In this document: piece after piece, positions 1-64,000 of the stretch
Numbering within the stretch: the stretch's first letter is position 1
How the letters are laid out: each line of letters opens with the position of its first letter
Source: an uncultured Desulfatitalea sp.
GTDB lineage: Bacteria; Desulfobacterota; Desulfobacteria; Desulfobacterales; Desulfosarcinaceae
Direction: 5' to 3'
Length of the DNA stretch: 64,000 bases
NCBI GenBank assembly: GCA_937868765.1
Contig: CALMNL010000004.1
Span: 880,749-944,748 of the forward strand
Notes under the pieces: generated by a model
The model's input: the letters and a program-made list of their open reading frames with translations, nothing else
Database searches by the model: none
What the model was told of the DNA's origin: nothing
Translations under genes and position numbers: made by a program

Positions 1-2
1 GG

Positions 3-149
3 ACTTTCAAGGACGTGAATTCCTTTCCCCCCGATTTTCCGGAGGGTATTCAGGCGTTCACGGCCCTGCGCATCCGCGCCACCACGCCCTTCGTGGTCCG
101 GTACCTGTATTGGAATGTGGACCGACACCCGGAACTCTTTTCTAGGTGA
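3..149 (+). CDS. 3' end of an unknown protein (5' truncated by window edge)
   Basis: An open frame runs from the first bases of the window to a TGA at 147-149 and gives 48 residues ending PELFSR. The composition is that of a normal high-GC coding region and no stop interrupts it, so it is probably the C-terminus of a real gene whose start lies upstream. I do not recognise the family. It is followed by non-coding sequence with an intron-like hairpin, so it is not part of the cas operon. Confidence 0.45.
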   Translation, partial: TFKDVNSFPPDFPEGIQAFTALRIRATTPFVVRYLYWNVDRHPELFSR

Positions 150-666
150 GTTGCACGACGCATGGCAATGCCTCTCAGAGTTTGTCGCCAACCCGCAGGG
201 GCGGCCGCAAGAGGGCGACCGCCTGTCCGCCCCCCTAAGGGTCATGCGACAATGACCGGTTGACCTTCCGGGGCCGACTCCTACCCCCTCCGAACCGTGC
301 GTGCGGACCACCCGCACACGGTTCTGTCCCTTACCCGCCTTCGCATTCTAAATATGCGCCGTATCCGCATACCGATCCGGCTATTTTCTCCTTCTCGGCC
401 ATCTGCGCCCTCGTCGGCCCCTTGTTGGAATTTACGGAGAATTACGAGATCAGGGGCAGCTCGAAACGCGATATCCCGATTTTTAAGGGTTGCCATGACC
501 GCCGATCCGATCCATAAAAAAGAGGCACCCCTCCCTGCCAAAAAGATGAAAAATTTCCCCCCGGTGTGACCGTATCTGTCACAGGCGGGTGGTATGGTCA
601 GGCCAAAGAGTTTGGACATATCGCGGCGCGTTGTCTTTACGAACACCAATAATAAGGTAAAGGAGT
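150..666. other. Intergenic region upstream of the cas operon
   Basis: About 500 bases hold no convincing gene; short overlapping frames on both strands look spurious. The left part (roughly 185-330) is GC-rich and contains strong hairpins, including the domain V-like structure listed separately. The right part (about 480-660) is more AT-rich and must carry the cas3 promoter. A run ending AAAGGAG sits directly before the cas3 ATG and is the likely ribosome binding site. I see no clear -10/-35 pair. Confidence 0.5.
292..324 (-). ncRNA. Group II intron domain V-like hairpin (probable intron relic)
   Basis: Read on the minus strand, these 33 bases fold as an 8-bp lower stem (GAACCGTG with CACGGTTC), a two-base CG bulge on the 3' side, a 5-bp upper stem (TGCGG with CCGCA) and a small loop. 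This is the layout of group II intron domain V. The usual AGC catalytic triad reads AAC, and the loop is not a clean GNRA tetraloop. No reverse transcriptase/maturase frame is found within the window. It is therefore best read as a degenerate 3' intron fragment, or as a chance hairpin. Confidence 0.35.
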
Positions 667-3318
667 ATGATTGACCCCAAGTTAACCAATTTTTGGGCCA
701 AAACAGAGAAAGGCGATGATGATGGCGGTGCTTGGCATCCGCTCATCCTGCATATGCTGGATGTTGCCGCTGTTTCAGATGCCATTTTAGAAAGGGAACC
801 ACAAGAAACCCGGCATAGAATGGGCGTTGTTTTGGACATGAATTGGGAAAAGGCGCGTCCATGGCTCTTGGTTGTCGTAGCTTGCCACGACCTTGGAAAA
901 GCTTGCCCGGGTTTTCAGTGTAAGTGGAAGAATCTTTCGGAGTTGGATGCAGGACGAAGCCCAAACACGAATATTGGACATGGATTTGTCAGTCAGATCG
1001 CCTTAACGGAGTTCTTGCTCAAAATTGGCTGGCCGGAGGATCTGGCGGACCTGGTCGCAGATGCAGTCGGATGCCATCATGGCGCGCGTATATCTCCATT
1101 TAAACGGGAACATCTGGAAGGCGATCGGCGCGTTCTCGGGAAACAAGAGTGGACCAAGGCACGCCAGGCCCTCATTGAAACATTGATTGCGTTCTTCAAC
1201 CCAGGCGGCCCCCCGACCAAGAAAACGCTTACTGGCCCCGACTTCATGCTGCTGGCCGGGCTCACCAGTTTCGCGGATTGGATCGGTTCTAATGAAGCGT
1301 GGTTTCCTTATGGAACGCCCCGAGACACCGAGGATCTGCCCGGTTGGTTTCAAAATCGCAGGATTAGAGCTGAGCAGGCTTTGGACCTGATCGGATGGAA
1401 TCGCAGAGCGCCGCTTGCAACCGCGCAAAAGAGTTTCGAGAATGTCTTCGGCTTTTCCCCCAGGCCATTGCAGCAGGCTGTAGCCGACGCGTTGCCCTTA
1501 TTGAAGGCTCCCTCGATTTTGTTGGTGGAAGCGCCCATGGGGGAAGGCAAAACCGAAGCAGCCCTGTTCGCCCATCTCGAATTGCAGCGACGCTTCGGCC
1601 ACCGGGGCCTGTATGTGGCGCTACCGACCAAGGCCACCGGTAACGCTATGTTCCAGCGGGTCCTCAAATTCTTGGCCAACGAAGGATCGCAACGGAAGGT
1701 AGACTTGCAGCTATTGCATGGCGCCACGCTGCTGAGCGATGCTTTTCAAAACTTACGGTTTTCAGGCATCCATGACCCTGAAACGGGCGGTGAGATTCGG
1801 GCCGGCGAATGGTTCACTCACAAAAAAAGAGCGCTCCTTTCCGAATACGGCGTGGGAACCGTGGACCAGGCCATACTTCCGATTCTGCCGGTTCGTCACA
1901 ACTTTGTCCGTTTATGGGGCCTTGAGAACCGAGTTGTGATTTTCGACGAAATTCACGCTTACGACGCATATACGGGTACGCTTTTGGTCCAGCTTCTGCG
2001 TTGGCTCATGGCGCTGGGATCTTCGGTCGTACTTCTTTCGGCAACCTTGCCGCCTTCCATTCGGAGAAAGTTGGCGGAAGTGACGAATAGTGTATTGCCG
2101 GAAGAGGAGACAGCGTATCCCCGCCTTTCCGTCTTCCAATCCGGCCAGGCAAGGCAGATCCGATTCGCGGCCGATCCGATGCGACGCCGGTCTCTCCGGC
2201 TGGTCGGAATCGAGCCGGACCTGATGAGCATGCGCACGGCCATCGAAGGTCAACTCATAAGTGGCGGTCTGGGTTTGGCGCTGGTCAATACCGTGCAAAG
2301 GGCGCAAGATTTGTTCGGGCTTTTCCCCGAAGGAACCCCTATCGAAAGAGCAGGCAAAAGGATAGGCAAACGCCTCTCCGATGGAACGGAAGTATTTCTC
2401 TTTCACGCCCGTTATCCGGCCGATAGGCGGCAACAGCGGGAGGATCATGCCATAGCGGCTTTTGGTCCGGACGCCAATCGGGCCGGACGTAAAATCCTGA
2501 TTGCCACCCAGGTGGCCGAACAGAGTCTGGACTTGGACTTCGACGTGATCGCAACCGATCTTGCGCCCATCGACCTTGTGCTCCAAAGAGCCGGCCGATT
2601 GTGGCGGCACGCATCGGGTTCCAGACCGGTCTCGGAACCGGTTTTACTGATAGCCGGCCTTACCGGCGATGCGCCTCCGCTGTTCGATGATCCTCTCTGG
2701 TGGGGGACTGTTTACCGGGAAGACCTTTTGTTGCGCACGTGGATTCTCTTGCACCCGAAGCAGGGCCTTACGTTGCCGGATGACATCGATGTTCTGGTGC
2801 AGGCGGCTTACGAAGAACAAGTCGTCGTTCCTGAGGCTTTGCGGGAGCGAATGGAGAGCGCGCTCATGAAAGGCGAAGGCGACGCCTGTGCCCTGAAGAT
2901 GCAGGCCAACCAGGCGATCATAGGGTTTCCGGACGATGCCTCTTGGAACGATACGGCCCGCCTTGTGCTTTATGATGAAGATGAGCCCGGGGTGCACCGC
3001 ACCCTGATGGCCCAGACCCGCCTTGGGCAAGAATCGGTCGTGGCCATCCCTCTCTGGCCGCAGGACGGATTCAACACTGAAGAGATTCCGGCATTCTCGC
3101 AAGCCAAGCTCTGGTTTATGAGATCCGTAAGTCTATCGCGTAAAAATGTCGTCCAGAAATTTAGGTCGATGGGAACACCCGAAGGCTGGCGAAAATCGCC
3201 CCTCTTGCGCAACTGTTTTCCGCTGGTGCTGGATGACGAAGGATGCTGGATAGAGAACGCCATGGTGCGTCTGGATGACGACCTTGGCATATTGTACGAG
3301 ACAAAGGAGGCCGAATGA
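667..3318 (+). CDS. cas3: CRISPR-associated helicase/nuclease Cas3 (type I-E)
   Basis: Cas3 is recruited by target-bound Cascade and unwinds and degrades foreign DNA. The 883-residue protein has an N-terminal HD nuclease domain (His24, His29, then CHDLGK with His74-Asp75, and a later GCHHG). A superfamily 2 helicase follows: Walker A-like APMGEGKTE at 289-297, DEIH box at 427-430, SAT at 458-460, and motif VI QRAGRLWRH further on. HD and helicase parts are fused, as is usual in I-E systems. It heads the operon, and its TGA overlaps the cse1 ATG by four bases. A ribosome binding site lies just before the ATG at 667. Confidence 0.97.
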   Translation: MIDPKLTNFWAKTEKGDDDGGAWHPLILHMLDVAAVSDAILEREPQETRHRMGVVLDMNWEKARPWLLVVVACHDLGKACPGFQCKWKNLSELDAGRSPNTNIGHGFVSQIALTEFLLKIGWPEDLADLVADAVGCHHGARISPFKREHLEGDRRVLGKQEWTKARQALIETLIAFFNPGGPPTKKTLTGPDFMLLAGLTSFADWIGSNEAWFPYGTPRDTEDLPGWFQNRRIRAEQALDLIGWNRRAPLATAQKSFENVFGFSPRPLQQAVADALPLLKAPSILLVEAPMGEGKTEAALFAHLELQRRFGHRGLYVALPTKATGNAMFQRVLKFLANEGSQRKVDLQLLHGATLLSDAFQNLRFSGIHDPETGGEIRAGEWFTHKKRALLSEYGVGTVDQAILPILPVRHNFVRLWGLENRVVIFDEIHAYDAYTGTLLVQLLRWLMALGSSVVLLSATLPPSIRRKLAEVTNSVLPEEETAYPRLSVFQSGQARQIRFAADPMRRRSLRLVGIEPDLMSMRTAIEGQLISGGLGLALVNTVQRAQDLFGLFPEGTPIERAGKRIGKRLSDGTEVFLFHARYPADRRQQREDHAIAAFGPDANRAGRKILIATQVAEQSLDLDFDVIATDLAPIDLVLQRAGRLWRHASGSRPVSEPVLLIAGLTGDAPPLFDDPLWWGTVYREDLLLRTWILLHPKQGLTLPDDIDVLVQAAYEEQVVVPEALRERMESALMKGEGDACALKMQANQAIIGFPDDASWNDTARLVLYDEDEPGVHRTLMAQTRLGQESVVAIPLWPQDGFNTEEIPAFSQAKLWFMRSVSLSRKNVVQKFRSMGTPEGWRKSPLLRNCFPLVLDDEGCWIENAMVRLDDDLGILYETKEAE

Positions 3319-4832
3319 GCCGATTCAACCTGATTGACGAAAAATGGATTCCACTGCGAATGCCGGATGGCACCCACAACGAGCTTGGCATCCGCGACAC
3401 CTTGTTGCGAAGCAAAGAGATCGCCGCCATCGAAGACCCTTCGCCGCTGGTGGTGGCGGCCTTGCACCGCTTTCTGCTTGCGGTGCTGTACCGCGCGTTG
3501 GAAGGGCCGACCGATATCGAACAAGCCAAGGCGTTATTTAGAGATGGGTTACCGGGCGAAAGAATACAGGCATATTTGGAAAAATGGCGAGATCGGTTTT
3601 GGCTGTTTGACGAGAAGTATCCATTTGGGCAGAATCCGAACGTCCCAAAGGATGAAATCGAACCATGGACCAAGTTAACGGCCGAATACAACGCAACATC
3701 CAACAAAGTGCTTTTTGATCACACCAACACTGAGAAGCCAGGAGAAAGAGAGCCGAAGGAATGTGCCCGTTGGCTGATAGCAACGATGAGTTTTTCAATC
3801 TCTGGTGGCCGAGGCTATTATCCTTCTCCATCGCCAAATGCAATGATGTGTATTCCTCTCGGACGAAATGTTTTTGAAACTCTTTGTTACAACCTTGTTC
3901 ATTACCCAAATCGAGACGTAGCAAGAACTGACACAGGGTTGTGGGAACGTGAACCGAATGCACTTCCTCTCGGCACGCCAAAGCGAATTGCATCGGGTTA
4001 TGCAGACTTATATACGTGGGCGCCCAGAATGATTTTCCTTGAAGAACATCCGATGCATAGGGTGACTCGCATGAGGTTCATTGCTGGGCATGGGTTTGAA
4101 AATGCCTTCAATAGCCCAGATCCAATGCAAGCATATAATATCGACAAAACCAAAGGAATTTTACCTATTCGATTTAGGAAGAATCGTGGAGTTTGGAGAG
4201 ATTTTGACTCATTACTTCCCGATGCCGACGATCTTGCCCCGCTTACTGTTCAGAACGCCTTTCGGTTGGCAGGCACTAACGCAAGAAAAATGCCTAATTC
4301 AGTTTTGGTCCTTGGCCTGAGATATGAGCCACCAAGTGCGAACGTTGATTTCTGGCGCATGGAGCGCTTCATCTTGCCAAAAGCTTTTGAGGGGGTTCGC
4401 CTCATCCGCACTGAAATACGGCAACTCCTCACCGATTCTGAAGATGCACAGAAATCGCTCCGGCTGGCTTGCCGCTCCTTTGCACGGAATATCTTGAGCC
4501 GAGGTGAGCGCCAACCCACAGGGAAAGACATCGATGGATTTGTAGAACAGATGTCGGCTATTGCTTGGTATTGGTCCACATTGGAAACACGCTTTCACGA
4601 GATACTACATGAATACACACTCGGAAGGGATTCCGAGGATATCCGTTATCAGTGGTTGAAGTCGGTCCGGGAAACTTTGGAAGCTGCCTGGGATCAGCAT
4701 CGTGCCGCGGTCAGCATTGGCGATGCATGGGCTATTCGCGCAATTGTGAAGGCAGAAAAGCCGGTACGGCGCAAACTTCAAGAACTTAAACAAGAAATCA
4801 TGAAGCTCGAACCACAGAAGGAGGAGGCATGA
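3315..4832 (+). CDS. casA: Cascade large subunit Cse1/CasA (Cas8e)
   Basis: Cse1 is the large subunit of the type I-E Cascade complex; it reads the PAM and helps recruit Cas3. The 505-residue product begins with NLIDEKWIPL, typical of the family's N-terminus, and is close to the E. coli length (about 502). It overlaps cas3 and cse2 by four bases at each end (ATGA junctions), so translation is probably coupled. The part from about 3540 to 4620 is clearly richer in A+T than both ends of the gene, which suggests a recombined or fast-evolving segment. Confidence 0.95.
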   Translation: MSRFNLIDEKWIPLRMPDGTHNELGIRDTLLRSKEIAAIEDPSPLVVAALHRFLLAVLYRALEGPTDIEQAKALFRDGLPGERIQAYLEKWRDRFWLFDEKYPFGQNPNVPKDEIEPWTKLTAEYNATSNKVLFDHTNTEKPGEREPKECARWLIATMSFSISGGRGYYPSPSPNAMMCIPLGRNVFETLCYNLVHYPNRDVARTDTGLWEREPNALPLGTPKRIASGYADLYTWAPRMIFLEEHPMHRVTRMRFIAGHGFENAFNSPDPMQAYNIDKTKGILPIRFRKNRGVWRDFDSLLPDADDLAPLTVQNAFRLAGTNARKMPNSVLVLGLRYEPPSANVDFWRMERFILPKAFEGVRLIRTEIRQLLTDSEDAQKSLRLACRSFARNILSRGERQPTGKDIDGFVEQMSAIAWYWSTLETRFHEILHEYTLGRDSEDIRYQWLKSVRETLEAAWDQHRAAVSIGDAWAIRAIVKAEKPVRRKLQELKQEIMKLEPQKEEA

Positions 4833-5347
4833 GCGGATTTGTCGAGTGGCTGGAAGGCCTGAACGAGAAAGACACCAAAGTGCGGGCGGTCTTGAGGCGC
4901 AGCCTCGCTTTCGACCCCGGGATGTTTGTGCCCGCCTATCCCTACGTCGAACCCTTAATGAAGAATGACGATAGCTTCTGGCGGCGGGAAATGCATTACC
5001 TCGTGGCCGGACTGTGGGCGGCACACTGGCGCAAAGAAAGGTCGGGCCAACCGATGTCGATTGGGAAAGCTTGCGCGGCTTATCAAGCAGCCAGCGGTTC
5101 CGCGAGCACCGAACGGCGCTTCATTGCGTTACTGGATGCTGACGCGAACCAACTACCGCACCGCCTGCGCCAAATACTTTCACTCCTGAGGGAGCTTTCG
5201 ATTGATTTCGAAGAGCTGCTGAAGGGGCTTTTATTCTGGCAGGACGATCAGAAGCGCACACAGAAGACCTGGGCGCGCGATTTTTACAGGAATATGGAAC
5301 CCGAAAATGAAATGACGACCCACACCCCAGAGGAGGAAGGTAAATGA
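4829..5347 (+). CDS. casB: Cascade small subunit Cse2/CasB (Cas11)
   Basis: Cse2 forms the small-subunit belly of type I-E Cascade and stabilises the R-loop. The product has 172 residues, near the family norm of about 160-180. It has the expected opening SGFVEWLEGLNEKD, a YPYVEP segment and a mostly helical basic composition. Four-base overlaps with cse1 upstream and cas7 downstream fix both ends. A GGAGG-type site precedes the start inside the end of cse1. Confidence 0.93.
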   Translation: MSGFVEWLEGLNEKDTKVRAVLRRSLAFDPGMFVPAYPYVEPLMKNDDSFWRREMHYLVAGLWAAHWRKERSGQPMSIGKACAAYQAASGSASTERRFIALLDADANQLPHRLRQILSLLRELSIDFEELLKGLLFWQDDQKRTQKTWARDFYRNMEPENEMTTHTPEEEGK

Positions 5348-6504
5348 AGACTTTCGTCGAAATTCATGCACTACAGAACTTCGCGCCGTCCAATTTAAAC
5401 CGTGACGATACAGGCGCTCCTAAAGATGCCCTTTTTGGGGGCACCCGCCGAGCTCGTGTCTCCAGCCAGTGTCTCAAGCGGGCGGTAAGACAACATTTCG
5501 CGGAATTGGTAAAGCAAAATGAACTCACCACCGAGGATATCGCCTACCGAACCAAACGGCTCTTGGATGAGCTTACCAAGGCATTAAAGAATAAGAATCA
5601 CGTCGAAGCCGAAGCGTCCGAAAAGGCGCGTTTGGCTTTGGCGAGCATGGAGCTCACGGTGAAGGAGGATGGAAAGAGCGAGTACCTTTTATTTATGGGC
5701 CAGCGCGAGATCGCGAATATTGCTGAGATCATAAATTCGAAGTGGGATACCATCAACGCCGCTGCTCCTGCGGCGCCTGAAGGGAAAAAGCCCGGCAAGG
5801 CCAAAAAACAGGCTGCCCAAAATGCCGATCCCGAACTAAAAAAGGCGCTGGACAAGGTTTTCAACGGTGGCAAGGCGCTGGATGTTGCCCTATTCGGGCG
5901 CATGCTGGCCGACATGCCTGAAAAAAACCAGTACGCCGCCTGCCAAGTAGCACACGCCATTTCGACGCATGCCGTCGAGCGTGAATTCGACTTCTACACG
6001 GCCGTGGACGATCTAAAACCCGAGGATACAGCCGGCGCTGACATGATGGGCACCATAGAATTCAACTCGGCTTGTTTTTACCGTTATGCCGTGGTGGATT
6101 GGGAAAAGCTCATTTCCAATTTGCAAGCAGACAAGGAATTGGCGGCAAAAGGGTTACGCGCCTTCCTGGAAGGATTCGTCGTGGCCGAGCCCACCGGCAA
6201 GCAGAACACCTTCGCGGCGCATAACCCACCGGAGTTCGTTGCCATCTCAATTCGCAGAAACGGCGCTGCGCGCAACCTGGCCAATGCATTCGAAACCGCC
6301 ATCCGCCCCAAAAAAGATGAGTCGCTAACCAAAAAGTCGGCCGAAGAGCTGATTAAAAAGGCCAAGGCGCTGAATGCGGCTTTTGGCGGCGAAGGAGATA
6401 TTTGGGCTCTGAATCTTGTCGGAGTGGACACCGATGGATTTGGGACCAAGGTAGATTCACTTAAGGAACTGCTCGACCATAGCATGGCCAAGCTGAAGGA
6501 GTGA
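5344..6504 (+). CDS. casC: Cascade backbone subunit Cas7/CasC (Cse4)
   Basis: Cas7e polymerises along the crRNA spacer to form the Cascade backbone. The 386-residue protein has the characteristic start with a LQNFAPSNLNRDD segment, then FGGTRRARVSSQCLKRA. The E. coli protein has about 363 residues. The extra length lies in an Ala/Lys/Pro-rich insertion near residues 140-160, probably in a flexible thumb loop. It overlaps cse2 by four bases, and cas5 starts three bases after its stop. Confidence 0.96.
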   Translation: MKTFVEIHALQNFAPSNLNRDDTGAPKDALFGGTRRARVSSQCLKRAVRQHFAELVKQNELTTEDIAYRTKRLLDELTKALKNKNHVEAEASEKARLALASMELTVKEDGKSEYLLFMGQREIANIAEIINSKWDTINAAAPAAPEGKKPGKAKKQAAQNADPELKKALDKVFNGGKALDVALFGRMLADMPEKNQYAACQVAHAISTHAVEREFDFYTAVDDLKPEDTAGADMMGTIEFNSACFYRYAVVDWEKLISNLQADKELAAKGLRAFLEGFVVAEPTGKQNTFAAHNPPEFVAISIRRNGAARNLANAFETAIRPKKDESLTKKSAEELIKKAKALNAAFGGEGDIWALNLVGVDTDGFGTKVDSLKELLDHSMAKLKE

Positions 6505-6507
6505 TAT

Positions 6508-7203
6508 ATGCCGACACTGTTGCTGCGCCTGGTGGGCCCCATGCAATCGTGGGGCACCACCAGCCGTTTCGACCAGCGCGATACCGGAAAAGAACCCAGC
6601 AAGTCCGGCGTAATCGGGTTGTTAGCCGCTGCTCTGGGCATCGACCGTGAAAACTGGACCGACCTGCAACCACTAACCAAGCTGTCCATGGGAGTTCGCC
6701 ACGACCGGCCGGGGGTTCCCAAGCGAGATTACCAGACCGCCGGCTGCGCCGCCAACGATACCATCATCAAAGCAGATGGAAAGCCATCGAAGGATGGGGT
6801 TGTATCCCAACGCTTCTATCTTGCCGATGCGGCTTTCCTTGTGGGGGTTGAAGGAGAGGACCGAGCGTTTCTCGATAAGGTTCACGCCAACCTGATCGAT
6901 CCTGTCTGGCCGCTCGCCCTGGGGCGCAAATCCTACCTGCCCTCCGAACCGATTGCACTTGAAAATGCCGTTCAAGATGCTTCTTTGAAGGAAGTGCTCA
7001 CGCGATGGCCATGGATCTGTTCGGTGCGAAAATGGGAATCGCCACCCGAAAAGCTGCTAATTTCCTTAGAATCCACCGATGGCTCCGGCGTGCTCAAAAT
7101 GGATCAGCCGCTCTCATCTTTTGCCGAGCGCCGGTTCGGCGCACGCTTCGTGAGTTCGGAGTGGATTCCTTTTCCCAAGGAGGCGTCCCATGTTCCTGCA
7201 TAG
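6508..7203 (+). CDS. casD: Cascade subunit Cas5e/CasD
   Basis: Cas5e caps the 5' handle end of the crRNA in Cascade. The 231-residue product starts LLLRLVGPMQSWGTTSRF and continues with KEPSKSGVIGLLAAALG, both hallmarks of Cas5 in I-E systems, where the QSWG segment belongs to the RAMP fold. The gene begins three bases after the cas7 stop. Its last 14 bases overlap the start of cas6e, indicating tight operon structure. Confidence 0.95.
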   Translation: MPTLLLRLVGPMQSWGTTSRFDQRDTGKEPSKSGVIGLLAAALGIDRENWTDLQPLTKLSMGVRHDRPGVPKRDYQTAGCAANDTIIKADGKPSKDGVVSQRFYLADAAFLVGVEGEDRAFLDKVHANLIDPVWPLALGRKSYLPSEPIALENAVQDASLKEVLTRWPWICSVRKWESPPEKLLISLESTDGSGVLKMDQPLSSFAERRFGARFVSSEWIPFPKEASHVPA

Positions 7204-7864
7204 AATCCACCTTGACCCCAGATGCCGGGAAGCGCGACGCGATCTTTCGGATCCCTATCAACTTCATTCCACCTTGTGTCGGGCTTTCGCCGCGCCGGAT
7301 CAGAAATGCCCTGGTGGTCTGTTTTTGTGGCGGATCGAGCCGGAAGCTGGACCCACCGGCTACCCGACCATTCTAGTGCAAAGCAAGATGCTTCCGGATT
7401 GGTCCGGCATCGGCATTAAGGGCTGGCTTGCTAAGGCTGACCCGGCCATCGATTTGAACGCACGGCTCTCGCTTGCTTCCATCCAAAATGGCCGGCGATT
7501 TCGATTCAGATTGCGCGCAAATCCATGCGTGACGCGCAATGGCAAAAGGAAAGGGCTATTGAAGTTGGAGGAGCAGGAAGAATGGCTTGATCGCAAAGGC
7601 GCTCAGCACGGTTTTTCATTGCCACAAACGGTATCCTTCGACCTTTCTGATACGCCCGCGAAGCGCGTGGACGTAAGGGTAAGCCAAGAACAGATGCTTA
7701 CGGGCCGCAAACGCGACGGCAATGCTATTTCTATCTTTTCCGTTCTGTATGATGGGGCTTTGGAGGTTACCGACCCGGGACGCTTCAGAGCCGGGGTGCA
7801 GAATGGCATAGGGCATGGCAAGTCCATGGGACTTGGCCTGCTGTCTATAGCGCCGATCACATAA
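7190..7864 (+). CDS. casE: CRISPR RNA endoribonuclease Cas6e/CasE (Cse3)
   Basis: Cas6e cuts the precursor crRNA at the base of the repeat hairpin and stays bound to the 3' stem. The 224-residue protein has the RAMP N-terminus MFLHRIHLDP, a His at residue 26 (YQLHSTLCRAF) in the position of the catalytic His of this family, and a C-terminal Gly-rich loop GIGHGKSMGLGLLSI. Its substrate would be the CCCCAC/GTGGGG stem in the repeats of the adjacent array. The start overlaps cas5. Confidence 0.95.
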   Translation: MFLHRIHLDPRCREARRDLSDPYQLHSTLCRAFAAPDQKCPGGLFLWRIEPEAGPTGYPTILVQSKMLPDWSGIGIKGWLAKADPAIDLNARLSLASIQNGRRFRFRLRANPCVTRNGKRKGLLKLEEQEEWLDRKGAQHGFSLPQTVSFDLSDTPAKRVDVRVSQEQMLTGRKRDGNAISIFSVLYDGALEVTDPGRFRAGVQNGIGHGKSMGLGLLSIAPIT

Positions 7865-7907
7865 GCAGGGTAGGCTTCAATTTAGGCGATAAAAAGGGGG
7901 AGAGGCA

Positions 7908-8753
7908 ATGGAGACAAAGATAGCGTTATTTCGTGGAAAGCAGATCAGGAAAACCATTCACAGCAACGAATGGTGGTTTTCGGTCGTGGATGTTTGTGGG
8001 GCACTTACCGACAGCCTTGATGCCGGGGCGTATTGGCGCAAGCTTAAACAACGATTGAAACAGGAGAGCCACGAAGCCGTGACGTTTTGTCACGGGTTGA
8101 AATTGCCCGCGCCGGACGGCAAGTTGCGGGAAACGGATTGCGCCAACACCGAAGGCATCTTCCGCATCATTCAATCCATTCCCTCGCCCAAGGCCGAACC
8201 GTTCAAGCGCTGGCTGGCCAAGGTGGGTTACGAACGGGTGCAGGAGATCGAGGACCCGGAGCTGGCCAGTCGCCGCACGCGGGAGATTTACAAGGCCAAG
8301 GGCTATTCCGATGAATGGATCGAAAAGCGGATGCGGGGCATCGCCATCCGGGCCGAATTGACCGAGGAGTGGAAGAAGCGAGACGTGAACGGAGAGCCGG
8401 AATATGCCATTTTGACTTCGGAGATCAGCAAGGCGGCGTTTGGATTGACGCCGGGTGAGTATAAAAAGCTCAAGGGTTTGAAACGGGAAAACCTGCGCGA
8501 CCACATGACCGACTTGGAGCTGATCTTCTCCATGCTGGGCGAGGCCGCCACCACCGAGATTGCCCGTGAGCAGGATGCCAGGGGATTCGTGGAGAATAAA
8601 GTCGCGGCCCACAAGGGAGGGCGGATTTCCGGCGAGGCCCGCGAAAAGCTGGAGGCGGAAACCGGCAAAAGGGTGGTATCATCTGAAAATTATTTGGTCG
8701 AGCCGGAAAGCCGGAAACGATTGGCAATGAAAAAGGGCCAGAAGGAAAAATAG
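7908..8753 (+). CDS. BRO-N / DinD-like protein inside the cas operon
   Basis: The 281-residue protein is not a standard cas gene. Residues about 5-110 resemble the BRO-N domain of phage antirepressors (EWWFSVVDVCGAL near 21-33). Residues about 145-250 resemble the C-terminal half of E. coli DinD, with KGLKRENLRDHM at 189-200. The tail is very basic. DinD is a LexA-controlled protein reported to act on RecA filaments; a regulator or DNA-binding role here is inference. It sits between cas6e (43-base gap) and cas1 (41-base gap), on the same strand and with its own GGGAGAGG ribosome site. It is therefore probably cotranscribed with the cas genes. Confidence 0.8.
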   Translation: METKIALFRGKQIRKTIHSNEWWFSVVDVCGALTDSLDAGAYWRKLKQRLKQESHEAVTFCHGLKLPAPDGKLRETDCANTEGIFRIIQSIPSPKAEPFKRWLAKVGYERVQEIEDPELASRRTREIYKAKGYSDEWIEKRMRGIAIRAELTEEWKKRDVNGEPEYAILTSEISKAAFGLTPGEYKKLKGLKRENLRDHMTDLELIFSMLGEAATTEIAREQDARGFVENKVAAHKGGRISGEAREKLEAETGKRVVSSENYLVEPESRKRLAMKKGQKEK

Positions 8754-8794
8754 GAACGGTCGACCGGCAATCGGTATAGGAGGACATCAAAAGC

Positions 8795-10052
<1,258 letters not shown>

Positions 10053-10144
10053 CAAATCGATTTAAGATAACAATGGCGCTCCATTTTATCGGTGGAAAAT
10101 CAGCCTTCCGGAATCTGAAATAATTTTAGTGGATTCCAGGAAGA
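10053..10144 (+). promoter_or_regulatory. CRISPR leader
   Basis: Ninety-two bases separate the cas2 stop from the first repeat. They are AT-richer than the surroundings and contain no gene. The repeats have the same orientation as E. coli I-E repeats (GAGTTCCCC-like start, ATGAACCG end), and degenerate repeats cluster at the far end. Both point to this side as the leader and promoter end. I could not pick out a convincing IHF site or -10/-35 pair. A TTGACA overlaps the cas2 stop but lacks a well-spaced -10. Confidence 0.7.
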
Positions 10145-13100
10145 GACTTCCCCACACGCGTGGGGATGAACCGCTTCCGTTTTCTTCCATGAGATCAGGG
10201 CGCAAGACTTCCCCACACGCGTGGGGATGAACCGGATATCCGCCTTCGGGGCGGCTTCAAGCGTGAGACTTCCCCACACGCGTGGGGATGAACCGGTTAT
10301 CTGACCGAGGTGCCCTCCAGACGACATGACTTCCCCACACGCGTGGGGATGAACCGCAGAAGGCATACACACCCTCGGGTTTGTGTGAGACTTCCCCACA
10401 CGCGTGGGGATGAACCGGCCCGGCGGGCGTTTTGCCTTAACCTGAAATGGACTTCCCCACACGCGTGGGGATGAACCGTTATTACTACCGTTCACATGCC
10501 TGTAGACATCGACTTCCCCACACGCGTGGGGATGAACCGGGCATTGCCTACCACTGGACAACCCCAATCGGGACTTCCCCACACGCGTGGGGATGAACCG
10601 GTTTGGGAACGATGGGGAACCGCCCAGGTAAAGACTTCCCCACACGCGTGGGGATGAACCGCCAACCTGGGCCTTGATGCGCGAAACGGCCAGGACTTCC
10701 CCACACGCGTGGGGATGAACCGCCCAAATAGCGGGCAAGCGGGCTTTCGGTCTTGACTTCCCCACACGCGTGGGGATGAACCGGCTTGCAAATGGTGCCA
10801 GGTATAAAGCTGATAGACTTCCCCACACGCGTGGGGATGAACCGGATAAGGTCGGGCCGATCCGCGCCGAAAATGGGACTTCCCCACACGCGTGGGGATG
10901 AACCGTTCTGCCCGCGTTCCCTGGCCACCTTACGGAAGACTTCCCCACACGCGTGGGGATGAACCGGGCGTCGTCTGCCTCTTGCCCGTGGCACACGAGA
11001 CTTCCCCACACGCGTGGGGATGAACCGTCCTCATCGCGCAGCGTGCCAGTGCTGATTGACGACTTCCCCACACGCGTGGGGATGAACCGTGCCTTGACAT
11101 CGGCGCCGGAATCAGGATCGAGACTTCCCCACACGCGTGGGGATGAACCGCATCACCACCCGGCGGCCTGCCGGATGTGTAGGACTTCCCCACACGCGTG
11201 GGGATGAACCGGACTGGACGTGGTCATTGCCTACGATGCGGACGACTTCCCCACACGCGTGGGGATGAACCGGCGTCTGCTTTCAATTTGATCGCCACGT
11301 TCCCGACTTCCCCACACGCGTGGGGATGAACCGGGTTGCAACTTCATTGGAAATTACCTGGGTGTGACTTCCCCACACGCGTGGGGATGAACCGCGGGCG
11401 GCACCTATCACCAGCCACAAAAGAGCGACTTCCCCACACGCGTGGGGATGAACCGCCACACCATGGCCTGCTTGCTTGCCACCACGGGACTTCCCCACAC
11501 GCGTGGGGATGAACCGCGATCGGATCACTTGCTGATTATTGGCGATAAGACTTCCCCACACGCGTGGGGATGAACCGTTCGCCCTCTTCTATCAGGTATA
11601 TGGCAAAGGGACTTCCCCACACGCGTGGGGATGAACCGCTTTATCGCTTCATTCAATTCATTCAAGGAAAGACTTCCCCACACGCGTGGGGATGAACCGC
11701 TTTAATCTTGTTTTTTCTGCTTGGTTTTGCTGACTTCCCCACACGCGTGGGGATGAACCGAGATTGCCGACCTTAAGACACACCTAATTGCCGACTTCCC
11801 CACACGCGTGGGGATGAACCGCAATTGACGACACCGTGGTGGCAAGCAAGCAGGACTTCCCCACACGCGTGGGGATGAACCGTAGACCGTTTCCTCCTCA
11901 TCAAAATAGGCCAGGACTTCCCCACACGCGTGGGGATGAACCGGGCGATTTTTCCGGTGGGTATTGGCCGAATGTGACTTCCCCACACGCGTGGGGATGA
12001 ACCGTTGTTTCTCCAGCCGCGCGGTATTGCACTATAAGACTTCCCCACACGCGTGGGGATGAACCGCTTGCTCATCTTTTCATTGATACTTGCAATTCGA
12101 CTTCCCCACACGCGTGGGGATGAACCGTGCAGGGCGTGCCGGATATGGCCACCATTGCGGACTTCCCCACACGCGTGGGGATGAACCGCCATCCACATCT
12201 TTACCAATTCTGCATGGAAAGACTTCCCCACACGCATGGGGATGAACCGTTGATAGATTGGCTGGAACAACAAGACCCTGAGACTTCCCCACACGCGTGG
12301 GGATGAACCGCGTGAGTTTATGTTTTGGGCGGTAACGACCGGGACTTCCCCACACGCGTGGGGATGAACCGGGAAGAACAAGCAGCTTGACCATACCTTT
12401 TGAGACTTCCCCACACGCGTGGGGATGAACCAGTATTGGTGGTGGCAGAGGCCAGCCATCCGCCGACTTCCCCACACGCGTGGGGATGAACCGGCTCAAA
12501 GAGCCGCCGCCGTGCGACGCCTGCCGACTTCCCCACACGCGTGGGGATGAACCGCTTGCTCATCTTTTCATTGATACTTGCAATTCGACTTCCCCACACG
12601 CGTGGGGATGAACCGATGTACTCCAACATCGCGGAAAACCCCTACTAGACTTCCCCACACGCGTGGGGATGAACCGCGGTACGGTCGCCTATGATGCCGG
12701 AACGGTATGACTTCCCCACACGCGTGGGGATGAACCGGATAAAGCCTTTCAAGATTATTGCGAAGAGCAGACTTCCCCACACGCGTGGGGATGAACCGCG
12801 CATCACCTGGTATCCGCCACACGCCGGGCAGACTTCCCCACACGCGTGGGGATGAACCGCCCTTAGTTGATATTGCGTTAGGCTCAGTAGCGACTTCCCC
12901 ACACGCGTGGGGATGAACCGGCTCCAAGTACATTCCGATTTACTAAGGATATGACTTCCCCACACGCGTGGGGATGAACCGTACTCAAAAAACGTGACAA
13001 TTATTGTCACTTTGACTTCCCCACACGCGTGGGGATGAACCGGTACGTCACCTTTGGCGCGGGTTCATATTGTCGACTTCCCCACACGCGTGGGGATGAA

Positions 13101-15972
13101 CCGAAACCCTTAAAATGCAGGCTTTTCTCATGTCGGACTTCCCCACACGCGTGGGGATGAACCGATCCTTTCGTAGGATCTTTGATACGGACAAATGACT
13201 TCCCCACACGCGTGGGGATGAACCGCGCTAAGTTCTCATGGCGTACCTAATAAGGCAGACTTCCCCACACGCGTGGGGATGAACCGTACCCGGCTATTTT
13301 TTTGTCCATACTGGTACGCGACTTCCCCACACGCGTGGGGATGAACCGCTATCGAAAAAGAAAAGATCATTACCGATCTTGACTTCCCCACACGCGTGGG
13401 GATGAACCGTTGGCCTGCCATGAGCATCGAATGATGCCCATGACTTCCCCACACGCGTGGGGATGAACCGCTCTCCAAGTTTTCTAAAGGCGTTCTTGTT
13501 TGGACTTCCCCACACGCGTGGGGATGAACCGATGAAAATCCGCTCCGCGTCTGTTGTGCCCGTGACTTCCCCACACGCGTGGGGATGAACCGCACCAATG
13601 GCAGTTGTGCCCAGCGCTGCTTCGGACTTCCCCACACGCGTGGGGATGAACCGCATGTCTTTGGGGATGTCCGGGGTATCCACCCGACTTCCCCACACGC
13701 GTGGGGATGAACCGTCCTTACTGGCCTTTTTCATCTCAGGTAGTGGGACTTCCCCACACGCGTGGGGATGAACCGACGCTGAGTGTTGTTGTAAGAAGGG
13801 GGGAGAAGACTTCCCCACACGCGTGGGGATGAACCGTGCCGTCGTCTTCTGCACCGTCAGAATCACAGGACTTCCCCACACGCGTGGGGATGAACCGAGC
13901 ATCGGGGCGATATTGATATCGTTCTTGACGACTTCCCCACACGCGTGGGGATGAACCGCGATCATTTGCGTGCCCTCCCCTTTTATTGATGACTTCCCCA
14001 CACGCGTGGGGATGAACCGCAATACCTTTTTAATGTACATTACAATTAACCGACTTCCCCACACGCGTGGGGATGAACCGAGAGAGAGCATATGGTATGC
14101 CAAACCGAATACGACTTCCCCACACGCGTGGGGATGAACCGTGTCCTTTGCCCTGGTGGATGCTACACTTACCCGACTTCCCCACACGCGTGGGGATGAA
14201 CCGTGCTGGCTGGTAGTGCCCTAACAGCTATTCCTGACTTCCCCACACGCGTGGGGATGAACCGGCAGACTACATCCAGGCGCCCCTTGCGGAACTGACT
14301 TCCCCACACGCGTGGGGATGAACCGCGCAGTTCTTTTGGTATCCAATATATTCCTTCGACTTCCCCACACGCGTGGGGATGAACCGTTGATTGATAGGTA
14401 ATCTTGAATGATTAACCCGACTTCCCCACACGCGTGGGGATGAACCGTCAGAAGGCCGGGAGGCGCTTGCCCGCTGGTAGACTTCCCCACACGCGTGGGG
14501 ATGAACCGGATATGCAATCCCTTGTATGGCCTAAGCATTTGACTTCCCCACACGCGTGGGGATGAACCGATCATTCCCAACATCGGCAACGGATCCATCG
14601 TGACTTCCCCACACGCGTGGGGATGAACCGCTGGGTGGATAGCGCCTGGGCGGGGGAATGGCGACTTCCCCACACGCGTGGGGATGAACCGCCCTTTCGT
14701 GGGCGGTAAAATGCCATGAGCGCGACTTCCCCACACGCGTGGGGATGAACCGGAGCACTTCTGGGCAGTGGGCCTCAACAGCAAGACTTCCCCACACGCG
14801 TGGGGATGAACCGCCGTCTATGACCATGAATATAGGCATTGTGAGGACTTCCCCACACGCGTGGGGATGAACCGTCCGGGGAGTTGCTGGAGGCGCACCG
14901 GGCTACGACTTCCCCACACGCGTGGGGATGAACCGCCTGCGACGAGGCCGTGGCGCTACTCAGGGCAGACTTCCCCACACGCGTGGGGATGAACCGCCAT
15001 GAGGTCTATTCAATTCGCTGGTGCTGCCGACTTCCCCACACGCGTGGGGATGAACCGCATAATTTGCTTGGTTTTCTTCCATTTGATCAGACTTCCCCAC
15101 ACGCGTGGGGATGAACCGCGCTTTATTATGCCCAGGTATTGGCGCGTAAGGACTTCCCCACACGCGTGGGGATGAACCGACAGTTACCTTGCCTCTGTGG
15201 CTGGAGAAGAGGACTTCCCCACACGCGTGGGGATGAACCGCTGGTGCGGCCGGCGGGCTCGTGGCTGGGGGAGACTTCCCCACACGCGTGGGGATGAACC
15301 GTTGCCATCTGCAAGCGCATCGCCAACGTGTACGACTTCCCCACACGCGTGGGGATGAACCGCAGCAGCATCCTGACCTCGAGATCAGGTTCGTGACTTC
15401 CCCACACGCGTGGGGATGAACCGAACACAGCAATCCAGGGGGAGGATGCGTGAATGACTTCCCCACACGCGTGGGGATGAACCGCTCGGTGGGCGAGTCG
15501 TCCCCTGAGTACGGCGGACTTCCCCACACGCGTGGGGATAAACCGAAAGGTGCATCGACTATGGAACCGAAAACAAGGACTTCCCCACACGCGTGGGGAT
15601 GAACCGTACCGAAATACCTACAGTTCCGGCTGGTTATGGACTTCCCCACACGCGTGGGGATGAACCCCGGCCGAACTTGGGCGCTTCCGAACGATAGGCG
15701 ACTTCCCCACACGCGTGGGGATGAACCGCGCCTTTGGTCGCCCTCTTCATAGCGCCGGTTGACTTCCCCACACGCGTGGGGATGAACCGGCAACGCCGCC
15801 CTCGTCGGAGAATTCAACCGAGACTTCCCCACACGCGTGGGGATGAACCGCCGAATTTATGTCGTACAAGAAAACCCTTGGAGACTTCCCCACACGCGTG
15901 GGGATGAACCGTGGTCAAGCCAGGACAATTCGCCCGAAAGGGCGACTTCCCCACACGCGTGGGGATGAACCG
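10145..15972 (+). CRISPR. Type I-E CRISPR array, 96 repeats / 95 spacers
   Basis: The 29-base repeat begins GACTTCCCCACACGCGTGGG and ends GATGAACCG. It contains a CCCCAC/GTGGGG stem with an ACGC loop, and Cas6e cutting would leave the 8-base handle ATGAACCG. Reading every unit gives 95 spacers, 91 of 32 bases and four of 33 (spacers 15, 31, 52 and 66), which accounts exactly for the total length. Four repeats differ from consensus by one base: 12221-12249, 12404-12432, 15517-15545 and 15639-15667. Long minus-strand reading frames across the array are artefacts of the 61-base periodicity. No second array is seen. Confidence 0.99.
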
Positions 15973-16011
15973 CGGGTTCCTACCGCGGCCGGTGCTGGCG
16001 CACTATGGGCT

Positions 16012-16272
16012 CTACCCTTTACATCTTTCCTGGGCCTGTCGGATCAAATCCAGCAGGCTGGCGACTTTGTTGGGCGGGGGCGGGCAGGCCAGGCGGGCAA
16101 AGTCTTCGGGAGAAAGGCGCCGGCGGAAGTAATCGACCACGTCGAACTGCTCCCACCAGCAGTCGAGCACCTTGAAGCACGGCCGCTGGTCGCTTTCGCA
16201 GGCGCGGCAGTAACCGAAGGTGACCATGCTGCCCAGGCGCGGGCAGCGTCTTTGCGAATCATCCATGATCAT
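16012..16272 (-). CDS. Small Cys-rich protein of unknown function
   Basis: The 86-residue product starts MIMDDSQRRCPRLG, with an alternative ATG two codons later. It has seven cysteines, including CPRLG at residue 10, YCRAC at 22-25, and Cys32, Cys38 and Cys63. The first cluster could bind a metal or a cofactor. It ends within 40 bases of the last CRISPR repeat. It lies downstream of trpB on the same strand but beyond a strong terminator, so it may have its own promoter. I believe similar short Cys proteins occur in Desulfobacterota, but I know no function. Confidence 0.65.
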   Translation of the reverse strand: MIMDDSQRRCPRLGSMVTFGYCRACESDQRPCFKVLDCWWEQFDVVDYFRRRLSPEDFARLACPPPPNKVASLLDLIRQAQERCKG

Positions 16273-16297
16273 TTCTACCGTCAAGACTTGAAAAATG

Positions 16298-16325
16298 CCC
16301 GGCGGCGGGCGGTTCCGCCGCCGGG
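16298..16325 (-). terminator. Rho-independent terminator after trpB
   Basis: On the minus strand an 11-bp GC stem (CCCGGCGGCGG with CCGCCGCCGGG) with a six-base loop is followed by CATTTTTC. It lies 25 bases after the trpB stop and ends that transcript before the small Cys-rich gene. Confidence 0.85.
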
Positions 16326-16349
16326 AGCTGTGAGCAGAAGCATTCGTTC

Positions 16350-17726
16350 CTAACGGCTCTTGATCTCCTGGGGCTTGGGGAAATCCTTGAAGACCGTCAT
16401 GGATTTGGCCATTTCGTCGTCGCTCAGGACGTAGTTGGTCAACTCCCCGTGCAAGTACTTCTCGTAGCCGGTGAGGTCCAGAAGACCGTGGCCGCTGAAG
16501 CTGAACAGGATCACCTTCTCCTTGCCTTCTTCTTTGGCCCGCTTGGCTTCGCGCACCACCTGGGCCAGAGCGCTGGTGGTTTCGGGGGCCGGGATGACGC
16601 CCTCGGTGCGGGCCCACAGGATGCCGGCCTCGAAGGCTTCGAGTTGGGAAACCGCTTTGGCTTCCAGCAGGCCTTCGTTGACCAGCTGGCTGACGGTGGG
16701 CGCCATGCCGTGGTAGCGCAGGCCGCCGGCATGGATCGGCGCCGGCACGAAGGCGTGGCCCAGGCTGTACATGGGCATCAGCGGCGTGTAGCGCGCCGTG
16801 TCGCCGTGGTCGTAGACGAAGGGGGCCCGGGTGAGGGTGGGGCAGGCCATGGGTTCCACCGGCAGGATCTCGATCTTTTTGCCGTTCATCTTGTCGAGCA
16901 CGAAGGGGAAAGCGATGCCGGCGAAGTTGCTGCCGCCGCCGGCGCAGCCGATGATGATGTCCGGAAATTCGTTGATCATGGCCATCTGCTTCTTGGCTTC
17001 CAGGCCGATGATGGTCTGGTGCAGCATGACGTGGTTGAGCACGCTGCCCAGGGAGTAGCGGGTCTTGCCGCTGGTGTCGCCCACGGCCGCTTCCACGGCT
17101 TCGCTGATGGCGATACCCAGGCTGCCGGGGGTGTTGGGGTCCCTGGCCAGGGCATCGCGGCCGGCCTGGGTCTCGGTGCTGGGGCTGGCGATGCACTTGC
17201 CGCCCCAGGTCTCCATCATGGCCTTGCGGTAGGGCTTCTGGTCGAAGCTGATGCGCACCATGTAGACCTTGCACTTGAGGCCGAACTGGGAGCAGGCGAA
17301 GGAGAGGGCGCTGCCCCACTGGCCGGCACCAGTCTCGGTGGTCAGGTTCTGGATGCCGAACACCTTGTTATAGTAGGCCTGGGGCACGGCGGTGTTGGGC
17401 TTGTGGCTGCCGGGGGGGCTGCACCCTTCGTATTTGAAGTAGATGCGGGCCGGTGTTTGCAGGGCCTTTTCCAGGCGCACGGCGCGGGTCAGGGGCGCGG
17501 GCCGCCAGATGGAAAGCACGTCCAGCACCGGTTCAGGGATATCGATCCAGCGCTGGCTGCTCACCTCCTGCTCGATGAGGTTCATGGGAAAGACCGGCGC
17601 GAGGGCTTCGGGATTGAGGGGCTTGCCGTCCGGGCCCAGGGGAGGATTCATCTTGATGTCGGCCAGGATGTTATACCACTGTCGGGGAATTTGATCGGCG
17701 GGGAGAATGACACTGTTCGCTTTCAT
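16350..17726 (-). CDS. trpB: TrpB2-type tryptophan synthase beta chain
   Basis: This PLP enzyme condenses indole with serine to make tryptophan. At 458 residues it is longer than classical TrpB (about 400) and has the TrpB2-style N-terminus ([16 protein letters not shown]). The PLP lysine is Lys109 in [10 protein letters not shown], and the phosphate loop is [11 protein letters not shown]. No trpA or other trp gene is nearby, as is common for TrpB2, which can act alone on free or salvaged indole. AAGGAGG lies before the ATG at 17726, and a strong terminator follows the stop. Confidence 0.93.
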
Positions 17727-17970
17727 CTAAAAGCCTCCTTGGTTGACGATATCCGTACGCGTGGCTGAAGCGTGCCGGGAGATGACTGAATGAAAACACG
17801 CGGCCGGACCGACCGCGATTGCCCCCCACAAAAGATGAAACCGGGTCCGGTGTCAAGGCCTTTCTATGGATGCGGCGATGTTCGAGGGTTGGATCGGGGG
17901 CGCCCTTGACGCTGGAAGGATGCGTCATCATATTGGGCGCAATTTGAGAGCTCCAGGAAAGGAGGGCGCC

Positions 17971-18195
17971 ATGACAAGCTATACTTGTGAACGCTGCGGG
18001 GCCCGGGCCAAAGAGCCGGGCCATCTGTGCAAGCCATGCGGCGACCGCCAAAAATGCCGGTTCTGCGGAGCCCCGGATGTGGACAGCCGGCATGTCTGCA
18101 AATCCAAACTGACCGCCATGCAGTACGTCTGTGGCGGATGCGGGCGCATCGCCACCCATGCCGAACTGCTTTGCAGGCCCGAGGCCATCGGCTGA
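17971..18195 (+). CDS. Small zinc-ribbon protein
   Basis: The start at 17971 gives 74 residues, with AGGAAAGGAGG upstream of the ATG. It has ten cysteines, arranged mainly as CxxC pairs at 6/9, 20/23, 29/32 and 54/57 plus Cys43 and Cys68. This suggests two or three small zinc-binding knuckles. It lies alone on the plus strand between trpB and the decarboxylase operon and has no recognisable partner. Function is unknown; a metal-binding or nucleic-acid-binding role is only a guess. Confidence 0.7.
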   Translation: MTSYTCERCGARAKEPGHLCKPCGDRQKCRFCGAPDVDSRHVCKSKLTAMQYVCGGCGRIATHAELLCRPEAIG

Positions 18196-18206
18196 TTGTC
18201 GTTTCA

Positions 18207-18236
18207 GCGCCGGGGCGTCATCGGGCGCCCCGGCGC
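18207..18236. terminator. Convergent hairpin between zinc-ribbon gene and biotin-carrier gene
   Basis: GCGCCGGGGCG pairs with CGCCCCGGCGC over 11 bp around a short loop, in the 62 bases between two convergent genes. Neither side has a strong U tract, so it is a probable bidirectional terminator but not a textbook one. Confidence 0.55.
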
Positions 18237-18257
18237 CTCCTTCAAATCCAACCGGCC

Positions 18258-18701
18258 TTATCCAATCACCATGATCACATCTCCGGTGGCCACGTCGGCA
18301 CCGACGGCGGCGCGAATCTCCTTGACCGTGCCGGCCATGGGGCTCAGGATGTCGTTTTCCATCTTCATGGCCTCCATGATGGCCACGGTCTGGCCGCTCT
18401 TGACCCGTTCGCCCACCTTGACCTTCAAATGCAGGATCTTCCCCGGGATGGGCGCCGCCACCTCGCCGGCACCGCACAGGCCGGGGGTTGCGGCCTTGGG
18501 CGCAGGCATGACACCGGTGCCCGATGCCGTCGGGGCCGCAACCCCGGCCGGCGCCGGGGAGGCGGTCACCGGCCGGCCGCTGCTGTCGATCCTGACCTCA
18601 TAGGGCACCTGGTTGACGAGCACCTGTACGATGCCGCCCTCGATGGCGCCGATGGCGATGTCGAAAGTTTGGTCGTTGATGGTCAGTTTATAGTCGGTCA
18701 T
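18258..18701 (-). CDS. Biotin carboxyl carrier subunit of methylmalonyl-CoA decarboxylase
   Basis: This subunit carries CO2 on biotin from the carboxyltransferase to the membrane beta subunit. The 147-residue protein has an N-terminal part (1-45), an Ala/Pro-rich hinge (about 46-75), and a C-terminal biotinyl domain with biotin lysine Lys113 in MEAMKM. The start at 18701 is preferred over an ATG two codons upstream because AAGG then lies eight bases before it. It is the last gene of the four-gene operon. It could equally be called an oxaloacetate decarboxylase-type carrier, but the neighbouring carboxyltransferase favours methylmalonyl-CoA. Confidence 0.88.
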   Translation of the reverse strand: MTDYKLTINDQTFDIAIGAIEGGIVQVLVNQVPYEVRIDSSGRPVTASPAPAGVAAPTASGTGVMPAPKAATPGLCGAGEVAAPIPGKILHLKVKVGERVKSGQTVAIMEAMKMENDILSPMAGTVKEIRAAVGADVATGDVIMVIG

Positions 18702-18722
18702 CTTCATATCCTTATTGATTGG

Positions 18723-19634
18723 CTATCGTTTCTGGCGATCGAAAACCGGCATGCGATCGGCCATCAGCCTGGCCCGGCCGTTTTGGGACCAGGTCGATGG
18801 ACCTTGGGTCTGATCGACCGCCGCTGCCCGGGGCCGGACGGCCGTCGTGTGCAGATGCAAGGCCACGGCCACCGCCGCGGCCAGCTCCGGGGGCACCTGC
18901 CCGGACATCTCTTCCGATGGCTGGCAAGCGACCTGCTCCAGGGCGGCGGCGACCAGGGCCGAACGCTGCTGCTCCCTGCGCCGGTCCAGCGTCCGAAATA
19001 CCCAGCCCGACAGGTTCATGCCGATCATGAGGATGGTCAGGACGAGGAATATGCCGAAAAACCGGATGAAGAGCGTCCCCAGGGCATAGCCCCAGAAAGA
19101 GTCCCGCGGTCCGAAGACAACCACCAACTGGCCGTTGGCCTGGCCGTCGGCATCCAATGGGCCGCCGTCCTTGACCGTCACGCTCAACCGGTTGACGCGG
19201 TCGGCCAGGCCCTCATTGGTGGCGCCAAGGGTGCTCCAGGCCGTGCCCGACCCCTGGTGCCCGCCCCACAGTTCGGTGGCGCTGGTGAAATAGTCGGAGC
19301 TCACCGCCAATACCGCTTCTGCGCCGGCCGGCACCCTGGCCTGCACCTTGAAAAAATCGGAACGAAAATTCTTGCTGTCGACCTTGGGGTGCTTTTCCGG
19401 GGGAAAATCCTCGCCCGACACTGCGGTGATGTCACCGCCGGTGAGGTGAAACCGTATCTGAATCGCCGTGCTCTTGCCGCGCGGCACCAACTGGGCGATC
19501 CAGTCGCCACCCGCCTGGGAAAAGGCCGGTTTCGGTTTTTCAATATCCTCTCCGAAGGCCGCCCAGAGGGGGGCCGCCGGCACCATCGCAATGAGTGCCC
19601 ACAGCAACAACAGGTAAAGACTTCGGGTTCGCAT
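18723..19634 (-). CDS. OadG-like gamma subunit with extracytoplasmic N-terminal domain
   Basis: OadG-type subunits anchor and assemble sodium-pumping decarboxylases. This 303-residue product is far longer than the usual 80-100. It starts with a signal peptide or anchor (about 1-26), followed by a domain of about 150 residues likely outside the membrane. One TM helix near 183-208 (FFGIFLVLTILMIG) comes next, then a cytoplasmic tail with the ELAAAVAVALHLH segment typical of the family. GGAGG precedes the ATG. It sits between the beta subunit and the biotin carrier. The role of the extra domain is unknown. Confidence 0.75.
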   Translation of the reverse strand: MRTRSLYLLLLWALIAMVPAAPLWAAFGEDIEKPKPAFSQAGGDWIAQLVPRGKSTAIQIRFHLTGGDITAVSGEDFPPEKHPKVDSKNFRSDFFKVQARVPAGAEAVLAVSSDYFTSATELWGGHQGSGTAWSTLGATNEGLADRVNRLSVTVKDGGPLDADGQANGQLVVVFGPRDSFWGYALGTLFIRFFGIFLVLTILMIGMNLSGWVFRTLDRRREQQRSALVAAALEQVACQPSEEMSGQVPPELAAAVAVALHLHTTAVRPRAAAVDQTQGPSTWSQNGRARLMADRMPVFDRQKR

Positions 19635-19646
19635 CCTGGCGCCCTC

Positions 19647-20795
19647 CTATTGAAACATGGCGATGAACATGCCGGCTGCGGCCGCCGAGCCAATGACGCC
19701 GGCCAGATTGGGCCCCATGGCATGCATCAACAGCCAGTTGGTGGGATCGGCCTTGAGCCCTTCGGCGTGGGAAACGCGCGCGGACATGGGCACGGCCGAG
19801 ACGCCGGCCGAGCCGATCAGGGGGTTGATCTTTTCTTTGAGGAACAGGTTCATGATGTGCACAGTGAGGATTCCGCCGAAGGTGCACACCACGAAGTCCA
19901 GCAGGCCGAAACCGAATATCAGCAGCGGTTTCCAGCTCAGGAAGACATCCGCCTGCATGGTGGCCCCCACCGATACGCCCAAAAAAATCGTGACGATGTT
20001 CATCAACGAGTTCTGGGCCGTATCGCTGAGGCGCTTGACCACCAGGCACTCGCGCATGAAGTTGCCGAACATGAACATGCCCATCAGGGGCGCCACGGCC
20101 GGAATCAACAGGATGATCAGGATGGCGCCGACCAGGGGGAAGAGCAATTTTTCCCGGGCCGAAACCGGCCGCAGTTGCCGCATGCGGATGCGCCGCTGCT
20201 CGGGAGTGGTCATCAGGCGCATGATGGGCGGCTGGATCAGCGGCACCATGGCCATGTAGGAATAGGCCGCCAGGGCGTTGGCCCCCAGCAGGTGGGGCGC
20301 CAGCTTGGTGGTCAGGTAGATGGTGGTGGGACCATCGGCGCCGCCGATGATACCCACCGAGGCGGCCTCCTTGAGGGTGAAGCCGAAAAAAAGCACCCCG
20401 AGATAGGTGATGAACACTCCTAATTGGGCGCCGGCACCGATGATCAGGGTCTTGGGGTTGGCGATGAGCGGCCCGAAATCGGTCATGGCCCCCAGGCCGA
20501 GGAAGATGACGCAGGGGATGATCTCCCACTCCACGCCGTAATGGTAAAAGGCCCGGATCAATTCGGGCGCGCCGCTTTCGGTGAACCCCATCAGCGGCAC
20601 CAGGGGAAAATTCACCAGGAAGATGCCGAAGCCGATGGGCACCAGCAACAGCGGTTCATACCCTTTGGCCACAGCCAGGTAGAGGAAAAAAAAGGCGATG
20701 AGCAGCATAACCACCTGCCCGACCTGCAGATTGGGGATGCCGGTCTGGGTGATCAGGATGCCTTTGATCAATTCGAAGACATATTCCCAGGACAT
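19647..20795 (-). CDS. Sodium-translocating decarboxylase beta subunit (MmdB/OadB)
   Basis: This integral membrane subunit decarboxylates carboxybiotin and pumps sodium ions outward. The 382-residue protein has about nine to eleven hydrophobic segments. It carries family motifs [26 protein letters not shown] and, near the end, [14 protein letters not shown] and [18 protein letters not shown] lies six bases before the ATG. It follows the carboxyltransferase gene by 16 bases and precedes the OadG-like gene by 12. The family fit is firm; substrate assignment rests on the adjacent carboxyltransferase. Confidence 0.94.
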
Positions 20796-20811
20796 GGTGC
20801 GCTCCCCCTTT

Positions 20812-22362
<1,551 letters not shown>

Positions 22363-22860
22363 CTTCAATCCTTTCGATGTTCTATTTGGCGTTCAAAGGC
22401 ATTGTATCGGCCTGGCAGCCCATGCGCATGTGGAACCTGGAAGCACCACATGCCCCGCATGCGGTACCGGTCGCACGGACCCAGCTTTTCGACCAGCGGC
22501 TATCAACGCATTAAGCAGGCATTGGGCACGCTTGGCAAGAAGAAAAAAGATGCTGCGGACTTCGCACCGGACTTAGGCGAGTAGGGTCTCATATGGGAAC
22601 ATCGGCAAAAGAATCAAATTAAATTTATGTAATGTAATCTTGCACTCATCGACCCTGGAAGGACCGCCTGCGCGGCCTCGCAGGATAGTGAATATACTCC
22701 TGCCGAGGTGGACATTTCGTTTTCCGGCGCTATAATGCCGGAAAATCATTGCCAAGCCGAGAGCGCATTGACGCCGAAGGCGGTTGGGAAAGATCCGGAG
22801 GTGGATGTGGAGTTCAATCGCCTGGATGCCGCCAAAGAGCCGACGGAACCCGAGGCCTAC
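22363..22860. other. Divergent intergenic region between mmdA and aceK
   Basis: This region separates two divergent operons and should hold both promoters. Short frames within it lack ribosome sites or recognisable products. An AT-rich stretch lies near 22610-22640. A TATAAT at 22731-22736 could be a -10 for aceK, although the -35 candidate upstream (GTGGAC) is poor. Longer in-frame aceK starts exist here (GTG 22708, ATG 22735), so part of the region could be coding if one of them is used. Confidence 0.45.
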
Positions 22861-24606
22861 ATGCCGCACGGTTTCGAACTTCTGGCCGATCAGACGTTGG
22901 CACGCTTGTGGCGCGGGTATGAACGGTTCACCACCGAGTTTGCCGCCATCACCCGGCGGGCCACCGAGCGCTTCGAACAGCGCGACTGGAAAGGCATGCA
23001 CGAAGACACGGTGCAACGCCTGGACCTCTACCAGCAGGTGGTCGGCGACACCTGCCGTCGGATCGTGGACGGCCTGGGTCTCTACACCCAGAACCCCCGG
23101 GTGTGGATGGCGATCAAATCGCGCTTTGCGGCCGGCCTGGCTGCGAAACCCGATGCCGAATTGGCCTGCACCTTTTATAACTCCATCAACCGGCGCATCC
23201 TACAGACCGTGGGAATCGACCCGGAGATGGAATTCGTGGCGCCGGAGGTTTCCCGGGACGCCTGCCCGGCGCGACAGCCCATGATTTTCAGGATCGAGAC
23301 GGACCGCGTGACCGACGAAACGATCCAGAGTATTTTGGGCCGTTTCGGTTTTCGAACCCCATTCGCGGATCCGGGGGTGGACAGCCGCCTGTGTGCCGAA
23401 CGAATTCGCTTGATGCTGCGCAAAAAGCGCGCAGACGGCACGTCCCTGCATATCGAAATGATCAACGTGCCGTTTTTCAGGGAGACCGGCGCGTATCTCA
23501 TCGGCCGTCTCTGCTGGCGCGAGCAGTTCGTGCCCCTGGTGTTCGCCCTGTCCAACACCCACCAGGGACTGCAGGTGGACGCCCTGCTGCTGCGCACCGC
23601 CGAGATCCGGGTGCTCTTCAGTTTCACCCACACCTACTTTCATGTCCAGACCGACTGTCCCCAGGAACTGGTGCGCTTTCTCAAACTGTTGATGCCCACC
23701 AAACGCACCGCCGAACTTTACATCGGTCTGGGATATCACAAACACGGCAAGACCGAACTCTACCGCGAACTGCTGGCCCACCAGCGGGTGTGCAGCCTGG
23801 ACCGATTCGGTTTTGCCGCCGGCCAGCGCGGCATGGTGATGATCGTCTTCAACATGGATCAGGACCAGCTGGTGTACAAACTGATCCGGGACCGTTTCGC
23901 CACCCCCAAGCACGCCACGGCGCGCCAGGTCATGGAAAAGTACGACTATGTCTTTCGCCATGACCGGGCCGGACGCCTGGTGGACGTCCAGACATTCGAA
24001 AACCTGGAGATCGAGGATTGCTGTTTTACCCCCGAGCTGCTGGCCGAGATTCAAAACGAAGCCCGGCACTCCAGTTCCATCGAAGGCAACCGGGTGATCC
24101 TGCACCACGTTTACGTGGAACGCCGCATGATACCCTTGGATCTTTACCTGCTGCGGGCCGACGCCGAAGCGGCCAAGGCGGCGGTCATCGATTATGGCTG
24201 CGCCATCAAGGATCTGGCCCGCATCAACATTTTCCCAGGCGATCTGCTGATCAAGAACTTCGGCGTGACCCAGCTGGGCCGGGTGGTTTTTTATGATTAC
24301 GACGAACTGTGCCCCCTCACCGAGTGCAACTTTCGCTGGCTGCCCCAGGCCCGGGATTATGAAGACGAGCTTTCCGACGAACCATGGTTCATGGTGGACG
24401 AAAACGATGTATTCCCCGAAGAGTTCGGCTCTTTTCTGGCCCTCGCGCCTGACCTGCGCGCCATCTTTCTGAAGCATCACGGCGACCTGCTCTCCCCCAC
24501 CTTCTGGCAGGAAACCCAGGACCAGATCCGCGCCGGGATCATCGCCCCGATTCTGCCTTACACCGAGGCCCAACGGTTGCGCCCCGGGCAGCCCTACCAT
24601 CATTGA
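22861..24606 (+). CDS. aceK: Isocitrate dehydrogenase kinase/phosphatase AceK
   Basis: AceK phosphorylates and dephosphorylates isocitrate dehydrogenase, steering isocitrate between the TCA cycle and the glyoxylate bypass. From the ATG at 22861 the protein has 581 residues, matching E. coli AceK (578), and starts MPHGFELLADQTLARLW, aligning with its N-terminus. GAGG lies five bases upstream. In-frame GTG 22708 and ATG 22735 would add 42-51 unmatched residues. The kinase core is visible as VFNMDQDQLVYKLIRDRF, the catalytic-side INIFPGDLLIKNFGV, and RVVFYDYDELCPLTECNFR. It precedes aceB and aceA on the same strand, 220 bases ahead of aceB. Confidence 0.94.
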   Translation: MPHGFELLADQTLARLWRGYERFTTEFAAITRRATERFEQRDWKGMHEDTVQRLDLYQQVVGDTCRRIVDGLGLYTQNPRVWMAIKSRFAAGLAAKPDAELACTFYNSINRRILQTVGIDPEMEFVAPEVSRDACPARQPMIFRIETDRVTDETIQSILGRFGFRTPFADPGVDSRLCAERIRLMLRKKRADGTSLHIEMINVPFFRETGAYLIGRLCWREQFVPLVFALSNTHQGLQVDALLLRTAEIRVLFSFTHTYFHVQTDCPQELVRFLKLLMPTKRTAELYIGLGYHKHGKTELYRELLAHQRVCSLDRFGFAAGQRGMVMIVFNMDQDQLVYKLIRDRFATPKHATARQVMEKYDYVFRHDRAGRLVDVQTFENLEIEDCCFTPELLAEIQNEARHSSSIEGNRVILHHVYVERRMIPLDLYLLRADAEAAKAAVIDYGCAIKDLARINIFPGDLLIKNFGVTQLGRVVFYDYDELCPLTECNFRWLPQARDYEDELSDEPWFMVDENDVFPEEFGSFLALAPDLRAIFLKHHGDLLSPTFWQETQDQIRAGIIAPILPYTEAQRLRPGQPYHH

Positions 24607-24826
24607 CGGCCGGACAAAGCGCTTTTCAATTTCCTTTTCACCTTTCTTGTCTCGTCATTGACAAGCAGCCGCCATCCCTTATTATTACCGAAAATGCCGA
24701 TCCGGCCGCACCTGTCGCGACCCACCGCGGACCGGCCCGGCAGCCCCCGTGCGGCGAGCAACCCCTTTAAGTGAACGTTTCAGCCGACCTGCGCCAAACG
24801 ATACTCCTAAGATCAGGAGGAAAGAG

Positions 24827-26413
24827 ATGAGTTTACCCGGAATTAAAATCACAGGCCCCATGCAACCCGGCTTCGAAGCCATTCTGACCCAGGACGCCCT
24901 GGCTTTTGTGGCGGATCTCCAACGCCGCTTCAACGACCGCCGCCTGGAACTGCTCGGCCGGCGCCAGGAGCGCCAGGCGCAGATCGACCAGGGCCGACTG
25001 CCCGATTTTCTACCCGAGACCAAGGAGATCCGCGAAGGCCATTGGAAGATCGCCCCCATTCCGGCCGACCTGCAGGACCGCCGGGTGGAGATCACCGGTC
25101 CGGTGGACCGCAAGATGATCATCAACGCGTTGAATTCAGGTGCTTCGGCCTACATGGCCGATTTCGAAGATTCCCACGCACCCACCTGGCAAGGCACCAT
25201 CGAAGGCCAGATCAATCTGCGCGATGCCGTGGAGGGCACCCTCTCGTTTCGCTCTGCCGAGGGCAAGCAGTACGAACTCAACGCCAAACGGGCAGTATTG
25301 CTGGTCCGTCCCCGCGGCTGGCATCTGGAAGAAAAGCACATGGCAGTGGACGGCCGTCCCATATCGGGAAGCATTTTCGACTTCGGCCTCTTCTTCTACC
25401 ACAACGCCAAAAAGCAGCTGTCCCGGGGAACCGGCCCCTATTTCTACCTGCCCAAGCTGGAAAGCCATCTAGAGGCCAGGCTGTGGAACGATATCTTCGT
25501 CCATGCCCAGAAGACATTGGGCGTCCCCCAGGGAAGCATCAAGGTCACGGTGCTGATCGAAACCGTCCTGGCCGCCTTCGAGACCGACGAAATCCTGTAC
25601 GAGCTGCGCGATCACATCGTTGGCCTAAACTGCGGCCGATGGGACTATATCTTCAGCTTCATCAAACGTTTCCGCAACGTCCCGGGCTTTATCTTCCCGG
25701 ACCGGGCCCAGATCACCATGACCCGCCACTGCATGCGCTCCTATACGTTGCGCGTAATCCAGACCTGCCACCGCCGCGGGGCGCACGCCATGGGCGGCAT
25801 GGCAGCCCAGATCCCCATCAAGGAGGACCCGGCGGCTAACGCAGCGGCCCTGGCCAAGGTGCGCGAAGACAAGATCCGCGAAGCCGGCGACGGCCACGAC
25901 GGCACCTGGGTGGCCCACCCCGGCCTGGTGGCCATCGCCAGGGAAGAGTTCGACAAGGCCATGCCCACCCCCAACCAGGTTTCCCGGCAGCGCGAGGATG
26001 TCCACGTCACGGCCCAGGACCTGCTGCGCGTGCCCAAGGGGCAGATCACCGAAGCCGGGTTGCGCAACAACGTCTCGGTGGGCATCCAGTACATGGCCCA
26101 CTGGCTCAACGGCAACGGCTGCGTGCCGCTCTACAACCTGATGGAAGACGCCGCCACGGCCGAAATCTCCCGGGCCCAGGTGTGGCAGTGGGTGCACCAT
26201 CCCGAAGGCCTTCTGCAAGACGGCCGCAAGGTGGACATGGCCCTGGTGCGCCGCATCGCGGACGAGGAGCTGGCGCGCCTCCGTTCGGCGGTAGGCGCCG
26301 AAAATTACCGCGCCGTGCCGTACGACCGGGCCCGACGCCTGTTCGAAGATATCATCGCAACCGAGGCATTCGAAGAGTTTCTGACTTTGAAAGCTTACGA
26401 ACAACTGGACTAA
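24827..26413 (+). CDS. aceB: Malate synthase A
   Basis: Malate synthase joins glyoxylate and acetyl-CoA to give malate, the second bypass step. The start at 24827 has AGGAGG six bases upstream and yields 528 residues, the usual isoform A length (about 530). Family segments include [59 protein letters not shown] and [14 protein letters not shown]. The isocitrate lyase gene starts 13 bases after its stop, so the two are cotranscribed. Confidence 0.97.
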
Positions 26414-26426
26414 AGGAGAAAAGTCT

Positions 26427-27764
26427 ATGCAAACCGTTGCCGAAAAAGCCCAGGCCCTGTGTGACCGACTCACGTGCCACGAAGTCTTTCCGGATGAAAT
26501 CTCGGCCCTCGAATATATGTGGAAGAACGACCCGCGCTGGAATGGCATCGTCCGGCCCTATACGGCCGAGGAGGTACTCAAGCTGCGCGGTACGCTCAAA
26601 ATCGAATACACCCTGGCCACCGCCGGCGCCGAGCGGCTGTGGCACCTGTTGCACACCGAAGATTTTATTCCGGCCCTGGGCGCCCTGACCGGCAACCAGG
26701 CGGTCCAGCAGGTGGAGGCGGGGCTGAAAGCCATTTACTTGAGCGGCTGGCAGGTGGCGGCCGACAACAACCTGGCCGGCCAGATGTATCCGGACCAGAG
26801 CCTCTACCCGGCCAACAGCGTGCCCAACGTGGTGCAGCGCATCAACAACGCCCTGCGCCGGGCCGACCAGATCCAGGTCCTTGACGGCCGCAAAAAGGGC
26901 CCCTACTGGTACGCCCCCATCGTGGCCGACGCCGAAGCCGGCTTCGGCGGCCCGCTCAACGCTTTCGAACTCATGCGCGAGATGATCGAAGCCGGGGCCG
27001 CCGGCGTGCATTTCGAGGACCAGCTGGCCTCGGCCAAGAAATGCGGCCACATGGGCGGCAAGGTGCTGGTGCCGGCCCAGGAGTTCATCACCAAGCTGGT
27101 CGCCGCACGCCTGGCGGCCGATATCGCCGGGGTCCCCACGGTCCTGGTAGCGCGCACCGACGCCGAGGCGGCCCGCCTGATCACCAGCGACATCGACGCG
27201 CGCGACCGTGCCTTCCTCGAGGATATGCCGCGCTCTTCCGAAGGATTTTACTACATCAAGAGCGGCATCGACCTGGCCATTGCCCGGGGCCTGGCCTACG
27301 CGCCCTACGCGGACATGGTCTGGTGCGAAACCGGCAAGCCCGATCTCGAAGAGGCACGGCGCTTCGCCGAAGGCATCCATGCCAAGTTCCCGGGCAAGCT
27401 GCTGGCCTACAACTGTTCCCCCTCGTTCAACTGGCAGGCCAACCTGGACGAAAAGACCATCGGCACCTTCCAGAAGGAGCTGGCCAAGATGGGCTACAAA
27501 TTCCAGTTCGTCACCCTGGCCGGCTTCCACACCCTGAACCTGGGCATGTTCGACCTGGCCCACAGCTATAAAAAAGAGGGCATGGCGGCCTATTCGCGCT
27601 TCCAGCAGGCCGAGTTCGCCCACGGCAAAGAGGACGGCTACATGGGCACCACCCACCAGAAATTCGTGGGCACGGGTTATTTCGACCGGGTCATGAACAG
27701 CATCACCGAAGGCCAGTCCTCGGTGGCGGCCCTGAAGGGGTCTACCGAAGAGAGCCAGTTCTAA
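26427..27764 (+). CDS. aceA: Isocitrate lyase
   Basis: Isocitrate lyase splits isocitrate into succinate and glyoxylate. The 445-residue protein has the active-site signature KKCGHMGGK at 204-212 with catalytic Cys206. Other family segments are [26 protein letters not shown]-like sequence around 87-112 and [10 protein letters not shown] later. It is the compact bacterial form. AAAGGAG precedes the ATG. A strong terminator 24 bases after the stop closes the aceB-aceA unit. Confidence 0.97.
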
Positions 27765-27787
27765 CCGGTTTTTATCCGATCGTGCCT

Positions 27788-27838
27788 GCGCCGCCGGCAT
27801 CGACCGCAGCAAGCGGTGGAGGCCGGCGGCGCCTTTTT
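27788..27838 (+). terminator. Rho-independent terminator after aceA
   Basis: GCGCCGCCGGC (27788-27798) pairs with GCCGGCGGCGC (27822-27832). The loop itself contains a small inverted repeat (ACCGC/GCGGT), and CTTTTT follows immediately. Confidence 0.88.
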
Positions 27839-27932
27839 GGGGCGGTGCATTGACACCGTTGCGATCCCTTGACTATAAATCTCAGTGGCTGCGAGCCATC
27901 ACCGATTACCCCATGTCAGGAAGGGAGCCGTC

Positions 27933-28400
27933 ATGACCGAAAAAGCTTTCCAGGATTACTACACCGATGAACACAGCGCCTGCTACGGATGCGGACGGCT
28001 CAACCCCCACGGCCTCCAGATCAAAAGCTACTGGGATGGCGACGAATCGGTGTGCACCTTCACGCCCCAACCTTACCACACCGCCGTGCCGGGCTACGTC
28101 TACGGCGGCCTCCTGGCCTCGATCATCGACTGTCACAGCACCGGCACGGCCGCGGCCGCGGCCTACCGCGCCGCCGGCCTGCCCATGGACAGCGGCCAGG
28201 AGATCCGCTTCGTCACGGCCTCGCTGCATGTCGACTACCTGCGGCCCACTCCCATCGATGCCCCCATGGAGCTGCGCGGCCGGGTCAAAGAGATCAAGGA
28301 ACGCAAAGTGGTGGTGAGCGTCACCCTCTCTTCCAAGGGCGAAGTGTGCGCCCGGGGCGAGGTGGTGGCCGTGCGGTTGACCAAGCCGCTGGGCCGGTAG
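27933..28400 (+). CDS. Hotdog-fold thioesterase (PaaI family)
   Basis: Proteins of this fold hydrolyse acyl-CoA thioesters; the substrate here is unknown. The start at 27933, after AGGAAGGGAG, gives 155 residues. The N-terminus has the ACYGCGRLNPHGLQI segment seen in this PaaI subgroup. The hotdog helix region is VPGYVYGGLLASIIDCHSTGTA, where an Asp (in IIDCH) takes the usual catalytic acid position. C-terminal strands follow (VDYLRPTPID, KVVVSVTLSSKGEVCARGE). The VanZ-like gene begins six bases after its stop. Confidence 0.85.
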   Translation: MTEKAFQDYYTDEHSACYGCGRLNPHGLQIKSYWDGDESVCTFTPQPYHTAVPGYVYGGLLASIIDCHSTGTAAAAAYRAAGLPMDSGQEIRFVTASLHVDYLRPTPIDAPMELRGRVKEIKERKVVVSVTLSSKGEVCARGEVVAVRLTKPLGR

Positions 28401-28405
28401 CCGCC

Positions 28406-29341
28406 ATGGCTTTCCGGCGGCCCGTTATTCTTCTGTGGATGGCAGCGCTGGTCTTTGGGGTGCTGCTGTTCGCAGGGGACGGCCGCTTCGAATCGCGCTC
28501 CCTGGACCGGCTCTGGGATCTCGGGCACCTGCCCGCTTTCGCCCTTTTCACTTACTTGCTGGTGACCCACTGGCAGCCGTTGGCCCGACGGCCGTTCGGG
28601 GCGCAAATGCTGGCCGCCATCGGGATCATGGCATTTTTGGGGTGGAGCGTCGAAGTAATCCAGCTTTACGTGGGGCGTACCTTCAGTTGGCTGGACCTGC
28701 GCAAAGACCTCCTGGGGGTCTGTCTCGGCCTGGTCTTTTGTGCGCCGCGAAGAAAAGAACTCGCCCGGTCCGTCCATCTGGGGCTCATGGTTCTGCTGGT
28801 GGCCTGGGTCATGTGGGAAGCGGCGCCGGCCGGCCGGGCCCTGGCGGATGAAAGCATCGCCCGCCGCCAGTTTCCCCTGCTCAGCGGACTGGAAACGCCC
28901 TTCGAGCGCGAGCGCTGGTCAGGCGATGCGCCCTATTTCATCGCCCGCAGCGTGCACCACCAGGGAGAGGCCTCCCTGCGGGCAGAACTGGGAACCGACC
29001 GGTACAGCGGCGTGGCCCTCGAATATTTTCCGAGAGACTGGCGCGGCTATGCCTTCCTGAAAATCGATCTCTTCAACCCGGAACCCGAGCCCATTGCCTT
29101 GACCTGCCGGGTCAACGATAGAGCCCACGACCTGCGCGGTTACCGCTACGAAGACCGTTTCAACCGCAGTTTTCAAATTGTGTCCGGATGGCAGACCATC
29201 TCGATTCCCCTGGAAGAGATCCGCACGGCACCGGCACAACGGGAGATGCAGATGGACGACATCGCCAATCTGGCGATCTTCGCCGTCCGTCTGCCCCGAC
29301 CGCGCACGGTCTACATCGACAACGTGCGCCTTGCACCTTGA
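28406..29341 (+). CDS. VanZ-like membrane protein fused to a carbohydrate-binding-like domain
   Basis: The 311-residue protein has an N-terminal VanZ-like part with about four TM helices (residues 1-140), including the LGHLPAFALFTYLL and GWSVEVIQLYVGRTFSWLDLRKD motifs of the family. A soluble C-terminal domain (about 160-311) is rich in beta strands (FLKIDLFNPEPEPIALTCRV, TVYIDNVRL), resembling CBM/CIA30-type jelly rolls. It probably sits in the cytoplasmic membrane with the domain outside. Function is not established for either part. It follows the thioesterase by six bases and is likely cotranscribed with it. Confidence 0.75.
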   Translation: MAFRRPVILLWMAALVFGVLLFAGDGRFESRSLDRLWDLGHLPAFALFTYLLVTHWQPLARRPFGAQMLAAIGIMAFLGWSVEVIQLYVGRTFSWLDLRKDLLGVCLGLVFCAPRRKELARSVHLGLMVLLVAWVMWEAAPAGRALADESIARRQFPLLSGLETPFERERWSGDAPYFIARSVHHQGEASLRAELGTDRYSGVALEYFPRDWRGYAFLKIDLFNPEPEPIALTCRVNDRAHDLRGYRYEDRFNRSFQIVSGWQTISIPLEEIRTAPAQREMQMDDIANLAIFAVRLPRPRTVYIDNVRLAP

Positions 29342-29453
29342 TGGCGGGACAACGACTTCCCGCGGCATTCCGAATAATTGCTTGATACCTCCCGCCAACG
29401 TGCCTTAGAATGATGTCGTCTCCGTCACCCGAGCCATGGAAGGATATCCAATT

Positions 29454-30788
29454 ATGCCGCAAAAGCCTTCCCTCAGCAGCAAAATCATTAACTTCTTCAG
29501 CACCGACATCTGGCGGGCGGGGCGCGGCCAAATCTCCAGGCCCAGGACCGTGCTGCTGCGCTCGGCCCAGATGATGGTCCTGGCTGTTCGCGGTTATGTG
29601 CGCGACAACTGCGCCCTGCGCGCCTCCAGCCTGACCTTCTTCACCCTGCTCTCCGTCGTGCCCGTGGTGGCCCTGGCCTTCGGCATCTCCAAGGGCTTCG
29701 GCCTGCAGGACCGCCTGGAAACCCAGATCTACCAGCGCCTGGCGGGCCAGGAGGAGATCGCGGGGCGCATCATCCGCTTTGCACGCACCCTTCTGGAAAA
29801 CACCCAGGGAGAGCTGATCGCCGGCATCGGTGTACTGCTGCTCTTCTGGACGGCGATCAAGGTGCTGGGCCACATCGAAACCGCCCTCAATGCTATCTGG
29901 AAAGTGCGCTCCCGCTCGTTCATCCGCAAGTTCACCGACTATCTGACCATCATGATCATCAGCCCCCTGCTGGTGGTCATGTCCAGCAGCGTCACGGTCT
30001 ACATCTCCACCCAGGTGACCGCCATGACCTCCCGGATCGCCGTATTGAAGATCGCCGATCCCCTGATCTTCTTCCTGCTCAAACTGCTGCCCTTCGGCCT
30101 GATCTGGATTGTGTTCATCCTCCTCTATATGGTGATGCCCAACACCCGTGTTCGCCCTGTGGCCGCGATCCTCGGCGGCGTGATCGCCGGCACCGTCTTC
30201 CAGATCCTGCAGGGGACCTACATCCAGACCCAGGTGCTGCTTTCCAAATACAACGCCATCTACGGCAGTTTCGCAGCGCTGCCGTTCTTCCTCATCTGGC
30301 TGCAGCTGAGCTGGACCATCGTGTTGTTCGGCGCCCAGATCGCCTATGCCTGCCAGCATATGGGCCAGCAGATGCTGCGCCTCGATTACCAGGGCATCAG
30401 CCTGCATTTGCAGAAAAGGTTGTCCGTCTGCGTGCTGCGGCAGATCGTGGAAAGTTTCCGGAACGGCAGGCCGCCCCTTTCGGCCGAAGCCATTGCGGCA
30501 CAATTGAAGCTGCCCCATGGCCTGGTGGTGGAACAGATCGAACATTTGATGCAAGGCGGGATGGTGTCGGCCCTGGAAGGACCGGTCGGTGAAGAAACGG
30601 TCTATCAGCCGGCGCGGGACATTCACGGCCTCCGCCTGGCCCAGGTCCTGGAAGCCTGGGACAAGGTGGGCCGCAACGATCTGCCCGACGACGCCGAGCG
30701 CTCCCTGCGCCAGGTGGACCAGGCCGTGACCGCCCTGGCGGCGGCGACCCACAAGGCCGCCGCCAACCGCCTGATTAAAGATATCTGA
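29454..30788 (+). CDS. YihY/UPF0761-family inner membrane protein
   Basis: This is a YihY-family membrane protein, once misnamed RNase BN. It has about six TM helices within the first 310 residues and family motifs RASSLTFFTLLSVVPVVALAFG, WTAIKVLGHIETALNAIW and GSFAALPFFLIWLQLSWTIVLFGAQ (each seen as a block). The C-terminal 130 residues form a cytoplasmic domain resembling a winged helix. The ATG at 29454 is preferred, with AAGGA nine bases upstream; an in-frame ATG at 29436 adds six residues. Cellular role unknown. Confidence 0.88.
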   Translation: MPQKPSLSSKIINFFSTDIWRAGRGQISRPRTVLLRSAQMMVLAVRGYVRDNCALRASSLTFFTLLSVVPVVALAFGISKGFGLQDRLETQIYQRLAGQEEIAGRIIRFARTLLENTQGELIAGIGVLLLFWTAIKVLGHIETALNAIWKVRSRSFIRKFTDYLTIMIISPLLVVMSSSVTVYISTQVTAMTSRIAVLKIADPLIFFLLKLLPFGLIWIVFILLYMVMPNTRVRPVAAILGGVIAGTVFQILQGTYIQTQVLLSKYNAIYGSFAALPFFLIWLQLSWTIVLFGAQIAYACQHMGQQMLRLDYQGISLHLQKRLSVCVLRQIVESFRNGRPPLSAEAIAAQLKLPHGLVVEQIEHLMQGGMVSALEGPVGEETVYQPARDIHGLRLAQVLEAWDKVGRNDLPDDAERSLRQVDQAVTALAAATHKAAANRLIKDI

Positions 30789-30797
30789 CCGACGCCC

Positions 30798-31814
30798 CTA
30801 CTTCTTCTCCCAATATTCATCGGGCATGTCCACGGCCATGGCCAGCGCTCCGTCGGCGCCGCCGAAGAGCGGGTCGGCCGCGACCTGCACCTGGCAGGGG
30901 CCGTACTCCCTGAGCACGCCTTCCAGGTAGGCGCGCAGGCCGCGGATCTGGCTGCCGCCGCCGGCCAGGATGACGTTGTTGCGCACCTTCTTCTGGAACT
31001 CGGGATCGAATCCGGCGATGAGCTCCAGGATGGTTTCCACCATGCCCGGCAGGATGCTTTCGCAGGCCCGGCGCATCTCCTGGGTGATGTCGTGGCGGGT
31101 GGGCTTGCCGGTCACGGGCAGTTCCACGATCACCGGCTCGGGCGGCTCGCCCACGAAGCTGTATTGTTCCTTGAAGCGACGCACCATGTTGAGCGTGAAG
31201 TCGGCATGGGGGTAGCGTTCGCGCAGCATGGTTTCCAGAAGGGTGTCGATATAGTCGCCGGCGGTGAGGATCGTGCGCTGGTCTTCTTCGGCCGGCATGG
31301 TGCCGCGCATGATGCAGAAATCCATGGTACCGGCGCCGATATCGATGACCATGGCATTGGTCAGGGCGTTGAGGCCGTAAGCCACCGAAAATGGTTCCGA
31401 GACCACCATGATGGTGTCGGCAAAATCGGCCACCAGGTTGATGATGGCCAGCTTGTTGACCTTGAACGACTCGGCCGGCACCCCCACGATGGCGCGGGTC
31501 TGGGTGTAACCATTTTCGCCCTTGGCGGTTTCGATGAGATGGCGGATCAACTCCCTGACCGCCGCCGCGCTGCGCTCGGAGCCTTCCTTGAGAACACCGC
31601 GCTCGAGGGGACGGTAGATGTCCAAGGCAAGGCGGTTCTCCAGGGCCTCTTCGCCGAAGAGGACCGGCTTGCCCAGCACCTTGCGGGCCACGAAGTCCTT
31701 GGGCCAGCCCACGAAACTTTCGAGCCAGTTGCGCCGGCCGTTGCTGGCCGCAATGGCGCTGCGCGAGGTGCCCAGGTCTATGCCGACATTCAGAATTTCT
31801 TGTTTTTCAGTCAT
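30798..31814 (-). CDS. MamK-like bacterial actin
   Basis: This 338-residue protein belongs to the actin/MreB/Hsp70 ATPase fold, and its segments match MamK, the magnetosome filament actin, best. These include FVGWPKDFVARKVLGKP, LDIYRPLERGVL, IVGVPAESFKVNK, VVSEPFSVAYGL and KEQYSFVG. Nucleotide motifs are phosphate-1 GIDLGTS (11-17), phosphate-2 VIDIGAGTMDF and adenosine ILAGGGSQIRGL. The ATG at 31814 has GGAG upstream and overlaps the end of the amidase gene by eight bases. No other magnetosome gene is in the window, so a role in cell shape, division or protein placement is more likely than magnetotaxis. Confidence 0.85.
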   Translation of the reverse strand: MTEKQEILNVGIDLGTSRSAIAASNGRRNWLESFVGWPKDFVARKVLGKPVLFGEEALENRLALDIYRPLERGVLKEGSERSAAAVRELIRHLIETAKGENGYTQTRAIVGVPAESFKVNKLAIINLVADFADTIMVVSEPFSVAYGLNALTNAMVIDIGAGTMDFCIMRGTMPAEEDQRTILTAGDYIDTLLETMLRERYPHADFTLNMVRRFKEQYSFVGEPPEPVIVELPVTGKPTRHDITQEMRRACESILPGMVETILELIAGFDPEFQKKVRNNVILAGGGSQIRGLRAYLEGVLREYGPCQVQVAADPLFGGADGALAMAVDMPDEYWEKK

Positions 31815-32946
31815 CCTTTTTTTCTCCATGTAACGCGATGGTGTGGTTGGTATCCAGATAAGCGCTAATGCCTTCTTCCATGTAGGCGGCGATTTTCTCC
31901 CGGTAGGCGGGGGACATCAGTTTGGCCTCTTCGGTTTCATTGGTGAGGCAGGAGATCTCCACCAGCACGCTGGGCACCTCCACCTTGGAGAGCACAACGA
32001 AGGGCGCCATCTTGATGCCCAGGTCCCGGACCAGCGCGTCGTGGGATTTGACGTTGCGAAAAAGGCTGGTCTGAATGGCCGCCGCGAGCCGGGCCGATTC
32101 CTGGCGCTTGACGGTGCTGCCGATATCTTCGATGATCGCGTTGATCTCTCCGAGGGCATATCCCGACTCCTTGTTCTCCTGCTCGGCCACCCGCAAGGTT
32201 TCGGAGTTCAGCGGAGGCCCGAAGTAGTATGTCTCGATGATGTTCAAACGCTGATCGGGCAGTGAATTCACATGCACCGAAATGAAAAGATCGGTCTTGT
32301 GCTGCTGGGCGAAGACCACCCGTCCGGCCAGGGAGAGGCTCTGGTCGCCCTCGCGGGTCATCAGGACATGGTAGCGGCCGACCTTGCCCAGCCGCTCCTT
32401 GAGCCGCAGGGCCACATCCAGGGTGATATCCTTTTCCCGGGTGCCCAGGGCACCGAGAGCGCCGGGATCGTGCCCTCCATGCCCGGGGTCGATCACGATG
32501 GTTTTGACTTCCAATCCAAAAAGCGATGAAAGCCGCACCCGGTCGTCGCGCGAGAGCAACAGGCTGTAGTCCTCGCGTTGGGGATCGCTGGCAGCCGTGA
32601 AGTCCCAGACGGGAACCTGGGCCAGCAGGCTCGCCCCGTCCGATTCGGCGGTGGGCGGGGCCGGTTCAGAATTTACCAGGGGGCCGAACGCGCCCATGGC
32701 GGACGGCGCAGCCCTGGACGGCGTTACCGGCGCCTTCGGGCCGTAGGAAGACTTGAGCTCCTTGCCGGCGCCAAGAATCAGGGTCGCCATGACGGTGGCG
32801 ATCCCGGCCAGTTGCACCCACGTCCGCCGCCTGGGGCCGAATCGGCCCACGGCCGCAGTCTTACCGGTAATCCGCAGATTTTCCTGATAGATCCCCTTGA
32901 GGATCGCCTCTTTGGGATCTGTTTGTCGCCGGCGTTTGGTAAACAT
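31807..32946 (-). CDS. N-acetylmuramoyl-L-alanine amidase (AmiC/Amidase_3 type)
   Basis: This zinc enzyme cleaves the amide bond between MurNAc and L-Ala in peptidoglycan. The 379-residue protein has a cytoplasmic start, one TM or uncleaved signal helix near 43-62, a linker rich in Pro/Ala, and the Amidase_3 domain from about 147. Zinc and catalytic motifs are VIDPGHGGHDPGA, GTREKDI, ISVHVNS and VEISCLTNETE. There is no AMIN domain. Its end overlaps the MamK-like gene, suggesting coupled translation and a shared process. Confidence 0.92.
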   Translation of the reverse strand: MFTKRRRQTDPKEAILKGIYQENLRITGKTAAVGRFGPRRRTWVQLAGIATVMATLILGAGKELKSSYGPKAPVTPSRAAPSAMGAFGPLVNSEPAPPTAESDGASLLAQVPVWDFTAASDPQREDYSLLLSRDDRVRLSSLFGLEVKTIVIDPGHGGHDPGALGALGTREKDITLDVALRLKERLGKVGRYHVLMTREGDQSLSLAGRVVFAQQHKTDLFISVHVNSLPDQRLNIIETYYFGPPLNSETLRVAEQENKESGYALGEINAIIEDIGSTVKRQESARLAAAIQTSLFRNVKSHDALVRDLGIKMAPFVVLSKVEVPSVLVEISCLTNETEEAKLMSPAYREKIAAYMEEGISAYLDTNHTIALHGEKKDD

Positions 32947-33139
32947 CTGGTTCGCGCCCTGAAAAATTGACCCTCATTCACGGCCAAACGGCCCCTGCTC
33001 TATCCAAGCAAAAGGCATGCCTGGAGTTCGACGAGACGACCCATAGATAAAAGCCATTTGAATTAAAGGATATCCTCAGCAAATGCGTGTCTGCGCCGGG
33101 ACGAAGATTTGACGCTCAGGGCAGAGGGGACAGGCGATG

Positions 33140-33721
33140 CTAAAAACTATATTTGATCAGCACAAAGCCCAGGATCAGCAGGATCACGAAAACCACGGCC
33201 AGCAGATCGAAGTAGCGTTCGATGACGGACTGGATGCCGGGTCCGAAACGATAGATCAGGGCGGAAACGAGGAAGAAGCGGGCCGAGCGGGAGACGACGG
33301 AGGCCAATATGAAGACCGGCAGGTCGATCTTGAAGATACCGGCGGCGATGGTGAATACCTTGTAGGGGATGGGCGTAAAGCCGGCGACGCCCACGGCCCA
33401 GGCATCATAGCGCCGGTAAAGGTCGCCGATATATGCCATTTTATCGGCGAAGCCGTACAGGTCGACAATGCGTTGGCCGATGCCGGTCATGAATCCGTAG
33501 CCGATGGCGTATCCCAGACAGCCCCCCAGCACCGACCCCACCGAACAGACCAGGGCGAAGCGAAAAGCCCTGGGCGGCCTGGCCACAGCCAGGGCGATGA
33601 GCAGCACATCGGGTGGGATGGGAAAAAACGATGATTCGGCAAAGGCCAGAAGAAAAAGGGCCCACAGGCTGTGGGGCGTTTGGGCCCAGTGCAACACCCA
33701 GTCGTACCATCGCCGCAACAT
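33140..33721 (-). CDS. YqaA/DedA-like (SNARE-associated) membrane protein
   Basis: The 193-residue integral membrane protein has about five hydrophobic segments. It carries DedA-family features: the N-terminal SSFFPIPPDVLLIALAV block, the Gly-rich GSVLGGCLGYAIGYGFM, and the RYDAWAVGVAGFTPIPYKVFTIAAG block of the YqaA branch. DedA proteins are linked to lipid carrier recycling and membrane homeostasis. Its ATG directly abuts the pcm stop, so both are translated from one mRNA. Confidence 0.88.
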   Translation of the reverse strand: MLRRWYDWVLHWAQTPHSLWALFLLAFAESSFFPIPPDVLLIALAVARPPRAFRFALVCSVGSVLGGCLGYAIGYGFMTGIGQRIVDLYGFADKMAYIGDLYRRYDAWAVGVAGFTPIPYKVFTIAAGIFKIDLPVFILASVVSRSARFFLVSALIYRFGPGIQSVIERYFDLLAVVFVILLILGFVLIKYSF

Positions 33722-34366
33722 TCAGGATTCGCTCCAGCCGTACTCGCCCACCAGTTTTACGAAGCGGCATCCCCCCAGGTTGATCTGGCGCACCCCATTT
33801 TCATCGCGCACAAGCTGAATCAACTCCTGAACATACTGATTTCCGACAGGAATCACCAGGCGACCGCCCACGGCCAGTTGATTGACCAGCACCTGGGGGA
33901 TCTCCGGTGCGCCGGCGGTGACGATGATGGCATCGAAGGGGCTTTCATCTTTCCAGCCGGTGGTGCCGTCCGAGTAGCGGGTGACGATGTTGTGATAGCC
34001 CAACTGGTCGAAGAGCTTGCGCGCCTTGGTGTAGAGCGAATAGATGCGCTCGATGGTATAGACCCGGAAAGCGATCTGGGCCAGAATGGCGGCTTGATAG
34101 CCCGATCCGGTACCGATTTCCAGCACGCGATCATCGGGCCCGAGCTGCAGGGCCTGGGTCATCTCGGCCACAATGTAGGGCTGGGAGATGGTTTGCTGCT
34201 CGCCGATGGGCAGGGGGAAATCGTTGTAGGCTTGATCCATCAGGGCTTCGCTGACGAACAGATGGCGAGGCACCTTGCGCATGGCGGCCAGGACGTTGGC
34301 GTCGCGAATGCCACGGGCTTCGATCTGTTTTTCTACCATGTCCTGACGCAGGCGATCAAATTTCAT
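33722..34366 (-). CDS. pcm: Protein-L-isoaspartate O-methyltransferase
   Basis: Pcm methylates isoaspartyl residues in damaged proteins using S-adenosylmethionine. Starting at 34366 the protein has 214 residues, the normal length. Motifs include the acceptor loop [18 protein letters not shown], the SAM loop [15 protein letters not shown] and [14 protein letters not shown]. An in-frame start 18 codons upstream would add unmatched sequence. It is followed without a gap by the YqaA-like gene. Confidence 0.95.
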
Positions 34367-34588
34367 CGAGAGTCCAATCCCCCCCGAAAGCCGTCTATCA
34401 GAGCCCACCGGGACGGTCAAGCGGATAGTCGGCAGCGCAGGATGCCTGCCCCATCTGATCCTTGAACTTGCATTTTATCCCTGTTCTTCATAAAAATGAT
34501 GCCACCGACGCGTTGCGCAAAGGTGGCGCCGGCAGGACCCCATCCGAACCGGGGTGCCACCGCCCGAATCAACCAGGCTCGATCCTGA

Positions 34589-35614
34589 ATGAAAACCACG
34601 ACACGCTTCATTTTGGCGGTACTGATCTCCATCCTCTTTACGGCCATCGGCACTGCCGGATACATGCTCATCGAGGGCTGGAGCGCCATGGATGCCCTTT
34701 TCATGACGGTCACCACCGTGGCCACGGTGGGCTACGGCGAAGTGCACCCGCTCACGAACCCAGGCCGCATCTTCTCCATGGCGCTGATCGTGCTGGGGGT
34801 GGGCTTTTATTTCTATGTCGCGGCCGCCGTGATTCAGTTCGTGGTCGAAGGCCGCATACGTACATTGCTGGGGAGGCGAAGATTGGACCGTAAAATTGCC
34901 CGCTTGAAAAATCACTACATCGTGTGCGGATACGGCCGCATCGGCAAGGTGATCTGCGAGAAGCTTCACAGGGAGCATTACGATCTGGTCGTGGTCGATA
35001 AAAGCCCGGAGCATGTGGACACTTTCGAAGCCAAAAAGATGATCTACCTGTGCGCCGATGCGGTCGACGAGGCCACCTTGTTAAAGGCCGGGCTGCTGCA
35101 TGCCAAGGCGCTGGTCGCCGCCCTGGCCACGGATATCGACAATGTCTTTCTCGTCCTCACGGCGCGGCAGTTGGCGCCCCGGCTGAAAATCATCGCCCGG
35201 GCCGGCAGCGAGGCGGCCAAGAAAAAATTGACGGCAGCCGGTGCCGACACGGTGGAGGCGCCCTATGAAATCGGCGCCGCCACCATGGCGCAACGCATCA
35301 TCCGCCCCACCGTCACCAACTTCCTGGAGCTGGCCTTCACCCAGCACCACAAAGATATCCAGATGGAAGAGATCCCCGTGGCCGCGTCCTCGGCCCTCAA
35401 CGGCCTGATGCTCAAAGACTCCGGCATCCGGCAGCAATACCACCTGATCATCATCGCCATTAAAAAGGCCGATGACCAGATGCTGTTCAACCCATCCTTC
35501 GAAGCGGAGTTGAAAGCCGGCGATACCGTTATAGCGGTGGGCGAACCATCAAATCTCAAACGGTTGGAGGCCGTACTGAATCCGGTCGAGGATCGGGCCG
35601 GCACGAAGGCATGA
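34589..35614 (+). CDS. Potassium channel with RCK (TrkA-N/TrkA-C) domain
   Basis: The 341-residue protein has two TM helices flanking a pore loop with the selectivity filter TVGYGE (46-51). A cytoplasmic RCK domain follows with the Rossmann motif GYGRIGK (114-120), then a C-terminal TrkA-C lobe from about 255. This is the layout of MthK-like ligand-gated channels that assemble as tetramers and sense calcium or nucleotides. It is transcribed alone, divergently from pcm. Confidence 0.93.
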   Translation: MKTTTRFILAVLISILFTAIGTAGYMLIEGWSAMDALFMTVTTVATVGYGEVHPLTNPGRIFSMALIVLGVGFYFYVAAAVIQFVVEGRIRTLLGRRRLDRKIARLKNHYIVCGYGRIGKVICEKLHREHYDLVVVDKSPEHVDTFEAKKMIYLCADAVDEATLLKAGLLHAKALVAALATDIDNVFLVLTARQLAPRLKIIARAGSEAAKKKLTAAGADTVEAPYEIGAATMAQRIIRPTVTNFLELAFTQHHKDIQMEEIPVAASSALNGLMLKDSGIRQQYHLIIIAIKKADDQMLFNPSFEAELKAGDTVIAVGEPSNLKRLEAVLNPVEDRAGTKA

Positions 35615-35688
35615 TGACAAAATGCGGCTGAACGGCCTTCCGGCGCGCACCGCCGCTCTCGGGTCTGTCTCCCTCCGGTATCGGCCCG

Positions 35689-36276
35689 TCAGATCTTATA
35701 AATAATGCGATTTTCGGTGATCACGATGTCCACATGCTTGTCATGGCTTTCAGTGGGCACGTTGGCAAGAATCTGCGCTTCCAGGACCAGGCCGACCTTG
35801 CGGGTGGTCATGGGCAGATCGGGAATCAGACGGTCGTAGCACCCCTTGCCCTGCCCCAGGCGTCCCCCCTTTTCATCCATGGCCAGGGCGGGAACGATGG
35901 CGATATCCAGGCAATCGATGGGCACGGTCTTGCAGCGCTTGGGATTGGGTTCCAGATTGCCGCGTGGTCCCTGGACCAGATCCTTGGCCAGGTCATCCAC
36001 TTTATAAAGGCGGGTAGCGCGGTTTTGGGGATCGAAGGCCGGCAGCACGACGATCTTGTTGTACAGGTAGCTGCGTTTGAGAATGTCCATGGTATTCACT
36101 TCGCCCTGGGCCGGCGTGTAAAGCAGGACGATGCGTGATTCCAGATAATTGGCGAACTCGAAAAGCCGCTCTTCAATGGCTTTGACCTTGGCGGCCATCT
36201 GATCCTGGGGGATGGCGGAGACCTTCCGCCCCATTTCGTTGCGCAACTCCTGTTTCTTCTCTTTGATTTCCTCCAT
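35689..36276 (-). CDS. 5-formyltetrahydrofolate cyclo-ligase
   Basis: This enzyme converts 5-formyl-THF to 5,10-methenyl-THF using ATP. The start at 36276, with GGAGAG upstream, gives 195 residues, the standard length. Diagnostic segments are the N-terminal KKQELRNEMGRKVSAI and the signature GGRLGQGKGCYDRLI near the C-terminus, which forms the ATP/phosphate loop. A longer frame to 36351 is possible but has no homology-like content. Monocistronic on the minus strand. Confidence 0.93.
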   Translation of the reverse strand: MEEIKEKKQELRNEMGRKVSAIPQDQMAAKVKAIEERLFEFANYLESRIVLLYTPAQGEVNTMDILKRSYLYNKIVVLPAFDPQNRATRLYKVDDLAKDLVQGPRGNLEPNPKRCKTVPIDCLDIAIVPALAMDEKGGRLGQGKGCYDRLIPDLPMTTRKVGLVLEAQILANVPTESHDKHVDIVITENRIIYKI

Positions 36277-36429
36277 CGCTCTCTCCGATTTCCATGAGGG
36301 TATCCAAATGGTCCAAAAAGACTTTCTACCGAATCCGCGCACCTGCATCAACTCATATTAAACATTGACCAAATCACATGCTTGCAGTACAGTTTTGGCC
36401 ACAGCGCGACCGCTACGCTTCGCCTTTCC

Positions 36430-36445
36430 GGCCCGCCGGCGGGCC
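36430..36445. repeat. 16-base perfect GC palindrome upstream of serS
   Basis: GGCCCGCCGGCGGGCC reads the same on both strands and lies in the 234-base divergent spacer between the cyclo-ligase gene and serS. It could be a terminator-like hairpin, an operator or a REP-type unit. No U tract follows on either side. Confidence 0.4.
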
Positions 36446-36510
36446 CGAACGCCCATTTAGCTTGAACGGCCGGTTTTCAGGAAAAAAAACAGGATCAATA
36501 TAGGTACGGT

Positions 36511-37787
<1,277 letters not shown>

Positions 37788-37791
<4 letters not shown>

Positions 37792-39293
37792 AACCCGAAC
37801 AGTTCCCCCCCGAGGTCAAATCCCACTTGATCCCGCGGCCGTCGGGGCGGCTGATCTACCGCTGCCTGGCCTGCGCGGCCGAGTTCGACATCCAGAAATT
37901 GCTCTACACCTGCCCCAAGTGCGGCCAGGTGCTGCTGATCCACGACGCCCAGTTCGACCGCCTCAAGGAGATACCGCCGGACCAGTGGCGCCGGCTCTTC
38001 GACTACCGGCGCATGTTGACCCTGCCGGCCCTCAAGGGCATCTACCGCTACCACGAGTTCATCGGCCCCAACATTCCGCTCGAAGCGGTGGTCTACCTGG
38101 GCGAGGGACACACCCCGGTGGTGGAGGCCAACCGCGGCTTGCAGCAGGATGTAGGCCTGCGCTTCTACTACAAGAACGACGGCCAGAACCCCAGCGCTTC
38201 GTTCAAGGACCGCGGCATGGCCAGCGCCTTGAGTTATATCAATTATCTGATTTCCAGCGGCAAGGTATCCAACATACTGGCCGTGTGCGCCTCCACCGGC
38301 GACACCTCGGCCGCAGCGGCGCTTTACGCCGCCTATTTGCGGCCCAACATTCAGTCGGCCGTGTTGCTGCCTCACAAAAAAGTCACGCCCCAGCAGTTGT
38401 CGCAACCCTTGGGCAGCGGCGCCAAGGTCTATGAAATCCCCGGGGTCTTCGACGACTGCATGAAGGTGGTGGAGGCCCTGTCCGAGCAGTACGAAGTGGC
38501 GCTGCTCAACTCCAAGAACGCCTGGCGCGTGCTGGGCCAGGAATCCTACTCCTACGAGATCGCCCAGGAATTCGAGTACGAGGTGGCCGACAAGGTGGTG
38601 GTGGTGCCCATCGGCAACGCCGGCAACATCACGGCCGTGATGAGCGGCTTCATCAAATTCTACCAGGTGGGCCTGATTACGGCCCTGCCCAAGATCATCG
38701 GCGTGCAGTCGGAGCATGCCGATCCGGTCTACCAATACTACCGCCAGGCCCCCGGCGAGCGGACCTTCGTGCCCCAGACCGTGCGTGCTTCGGTGGCCCA
38801 GGCCGCCATGATCGGCAACCCGGTCTCCATGCCCCGGGTGATCCAACTGGTGGAACACTACAACCAGCTGGCCGGCTGCCAGCGGGTGCATTTCGTCCAG
38901 GTGGCCGAACAGGAGATCATGGATTGGCAGTTGCGCGCCAACCGCAACGGCCACATCGCCTGCACCCACGGCGGCGAATGCCTGGCGGGTCTCAAACGCG
39001 CGGTGGCGCAGGGGCTGGCCAACAAGACCGAAACTGCCGTGATCGATTCCACGGCCCATGCCCTGAAGTTCGCCGGTTTCCAGGATCTTTACTTCTCCAA
39101 CCAGTTTCCGGCGGAGTTCGAAGTGGCGCCCCAGCCGGCGCTGATGAATGCCCCGATCTACATCCACCCCAGCGACCTTGCGCAGGTGCCGGCACCGGGG
39201 CGGCCTCTGTCGGGCGATCTCTTCGACCGGTTCGTTCAGGCCGTGAGCCGGGAGATCGCCCTCGACCTGAAGCTTGTCAAGAAAAAAGGATAA
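37788..39293 (+). CDS. thrC: Threonine synthase with N-terminal zinc ribbon
   Basis: ThrC converts O-phosphohomoserine to threonine with PLP. The 501-residue protein begins with a zinc-ribbon-like CLAC...CPKC (Cys26, 29, 42, 45). The fold type II core follows with PLP lysine Lys140 in PSASFKDRG, the phosphate loop [10 protein letters not shown] and the [18 protein letters not shown] block. It overlaps serS by four bases and is followed 15 bases later by the LysM gene. A general pyridoxal lyase is possible, but the N-terminus and length fit ThrC. Confidence 0.9.
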
Positions 39294-39308
39294 CGAGCAT
39301 CGGCAATC

Positions 39309-41105
39309 ATGGTTGAATCCCTCAGAAAAGCGATCAGGAAGCATGCCGGCCGGATGCGTGCCCGAAGCTTGCGGGGAATCGCATCGGCCCTGTTTGTTCT
39401 CTGGATGATCTGCCCGTCGGTGGCCGCAGGCAGCAGCCTGGTCTACAAGAATTACATCGTGCGCTATGACCGTGGCTGGGATATCCTGTGCGAACCCTAT
39501 GTCGTGCAGCGCGGCGACTGGGTCCTAAAAATCTTCCGCCAGAAAGGCGAAATCGCCAATCAGGATTTTCGCGAATTTCTGGGCATCTTCCAGCGACTCA
39601 ACCCCCATGTCCCGGACATCGACCTGGTGCGACCCGGCCAGGCCATCGACATTCCCCTGCGCAAACTCGAGCACGGCGCCTTGCCGGGCCAGGAGAGCGG
39701 CGTGGTGACCATCCCCATCGTCACCCTGTCCAAAGACAAAGCGCTGGAGGCCCTGAAGCAAAAAAAGGAAACGGCCTACGAGATTCAGCGTGGCGACACC
39801 GTTTACCAGATCGTTTCCCGGCGCTACGGTCGCTACGGCACCAAGGCCTACGAGCAGGGTGTTCAGCTGCTGAAGGAAGCCAACCCGCAGATCAAAGACA
39901 TCAACCGGATTTATGCCGGTCGCAAGATCTATCTGCCCGATCCTGCCACGCGGGAGGCGCAGGCCCAGGCAATGGCCGGCAAAACGGACGAAGCGGCCGG
40001 CCCCCTCGCGTCCGACCAGCCCGACATGCCGCCGGGGGATATCGGCAGTGAACCGGCGGCGACCGCTCCCCCGGCGCCCCAGGACCCGCTGACCGCCGCG
40101 GCCGCCGCCGTGGGCGGCAGGCTCATGGAAAAAGGCACCTACTACGTGCCCCTGGCCGGCGGGACGGACTTCGAGATCGACCTCTCCCGACACCCCATGA
40201 TGGAGATGGACCGCCATCGTCTTTTCTTCTCCCAGGACGGAAAGATCATGGGGCAGCCGGCGGAGATGCTGGAAAAGCAGTGGCCCCAGGCCAAGGTGGT
40301 CTCCTACAATAAGGAAGACTCGGCCCAGGAGATCATCGCTGCCATCTTCGATTCGGTGAAAGCCGAAGACCAGTCCCCCACTCTGGTCGGATTCGAGGAC
40401 CACGGCGTGCAGGTGACGGTGAGGGCCAAGTGGGTCAAACCGGAAGGCGATGGACGCCAGCTGTGCATCACCCCCATCCCATCGGCCGAGCAGCAGACGC
40501 CCGAAGCCATGCGGCGCTACCTGGAGCAAAACGGCGTGGTGCTCAAAGAGGTGCTGCCCGGCGGCGCCACCGCCTCGTTGCAGGCCGCCAGCACCCGCCA
40601 CCCGGTCAAAAACATCCTGGCCTTGACCGCCACCAGTCAACGAGAGTTCACTCAGCACCTGGCCAAGGCGCTGCACTTCTCCTATGCGCCCAACGTACCG
40701 ATCACCTTTCCCTTCGGCGGCATTCAGATCGAAGCCTTTGCCAACCTGGTGGCCACCCTGGAGGGCCGGGAAGCATTGGTGGATTTCGGAGAGCTTTACG
40801 GCGGAGCGGCCAAGGCCATTCAGGAGAGCGGCCATGTGCTGGTGCAGATCGGCGCGGAAGAGAGTTATCTGGCCATCGCCGCTAAAATCCTGTCGGGACT
40901 GGGAGAACGCCTGATCGAAAATCCGTCGTTCCTGGCAGCCCCCCGACCGGCCGAGTTGAACACCACCGTGACTATCCCGGGCCTTCTCTATACCGCTCGA
41001 GACAACAAGCGCACCCTGCTGTCGGACGCCCCCTTGAACTCCGCGATCACGGACATGCTCAGCGCCGAAGGCATCGGCCTGGTCACCTGGCAATCCAATC
41101 GATAG
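39309..41105 (+). CDS. LysM-domain envelope protein
   Basis: The 598-residue protein has an N-terminal signal or anchor (about 20-40). Two LysM-type modules, near 63-117 (YVVQRGDWVLKIF...) and 155-209 (YEIQRGDTVYQIVSRRYG...), usually bind peptidoglycan. A Pro/Ala-rich linker (about 215-260) follows, then a unique C-terminal region of about 330 residues that I do not recognise. That region contains hydrolase-unlike, mixed alpha/beta sequence (VTIPGLLYTARDNKRTLLS near the end). It lies just downstream of thrC and upstream of a TPR lipoprotein, likely in one unit. Confidence 0.8.
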   Translation: MVESLRKAIRKHAGRMRARSLRGIASALFVLWMICPSVAAGSSLVYKNYIVRYDRGWDILCEPYVVQRGDWVLKIFRQKGEIANQDFREFLGIFQRLNPHVPDIDLVRPGQAIDIPLRKLEHGALPGQESGVVTIPIVTLSKDKALEALKQKKETAYEIQRGDTVYQIVSRRYGRYGTKAYEQGVQLLKEANPQIKDINRIYAGRKIYLPDPATREAQAQAMAGKTDEAAGPLASDQPDMPPGDIGSEPAATAPPAPQDPLTAAAAAVGGRLMEKGTYYVPLAGGTDFEIDLSRHPMMEMDRHRLFFSQDGKIMGQPAEMLEKQWPQAKVVSYNKEDSAQEIIAAIFDSVKAEDQSPTLVGFEDHGVQVTVRAKWVKPEGDGRQLCITPIPSAEQQTPEAMRRYLEQNGVVLKEVLPGGATASLQAASTRHPVKNILALTATSQREFTQHLAKALHFSYAPNVPITFPFGGIQIEAFANLVATLEGREALVDFGELYGGAAKAIQESGHVLVQIGAEESYLAIAAKILSGLGERLIENPSFLAAPRPAELNTTVTIPGLLYTARDNKRTLLSDAPLNSAITDMLSAEGIGLVTWQSNR

Positions 41106-41149
41106 CACGCCCTCAGGCAGGGCGATCACCCATGGACAAGAGGTCACAG

Positions 41150-41917
41150 ATGAATCATTTCAAAGCAAGTTTCCGGATCGCATGGCTCGGTATCCTTTTG
41201 CTGACTGGCTTCTGGGCCTGCGCCGGCCAGCAGACCCAGCACGACAAAGAGCTGGCCGCCGCCACTCGGGAGATCGGCGAGGCCTACATGCGCCAGGGAG
41301 ATTACACCTCCGCCCTGCGCGAACTGATCAAGGCGGAGCAACTCGACCCGGAAGACCACTTCGTGCACAACGATCTCGGGCTGGTCTACATGGCCAAGAA
41401 GATGATGCCCGACGCCATCAGCCACTTCAAGAAGGCCATCGAGCTCAAACCCAGCTACACCCCGGCCCGCAACAACCTGGGCGGCGCCTACCTGGCCGTG
41501 GAGGAGTGGGACCTGGCCATCGCCACCTTCAAGGAGATCACCAAGGACGCGCTCTATGCCACCCCGCAGTACCCGCTCTCCAACCTGGGGTTCGCCTATT
41601 TTAACAAGAGAGAGTACAACACAGCTCTGAATTACTACAAAGAGGCGTTGAAGCTGCAGCCCAACCTGGTGAATGCCCTGGTGGGCGGCGGACGGACCTA
41701 CCTGGCCATGAACCAGGGCCGCCTGGCCTTGCGTTACCTGGAACGGGCCGCGCAACTTTCGCCCAAAACCGCTGAAATCCACTACTATCTGGCCGAAGCC
41801 TATCTGCTCACCGGCCAGACGGCCCAGGCGCGGGCTTCCTATGAGACGGTGATCGATCTGGCGCCACCGGAAAGTGATTTGGCTTTGAAGGCGAAGCAGC
41901 GGTTGGGGAGGCGCTAA
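41150..41917 (+). CDS. TPR lipoprotein (PilW/PilF-like)
   Basis: Starting at 41150, with AGAGG six bases upstream, the protein has 255 residues. A signal peptide ends in the lipobox FWAC, so it is probably a lipoprotein. About six tetratricopeptide repeats follow (for example AYMRQGDYTSALRELIKAEQ, LGLVYMAKKMMPDAISHFKK). Such TPR lipoproteins resemble PilW/PilF, which help PilQ secretin assembly. The pilMNOPQ operon lies nearby on the other strand, which fits but does not prove that role. An ATG at 41132 would add six residues. Confidence 0.82.
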   Translation: MNHFKASFRIAWLGILLLTGFWACAGQQTQHDKELAAATREIGEAYMRQGDYTSALRELIKAEQLDPEDHFVHNDLGLVYMAKKMMPDAISHFKKAIELKPSYTPARNNLGGAYLAVEEWDLAIATFKEITKDALYATPQYPLSNLGFAYFNKREYNTALNYYKEALKLQPNLVNALVGGGRTYLAMNQGRLALRYLERAAQLSPKTAEIHYYLAEAYLLTGQTAQARASYETVIDLAPPESDLALKAKQRLGRR

Positions 41918-42098
41918 CAATTCATCCCGATAACGAAAGGTGTTTCTAACCCTTCGTGCAAGGTCATTGCGCGGCGGCACATTGCCCCAAAGATTTGAAT
42001 ATAATAAGCGGCTCTATTGTTTTAGACTTTCAGGTAAAATTGAATTTGAAACCTTCGGGAAGGATCTAAATCAGCTTGTAAAAAGCGCTAAAATAAAA

Positions 42099-42132
42099 AA
42101 GCCGTTTCCACGCTTTCGCATGGAAACGGCTT
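42099..42132 (-). terminator. Terminator at the end of the pil operon
   Basis: AAGCCGTTTCCA and TGGAAACGGCTT form a perfect 12-bp stem around a ten-base loop. Read on the minus strand the stem runs into a T-rich tail (TTTTTATTTT), 15 bases past the stop of the minus-strand lipoprotein gene. It may also stop plus-strand transcription from the TPR lipoprotein gene. Confidence 0.9.
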
Positions 42133-42146
42133 GTAATCCGATCACA

Positions 42147-42749
42147 TCAGCAGTGATCATAGTCGGAAAAATACACAGTCCTTTCAACGGTTATATCTTT
42201 ATCATTTCCATTCTCATCTTCAAAGTGCAGCGTCACTTCTATGTGATACCTAGCGACCGCTAAGTTGCTAAGGTTCGAATCTGAAGACCTAAGGTATACA
42301 TATGCTGCTTTTGTATCAACGCTTATTAATGTTATGGTAAAGGTAACAGTGCTGTTTGCCGGCACAGCTACAGAGGTCGCGCCATCAGGCGGATCTGCAA
42401 GCTCTGGGGGCATTCGCAGTATGTTCAATGAATCAGCACTTTCAAGAGGAGTGTATTGTATCTCATAAGATTTGAGCGTTAAGCCTGCAGTGCCCTCGCT
42501 GGCAGTTACCGTAACTTCTCCAAGAGCATCCGAAAAATCCTCGTATTCAATGGTGCCATTGTCGTCACTGCATATGTCTTGAACAACATCTACTTGGATT
42601 GTTTCTTCATCAAGATCCAGAACAGTTAAAGTTGCAGAATATCGCTGTTCTATCTCATCTAGAGGGCCGTCGGACGAGCCGCATCCATAGGTGCCTAAAG
42701 TTACTAATATCAACATGATCAAACCCACTTTGTAGGCCACATTTAGCAT
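42147..42749 (-). CDS. Putative lipoprotein of unknown function
   Basis: The 200-residue protein has a signal peptide and lipobox-like LGTYGC at residues 18-23. An acidic, beta-rich mature part follows, with no motif I recognise; it contains TVTFTITLISVDTKAAYVY and ends FSDYDHC. GGAGG precedes the ATG at 42749. It lies 73 bases after pilQ with no terminator between, and a strong terminator follows it, so it may be the last gene of the pil operon. Its A+T content is clearly higher than that of its neighbours, suggesting later acquisition. Confidence 0.6.
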   Translation of the reverse strand: MLNVAYKVGLIMLILVTLGTYGCGSSDGPLDEIEQRYSATLTVLDLDEETIQVDVVQDICSDDNGTIEYEDFSDALGEVTVTASEGTAGLTLKSYEIQYTPLESADSLNILRMPPELADPPDGATSVAVPANSTVTFTITLISVDTKAAYVYLRSSDSNLSNLAVARYHIEVTLHFEDENGNDKDITVERTVYFSDYDHC

Positions 42750-42822
42750 CTGTTCCTCCGTTATTCATTTAGCTTCAACTTAAACATGAAGTTTGCTACC
42801 AACCTAAATATCTCCATCTATT

Positions 42823-45177
42823 CTACTGCAATGCCACCTGCTCAAGCTGCACGATGCGCGGGGTCATGAAGATCAAAAGCTCGTTGCTCTGCTTCTTTGT
42901 AGTGGTGTTCTTGAACATCCAGCCCAGTATGGGTATATTGTTCAAGCCTGGGAACCCGTCCGACCCCTTGGTTTCAGATGCTTTGATGATGCCGCCGATA
43001 ACGATGGTGTCGCCGTCGTTGACCAGCAGCTCGGTCTGGGCCTCGTTGGTGGCCACCGAGGGCACGCCGGCGGTAATCCCCGCCACATCGTTCTTGGTGA
43101 TGAAGATGATCATCGAGATACGGTTGTCCGGGGTGACATGCGGGGTGACTTCCAGCAGCAGGTCGATGTTCTTGAACTTCACCGACGAGCCGCCCGAGGA
43201 GTCACGCTCCAGGTAAGGATACTCCACGCCCTGTTTGATCTTGGCCTTCTTGTTGTCCAGGGTCAGGATCTTGGGTGAAGATAGGATCTTGCCTTCGCCG
43301 GTGGTTTCCAAGGCATTGATCTTGGCGTCAAGAACAAAGGGAACCCCAGTCAAGCGGGAAAAGTTGATGCCGATAGAAGAATTGGCCTCGGATGGAAAGT
43401 TCATGGCCATGTTGGTATTTGTGGCCAAGTCTCCCAGCAGGCCGGGCCCATAATCCAGCGTCCAATCAATACCGAGCTCCCGGGAAAAATTGTCACTGAC
43501 TTCGATGACGCGCGCCTCAATGACCACCTGGGCGGTCACCTTGTCGATACGCCGGATGATCTCCTCGGCCTGGCGGATGACGGCGGCGGTGTCGGTGACG
43601 ATCACCTGATTGTTCTTCTCGTCCACACTCACGCTGCCGCGGTCCTTGGTCATAATCTTCTCGATGTGCGGTTTGACTTCGCTGGCCGCGCTCGAGTAGC
43701 TCACCGGGAAGTAACGGGTTATCAGCGGCTCCAGGGCTTTGACCTCTTCGCGTGCCTTGCGGTAAGCTTCCAGTTTGGCCTTGCGCAGGTCATCTTCCTT
43801 TTTAAGGGTTTCGAGGGTGGCGATGCGAATGATCTCCCCCTCCTGGACCATGCCCAACTGGTTCATGCGCAGCACCAGGTCCAGCACCTGGTCCCAGGGC
43901 ACCGGCTCATCCAGGGTCATGGTCACCTTGCCGGTAACATCCTTGTCGATGGCAAAGTTCTTGCCGCTGACCTCCCTAAGGATGCGGAAGACATTCTTGA
44001 TGTCGGTTTCGTAAAAATCCAGGGCGATCTTCTCGCCGGTGAAATGCTTGCGCCGCGGGCCCAGCATGGCCTGCATCTCGGCCTCTTCGGCAGCGGCCGC
44101 CTCGTCCAGGGCCAGCATATCCGCCCGGCCCCCGGCAGCAGGGGCAGTGGTCATTGCAGCGTTTGCCATCGGCGGCGGCGGTGGCGCGGTCATGGGCAGG
44201 GCCGCGTCGCGCATCCCGGCAGGGGGGGCGGCCTGACTTTGAACCTGGTCTTCGTCCAGTACCCGTTTCCAGGCCGGCAGATCGGCCTGCTCCAAAGGCT
44301 TGGGCGGAATCGAGGAGGCCTCGAAGTGAATCAGCAACTGGTTGCCCGCCTGTTCGGCCACATAGGGCACAGATTCGCGCAGATCGACGAGGATGGCGGC
44401 GTCATTCTTGCCCTTGGTTTGGACAGGGGTGACGCGGTCCACGGCACTGTTGAAACGGGTGGTGATCAAAGGCCGCTGGTGATATGAAGGAATATTGGTA
44501 TCCAGCAGCCGTACTTCGATCTGCTGGGGCGAAACCTTGGTAATTCGATACTCCGCCGGCTGGGTTGTCCCCACCACCAGGGTGGATTTACCGTTCTCTT
44601 CGCCCACGAAATCCACCTTGTTGACCCAGGCCGCCTTGCTGGAAACCGGGATGGGCGGGCTGGAGGCGCGTGCACCGGCCCCACCGGCGGTTGAGCCGAC
44701 CGCGACCGGCATCGTCGCCTGCGCGGGGGCCATGGCCGCCGCTTTCTGGAAGCGCACCTGCACGGTGCTGCCTTCGGCTGCGGCGGTATACGGAACATCG
44801 GCGCTCAGCAAAATCTCCACCCGCGCCGTGCGGTTGCCGTTGCCCTGGCGCGCCGTGATGCGCGGCACCAGGCCGATGTCAGCCGGCAGATCCACCCGGG
44901 CCTGGTCCACCGCGGTTTCCGGGAAATAGAGCACCACGGCCAGGGGATCGGGCTGTTTCAGGGAGGAGAAAGTGACCGGGCCGTCGGCCGAAACGGTCAC
45001 CACCACCTGGCCGTCGGCTTCACTGGCCGTCACGGACTTAATGGTGGCCTGAACGGGGGCGGAGGAAGCCGCCCCTGCGCCGCCGGGGCCGGTTTGGGAG
45101 GCGCACCCGGTGAAGAGGGTCGTCAAACCGAAGATGGATAGGATCAGGACCGCGATATACGTTGGTGTCGTTCTCAT
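42823..45177 (-). CDS. pilQ: Type IV pilus secretin PilQ
   Basis: PilQ forms the outer-membrane pore through which the pilus passes. The 784-residue protein has a lipobox (LFTGCASQ), two AMIN-like domains in the first 290 residues, a Pro/Ala-rich linker, an STN-type segment (VFRILREVSGKNFAIDKDV), and N1/secretin domains. The secretin core ends with VPSVATNEAQTELLVNDGDTIVIGG and LGWMFKNTTTKKQSNELLIF. GGAGAG precedes the ATG. It follows pilP with a one-base gap. Confidence 0.96.
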   Translation of the reverse strand: MRTTPTYIAVLILSIFGLTTLFTGCASQTGPGGAGAASSAPVQATIKSVTASEADGQVVVTVSADGPVTFSSLKQPDPLAVVLYFPETAVDQARVDLPADIGLVPRITARQGNGNRTARVEILLSADVPYTAAAEGSTVQVRFQKAAAMAPAQATMPVAVGSTAGGAGARASSPPIPVSSKAAWVNKVDFVGEENGKSTLVVGTTQPAEYRITKVSPQQIEVRLLDTNIPSYHQRPLITTRFNSAVDRVTPVQTKGKNDAAILVDLRESVPYVAEQAGNQLLIHFEASSIPPKPLEQADLPAWKRVLDEDQVQSQAAPPAGMRDAALPMTAPPPPPMANAAMTTAPAAGGRADMLALDEAAAAEEAEMQAMLGPRRKHFTGEKIALDFYETDIKNVFRILREVSGKNFAIDKDVTGKVTMTLDEPVPWDQVLDLVLRMNQLGMVQEGEIIRIATLETLKKEDDLRKAKLEAYRKAREEVKALEPLITRYFPVSYSSAASEVKPHIEKIMTKDRGSVSVDEKNNQVIVTDTAAVIRQAEEIIRRIDKVTAQVVIEARVIEVSDNFSRELGIDWTLDYGPGLLGDLATNTNMAMNFPSEANSSIGINFSRLTGVPFVLDAKINALETTGEGKILSSPKILTLDNKKAKIKQGVEYPYLERDSSGGSSVKFKNIDLLLEVTPHVTPDNRISMIIFITKNDVAGITAGVPSVATNEAQTELLVNDGDTIVIGGIIKASETKGSDGFPGLNNIPILGWMFKNTTTKKQSNELLIFMTPRIVQLEQVALQ

Positions 45178-45178
45178 G

Positions 45179-45985
45179 TTATAGCTCTCCAGCAGGTTTC
45201 TGAAGTTTTAGCTCTTGATTCTCGATACGGAATTCGCCCGTGACGCTCTCGATCTCCTCTTCGACCACGACGCGGTCGTTGTCGATGCGCGTCACCTGGC
45301 CCGCGTTGAGCCCCATGTAAGTCCCCACTTGGACCACATACCCCTTACCGGTGGCATCCTCCACCAGGGCCCGGTTGCCGCTGGCAGCGCGGATGATGGC
45401 CGTCACCTTGAGCTGGGCCAGGGCGATCTTTTCCAGAGGCGTCTGGGGCGTTCGTTTGGCACGTTTGTCCCTCGAAACCGACAGGTTCTGGGTTTGCTGT
45501 TCCTTGAAGAGCGGCTCGAACGGATCGAATCGGCCTTCGGCATCATAGGAAGCCGCGAGCTGCATGGACTCTTTCACCAGAGAAGAAGGCTTGCCGGCGT
45601 CCGTTGTGGATGCCGGGTCTGGTGTCGCCGCTGGGGAGGCCTGGGCCGGCATTGCGGCCGGATTGAGCGCAGGCGCTTTCTCCACTGCTGGCGCCTGACT
45701 TTCCTGGACCGGCGGCGCTGCCGGCATTGCCGCAGCCCCGGGAGCAACCCCAGGCGACGACGAAGCTGCCGCCCGAGCGGGTAACGATGCCCCCCCACCC
45801 CCGGCAGCGGGGGATGGCGCCGTTGAGGACACGGCGGCCGGGGCCGGCGTCACCTGCTGGACCGCGATCTTCTTGCTCACCGCCTTGGGCGGGGGCGCAG
45901 GCGCCGGCTCCTCGCCGCAGGCCATGACCCCTGCCAGGAGAATAACCCAAATGCCTTTTCGTAATACCTTCAAATGCCTTTTCAT
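45179..45985 (-). CDS. pilP: Type IV pilus lipoprotein PilP
   Basis: PilP links the inner-membrane PilNO dimer to PilQ. From the ATG at 45985 (AAGG six bases upstream) the protein has 268 residues. A signal peptide ends in GVMAC (lipobox), and a long Ala/Pro-rich linker (about 30-140) follows. The C-terminal HR-like beta domain carries LEKIALAQLKVTAIIRAASGNRALVEDATGKGYVVQVGTYMG-type sequence. The linker is longer than in Pseudomonas PilP (about 174 residues in total). A TTG two codons upstream is a weaker start. Confidence 0.92.
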   Translation of the reverse strand: MKRHLKVLRKGIWVILLAGVMACGEEPAPAPPPKAVSKKIAVQQVTPAPAAVSSTAPSPAAGGGGASLPARAAASSSPGVAPGAAAMPAAPPVQESQAPAVEKAPALNPAAMPAQASPAATPDPASTTDAGKPSSLVKESMQLAASYDAEGRFDPFEPLFKEQQTQNLSVSRDKRAKRTPQTPLEKIALAQLKVTAIIRAASGNRALVEDATGKGYVVQVGTYMGLNAGQVTRIDNDRVVVEEEIESVTGEFRIENQELKLQKPAGEL

Positions 45986-45997
45986 TCGCAACCTTGC

Positions 45998-46648
45998 CTA
46001 TCTTTTGGGTGCTTTCTTCGGTTGACCCGCCTTGCCTGCGGGGGCCGACTCGATGAACTTATAGGTAACCGCCTGACAGGTGGTGGTCAGACTGCTGGTA
46101 TTCTCTTCCTTCTTAGATTGGGGTGTCATCTTCACATCCCGGATGTTGACGATCCGTGGCAGATTGGCGACCTTGTCAAAGAAGACCGCCACCTGGTGGT
46201 AATTGCCGCTCACGTTGATGTCCACGGGAATCTCCGCATAAAACTCCTTGGGCATTTCCGGTTTGGGCTGGAAGAGCAGAAATTCCAATCCGGCCTCCTT
46301 GCCGGCCTGGGAGATGCCGGCCAGCAGAGACGGGATCTCCTCCTTTTCCGGCAAGGCTCGGCTCACCTGCTTGTACTCGGCCTCTTTCTGGCTCCTTTTG
46401 TTGCGCCAGTCGTTGAGTTCGGCGGCGTTCTTCTTGGCCTTTCCCAGCTCTTGCTGCACTGAGGCCAACTGGGTCTTCAAGCCGGAGATCTGACCATGCT
46501 TGGGCCAGAACAGGAGGTAGATCGAAAGCCCGAAAATCACCACCAGCACGGCTGCGAAGATACCGATGCGCTGGGGTTTGCTCAGCTCCTCGAGCTTTGC
46601 CAATAAAGGCGCCACGGCGCTGGCGGGTGTGTTGCTGCCTTTCTTCAT
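45998..46648 (-). CDS. pilO: Type IV pilus inner membrane protein PilO
   Basis: PilO pairs with PilN in the pilus alignment subcomplex. The 216-residue protein has one TM helix (about 35-50), a coiled coil (SGLKTQLASVQQELGKAKKNAAELND), then a ferredoxin-like periplasmic domain with IPVDINVSGNYHQVAVFFDKVANLPRIVNI-type sequence. Its ATG overlaps the pilN stop by four bases, and pilP starts 12 bases after its stop. Confidence 0.92.
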   Translation of the reverse strand: MKKGSNTPASAVAPLLAKLEELSKPQRIGIFAAVLVVIFGLSIYLLFWPKHGQISGLKTQLASVQQELGKAKKNAAELNDWRNKRSQKEAEYKQVSRALPEKEEIPSLLAGISQAGKEAGLEFLLFQPKPEMPKEFYAEIPVDINVSGNYHQVAVFFDKVANLPRIVNIRDVKMTPQSKKEENTSSLTTTCQAVTYKFIESAPAGKAGQPKKAPKR

Positions 46649-47232
46649 TTCTTTTTAACCTCGGCCGGAGTTTGCGGGTTGGTCGTCTTCTTCTGGAAAT
46701 TGACGTCGAACTGTTTGAGGCTCAGGTCTTCCTTGTCCTTCAGCTTATACTGCTTGCTGGCCACCAGGCGGACATTCTGGAAGCGATCCGATTTCTCGAG
46801 GCGGGTCATATAGTCGGCCACCGTCTGGTTGTCGATGGCCACGCCGCTGACCTTGAAGGTATCCCCCTTCTCCTCGAGCTGGGTGTACCACATGCGTTTT
46901 TCCACCAGCAGCTGGTAGATGCTGTCCAGGTTCTGGACCGGCGCCTTGCGGTCGCGCTCCAGCGACTGGATCACCTCGATCTTCTTGTCGAGGAGGGCCA
47001 GGGTCTTCTTGATCTCTTCGATCTCCTTGTTGATCGCCTGGTACTTGGCCACCTGCTCCTTGGTGCTCCTTATATTATCATTCAGATCCGAAATACGCCC
47101 ATTGAGCATGGAGTTGTACCAGAAGACGGCCAGGAGCGCGAAGACGATCGATCCGATGAAAACATTCAGTTGGAAACGAATGTTCTCCTTCTTACGGGCT
47201 GCCCGATAGGGAAGTAAATTTATGCGTATCAT
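46645..47232 (-). CDS. pilN: Type IV pilus inner membrane protein PilN
   Basis: PilN carries the cytoplasmic peptide bound by PilM. The 195-residue protein starts MIRINLLPYRAARKKENIR, the conserved PilM-binding motif. One TM helix (about 25-45), a coiled coil, and a small periplasmic domain follow. ATGA overlaps with pilM upstream and pilO downstream show coupled translation. Confidence 0.94.
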   Translation of the reverse strand: MIRINLLPYRAARKKENIRFQLNVFIGSIVFALLAVFWYNSMLNGRISDLNDNIRSTKEQVAKYQAINKEIEEIKKTLALLDKKIEVIQSLERDRKAPVQNLDSIYQLLVEKRMWYTQLEEKGDTFKVSGVAIDNQTVADYMTRLEKSDRFQNVRLVASKQYKLKDKEDLSLKQFDVNFQKKTTNPQTPAEVKKK

Positions 47233-48284
47233 TTGTCATCCACTTTGCGGGTGGCCAACCCCATGCATATGGATGCCTGGGGGGCGATTTTTTCCAAATA
47301 TTCCGTGTCGAATTTTGCACCGTCCAGGAAAAATCGCTGGAACGGATTGATGGTGCTCACTTCTGCCGAGGTCTCAACGGCCAGCAATTGCCGCAGTTCA
47401 TGGATATTGCCGCCGCCGCCGCTGAGAATGATCCGCTTGATCTGATCATCCGGGTAGGTGGAATAGAAGAAGTCCAGAGCGCGCCGGATCTCGGTGCACC
47501 AGTCGGTGACCACCGACGAGATGATCTCCGACAAATCTTCGGCCGAAATCTTGTCGCCGCCCTCGCCGAACTTGATGGCTTCGGCCTCGTCGGCATTGCA
47601 GCTTACCAGGCTGGCGATCTTCTGGTTGATCTGGCCGCACCCCAGGGAGACGTCGCGCATGAAAACCGAATTCTCTCCCTTGAGGATGTTGAGCGACGTC
47701 TTGCTGGCGCCGATGTCGATCAGGGCGATGTTCTCTTCGGAAGCGGGTTCGTAGTTCATCTGGAAAACGTTTTGCAGGGCAAAGGCGTCCACGTCGATGA
47801 TTTTCGGATCCAACCCGGCCATTTCGGCCAGATTGACATAGTCGTTGACCATCTCCTTTTTGGCCGCCACCAGCAGGACATTCATCTGGTTGGGGTTGTT
47901 TTCATTTTCCCCCAGGATCTGGAAGTCCAGATTCACATCGTTGATGTCGAAGGGGATGTACTGCTCGGCCTCGAAATGGATCGTATCGTGCAGTTGAGCT
48001 TCGGTGGCGGTCTGGACGCTGATTTTCTTGACGATCACCGAATAACCGCCGATGGAGATCGCCACGCTGCGGTTCTTGATGCCGTAGGTCTTGAACAGGC
48101 CGCGGATCAACTCCGCCACCGCCTCGGGGTCTTTGATCGCACCGTCTTCGATCAACCCTTGGGGCAGGTCGACCATGCCGAACTTGGCCAGGGCGAAGCC
48201 TTTTTTGCTCTCGACGATTTCAGCGGCCTTGATGGCTTTCGAGCCGATATCGAGTCCCACCAATCGATTCTTGGTACCAAACAT
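47229..48284 (-). CDS. pilM: Type IV pilus actin-like ATPase PilM
   Basis: PilM is a cytoplasmic FtsA/actin-fold protein that binds PilN. The 351-residue protein starts with LVGLDIGSKAIKAAEI. It contains the family's IPFDINDVNLDFQILG block, the phosphate-2 motif ALIDIGASKTSLNIL and the adenosine loop IILSGGGGNIHEL. It leads the pilMNOPQ cluster, with the Xre-type gene only nine bases upstream. Confidence 0.96.
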   Translation of the reverse strand: MFGTKNRLVGLDIGSKAIKAAEIVESKKGFALAKFGMVDLPQGLIEDGAIKDPEAVAELIRGLFKTYGIKNRSVAISIGGYSVIVKKISVQTATEAQLHDTIHFEAEQYIPFDINDVNLDFQILGENENNPNQMNVLLVAAKKEMVNDYVNLAEMAGLDPKIIDVDAFALQNVFQMNYEPASEENIALIDIGASKTSLNILKGENSVFMRDVSLGCGQINQKIASLVSCNADEAEAIKFGEGGDKISAEDLSEIISSVVTDWCTEIRRALDFFYSTYPDDQIKRIILSGGGGNIHELRQLLAVETSAEVSTINPFQRFFLDGAKFDTEYLEKIAPQASICMGLATRKVDDK

Positions 48285-48293
48285 AGTCCACTC

Positions 48294-48491
48294 TCATTCG
48301 CTAAAGATTTTTTTGGCATCCGACAAGCTGTATCCAAGGGCCAAGAGAATCTTACGCTTGGTCTCCATGCGGCACGGCTTTCCCTCCTCGATGCGCGTGA
48401 TGGTGATCGGTGACACATTGGCTTCTCTGGCGAGTTCGGATTTACTCATCAAACGTGATTCGCGGATTTTTTTTAGTGAATTCTTCGCCAT
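48294..48491 (-). CDS. Small Xre-family regulator preceding pilM
   Basis: The 65-residue core from the ATG at 48491 is a single helix-turn-helix domain (SKSELAREANVSPITITRIEEGKPCRMETK), probably a DNA-binding regulator. In-frame starts upstream (ATG 48548 or 48587) would add a basic, unstructured N-terminus; one has AAGGAG only three bases before it, so the start is uncertain. It ends nine bases before pilM and is likely cotranscribed, suggesting control of pilus assembly genes or autoregulation. Confidence 0.75.
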   Translation of the reverse strand: MAKNSLKKIRESRLMSKSELAREANVSPITITRIEEGKPCRMETKRKILLALGYSLSDAKKIFSE

Positions 48492-49157
48492 CTTCGATTG
48501 TCTGCCTATCCCGATGTTTGGATGTGGAAGTGCGTCATGCTGCGCCATCTTCTCCTTGGGCCTTCTTTTGGTGATGGAATCCATCCTCATCGAAGCATTT
48601 CCGGGTGTCAAGTAAAATTATCTATAATTTATATATAATTAGACTTAATTAAGCTATATTGTGGCAAATTTTCCGACACAACAATATATGGTGGCCGATC
48701 GAAACATTGCCGGAATTCACTTGGTTAGATCCGCACCCCATCCCCACCGCCTTGACTTTGCCGGCCGCTCTTCCTATAAATCCCACTTTGGAGGCGGCCA
48801 TCGATCTGTCCCGCTTGCTTTGCCGGAGCCGAACGCTTGCCTCATATCCGGCCAAACAAGTCATCGACGGGTTGAGGTGCAAACTTTAGGCCGATTGTGA
48901 AGGCATTGGTTCTTTTTTCGGAAAAACTTAATTTAAGGCCTTTGTCATCAAGTTATATATAAATAGATGCCTCCGATGTATAAAATCGGATAAAGGCCTG
49001 GATACATCCGTGACACCATCCGGAGGCCGGCAAACCGATCATCAGCGTCAGGTTTAAGACGCCAGGGCGCCGTCTGTGTCAAAAGCGCGCCGCTTTCCGA
49101 CACAGAAGCCGGCCGAGCCCCCAACGAGGACCGAACAGACTGACGAGCAGGCCTTCC
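48492..49157. other. AT-rich divergent control region between pil operon and sensor kinase
   Basis: About 670 bases between divergent operons hold no convincing gene apart from a possible N-terminal extension of the Xre gene at its left edge. Two very AT-rich patches (about 48612-48660, including the palindrome CTTAATTAAG, and 48925-48965) stand out against the GC-rich window and are likely promoter areas. I found no clear -24/-12 sigma-54 site by eye. Confidence 0.45.
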
Positions 49158-50579
49158 ATGACACCCAAGCCCGTATCCGAGCGCGCCAAACCCTTCAGAC
49201 TGGTCAAATATTTTTCCTTCTCGAGTCTGATCTTGATCTTTGCCGGCACCATCGTGCTCTCCATGTTCAATACCCATTGGATCCGCAGCATGCAGTTCAC
49301 CAAGAGCGAGGCCTATGCCCTGTTGCTCATCGAAAACCTGAACCACCAGGTCTTCATGCAGTTCATCCTGCCGGTGGGCCTGCAATTCGGCAAGATCGAG
49401 CTGCGCAACAAAGATCAGTTCGACCGCATGGACAGCGTGGTGCGTACCACCCTGCACAGCTTCAAGGTGGACCTGGTCAACATCTACGGCACCCGAGACG
49501 TCATCGCCTACAGTTTTTCACAAGAGCTGGTGGGGTTAGAGAACCAGGGCGGCACCAGTTTCCAGAATGCCCTGGAAGGCCGGGCATCTTCGAAACTGGT
49601 CCAGAAGGGCAGCTTCTGGGAGCTGTTCCTGGGGGTACCCAAGGAGATTAAAATCGTCACCTTCGCACCACTGCGGGCGGAAAAGCCGCTGAGCCCGGTG
49701 GCCGGTCCGGTGCTGGGGGTGGTGGAGATCGAGCAGGATCTGTCCGGGGACTACAAGGGCATTTTCAGATTCCAGGTGCTTACCTTGATCACGGTCAGCG
49801 CCGTCATGTTGATCCTTTTGGTGATCATGATCTTCGTGGTCAAGCGCGGTGAAGGGATCATTCAAAAAAGGGCCCAGGAGCAGCTCAAGCTCAAGGAACA
49901 GCTCAGCCGCGCCAAGCATTTGTCCTCCCTGGGCGAAATGGTGGCCGGTGTCTCCCATGAAATTCGCAACCCGCTGGGAATCATCAGCAGTTCGGCCGAG
50001 CTGCTCCAGAAAAAGATGGCACCCGAAGACCCCATGCGGAAGATCCCCAGCATCATTATCGAGGAATCTTCCCGGCTGAACGCCATCATCACCGACTTTC
50101 TCAACTTCGCCAAACCCAAGACCCCCAATCTGCTGGCTTGCCGGATCGAGGACGTCATCGACAAGAACATCCGCTTCCTGGCGACCCAGACGGAATCCCG
50201 GGGCTACAAAATTCACACCTACCTCGACAAGGAACTGCCCATCATCGTCGGGGATTCTGACATGCTTTACCAGGCGTTTCTGAACATCTTCATCAACGCC
50301 ATGCAGGCCATGCCCGATGGCGGCGAAATCGCCGTATGGGCCAAATCGGCCAACAACAGTCTGTGGGTCGCCGTGGAGGACCAGGGTGGCGGCATCGCGC
50401 CCCAGGCCATGGAAAAAATCTGGGATCCTTTCTTCACGACCAAGGACAAGGGGACCGGCCTGGGCCTGGGTATCGTCCGCAACATCATCGAAGCCCACGG
50501 GGGCCAAGTGCGCATCGACAATCGCACCGAGGGAGGCGCACGGGTGACGATCCGCCTGCCCATTACAAAGGAAGAGTGA
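49158..50579 (+). CDS. Membrane sensor histidine kinase
   Basis: The 473-residue kinase has two TM helices (about 22-38 and 207-228) enclosing a periplasmic sensor domain. A HisKA domain has the phospho-acceptor His267 in VAGVSHEIRNPLG. A HATPase domain follows (NIFINAMQAMPDGG, DQGGGIAPQ, TGLGLGIVRNIIEAHGG). It overlaps no gene but is followed two bases later by its NtrC-type regulator. The two-TM layout is closer to ZraS/AtoS than to six-TM PilS. Proximity to the pil operon makes pilus control plausible. Confidence 0.93.
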   Translation: MTPKPVSERAKPFRLVKYFSFSSLILIFAGTIVLSMFNTHWIRSMQFTKSEAYALLLIENLNHQVFMQFILPVGLQFGKIELRNKDQFDRMDSVVRTTLHSFKVDLVNIYGTRDVIAYSFSQELVGLENQGGTSFQNALEGRASSKLVQKGSFWELFLGVPKEIKIVTFAPLRAEKPLSPVAGPVLGVVEIEQDLSGDYKGIFRFQVLTLITVSAVMLILLVIMIFVVKRGEGIIQKRAQEQLKLKEQLSRAKHLSSLGEMVAGVSHEIRNPLGIISSSAELLQKKMAPEDPMRKIPSIIIEESSRLNAIITDFLNFAKPKTPNLLACRIEDVIDKNIRFLATQTESRGYKIHTYLDKELPIIVGDSDMLYQAFLNIFINAMQAMPDGGEIAVWAKSANNSLWVAVEDQGGGIAPQAMEKIWDPFFTTKDKGTGLGLGIVRNIIEAHGGQVRIDNRTEGGARVTIRLPITKEE

Positions 50580-50581
50580 CC

Positions 50582-51973
50582 ATGGACACGATCCTCATCG
50601 TCGACGATGAAAAAAATTATCCCCTGATTCTCAGCGCGGTGCTCCAGGAGGAGGGGTTCGAAACCTTGACGGCCAACAGCGGCCAGGAGGCCCTGGAAGT
50701 GTTGGCCCAATCGGATGTCGACCTGGTGCTCACGGACATGAAGATGCCCAAGATGGATGGCATCGAGCTGTTGCAGCACATCAAGACCAGGGACGCCGAA
50801 CTGCCGGTGATCATGATGACCGCCTACGGGACAGTGGAAAAAGCCGTGGAAGCCATGCAAAAGGGGGCCTACAGCTATATTCTCAAGCCCTTCGACAACG
50901 AACAGCTGATCCTCTACGCGCGCAAAGCCGTGGACATGTACCGGGTCGTGAAGGAGAACCGCCAGTTGCGCAGCGCGGTCGAGAACCGCTACAGCTTCGG
51001 CAACCTCATCGGCAAGAGCAAGGCCATGCAGGATGTTTTCGAGACCATCCGCAAGGTAGCCCCGGCCACGGCCACCGTGCTCATCGAGGGGGCCAGCGGC
51101 ACCGGCAAGGAACTGGTGGCCAAATCGATCCACTTCAACAGCCCGCGGCGCAACCAGCCCTTCGTGGCGGTCAACTGTTCGGCCCTGGCCGAAACTCTGC
51201 TGGAGAGCGAGCTGTTCGGCCACGAAAAGGGGGCCTTCACCGGTGCCATCTCCATGAAAAAGGGGCGCTTCGAGCTGGCCGACCAGGGCACATTGTTTCT
51301 GGACGAGATCGGCGAACTCTCACTGCCATTGCAGGTCAAGCTGCTGCGTGTGCTTCAGGAAAAGGTGTTCGAACGGGTGGGCGGTACCCGGCCGGTATCG
51401 GTCAACATCCGCCTCATCGCGGCCACCAACAAGTCTCTGCGCGAAGAGATCCGCCAGGGCCGCTTCCGGGAGGATCTCTTTTACCGCCTGAATGTGGTAC
51501 ACGTGGTGCTGCCGCCGCTGAAGGAACGCATGGAGGACATCCGGCCCCTGGCTGCCCATTTCATGGCCAAATACGCCGACGAACACCATGGGATGCAGCC
51601 CGTGGTGCGCATGGACAAGGAGGCGGAGCGACTCTTCTTCGAGTACAGCTGGCCGGGCAACGTGCGCGAAATGGAAAACGTCATCGAAAGAGCCATGGTG
51701 ATGTGCCCCGGTGACACCATCCGGGTGGATGACCTGCCCAAGGATTTTCGGAAAAACATCTCTATGGAAGGTTCTCTGCGCCTGGATGATCTGCCGCCGC
51801 GGGCGACACTGTATGAAGCCCTGGCCCACGTGGAAAAGCAGATGATCCTCAATGCCCTGCAAAAGGCCGATTATGTCCAGGCCCATGCCGCGGCCCTGCT
51901 GGGCATCGGCAAGAGCGGCCTGAACCAGAAGCTGAAGAAATACAATATCGACGTGGCCGATTATCAGGAATAA
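50582..51973 (+). CDS. Sigma-54-dependent response regulator (NtrC family)
   Basis: The 463-residue regulator has a receiver domain with phospho-acceptor Asp52 ([13 protein letters not shown]). An AAA+ domain follows with Walker A GASGTGKE (170-177) and the sigma-54 loop GAFTGA (217-222). The C-terminus is a Fis-type helix-turn-helix ([21 protein letters not shown]). It activates sigma-54 promoters once phosphorylated by the adjacent kinase. It converges on the TPR gene with a three-base gap. Confidence 0.96.
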
Positions 51974-51976
51974 GCG

Positions 51977-52666
51977 TTATCCGGCCGCTTTTTCCTTGGC
52001 AATGTTGGCATAGACCGAGTCGGGGTAATCGGTGCTCAACTGTTTGTAGGCCTGGCGGCTTTTCTCCTCCTGACCGGCGGCTTTGTAGAGACCGCCCAAC
52101 TGGAATAGGGCTCCGTCCTTGAGCATCTTGCCGTTGCCTGCCAATAGCTGTTCCAGGGCGCTGATGGCGGCGGCGCTGTCCCCTTTCTGCATGTAGGCCG
52201 CGGCCAGGCCGTTAAGGATACTGGCCGTCAGGCTGGGGTCGGTTTTGAAATCGTCGAGGGCCGATTTATAAAGCGCGATGGCCTCGTCCGTGGCTTTTGC
52301 GGCCAGCGCCGCATGGGCATAAAGCACCCGTCCCAGCCGACCGGCGGACCAATTACCGTACTTATCCAACAAACGCTCGAACTGCGCCTTGACCGCGGCC
52401 AAGGCTTTGACCGGGTCGCGATCGGCCTCAAGGGCCGCCTGATAGGCCATCCGGGTCTGATTCAGCAGAGCGGATGCATTGTCCCGCTGGTGGGCGCTGT
52501 AAAGGCGGTAGGCCGACACCAGCAAAACCACTCCGAAAAAGATGCAGACGCCATAAATAAGGGGCCGGGTGTTTTCCTTGGCCCAACGGATGACTTCTCC
52601 GGTTAGGGTGATAAACTCGTCGGGCTCCTTGACTAACTCTTTGCGGCTGAGCTTCCTCCTGGCCAT
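51977..52666 (-). CDS. Membrane-anchored TPR protein (YfgM-like)
   Basis: From the ATG at 52666 (GGAGG five bases upstream) the protein has 229 residues. A short cytoplasmic N-terminus and one TM helix (about 37-56) lead into TPR-like helices (AALLNQTRMAYQAALEADRD; LNGLAAAYMQKGDSAAAISALEQLL; GGLYKAAGQEEKSRQAYKQL). YfgM-like proteins work with periplasmic chaperones and the Sec machinery; BamD/YbgF-like roles are also possible. Its first 34 bases overlap the end of the PfkB-family kinase gene. Confidence 0.8.
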   Translation of the reverse strand: MARRKLSRKELVKEPDEFITLTGEVIRWAKENTRPLIYGVCIFFGVVLLVSAYRLYSAHQRDNASALLNQTRMAYQAALEADRDPVKALAAVKAQFERLLDKYGNWSAGRLGRVLYAHAALAAKATDEAIALYKSALDDFKTDPSLTASILNGLAAAYMQKGDSAAAISALEQLLAGNGKMLKDGALFQLGGLYKAAGQEEKSRQAYKQLSTDYPDSVYANIAKEKAAG

Positions 52667-53670
52667 TGCGCCTCCATGTAGTTTTGTATTGCCATCCAGC
52701 GTTGATCCGGAATGCTGGCCCCCATCACCTGACACACTTCATACCCGCACAGGGACGCCAGCTCGCCGCACTGGGGCAGGGGCCGGCGGTTTACCAATCC
52801 AAATAGAAATCCCGAAGCCCACAAATCGCCGGCACCGGTGGTGTCCACGGCGTCCCCATTGCCCTTGGCCGCAAACCGCATCACCTGGCCGTCGTGGGCC
52901 ACCAGGCTGCCCCGGGCCCCGACCTTGAGCACGGCCAGATCCACGTCGGCAGAGAGCATGCGCAAAGCCTCGGCCTCGTCCCGGGTTCCGGTGTAGGCCG
53001 CCGCCTCGTCCTCGTTGGCGATGAGAATATCGACATGCTCGGCAATGAGGTCGGGCAGGATATCCTTGGCTTCCGCCACGACGTTGAAGCTGGCCAGATC
53101 CAGGGAAATCAATGCCCCGGCCTGCCGGGCCGCCCGGACCACGGCACCGAGCAACTCCCGGTTGAACAGCAGGTAGCCTTCGATGTGCACGATGGCGGCC
53201 TCCGCGAAACAGGCGGCGGTCATCTCCTCGGGCTGGGCCTCGGCCGAAGCGCCCAGGAAGGTGAACATGGAACGCTGGGCGTCCGGGGTGACCATGGAGA
53301 GCACCCGACCGGTGGGCGAATCCGAGGGAAAGATCACCGATTCCACCCCTTGCTTGCCCAAATCTTCACGGAAGCGCCGCCCCATGGGCCCGTTGCCGCA
53401 TTTGCCCACGAACCGGGCCCTGCCCCCCAATCGGCCGATGCCCACCACCGTGTTGCAGGCCGATCCGCCCGGCACCACCTGGGGCGGCACCGGCATCAGC
53501 GCGATGGTTTGATCGATAATCGCCTTGTCCACGTAGGTCATGCCGCCCTTGATCGCCCCGACCCGATTGAGGAAATCATCGTCCGCATGGGCCAGGATAT
53601 CCATGAGGGCCGACCCCACGCCCGTCACCTTGTTCCGCTGGGGATCCAGCTTGTCATAAATCTTCATCAT
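52633..53670 (-). CDS. PfkB-family carbohydrate/adenosine kinase
   Basis: The 345-residue protein is a ribokinase-fold sugar or nucleoside kinase. It has the N-terminal GVGSALMDILAHADD, the Gly-rich PGGSACNTVVGIGRLGG and the C-terminal PfkB signature DAVDTTGAGDLWASGFLFGL with catalytic Asp. The overall pattern fits the adenosine kinase branch found in many bacteria; ribose or fructose kinase cannot be excluded. It overlaps the TPR gene by 34 bases and starts four bases after the SH3 gene. Confidence 0.88.
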   Translation of the reverse strand: MMKIYDKLDPQRNKVTGVGSALMDILAHADDDFLNRVGAIKGGMTYVDKAIIDQTIALMPVPPQVVPGGSACNTVVGIGRLGGRARFVGKCGNGPMGRRFREDLGKQGVESVIFPSDSPTGRVLSMVTPDAQRSMFTFLGASAEAQPEEMTAACFAEAAIVHIEGYLLFNRELLGAVVRAARQAGALISLDLASFNVVAEAKDILPDLIAEHVDILIANEDEAAAYTGTRDEAEALRMLSADVDLAVLKVGARGSLVAHDGQVMRFAAKGNGDAVDTTGAGDLWASGFLFGLVNRRPLPQCGELASLCGYEVCQVMGASIPDQRWMAIQNYMEAQWPGGSSAAKS

Positions 53671-53674
53671 AGTG

Positions 53675-54115
53675 TCACCACACCAGATTTTTCATTATCC
53701 AGCCCGAGTCGCCGTCGGCGTGCTCCACCTCTAACCATTGGCCCTTGGTCTGCAGAACTTTAAAGGGGATCCCTTTGGTGACGCTGAAGGCAATCTCGAA
53801 ATCGGTGCCGGGTCCCGAACGCACATTGCATTTGGCAACTTTGACGATCACGGTGTTGACTTTGCTGAGCAGCGATCCTTCGATCCACCCTTCGTCGCCT
53901 TCGAAATCCTTGATTCGGCACCAGCCGCCCTTCTTCTCGACGACCGTCACCGGATAATATTTTTCCACCTGCCAGAGTTGATCGTATTTGGTGCCCGGAC
54001 CGGATCGAACATTGGCAATGTCGGCCGTTATCGCCAGACGTTCGGCGGCACTGGCCGCAGCGGCCGTCATCAGCAGCATCAAGAGCAGCAAAGGCGCCGC
54101 TTTCAAAAGATTCAT
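53675..54115 (-). CDS. Secreted tandem SH3b-domain protein
   Basis: The 146-residue product has a cleavable signal peptide (about 1-23, ending ASA). Two bacterial SH3 domains follow, each with the NVRSGPGT motif (about residues 35 and 97). Such domains bind cell wall or act as targeting modules. It lies directly upstream of the kinase gene in the same orientation; a functional link is not obvious. Confidence 0.88.
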   Translation of the reverse strand: MNLLKAAPLLLLMLLMTAAAASAAERLAITADIANVRSGPGTKYDQLWQVEKYYPVTVVEKKGGWCRIKDFEGDEGWIEGSLLSKVNTVIVKVAKCNVRSGPGTDFEIAFSVTKGIPFKVLQTKGQWLEVEHADGDSGWIMKNLVW

Positions 54116-54165
54116 CGCTTACACCCAATCATATTGAAGGCTTGCGGGGGCCGACGGCGGCGGGA

Positions 54166-54858
54166 TCACCGCCCACTACGGATCGTTTCCACCCTGATCT
54201 TCTGGGCCAAGCCCTTGCCCAGCACCAGCCGCTTGAAATCCAGGGCGATCACCACCTGGCCCTGGTGGATGTTGGTGATCACTTCGATCTCGTCGCCCAC
54301 CCGCAGCCCCATGCTGAGCAGGCGCAGCTTGGATTGCGAACCGCCGCCGAACGCCACGATCTTGAGGCGTTCGCCGGGGCGGGCTGCGTCCAGCGAAAGA
54401 ATCTGCTCCCGCTGTTCCAGACACTGCCCGCAGATCCCATACAGCTCCATCTTGTGCTGCAGCATGTGAAAGCCATATGACGCCGCCACTTTCAGCTGCA
54501 ACCGCTCGATGTCGGCTTCCTGGAATTCGATGATCCGCTGGCATTTGGTGCAGATCAGGTGGTCGTGATGCTGCCCCAGATGGCGGTGCTCGTAACGCAC
54601 TTGACCGTCGTCGAATTGATTGGCCTGGGCAAAGCCATAACGGCACATCAATTCGATGGTCTCCAGGACGAACCCATCACTTAAATCGCGCCCCGCCTGC
54701 CGCACCAGGGCACCCAGTTCGGACGCGGTCACATGGTGTTCGCTGGCCAGGAAAAGCTCGAGGACCGCCAACCGTTCTTCGAAGCGGTCGATGCGATCCT
54801 TTTCGAAAAGCTTGATGAACTGCTCTTTTTCCTGGCGGTGAATGGTCTGCGCGGCCAT
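54166..54858 (-). CDS. Fur-family regulator fused to a FeoA domain
   Basis: From the ATG at 54858 the protein has 230 residues. Residues 1-150 form a Fur repressor: a winged helix (HHVTASELGALVRQAGRDLS), the metal-binding RYEHRHLGQHHDHLICTKC with CTKC at 103-106, and CGQC at 143-146. Residues 157-225 form an SH3-like FeoA domain (PGERLKIVAFGGGSQSKLRL, MGLRVGDEIEV, ALDFKRLVLGKGLAQKI). The FeoA part may modulate metal sensing or dimerisation, as the SH3-like domain does in DtxR. No feoB is nearby. Confidence 0.88.
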   Translation of the reverse strand: MAAQTIHRQEKEQFIKLFEKDRIDRFEERLAVLELFLASEHHVTASELGALVRQAGRDLSDGFVLETIELMCRYGFAQANQFDDGQVRYEHRHLGQHHDHLICTKCQRIIEFQEADIERLQLKVAASYGFHMLQHKMELYGICGQCLEQREQILSLDAARPGERLKIVAFGGGSQSKLRLLSMGLRVGDEIEVITNIHQGQVVIALDFKRLVLGKGLAQKIRVETIRSGR

Positions 54859-54909
54859 GGGTGCCCTGTGAGCCGATGTTGATCCGTTCAATGCAGCAAG
54901 GGCTCTCGA

Positions 54910-55164
54910 TCAGTTCGAGTGGCCGGGCAGATTCCAGGTGGTGCACGACCCGCCCGAGCAGCTCCGCGATTCGGTGGACGGTCCCGCGGCGCCGGCCGCG
55001 GCACCGCCGCCGGACACGCTGAAATTGGTGGTGCTCAAGATCCGTTCCAGATTCTCGGACCCGCACTGTTTGCACTTCATTTCCACCTGACTATCCTGGG
55101 CCCCCATCACCAGGATCTCCATAAATTCCTGGCAATCGAGGCATTTGAATTCGTAGATCGGCAT
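54910..55164 (-). CDS. FmdB-family zinc-ribbon protein
   Basis: The ATG at 55164, with GGAG upstream, gives 84 residues. The start MPIYEFKCLDC is the FmdB signature, with zinc ligands Cys8, Cys11, Cys31 and Cys34. The tail is rich in Gly, Ser and Cys (SCSGGSC), resembling metal-binding tails in this family. FmdB proteins are small regulators or factors of unclear role. It precedes the Fur-FeoA gene by 51 bases and may share its transcript. Confidence 0.88.
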   Translation of the reverse strand: MPIYEFKCLDCQEFMEILVMGAQDSQVEMKCKQCGSENLERILSTTNFSVSGGGAAAGAAGPSTESRSCSGGSCTTWNLPGHSN

Positions 55165-55296
55165 GACGTCTCCTTTAAAATCAATCTCGAAGCTCACTTC
55201 TTAGTATCAAGCGCCGAAGATTGTCAAGGATGCCGAACAGATCCCCATAATCGCCGTCGAGTGCTTTTCCTGGTTGCCCGAATCAACACGCAGCGC

Positions 55297-57501
55297 TCAT
55301 TCGGGTGATGGCCCATCCAGCGGAAGGCGAATGGTGACCGCCATGCCGTGGGGGCGGACCGAATCCAAGGCAATGGTACCGTTGTGTTTCTGCACGATCT
55401 GGTGGCAGATGTAGAGCCCCAGGCCGGTTCCCTGTCCCACCGGCTTGGTGGTGAAAAACGGTTTGAACACATGCGGCCGGACTGTTTCGGCGATGCCCGG
55501 GCCATTGTCTTCGCACCGGAACACCACCTGGCGCCGGTCGGCGTCAAGGGCCGTGGTCAGCACGATGCGCCCCTGTGGTCCCTCGGCCGCCTGGATGGCA
55601 TTCTGGATAATGTTCAGCACCACCTGGCCCAGGTTGGCGAAATTGCCGCGAATCGCCGGCAACCCCGCGTCCAGCGCCTCGACGATCTGCACGGCGGCGT
55701 GCTTGGATTGGTTGTGGAGCACCCGCAGGGTGTCCCGCACCACCAGGTTCAGGTCGACCGCCTCGGTGTAGGTCTGGGTCTGGCGGGAGAGCCCCAGCAG
55801 GCTGGCCACGATGCCCCGGGCCCGGGCCAGTTCCTTGTCGGCGAACCGCAGGTCGTCGATAAGTTCCGGTTCCACCGGGCATTCCGGCGATCCGGAGCGC
55901 AGCTCCTCCACTGCGGATTGCAACAGGCTGGTGACACTGGTCAGGGGATTGTTCAGTTCGTGGGCCACCCCGGCCACCAGCATGCCGATGGCGGCCAGAC
56001 TCTCCGAACGGATCAGTTGTTCCTGGGAGCGCTCCTTCTCCTCCAGAGCGGCTTGCAGATCGTAAGTGCGGGCGGCCACCCGCGCTTCGAGGGTGCGGTT
56101 CAGCTCGCGCAAGGCCTGGTAGGCATGGGCGTTCTCGATGGCCACGGCGCCCTGGTGGCACAAGGGTTCCAACAGATCCATGTCTTCGCTGGAGAAGGTC
56201 TCCCCGGATCGCTTTTCGCCCATTACCAGAAATCCCTTGAGCTGCCCCTTGAAACGCATGGGCAACGCCACTTCCCCTTCCAACCAGGAGAGATGGGTCA
56301 ACACCTGGGTCGCTTCATCATCGGAGGCGGCCTCCAGGAGTTTTTTCTTCATCACCGCCCGCTCGACGCGGCCCAAATACCGGATTAAACGGGCATCGGC
56401 CTCGAGCACCGCCGCTCTGGCCGCCGGTACCGGCTCGCCGGCCAGGGCCACCGTCCGGTAGCGGCCATCCTTGGGATCCACCTGGAACAGGGCGCAGTTC
56501 TTAACCTGCATGGCATCGATGATCGTCTCCTGCAGCAATTGGGTGATCGTCGGCTTGTCCATCACGGTGGCGATGGTCTGACTGACGTGGCGCAGGGTTT
56601 GACGGTAGTCGTAACGCCCCTTGGTCAGGATACGCTCCACGCGCTCCTGCAACCCGCTTTTCAGCGGGCCGCTGAGCGAGACGATCAGCGCCACCACGGC
56701 CAGGGGAAAGAGATAGCCGAAACCCGGGCGCAATTCTTTGAAGAACGCCTGGAGTGCCACGGCGATGAGCAGGTAGACGGCGGTCAGCAGCACCGTTAGG
56801 GTCGCGTAGAGAATCCCCTTGCGGATCAGCCACCCCATGTCCAGCAGGTCGTAGCGGAAGATACCGGCCGCCAGCACCAGCAGCGGAATGAAACCGAAGG
56901 TGCCGGCCGGGTAGATCGGCAGGCCCCAGACGGTCAGGCTGGTGAGGCTGGTGAGCAGCGTCAAGGTGCCGAAGCCGATGAACACGTATTTGAGCTTGTT
57001 CTTCTGAATGGCATTCTTTTCGGCAGCCATGGCCCGGTACACGAGTATAACAATGTACATCGTAGCGGCGCCGGCGGCGCCGGCCGTCAGAAAGAAGAGC
57101 GGGCCGGCCTGGCCGAAATAGCCGAAATCGAAACGCCGTACCGTGGCGATGGTCAAACCCGCCGGTGCGCAGGCCGAGGTCACGGCCGCATAGGCGTAGG
57201 CCAGGCGCACCAGCCACCGCCGACGCTCGATGTTCAAAAAGATATGGAAGAAGTGAATCAGCAGCGGAATGATAAAAGGATGCAGCAGGTGCGCGCTGCG
57301 GCTGGTGATCAGGGCCACGCGCGGCGAAGGGGCATTGAAGGCGATCAGGATATCCACATAGAGCAGGCTGCCGAAGAAGCAAAAGAGGGAGAAAATCCGG
57401 TTGCCCCTGGCCCGGCCGCCACGCCACCACGCCGTGACGCCCATCCCCGCCAGCATCGCGGCGGTGAGAAACGGCGGCAGGTTGTAGAGAAGTTGCTTCA
57501 C
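55297..57501 (-). CDS. Hybrid-type multi-TM sensor histidine kinase with GAF domain
   Basis: The 734-residue kinase has a GTG start at 57501. The first 270 residues contain about eight TM helices of a 7TM histidine-kinase sensor type. A GAF domain spans roughly 305-465, followed by a short coiled coil. HisKA has the phospho-acceptor His514 in GVAHELNNPLTSV. The HATPase motifs are NIIQNAIQAAEG, EDNGPGIAE and GQGTGLGLYICHQIV. No receiver domain or cognate regulator is adjacent. The flavin reductase-like gene ends 24 bases upstream on the same strand. Confidence 0.92.
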   Translation of the reverse strand: MKQLLYNLPPFLTAAMLAGMGVTAWWRGGRARGNRIFSLFCFFGSLLYVDILIAFNAPSPRVALITSRSAHLLHPFIIPLLIHFFHIFLNIERRRWLVRLAYAYAAVTSACAPAGLTIATVRRFDFGYFGQAGPLFFLTAGAAGAATMYIVILVYRAMAAEKNAIQKNKLKYVFIGFGTLTLLTSLTSLTVWGLPIYPAGTFGFIPLLVLAAGIFRYDLLDMGWLIRKGILYATLTVLLTAVYLLIAVALQAFFKELRPGFGYLFPLAVVALIVSLSGPLKSGLQERVERILTKGRYDYRQTLRHVSQTIATVMDKPTITQLLQETIIDAMQVKNCALFQVDPKDGRYRTVALAGEPVPAARAAVLEADARLIRYLGRVERAVMKKKLLEAASDDEATQVLTHLSWLEGEVALPMRFKGQLKGFLVMGEKRSGETFSSEDMDLLEPLCHQGAVAIENAHAYQALRELNRTLEARVAARTYDLQAALEEKERSQEQLIRSESLAAIGMLVAGVAHELNNPLTSVTSLLQSAVEELRSGSPECPVEPELIDDLRFADKELARARGIVASLLGLSRQTQTYTEAVDLNLVVRDTLRVLHNQSKHAAVQIVEALDAGLPAIRGNFANLGQVVLNIIQNAIQAAEGPQGRIVLTTALDADRRQVVFRCEDNGPGIAETVRPHVFKPFFTTKPVGQGTGLGLYICHQIVQKHNGTIALDSVRPHGMAVTIRLPLDGPSPE

Positions 57502-57525
57502 CGGCAGGGGTCCCCTATCAGGCGG

Positions 57526-58143
57526 TCAGGTCTTATGCGGCCAGCGCTTTTTGCCGCTGCTTCCGGCGGCCGGGCGTTTCTTCTTGCGCACCGAGTAGCC
57601 GAAGGTTCCCAGCACGCGCCCCAGTGGAAAATAGCGGCCGTGGGAGTAGCAGATGGGCTCGGCATGGGAGAATTCGAAGGCACCGGTGCGCGGATTGAAA
57701 AGACGCTCTTCGGCATTGACGGCCACCACCTCGGAAATGAACATGTCGTGGCTGCCCAGGGGCATCACTTCACGCACGCGGCACTCGATGCTCAAGGGAG
57801 ATTCGGCGATCAGGGGCGCGGCCACCTTCTGGGCCGGCAACGGCGTCAGGCCCATCTCCTTGAACTTGTCGAAGTCCCGGCCGGACTTGACGCCGCACCA
57901 GTCCACGGCAAAGGCCAGTTTCCGGGTGGTCAGGTTGATCACATACTCGCCGCTCGCCTTGATCAGCGCATACGAATGACGCTCGGGCCGCACCGAGATG
58001 TAGCACATGGGCGGATCGGTACAGATGGTGCCGGTCCAGGCGATGGTGATGATATTGTAACCTTGCCGGGCATCGCCGCAGCTCACCAGCACGGCCGGTA
58101 CCGGATAGATCATCGTGCCGGGCTTCCAGGGTCGCTTGGCCAT
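57526..58143 (-). CDS. Flavin reductase-like FMN-binding protein
   Basis: The 205-residue protein has the flavin-reductase/FMN-binding split-barrel fold. It starts RPWKPGTMIYPVPAVLVSCG, a hallmark of the FlaRed subgroup common in anaerobes, then NIITIAWTGTICTDPPMCYIS and YVINLTT. The C-terminus is very basic. It could reduce flavins with NAD(P)H or act as an electron carrier. It is probably cotranscribed with the downstream sensor kinase gene. Confidence 0.88.
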   Translation of the reverse strand: MAKRPWKPGTMIYPVPAVLVSCGDARQGYNIITIAWTGTICTDPPMCYISVRPERHSYALIKASGEYVINLTTRKLAFAVDWCGVKSGRDFDKFKEMGLTPLPAQKVAAPLIAESPLSIECRVREVMPLGSHDMFISEVVAVNAEERLFNPRTGAFEFSHAEPICYSHGRYFPLGRVLGTFGYSVRKKKRPAAGSSGKKRWPHKT

Positions 58144-58159
58144 GAATGTACTCCCTATT

Positions 58160-58304
58160 TAGTGCCCATCCAGAAATAGGTAAATTTGGCCGAGATCAAG
58201 GCGCGCGAAAAATTTAACCGCAGACATATGGTTGATATTTCGAGGATTAAATTCTTCGCGCAACACCGATATCGGGCAAATTGGCCATTTCTGGATGGAC
58301 ACTA
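58160..58304. repeat. 145-base palindromic MITE-like element at the recN 3' end
   Basis: The two ends, 58160-58177 and 58287-58304, are inverted repeats of 18 bases with one mismatch (TAGTG...CCAGAAAT). The arms continue to pair imperfectly inward: AATTTG/CAAATT, GCGCGAA/TTCGCGC and AATTTAA/TTAAATT-type blocks around a centre near CATATG at 58225-58230. The whole element is one large imperfect palindrome of non-coding DNA, AT-richer than its surroundings. Its right end carries the recN stop codon. No transposase is present, so it would move in trans if mobile. No second copy was noticed in this window. Confidence 0.75.
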
Positions 58305-60002
58305 TTTTACCGCCAGCATTTCCCGCGCATGCGCCAGGGTGGTTTCCGTAATCTTTTCGCCGCCCAGCATGCGCGCGATCTCTTCCACCCGCTGCCGGTC
58401 GTCCAGGGGGGTGATGGTCGTTCGGGTGCGGCCCTTGGATACGCCCTTGACGATGCGCAGGTGGTGGTCGCCGAACTTGGCGATCTGGGGCAGATGGGTG
58501 ATGCACAGGATCTGGTGGCGCCGGGCCAGGGCCGCCAGCTTCTTGCCCACCAACTCGGCCGTGCCGCCGCCGATGCCGGCGTCCACCTCGTCGAAGACCA
58601 CGGTCTCCAGGTCGTCGCCCCGGGCCAGAATGGCTTTGAGGGCCAGCACCACCCGGGAGAGCTCGCCCCCCGAAGCGATGGCCGCCAGGGGTTTGATCGC
58701 CTCGCCCACATTGGGGGCGATCAGGAAGCTGGCCCGGTCCGCGCCGCTCTCGGTGAGGGCCTGGCCGTCCCAGCAGAGGAAGGGGCTGCTCTCCTTGGCC
58801 GCCGGAACGGACTGGACCTCCACCGCGAAGCGGGTGCCGGCCATCTTGAGCGCCGCCAATTCCTTCTCCACGCCGACGGCCAGCTTGCGGGCCGCCTCCC
58901 GGCGCCGCCCGGCCAGTTCGCCAGCCAGCCGGCACACCCTTTCGTGCTGGCGCCGCAGCTCGGCCCGCACCTGGGCGATGTGTTCGTCTATATGATCGAT
59001 CTCGCTGAGCCGCCGTTCGATCTCTTCCCCGTGGGCCAGCACCCGCTCCAGGGTGCCGCCGTATTTGCGCTTGAGCTTGTTGAGCAGGTCCAGGCGCGCT
59101 TCCACGGCATCCAGCCGCTGGGGGTCCAGGTCCAGGTGCTTGAGGTAGTCGCGCAGATGGGCGGCGATATCTTCCACCCGGAACAGTACTTCCTCCAGCT
59201 CCTTGGCCCGGGCTGCCAGGCGCTCGTCCAGCCGCGCCACCCGGCCCAGTTCCTTGGCCATGGCCCCCACGGATTCATAGGTGGCGCCGTCGGCCGCGTA
59301 AAGCCCGTCCAGACACTGCTGCACGGTTTGAAAAAGCGCCTCGCCGTTTTTCAGGCGCAGCCGCTCCTTCTCCAGGGCCTCGTCTTCGCCCGCAGCCGGT
59401 GCCGCGGCGGCGATCTCCTGGCGCTGGAAGCGCAGCAGTTCCATCTGCTCTCCCTGGCGCGATTGCTGCCGCAACAGCTCCTGCTCCCGGCGGATCATGG
59501 GCAGCATTTCGGCATAGGCCTGTCCGTAGCGGCCGCACAGCGGCAGCAGATCGCCGAAGTGATCGAGGATCGAAAGATGCTCTTCTTCTTTCAGCAGCCC
59601 CTGGTGGGCATGCTGCCCGGAGATGCTGGCCAGGCGCGCGGTCAATTCCCCCAGGGCCTGCATGGTGGCCAGCCGGCCGTTTATATAGATGCGATGGCGC
59701 TCGTTGGCCGAGATTACCCGCCGCACCATCAGCCCTTCGGCCGGATCGCAGCCCGCCGCCGTCATGGCCCGGGCCACCGGGCTCTTGGCCGGCAGGTCGA
59801 AAAGCGCCTCCAGTTCCGCGCTCTCGGCGCCGGTGCGGATCAGGGCCGCCGAGGCCCGGCTGCCCAGCAGCAGATTGACCGCATTGATGATGATCGACTT
59901 GCCCGCACCGGTCTCGCCGCTCAAGATGGTCAACCCCGGCCCGAAACGGATGGTCAGATCCTCGATGATGGCGAAATTGCGAATGGAGAGTTCCTGAAGC
60001 AT
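58302..60002 (-). CDS. recN: DNA repair protein RecN
   Basis: RecN is an SMC-like ATPase in double-strand break repair. From the ATG at 60002 it has 566 residues, near the usual 550-560. It starts MLQELSIRNFAIIEDL and has Walker A GETGAGKS (29-36), long central coiled coils, the ABC signature ASGGELSRVVLALK and Walker B VVFDEVDAGIGGG. An upstream GTG (60023) adds seven residues. The stop codon TAG (58304-58302) lies in the terminal TAGTG of the palindromic element, so the last residues may differ from the ancestral end. Confidence 0.96.
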   Translation of the reverse strand: MLQELSIRNFAIIEDLTIRFGPGLTILSGETGAGKSIIINAVNLLLGSRASAALIRTGAESAELEALFDLPAKSPVARAMTAAGCDPAEGLMVRRVISANERHRIYINGRLATMQALGELTARLASISGQHAHQGLLKEEEHLSILDHFGDLLPLCGRYGQAYAEMLPMIRREQELLRQQSRQGEQMELLRFQRQEIAAAAPAAGEDEALEKERLRLKNGEALFQTVQQCLDGLYAADGATYESVGAMAKELGRVARLDERLAARAKELEEVLFRVEDIAAHLRDYLKHLDLDPQRLDAVEARLDLLNKLKRKYGGTLERVLAHGEEIERRLSEIDHIDEHIAQVRAELRRQHERVCRLAGELAGRRREAARKLAVGVEKELAALKMAGTRFAVEVQSVPAAKESSPFLCWDGQALTESGADRASFLIAPNVGEAIKPLAAIASGGELSRVVLALKAILARGDDLETVVFDEVDAGIGGGTAELVGKKLAALARRHQILCITHLPQIAKFGDHHLRIVKGVSKGRTRTTITPLDDRQRVEEIARMLGGEKITETTLAHAREMLAVK

Positions 60003-60132
60003 ATTCGACCTGTTATTGCTCACGAGATCATTTCGGCGACATACCTTCTCTAGACAGTTTCGGTTTAAAACTCAACTCCCTTGATAAGCACCCAGGCAGA
60101 TGTCTCCGGCGACCATTGAAAAATACGCTGCC

Positions 60133-63100
60133 CTATTCAGTTGCTGAGCTTTTCGACCGCCGCCATACCACCTTTTGCCACAACCCCTGCCTCCCCAGCG
60201 CGCGCCATCCCCACTTGAGCCAGCCGAGCAGCGCCAACGCCAGCCACAACGACCAGGCCAGCATCAATAGGCGGTAAGACCACACCGGCAGGCTGAAGAC
60301 CCACGGCCGCGGCATGTTCTCGTCGATGTGGTCCTGGATCCAGTGCAGCGTCATATAGGTGGAGTCGTTCCCCTCGATCTGCATGTCCGGCTGGCCCACC
60401 AGCCCGGCCTGGACTGCCGCGAACAGCGCCACCAGCGCCGCCACGGTCCAGAGCACCAGGCCGATCTGGATCAGATCGAAGGAGAACCAGCCGCCGGGCA
60501 TGTGCTGCCGTTCACGCAGCCCCAGGGCCAGGAGCCAGCCGATGATCAGCAGGGCCATGGGCGCCGGAATCTGGGTCAACCCCAGCCCCAGCAAAAGCCA
60601 TTGCCAGGTTTTCAGCGGTGTCAGGGTCACCCTGCCGAGGATCAGCGCCATCAGCACGATGGCCGCGATGTAGCTCCAGAGGAGCACGGCCGGCCCCCAG
60701 CGCGGGCCGCCCACCAGCAGGATCCAGCGGTTGTCGGGCATCTGCACCGTCACCCGGGCATTGACCCCCGCCTGGCCGATCTTGACCGGCGGCACCCGAT
60801 AGAGCGCGGAAAAAGGCGCCAATTGCTGCCACTGCACCACGACCTCCTGGGCACCCGGTTGCAGGGGCACGGTCACGAAGTTGCCATCCTGCTGCACCGG
60901 CAGACTGAGACCGTTGACCGTCACCTGTTGCAAATTGGCGTTGGGCGGCAGGGAAATCGTGTGCTGCCCCCCGCGGCTGCTGCGCAGATGGAGCTGCAAC
61001 TGCCCCTGGCCGAAGCGCTGGCCGGGGGTCAGGGTCAGTTCGGCGCCATCGATGGTTTTGGTCTGGCCCGCCACGGCCGGCGGCCGGCTGATCTGAATCG
61101 TCACCTGCTCGCCCGGCCAGGGTTGCCAGCGGGGCTGCCACAGGCCGGCCGCATCCTGAAGGTGCACGGCGGCGATGCCTTCCAGCGCGCAGTGCCAGAC
61201 CGCGCTGGCGTCGAGCACCCACGTTTCGGTCCAGGGAACGCCCTTGGGCGCTTCCAACCGGATCAGGGGGGTAATGGGCAGGTTGGCGCTGAAAGCCACC
61301 GATTTTTGGTCCGGCCCCATATTGATCAACGCCTGGTTCTGCTGCACCTGGACTCCCTCGGTGGTGACCGACTCGCCGGCCAGCAGGGGAACGGCCGCCA
61401 CCACCGGAGCACCGGTGGGGGTCAGGCGGCGCACCTGCGTGTCGCTCCGCCAGGTCAACCCCAGGCGCAGCACGCGAACCACTTCCAGGAAGGGCGGCAA
61501 GCCGTCCCGGGCGGAGGTCGCGGCAACCGGTTGGGCATCGGATTGGATCCGAATCAGCTGAATGCTGGAACCGACGCTGCCATCCTCGTGGATGCCCTCC
61601 AGGCGCCATCCCTGCACCACATGGGAAGCCGTGTGCGGCTTGAGGGGCAGGGGAATCTGCACCACCCCCTCCTGGGCCACATTGCCCAGCAGCACCAGGG
61701 TGTGCAACCCCTCGGGGATCAGGGCCCACAACTGGCCGTCATTGTCCCGGGCCAGACCGCCGACCGGGGCATTGTCCAGCAGGATCTGCTCCGGCGTCCA
61801 CGACTTGCGGTTGACCGGCAGCGGAACGGCCACCCTGGCGGCGCAATTGACTTTGAGCAGGACCTGCAGATCATCGCCGCCGGCCGTGATCTCCATGCGG
61901 CTGACATCGGCGCAATGGGGAAGACAGTCGGGCTTTTCCAGGATACGCTGGCGCAATTGGTCCAGAAGCTCCCGGGGCGGGAACCCCTCGGCGGCCGACG
62001 TGCCCGGGTGCAGCGCGCAAACCCCCGCCCCAACCACCAGCATCAACACGCCCACGCCCAGGCGCTGGCGCAGACGCTCCCACCAGGCGCGCCACCAGGG
62101 GCTCCAACCGATCAGCACCCAGATCACGGCGGCCAGCAGGGCCACCCGCACCAGTGCCAGAAACAGATTGGCCCAGGGGGTCAGCAGGAAGAGACGCAGG
62201 GTCTGGCTGCGGGCCACCGGGCCGCTCCAGGCAAGGGATACCGATTGCCACTGCCAGTCGGGCAGTCCCGGCCCGGTGGGGATCAGGGCATCGGGGTCCT
62301 GCTGGTCCATCGGGCGCGTCATGGCAGCCGGCGCAGGCGGCGAGGGCGCGGCGGCAAGCGCCGGCCCTCTTTTTTGAAGCCCCTCCTCTTCTTCGGCTTG
62401 ATCCAGGGCCTCCTCGCGTTCCATCATATTTTCCTGGGCCTTATCGGTTTCGTAAGCCGGGGCAAAGCCCCCGGCGTGCCGGCTTGACACGGGGTAGGGC
62501 GCACTCACCGGCGCCAATTGAGGATAGAGCCCCCAGCGAATCTGCTGCACTGCAAAGGGCACGGCCGTCACCAGCAGTGCCACCGCCGCACCGATGCCCC
62601 ACAGCTGGACCAGGCGCTTGAACCAGCCGACCGGCAGCAGCGGCAGCAGGGCCAATACAGCCAAAAGGTGCAGCCACACCAGGCGCGGCGCCCCAGGCTC
62701 GTGGAAGATCAGGGTCATGGCGATCAGGGCCACGCCGCCCCACCGCCAGGTGCGCAACCGATAGACGGCCAGGGCGATGATCAGCACCAGGAAAAAATCG
62801 AACAGCGACCAGCGCTGCAGCCAGGTGTCGGAGAGCTGGTCCACCCCGGTGGCCGCCACCAGGCGCCAGCCGGGGGGCAGGTGCAGCACGCCGGAGACCG
62901 ATTGGAAATCCTGGTCCCAGCCGGTGGCCGACAACGCGCCGGTACGCTGCGGCAGACGGGCGTCGGCCTGCAGATCCAGCTGTCCGTGCCGCAATTCCAC
63001 GCCCATCTTCTTCTCGGGGCCCTGTTCGGTGATCACCCGCTCCTCGCCGCCCACGGCCACGCGGCCCAGGACCAGCGGCGGATTCATAGCCAGGGACCAC

Positions 63101-63999
63101 TGGCGGCGCAAGGCCCCCCGGATCTGGTCCTGCACCGTGAAACCGCCGCCGTCGAAATCGAGCCACCAGTTGCGCTGCAAGCTCAATTGATCCGGCCCGG
63201 GGTCCGGGTCTCCCCGCCGGATCTCCTTTAGGGTCAGACTCTCTTGCGCTTTGAGCAGATAGGCCGGCCATTGCCGCCAGTCCTCGGGCATCTCGGTCTG
63301 ACTGGGCTCGACGGGGGTCGCATCCAAGATCTCCACCATGCGCAATTCATGCCGCGGTTGAAACGACCAGATCTCTTCACCATAGGGACAGGGGCCGGCG
63401 CTGATCTTGAATTGCGGTCCGGCCAGCCGGGCCAACAGCCTCACTTCCCAGCGCCCGGCCCGGGCCTGCAGGCTCAAACGGCCGTCGGCCGCCATGCGCG
63501 CCGGCAGCGCGCTGTCCAGGGCCATGGGCGTGCCGCCGGCCAAAAGCACCTGGGTCAGTGAGATCTCCCGGGGCCTGCCCGACACCTCCAGGCGCAGCAA
63601 GGTAGTCACCTGCATGGGCACCGTGTCGTCCAGCAGGCGGAACACCTGGATGCTGAATTTATCCGCCCCGCTGTCTGTGGTCTCGCCTTCCCGCAGCCAT
63701 AACCGGCCCCGGGCGTCGATCAGGGGCAAATGCACCTCGCGACCGTCGATGGCCAGGGAAAGCAGGCCCAGGGAGGGCGGCACAGGCATGGTTTCCGGCA
63801 GGCGGCCCCAGGAAAAGCGACCCATGATGCGGTGTTCACCGGAGCCCAGGCGCACCGCAGGCCCCCCCAGGTGATCGACCACCGGCGCCGATTGGCCGTC
63901 GATCACCACACTGTCCGGCCAGACCGCTCCGCCGCCGGGCAGAGCGGCCCAGCCGTCGGCAAACATCAACCAGCGCTGCTCGAAGGCGCCGCCCGTGGC
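60133..63999 (-). CDS. Very large membrane protein of unknown function (5' truncated)
   Basis: The frame stays open to the window edge and encodes at least 1,288 residues, so its start lies beyond 64000. The N-terminal third is beta-rich and likely extracytoplasmic. Hydrophobic clusters then appear in the middle (LFDFFLVLIIALAVY; LHLLAVLALLPLLP; FLALVRVALLAAVIWVL). A second soluble part follows an internal signal-like helix ending TSAAEG and includes CLPHCADVSRMEI. About five TM helices lie at the C-terminus (YIAAIVLMALILG, LIIGWLLALGL, VWSYRLLMLAWSLWLALALLG). I do not recognise the family. The codon use matches the neighbours. Confidence 0.8.
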   Translation of the reverse strand, partial: ATGGAFEQRWLMFADGWAALPGGGAVWPDSVVIDGQSAPVVDHLGGPAVRLGSGEHRIMGRFSWGRLPETMPVPPSLGLLSLAIDGREVHLPLIDARGRLWLREGETTDSGADKFSIQVFRLLDDTVPMQVTTLLRLEVSGRPREISLTQVLLAGGTPMALDSALPARMAADGRLSLQARAGRWEVRLLARLAGPQFKISAGPCPYGEEIWSFQPRHELRMVEILDATPVEPSQTEMPEDWRQWPAYLLKAQESLTLKEIRRGDPDPGPDQLSLQRNWWLDFDGGGFTVQDQIRGALRRQWSLAMNPPLVLGRVAVGGEERVITEQGPEKKMGVELRHGQLDLQADARLPQRTGALSATGWDQDFQSVSGVLHLPPGWRLVAATGVDQLSDTWLQRWSLFDFFLVLIIALAVYRLRTWRWGGVALIAMTLIFHEPGAPRLVWLHLLAVLALLPLLPVGWFKRLVQLWGIGAAVALLVTAVPFAVQQIRWGLYPQLAPVSAPYPVSSRHAGGFAPAYETDKAQENMMEREEALDQAEEEEGLQKRGPALAAAPSPPAPAAMTRPMDQQDPDALIPTGPGLPDWQWQSVSLAWSGPVARSQTLRLFLLTPWANLFLALVRVALLAAVIWVLIGWSPWWRAWWERLRQRLGVGVLMLVVGAGVCALHPGTSAAEGFPPRELLDQLRQRILEKPDCLPHCADVSRMEITAGGDDLQVLLKVNCAARVAVPLPVNRKSWTPEQILLDNAPVGGLARDNDGQLWALIPEGLHTLVLLGNVAQEGVVQIPLPLKPHTASHVVQGWRLEGIHEDGSVGSSIQLIRIQSDAQPVAATSARDGLPPFLEVVRVLRLGLTWRSDTQVRRLTPTGAPVVAAVPLLAGESVTTEGVQVQQNQALINMGPDQKSVAFSANLPITPLIRLEAPKGVPWTETWVLDASAVWHCALEGIAAVHLQDAAGLWQPRWQPWPGEQVTIQISRPPAVAGQTKTIDGAELTLTPGQRFGQGQLQLHLRSSRGGQHTISLPPNANLQQVTVNGLSLPVQQDGNFVTVPLQPGAQEVVVQWQQLAPFSALYRVPPVKIGQAGVNARVTVQMPDNRWILLVGGPRWGPAVLLWSYIAAIVLMALILGRVTLTPLKTWQWLLLGLGLTQIPAPMALLIIGWLLALGLRERQHMPGGWFSFDLIQIGLVLWTVAALVALFAAVQAGLVGQPDMQIEGNDSTYMTLHWIQDHIDENMPRPWVFSLPVWSYRLLMLAWSLWLALALLGWLKWGWRALGRQGLWQKVVWRRSKSSATE

Positions 64000-64000
64000 G

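What the first reader, a model, noticed from the sequence alone, without database searches (positions are those of the whole stretch)
7908..8753. DinD/BRO-N-like gene embedded between cas6e and cas1
Seen: a 281-residue protein with a BRO-N-like N-terminus and a DinD-like C-terminus (KGLK...DHM) lies on the same strand between the interference and adaptation halves of a compact I-E operon, with about 40-base gaps and its own ribosome site. Known: DinD is an SOS protein of E. coli reported to affect RecA filaments, and BRO-N domains occur in phage antirepressors. Inference: it could couple DNA damage or RecA/RecBCD products to spacer acquisition, regulate the operon, or be phage cargo, possibly an anti-CRISPR-like regulator. 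Standard I-E operons lack this gene.
Basis: partly seen in the sequence, partly recalled or inferred. Interest (0 to 1): 0.72.

Follow-up and report, generated by a model that had tools for sequence, protein, structure and literature searches.

The report
DinD-like DNA-binding gene inside CRISPR operons
A probable DNA-binding protein, distantly related to a bacterial DNA-damage protein and able to swap one small segment by recombination, sits inside the genes of a CRISPR immune system and belongs to a branch of its family found mostly in such systems, so it may be an unrecognised helper of bacterial immunity; its job is untested.

Summary
In detail: ORF 7908-8753 (281 aa) has a BRO-N domain and a distant DinD-like C-terminus and lies between cas6e and cas1e of a complete I-E operon. 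It matches PADLOC candidate PDC-S13, as does E. coli DinD. The family is broad and mostly not CRISPR-linked: 5 of 77 full-length copies in a cross-phylum set. The window's branch differs: 36 of 37 CRISPR-linked rows fall in one 52-row clade (support 81) that moves between I-E and I-C operons. Of 77 resolved I-E cas1 loci, 16 carry it upstream of cas1e; others carry DUF1016, Fic or RhuM genes there. A near-identical same-genus operon lacks it. In the PDB, AlphaFold models match only DdrC, a DNA-protecting protein of Deinococcus. Residues about 35-75 are exchanged as a cassette by recombination, in CRISPR and restriction operons alike. Best reading: an immune accessory embedded in the operon, binding DNA, probably breaks or single strands made by immune nucleases. 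A Cas1-Cas2-specific role is possible but not required. SOS control found no support and phage cargo or anti-CRISPR little. No function was tested.

The parts
7908..8753 (+). BRO-N/DinD-like gene (PADLOC candidate PDC-S13), 281 aa
7944..8222 (+). BRO-N domain, residues 13-105
   Evidence: Pfam PF02498; model strands 15-18 and 21-25, helices 26-33 and 39-52, strands 62-67 and 73-80
8010..8135 (+). Exchangeable cassette, about residues 35-76 (helix 39-52 plus hairpin 62-80; presumed recognition helix and wing)
   Evidence: recombinant tract against the same-genus allele; 7 clusters among 157 sequences
8358..8546 (+). DinD-like stretch, residues 151-213, with KGLK...DHM
   Evidence: hhalign to E. 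coli DinD; PADLOC model shared with DinD
667..3318 (+). cas3
3315..4832 (+). cas8e
4829..5347 (+). cas11e
5344..6504 (+). cas7e
6508..7203 (+). cas5e
7190..7864 (+). cas6e
8795..9733 (+). cas1e (TTG start)
9735..10052 (+). cas2e
10145..15972 (+). CRISPR array, 96 repeats of 29 bases, spacers 32 (91) or 33 (4) bases

Best explanation
The gene is a mobile immune accessory that inserts into immune operons and is expressed with them. It belongs to the DinD-like PDC-S13 family; the window's branch has come to live mainly in type I CRISPR operons (I-E and I-C). Shown here: identity, operon position, the CRISPR-dominated clade, the same family in restriction-modification operons, the DdrC-like predicted fold, and a short segment of the BRO-N domain that is exchanged by recombination. 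Inferred: the protein is a DNA-binding dimer whose helical body, shared with DinD and resembling DdrC, handles DNA ends or single strands that appear when Cas3 or restriction enzymes cut (protecting, bridging or annealing them, or limiting RecA on them), while the swappable helix-plus-hairpin sets what it recognises. Its use to the host would be to steer the fate of cut DNA during an immune response, in R-M and CRISPR systems alike, with prespacer supply as one possible outcome in CRISPR operons.
For: PDC-S13 3.7e-122, and E. coli DinD in the same family. PADLOC model PDLC03083 matches DinD in its first part (6-267) and an HsdS in its last (286-707), so DinD-HsdS fusions are in that library. 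Direct neighbours of the gene at 59 loci without cas genes (105 proteins scanned): ResIII 12, Methylase_S 10, N6_Mtase 8, Eco57I 7, HsdM_N 6. Of 80 full-length copies in the fetched regions 31 are CRISPR-linked, 18 R-M-linked, 31 neither. Tree of 158 rows: the CRISPR label needs 11 changes against a shuffled mean of 33.4, 0 of 500 shuffles as low; at least 9 changes between I-E and I-C. PDB fold search: the only chains with E <= 1e-3 are six DdrC chains, for the window model (best 8.3e-7) and again for a relative with another cassette (best 1.7e-7). DdrC binds single- and double-stranded DNA, protects it from nucleases, anneals strands and circularises linear DNA (PMC5436757: abstract and discussion read). 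Cassette. The same operon junction hosts other candidate accessories (DUF1016, Fic, RhuM).
Against: No function was tested. TM-scores to DdrC are low (0.29-0.43 by query length) with rmsd above 10 A, so the domains are arranged differently. Viral BRO-N, KilA-N and repressor-domain proteins match about as well (23 matches at E <= 1e-3, best 7.2e-8), so the fold match alone does not pick a repair role over a regulatory one. DdrC itself shows no sequence specificity, which sits badly with a swappable recognition cassette. The DinD link is weak by direct comparison. No sequence relation to any PDB chain was found (0 hits; 4 chance-level hits at E >= 1.1). 95 of 158 family rows have no classified immune neighbour.
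Confidence: 0.45

Rival explanations
1. Adaptation factor: the protein works with Cas1-Cas2, catching or guarding prespacer DNA made by Cas3, RecBCD or other nucleases, with the cassette biasing which DNA is taken.
For: In 15 of the 16 I-E loci with the gene it lies between cas5e/cas6e and cas1e. It follows Cas1, not Cas7, in divergence: in L156 Cas1 is 97% and this protein 92% identical while Cas5, Cas6 and Cas7 are 32-38%. In I-C operons it is often cas7c|gene|cas4c|cas1c or cas4c|gene|cas1c. It appears with cas1 of two subtypes.
Against: The same family sits in R-M operons, which have no adaptation. In at least five I-C loci (L162, L190, L193, L195, L199) it lies upstream of cas3 or cas5c instead, and in I-E locus L182 upstream of cas3. 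Close relatives lack it: L174, L175, L176. 43 of 77 resolved I-E junctions are empty. Physical linkage to cas1 would by itself explain the tracking.
Confidence: 0.17
2. Autonomous single-gene anti-phage defence that only shares the operon's promoter and needs no Cas protein.
For: PADLOC lists the family as a single-gene candidate. It occurs alone and in R-M operons. The exchanged cassette fits recognition under an arms race. Other defence-like candidates use the same site.
Against: PADLOC's PDC names are unverified predictions (PMC12409356, passage seen). No catalytic or toxic domain was found. The CRISPR-dominated clade suggests more than random hitch-hiking.
Confidence: 0.2
3. Transcription regulator of the operon: the BRO-N winged helix binds an operator, and cassette exchange retunes it to different promoters.
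For: BRO-N is found in phage antirepressors and regulators; the predicted helix-helix-hairpin order is that of a winged helix.
Against: The gene lies seventh in the operon. Alleles with core identity of 90-95% share the cassette in only 48% of 105 pairs, and near-identical operons such as the window and L158 carry different cassettes although their Cas proteins are close. Operators were not searched for.
Confidence: 0.1
4. Phage cargo or anti-CRISPR that has settled in the operon.
For: BRO-N domain; PHROG family 15286 (unknown function) matches at 1.5e-97; 6 loci in viral contigs.
Against: 4 of 50,697 phage records and 11 of 72,556 plasmid records hold a match. The gene is kept under purifying selection inside intact operons in several families of bacteria.
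Confidence: 0.04
5. Selfish or neutral insertion at a tolerant site between two operon halves.
For: Many broken copies (fragments and copies with internal stops); remnants beside intact cas1e (G278, G600); absence from close relatives.
Against: Purifying selection, strongly conserved body (entropy 0.2 bits per residue over residues 91-100), a clade tied to CRISPR operons. No transposase or intein features were looked for.
Confidence: 0.04

Closest known systems
PADLOC candidate PDC-S13 (models PDLC04918-04920)
   Same: Full-length match 3.7e-122 to PDLC04920; also found in R-M operons.
   Different: An unverified candidate family with no assigned function; nothing found in the searches describes a CRISPR-bound branch or the cassette.
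E. coli DinD (SOS protein; reported to inhibit postsynaptic RecA filaments: Uranga et al. 2011, known here from a citation in PMC4849656, passage seen)
   Same: Shares the C-terminal KGLK...DHM region and a PADLOC family.
   Different: N-terminal halves were not aligned; DinD is a lone chromosomal gene between yicC and yicG; no LexA box found here.
Deinococcus radiodurans DdrC
   Same: The only PDB fold match at E <= 1e-3, for two models with different cassettes.
   Different: 12-16% identity in the fold alignments, low TM-scores; DdrC is about 60 residues shorter, is reported only in Deinococcaceae and binds without sequence specificity (PMC5436757).
Phage BRO-N antirepressors
   Same: BRO-N domain; PHROG antirepressor families at E 6e-5 and weaker over residues 1-120.
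   Different: Different C-terminal body; chromosomal, inside immune operons; very rare in phage records.
Adaptation accessories such as Cas4
   Same: Adjacent to cas1 and co-directed.
   Different: No nuclease domain found; absent from close relatives; also in operons without adaptation.

Membership tests
PDC-S13 / DinD-like | Full-length match to a family model | tested here: met
   PDLC04920, 3.7e-122, residues 2-276 of 281
PDC-S13 / DinD-like | Embedded in immune operons | tested here: met
   I-E in the window; 18 R-M, 30 I-E or I-C and 1 unclear CRISPR context among 80 full-length copies of the fetched regions; that embedding defines the family is my recall
PDC-S13 / DinD-like | Anti-phage activity | not testable with these tools
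   no experiment
E. coli DinD orthologue | Similarity over the whole protein | tested here: not met
   only C-terminal, 26% over 110 aa
E. coli DinD orthologue | LexA box / SOS induction | tested here: inconclusive
   no match to three recalled box patterns upstream of cas3 or the gene; the LexA motif of this lineage is not known to me
E. coli DinD orthologue | Inhibits RecA filaments | not testable with these tools
   no experiment
DdrC | Fold (N-terminal winged helix, helical C-terminal body) | tested here: inconclusive
   Foldseek E 8.3e-7 and 1.7e-7, probability 1.00, but TMq 0.29-0.43 and rmsd above 10 A
DdrC | Sequence similarity | tested here: not met
   no PDB sequence hit with the family profile, DdrC absent from the 4 chance hits
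Phage BRO-N antirepressor | BRO-N domain | tested here: met
Phage BRO-N antirepressor | Encoded by phages or prophages | tested here: not met
   4 of 50,697 phage records; cas genes on both sides in the window
Core type I-E Cas protein | Present in the operons of the subtype | tested here: not met
   16 of 77 resolved loci; 43 empty junctions
Anti-CRISPR | Blocks Cas function | not testable with these tools
   no experiment; position inside an intact operon argues against

The most novel reading that the evidence does not exclude
A dedicated CRISPR branch of a DNA-end-binding protein travels with cas1-cas2 across I-E and I-C operons and takes part in spacer acquisition: it captures or shields DNA ends or single strands made by the nucleases, and its recombining helix-plus-hairpin cassette, drawn from a few types shared with R-M-embedded relatives, decides which DNA is handled, much as target-recognition domains are swapped in HsdS.
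Probability: 0.15. Interest if true: 0.85.

Novelty: new variant of a known kind. Interest (0 to 1): 0.6.

Why it matters
If right, one family of DNA-binding accessories serves both restriction-modification and CRISPR immunity, with a branch specialised to CRISPR operons and with a small DNA-reading segment that is swapped between family members. That would link the fate of DNA cut by immune nucleases to immunity itself, and give a ready-made natural series (same operon, different cassette; same operon, no gene) to test whether such accessories shape spacer acquisition, self-damage or recombination. The I-E junction between interference and adaptation genes also emerges as a site that collects a small recurring set of candidate genes.

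Tried and rejected
SOS hypothesis: three LexA-box patterns (recalled: E. coli, Geobacter-like, GAAC-N4-GTTC core) give no match in 1-666 or 7865-7907; one one-mismatch match lies inside cas6e (7425) and one inside cas1e (9374); none of the three patterns is in excess over shuffles. No sigma-70-like promoter just before the gene (3 found in 1-10200 against 5.2 expected).

Phage cargo: rejected as leading idea.

Whole-family enrichment near cas: the first cross-phylum look with I-E queries alone found 2 of 80 loci; with I-C queries added, 5 of 77 full-length copies. I kept this as a result against a general CRISPR role.

Within-genome diversification of cassettes: not seen; 4 of 13 within-genome pairs share a type against 0.37 expected.

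Cassette type against subtype: I-C 15 of 19 type 1, I-E 5 of 16, Fisher p 0.007, not corrected for kinship, so not leaned on.

Nucleotide comparison with L156 is not usable: that copy was read from an earlier start, out of register. In one search the same pair was aligned by protein and is usable.

11 of the 88 I-E loci could not be resolved by the ORF step and are left out of the 77; two loci with remnants of the gene (G278, G600) are not counted in the 16.

Spacer origin: no spacer matched the rest of the window or the loci held at E <= 1e-3; the whole genome was not available as a file.

Literature: DinD + CRISPR + type I-E + cas1 0 papers; PDC-S13 0; Bro-N + CRISPR + cas1 2 papers, seen as a listing; DNA damage-inducible protein D + CRISPR 9, listing, with one passage looked at, about DinG; DinD/RhuM/Fic/restriction/embedded/CRISPR 35, listing; CRISPR-linked gene search 3, listing. 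In PMC10910872, passages only: Bro-N, DinD and RhuM occur 0 times in its main text; its supplements were not read. The preprint by Payne et al. 2024 on embedded defences was seen only as a title in reference lists.

Full report
What is there. ORF 7908-8753 is open and complete (281 aa). Pfam finds Bro-N at residues 13-105 (E 2.4e-13); NCBIfam finds nothing. PADLOC gives PDC-S13 at 3.7e-122 over residues 2-276 and PDC-S04 at 7.6e-21 over the BRO-N part; PHROG 15286, unknown function, at 1.5e-97. The neighbours are a full I-E set in the order cas3-cas8e-cas11e-cas7e-cas5e-cas6e-GENE-cas1e-cas2e, followed by 96 repeats. The window's genome holds one copy of the gene.

Relation to DinD. Direct comparison with E. 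coli DinD (record NC_000913.3) is weak and C-terminal. DinD itself scores as PDC-S13 with PDLC04919 (2.4e-121), and with the window's model PDLC04920 (2.2e-16). It also scores with PDLC03083, called a type I specificity subunit, whose last 420 positions match a real HsdS. So DinD and the window gene are branches of one family, and forms fused to HsdS exist in that library.

Where the family lives. In the phylum sample 60 of 395 genomes have a match, in the order sample 58 of 291, among the nearest relatives 13 of 60. I fetched regions around the better matches, best first; the weaker copies of the order sample were not fetched. Among 80 full-length copies there, 14 are in I-E, 16 in I-C and 1 in an unclear CRISPR context, 18 in R-M and 31 in none of these; among 77 copies from a cross-phylum scan (best 80 loci of more than 562) the numbers are 1, 3, 1, 8 and 64. 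Some loci occur in both sets (L054 and L163, L091 and L201, L119 and L205 lie on contigs of the same length, or have identical cores). R-M identity was checked by Pfam on 105 direct neighbours of 59 loci without cas genes: ResIII 12, Methylase_S 10, N6_Mtase 8, Eco57I 7, HsdM_N 6. Among 136 direct neighbours from the cross-phylum set the leading Pfam families are Fic 5 and RhuM, N6_N4 methylase and ResIII 3 each, with Cas1 2 and Cas4 2; most are unrelated genes (5 proteins over 1000 aa were left out).

A CRISPR-dominated clade. In a quick tree of 158 rows on residues 81-262 the CRISPR label needs 11 changes against a shuffled mean of 33.4 (0 of 500 as low), and 36 of its 37 rows lie in one clade of 52 with support 81, not a starred value; starred branches alone force 3 changes. 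Of the other 16 rows of that clade, L172 has cas1e and L057 a cas4 nearby, L091/L201 (one locus) lies 203 bases from a repeat array, one is in an R-M operon and the rest have no classified immune neighbour. I-E and I-C labels alone need at least 9 changes. The sampling started from the window protein, so this describes its relatives and not all bacteria.

Position. I surveyed every cas1e match above the family cut-off in three samples: 49 in the phylum sample, 35 more in the order sample and 4 more among relatives, 88 in all, without regard to this gene. 77 were resolved: 16 have the gene upstream of cas1e, 5 DUF1016 alone, 3 Fic alone, 1 RhuM, 43 nothing, 9 ORFs without a label. In 15 of the 16 a cas5e or cas6e gene is on the other side; in L172 none was found. 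Six of the 16 also hold Fic, DUF1016 or a nucleotidyltransferase-like gene (the last by eye). Two of the 16 copies are broken (L161, L173). PADLOC names for the companions were checked on examples: SoFic/PDC-S04, PDC-S02 and PDC-S23. In I-C operons the gene lies between cas7c and cas4c, between cas4c and cas1c, or upstream of cas3 or cas5c. By my own arithmetic (not a call), about 100 matches falling within 1.2 kb of 49 cas1e loci in some 1.4 Gb would give about 0.01 by chance, against 5 copies and one remnant in the phylum sample.

With and without. Within the window's genus (10 other genomes) cas1e above the cut-off occurs in 5; the gene is at the junction in 3 (G001, G008, G010) and absent there in 2 (G006, G009); the same-family genome G014 also lacks it. 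In G006, Cas1 is 95%, Cas5 94%, Cas6 92%, Cas3 91%, Cas7 77% and Cas8 56% identical to the window, and a Fic gene holds the junction. The gene is therefore dispensable.

Tracking with Cas1. Interference and adaptation genes are shuffled in these operons: identities of Cas1 and Cas7 are uncorrelated over 14 loci (Spearman 0.02). The gene follows Cas1 (partial Mantel r 0.42, p 0.002) and not Cas7 (0.15, p 0.14). This may reflect function or only nearness to cas1.

A swapped cassette. The body (residues 81-225) is strongly conserved, the stretch 31-80 is not. Against the same-genus copy L158, whose Cas1 is 98% identical, the gene differs at 67 of 138 bases in codons 35-80 and at 57 of 705 elsewhere; the densest 138-base window was not reached in 2000 permutations. 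Synonymous differences rise too (0.75 inside, 0.25 over residues 81-225), which points to recombination and not selection alone. Over the family, 8 of 24 pairs with a core identity of 95% or more have less than 50% in residues 38-76 (an earlier row set). 157 sequences fall into 7 clusters at 62% single linkage (78, 42, 21, 11, 2, 2, 1), and the share of same-type pairs drops from 0.77 (core 0.95 or more) to 0.48 (0.90-0.95) and about 0.3 below 0.8. The four largest types each occur in CRISPR, R-M and other contexts. In two models with different cassettes the stretch forms the helix from residue 39 and the hairpin of about 61-80, in the place of a recognition helix and wing; that functional reading is inference.

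Fold. Both models are confident (mean pLDDT 90.0 and 88.7). In the PDB the only matches at E <= 1e-3 are six chains of DdrC, both times, with low TM-scores and high rmsd. In the viral library BRO-N, KilA-N and repressor-domain proteins match about as well. DdrC protects DNA from nucleases, anneals strands and circularises linear DNA, without sequence specificity (PMC5436757, abstract and discussion).

How it most likely works. Shown: the gene's place, its family, its CRISPR-dominated clade, its cassette exchange and its predicted fold. Inferred: DNA binding, dimer formation, action on ends or single strands, and the cassette's role in recognition. I give 0.45 to an embedded accessory of this kind, 0.20 to autonomous defence, 0.17 to a Cas1-coupled adaptation factor and 0.10 to a regulator.

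Novelty. The family is a listed but unverified defence candidate, and embedding of defence genes in immune operons is known (titles and passages). I found no paper in the library searched that reports a CRISPR-bound branch, the cassette exchange or the DdrC-like fold; preprints and most subscription papers are not held, so this is limited. I file it as a new variant of a known kind.

Noticed in passing
cas5e/6e-cas1e junction in relatives: L174, L258, L300 (Fic); L262, L302, L304, L321, L322 (DUF1016); L268 (RhuM): The junction between interference and adaptation genes collects a small recurring set of candidate genes, not only the BRO-N/DinD-like one.
   Followed up: partly
window and L156 (G008): Same-genus I-E operons share Cas1 at 97% but Cas5, Cas6, Cas7 at 32-38%: the two halves of the operon are exchanged independently.
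   Followed up: partly
window 10145-15972: Array of 96 repeats with 95 spacers, one spacer present twice; no match to the rest of the window or to the loci held.
   Followed up: partly
L211:9789 and L211:10487: Two copies of the gene in tandem in one I-C operon, 60% identical in the core and with different cassette types.
   Followed up: no
L256:3761-4582 (E. coli K-12 dinD): DinD matches PADLOC candidate PDC-S13 and a model that joins DinD to HsdS, so E. coli DinD may be a lone survivor of an immunity-linked family.
   Followed up: no
L037/L091/L201: A copy of the gene 203 bases from a 15-repeat array with a different repeat and no cas gene recognised by the I-E and I-C queries.
   Followed up: no
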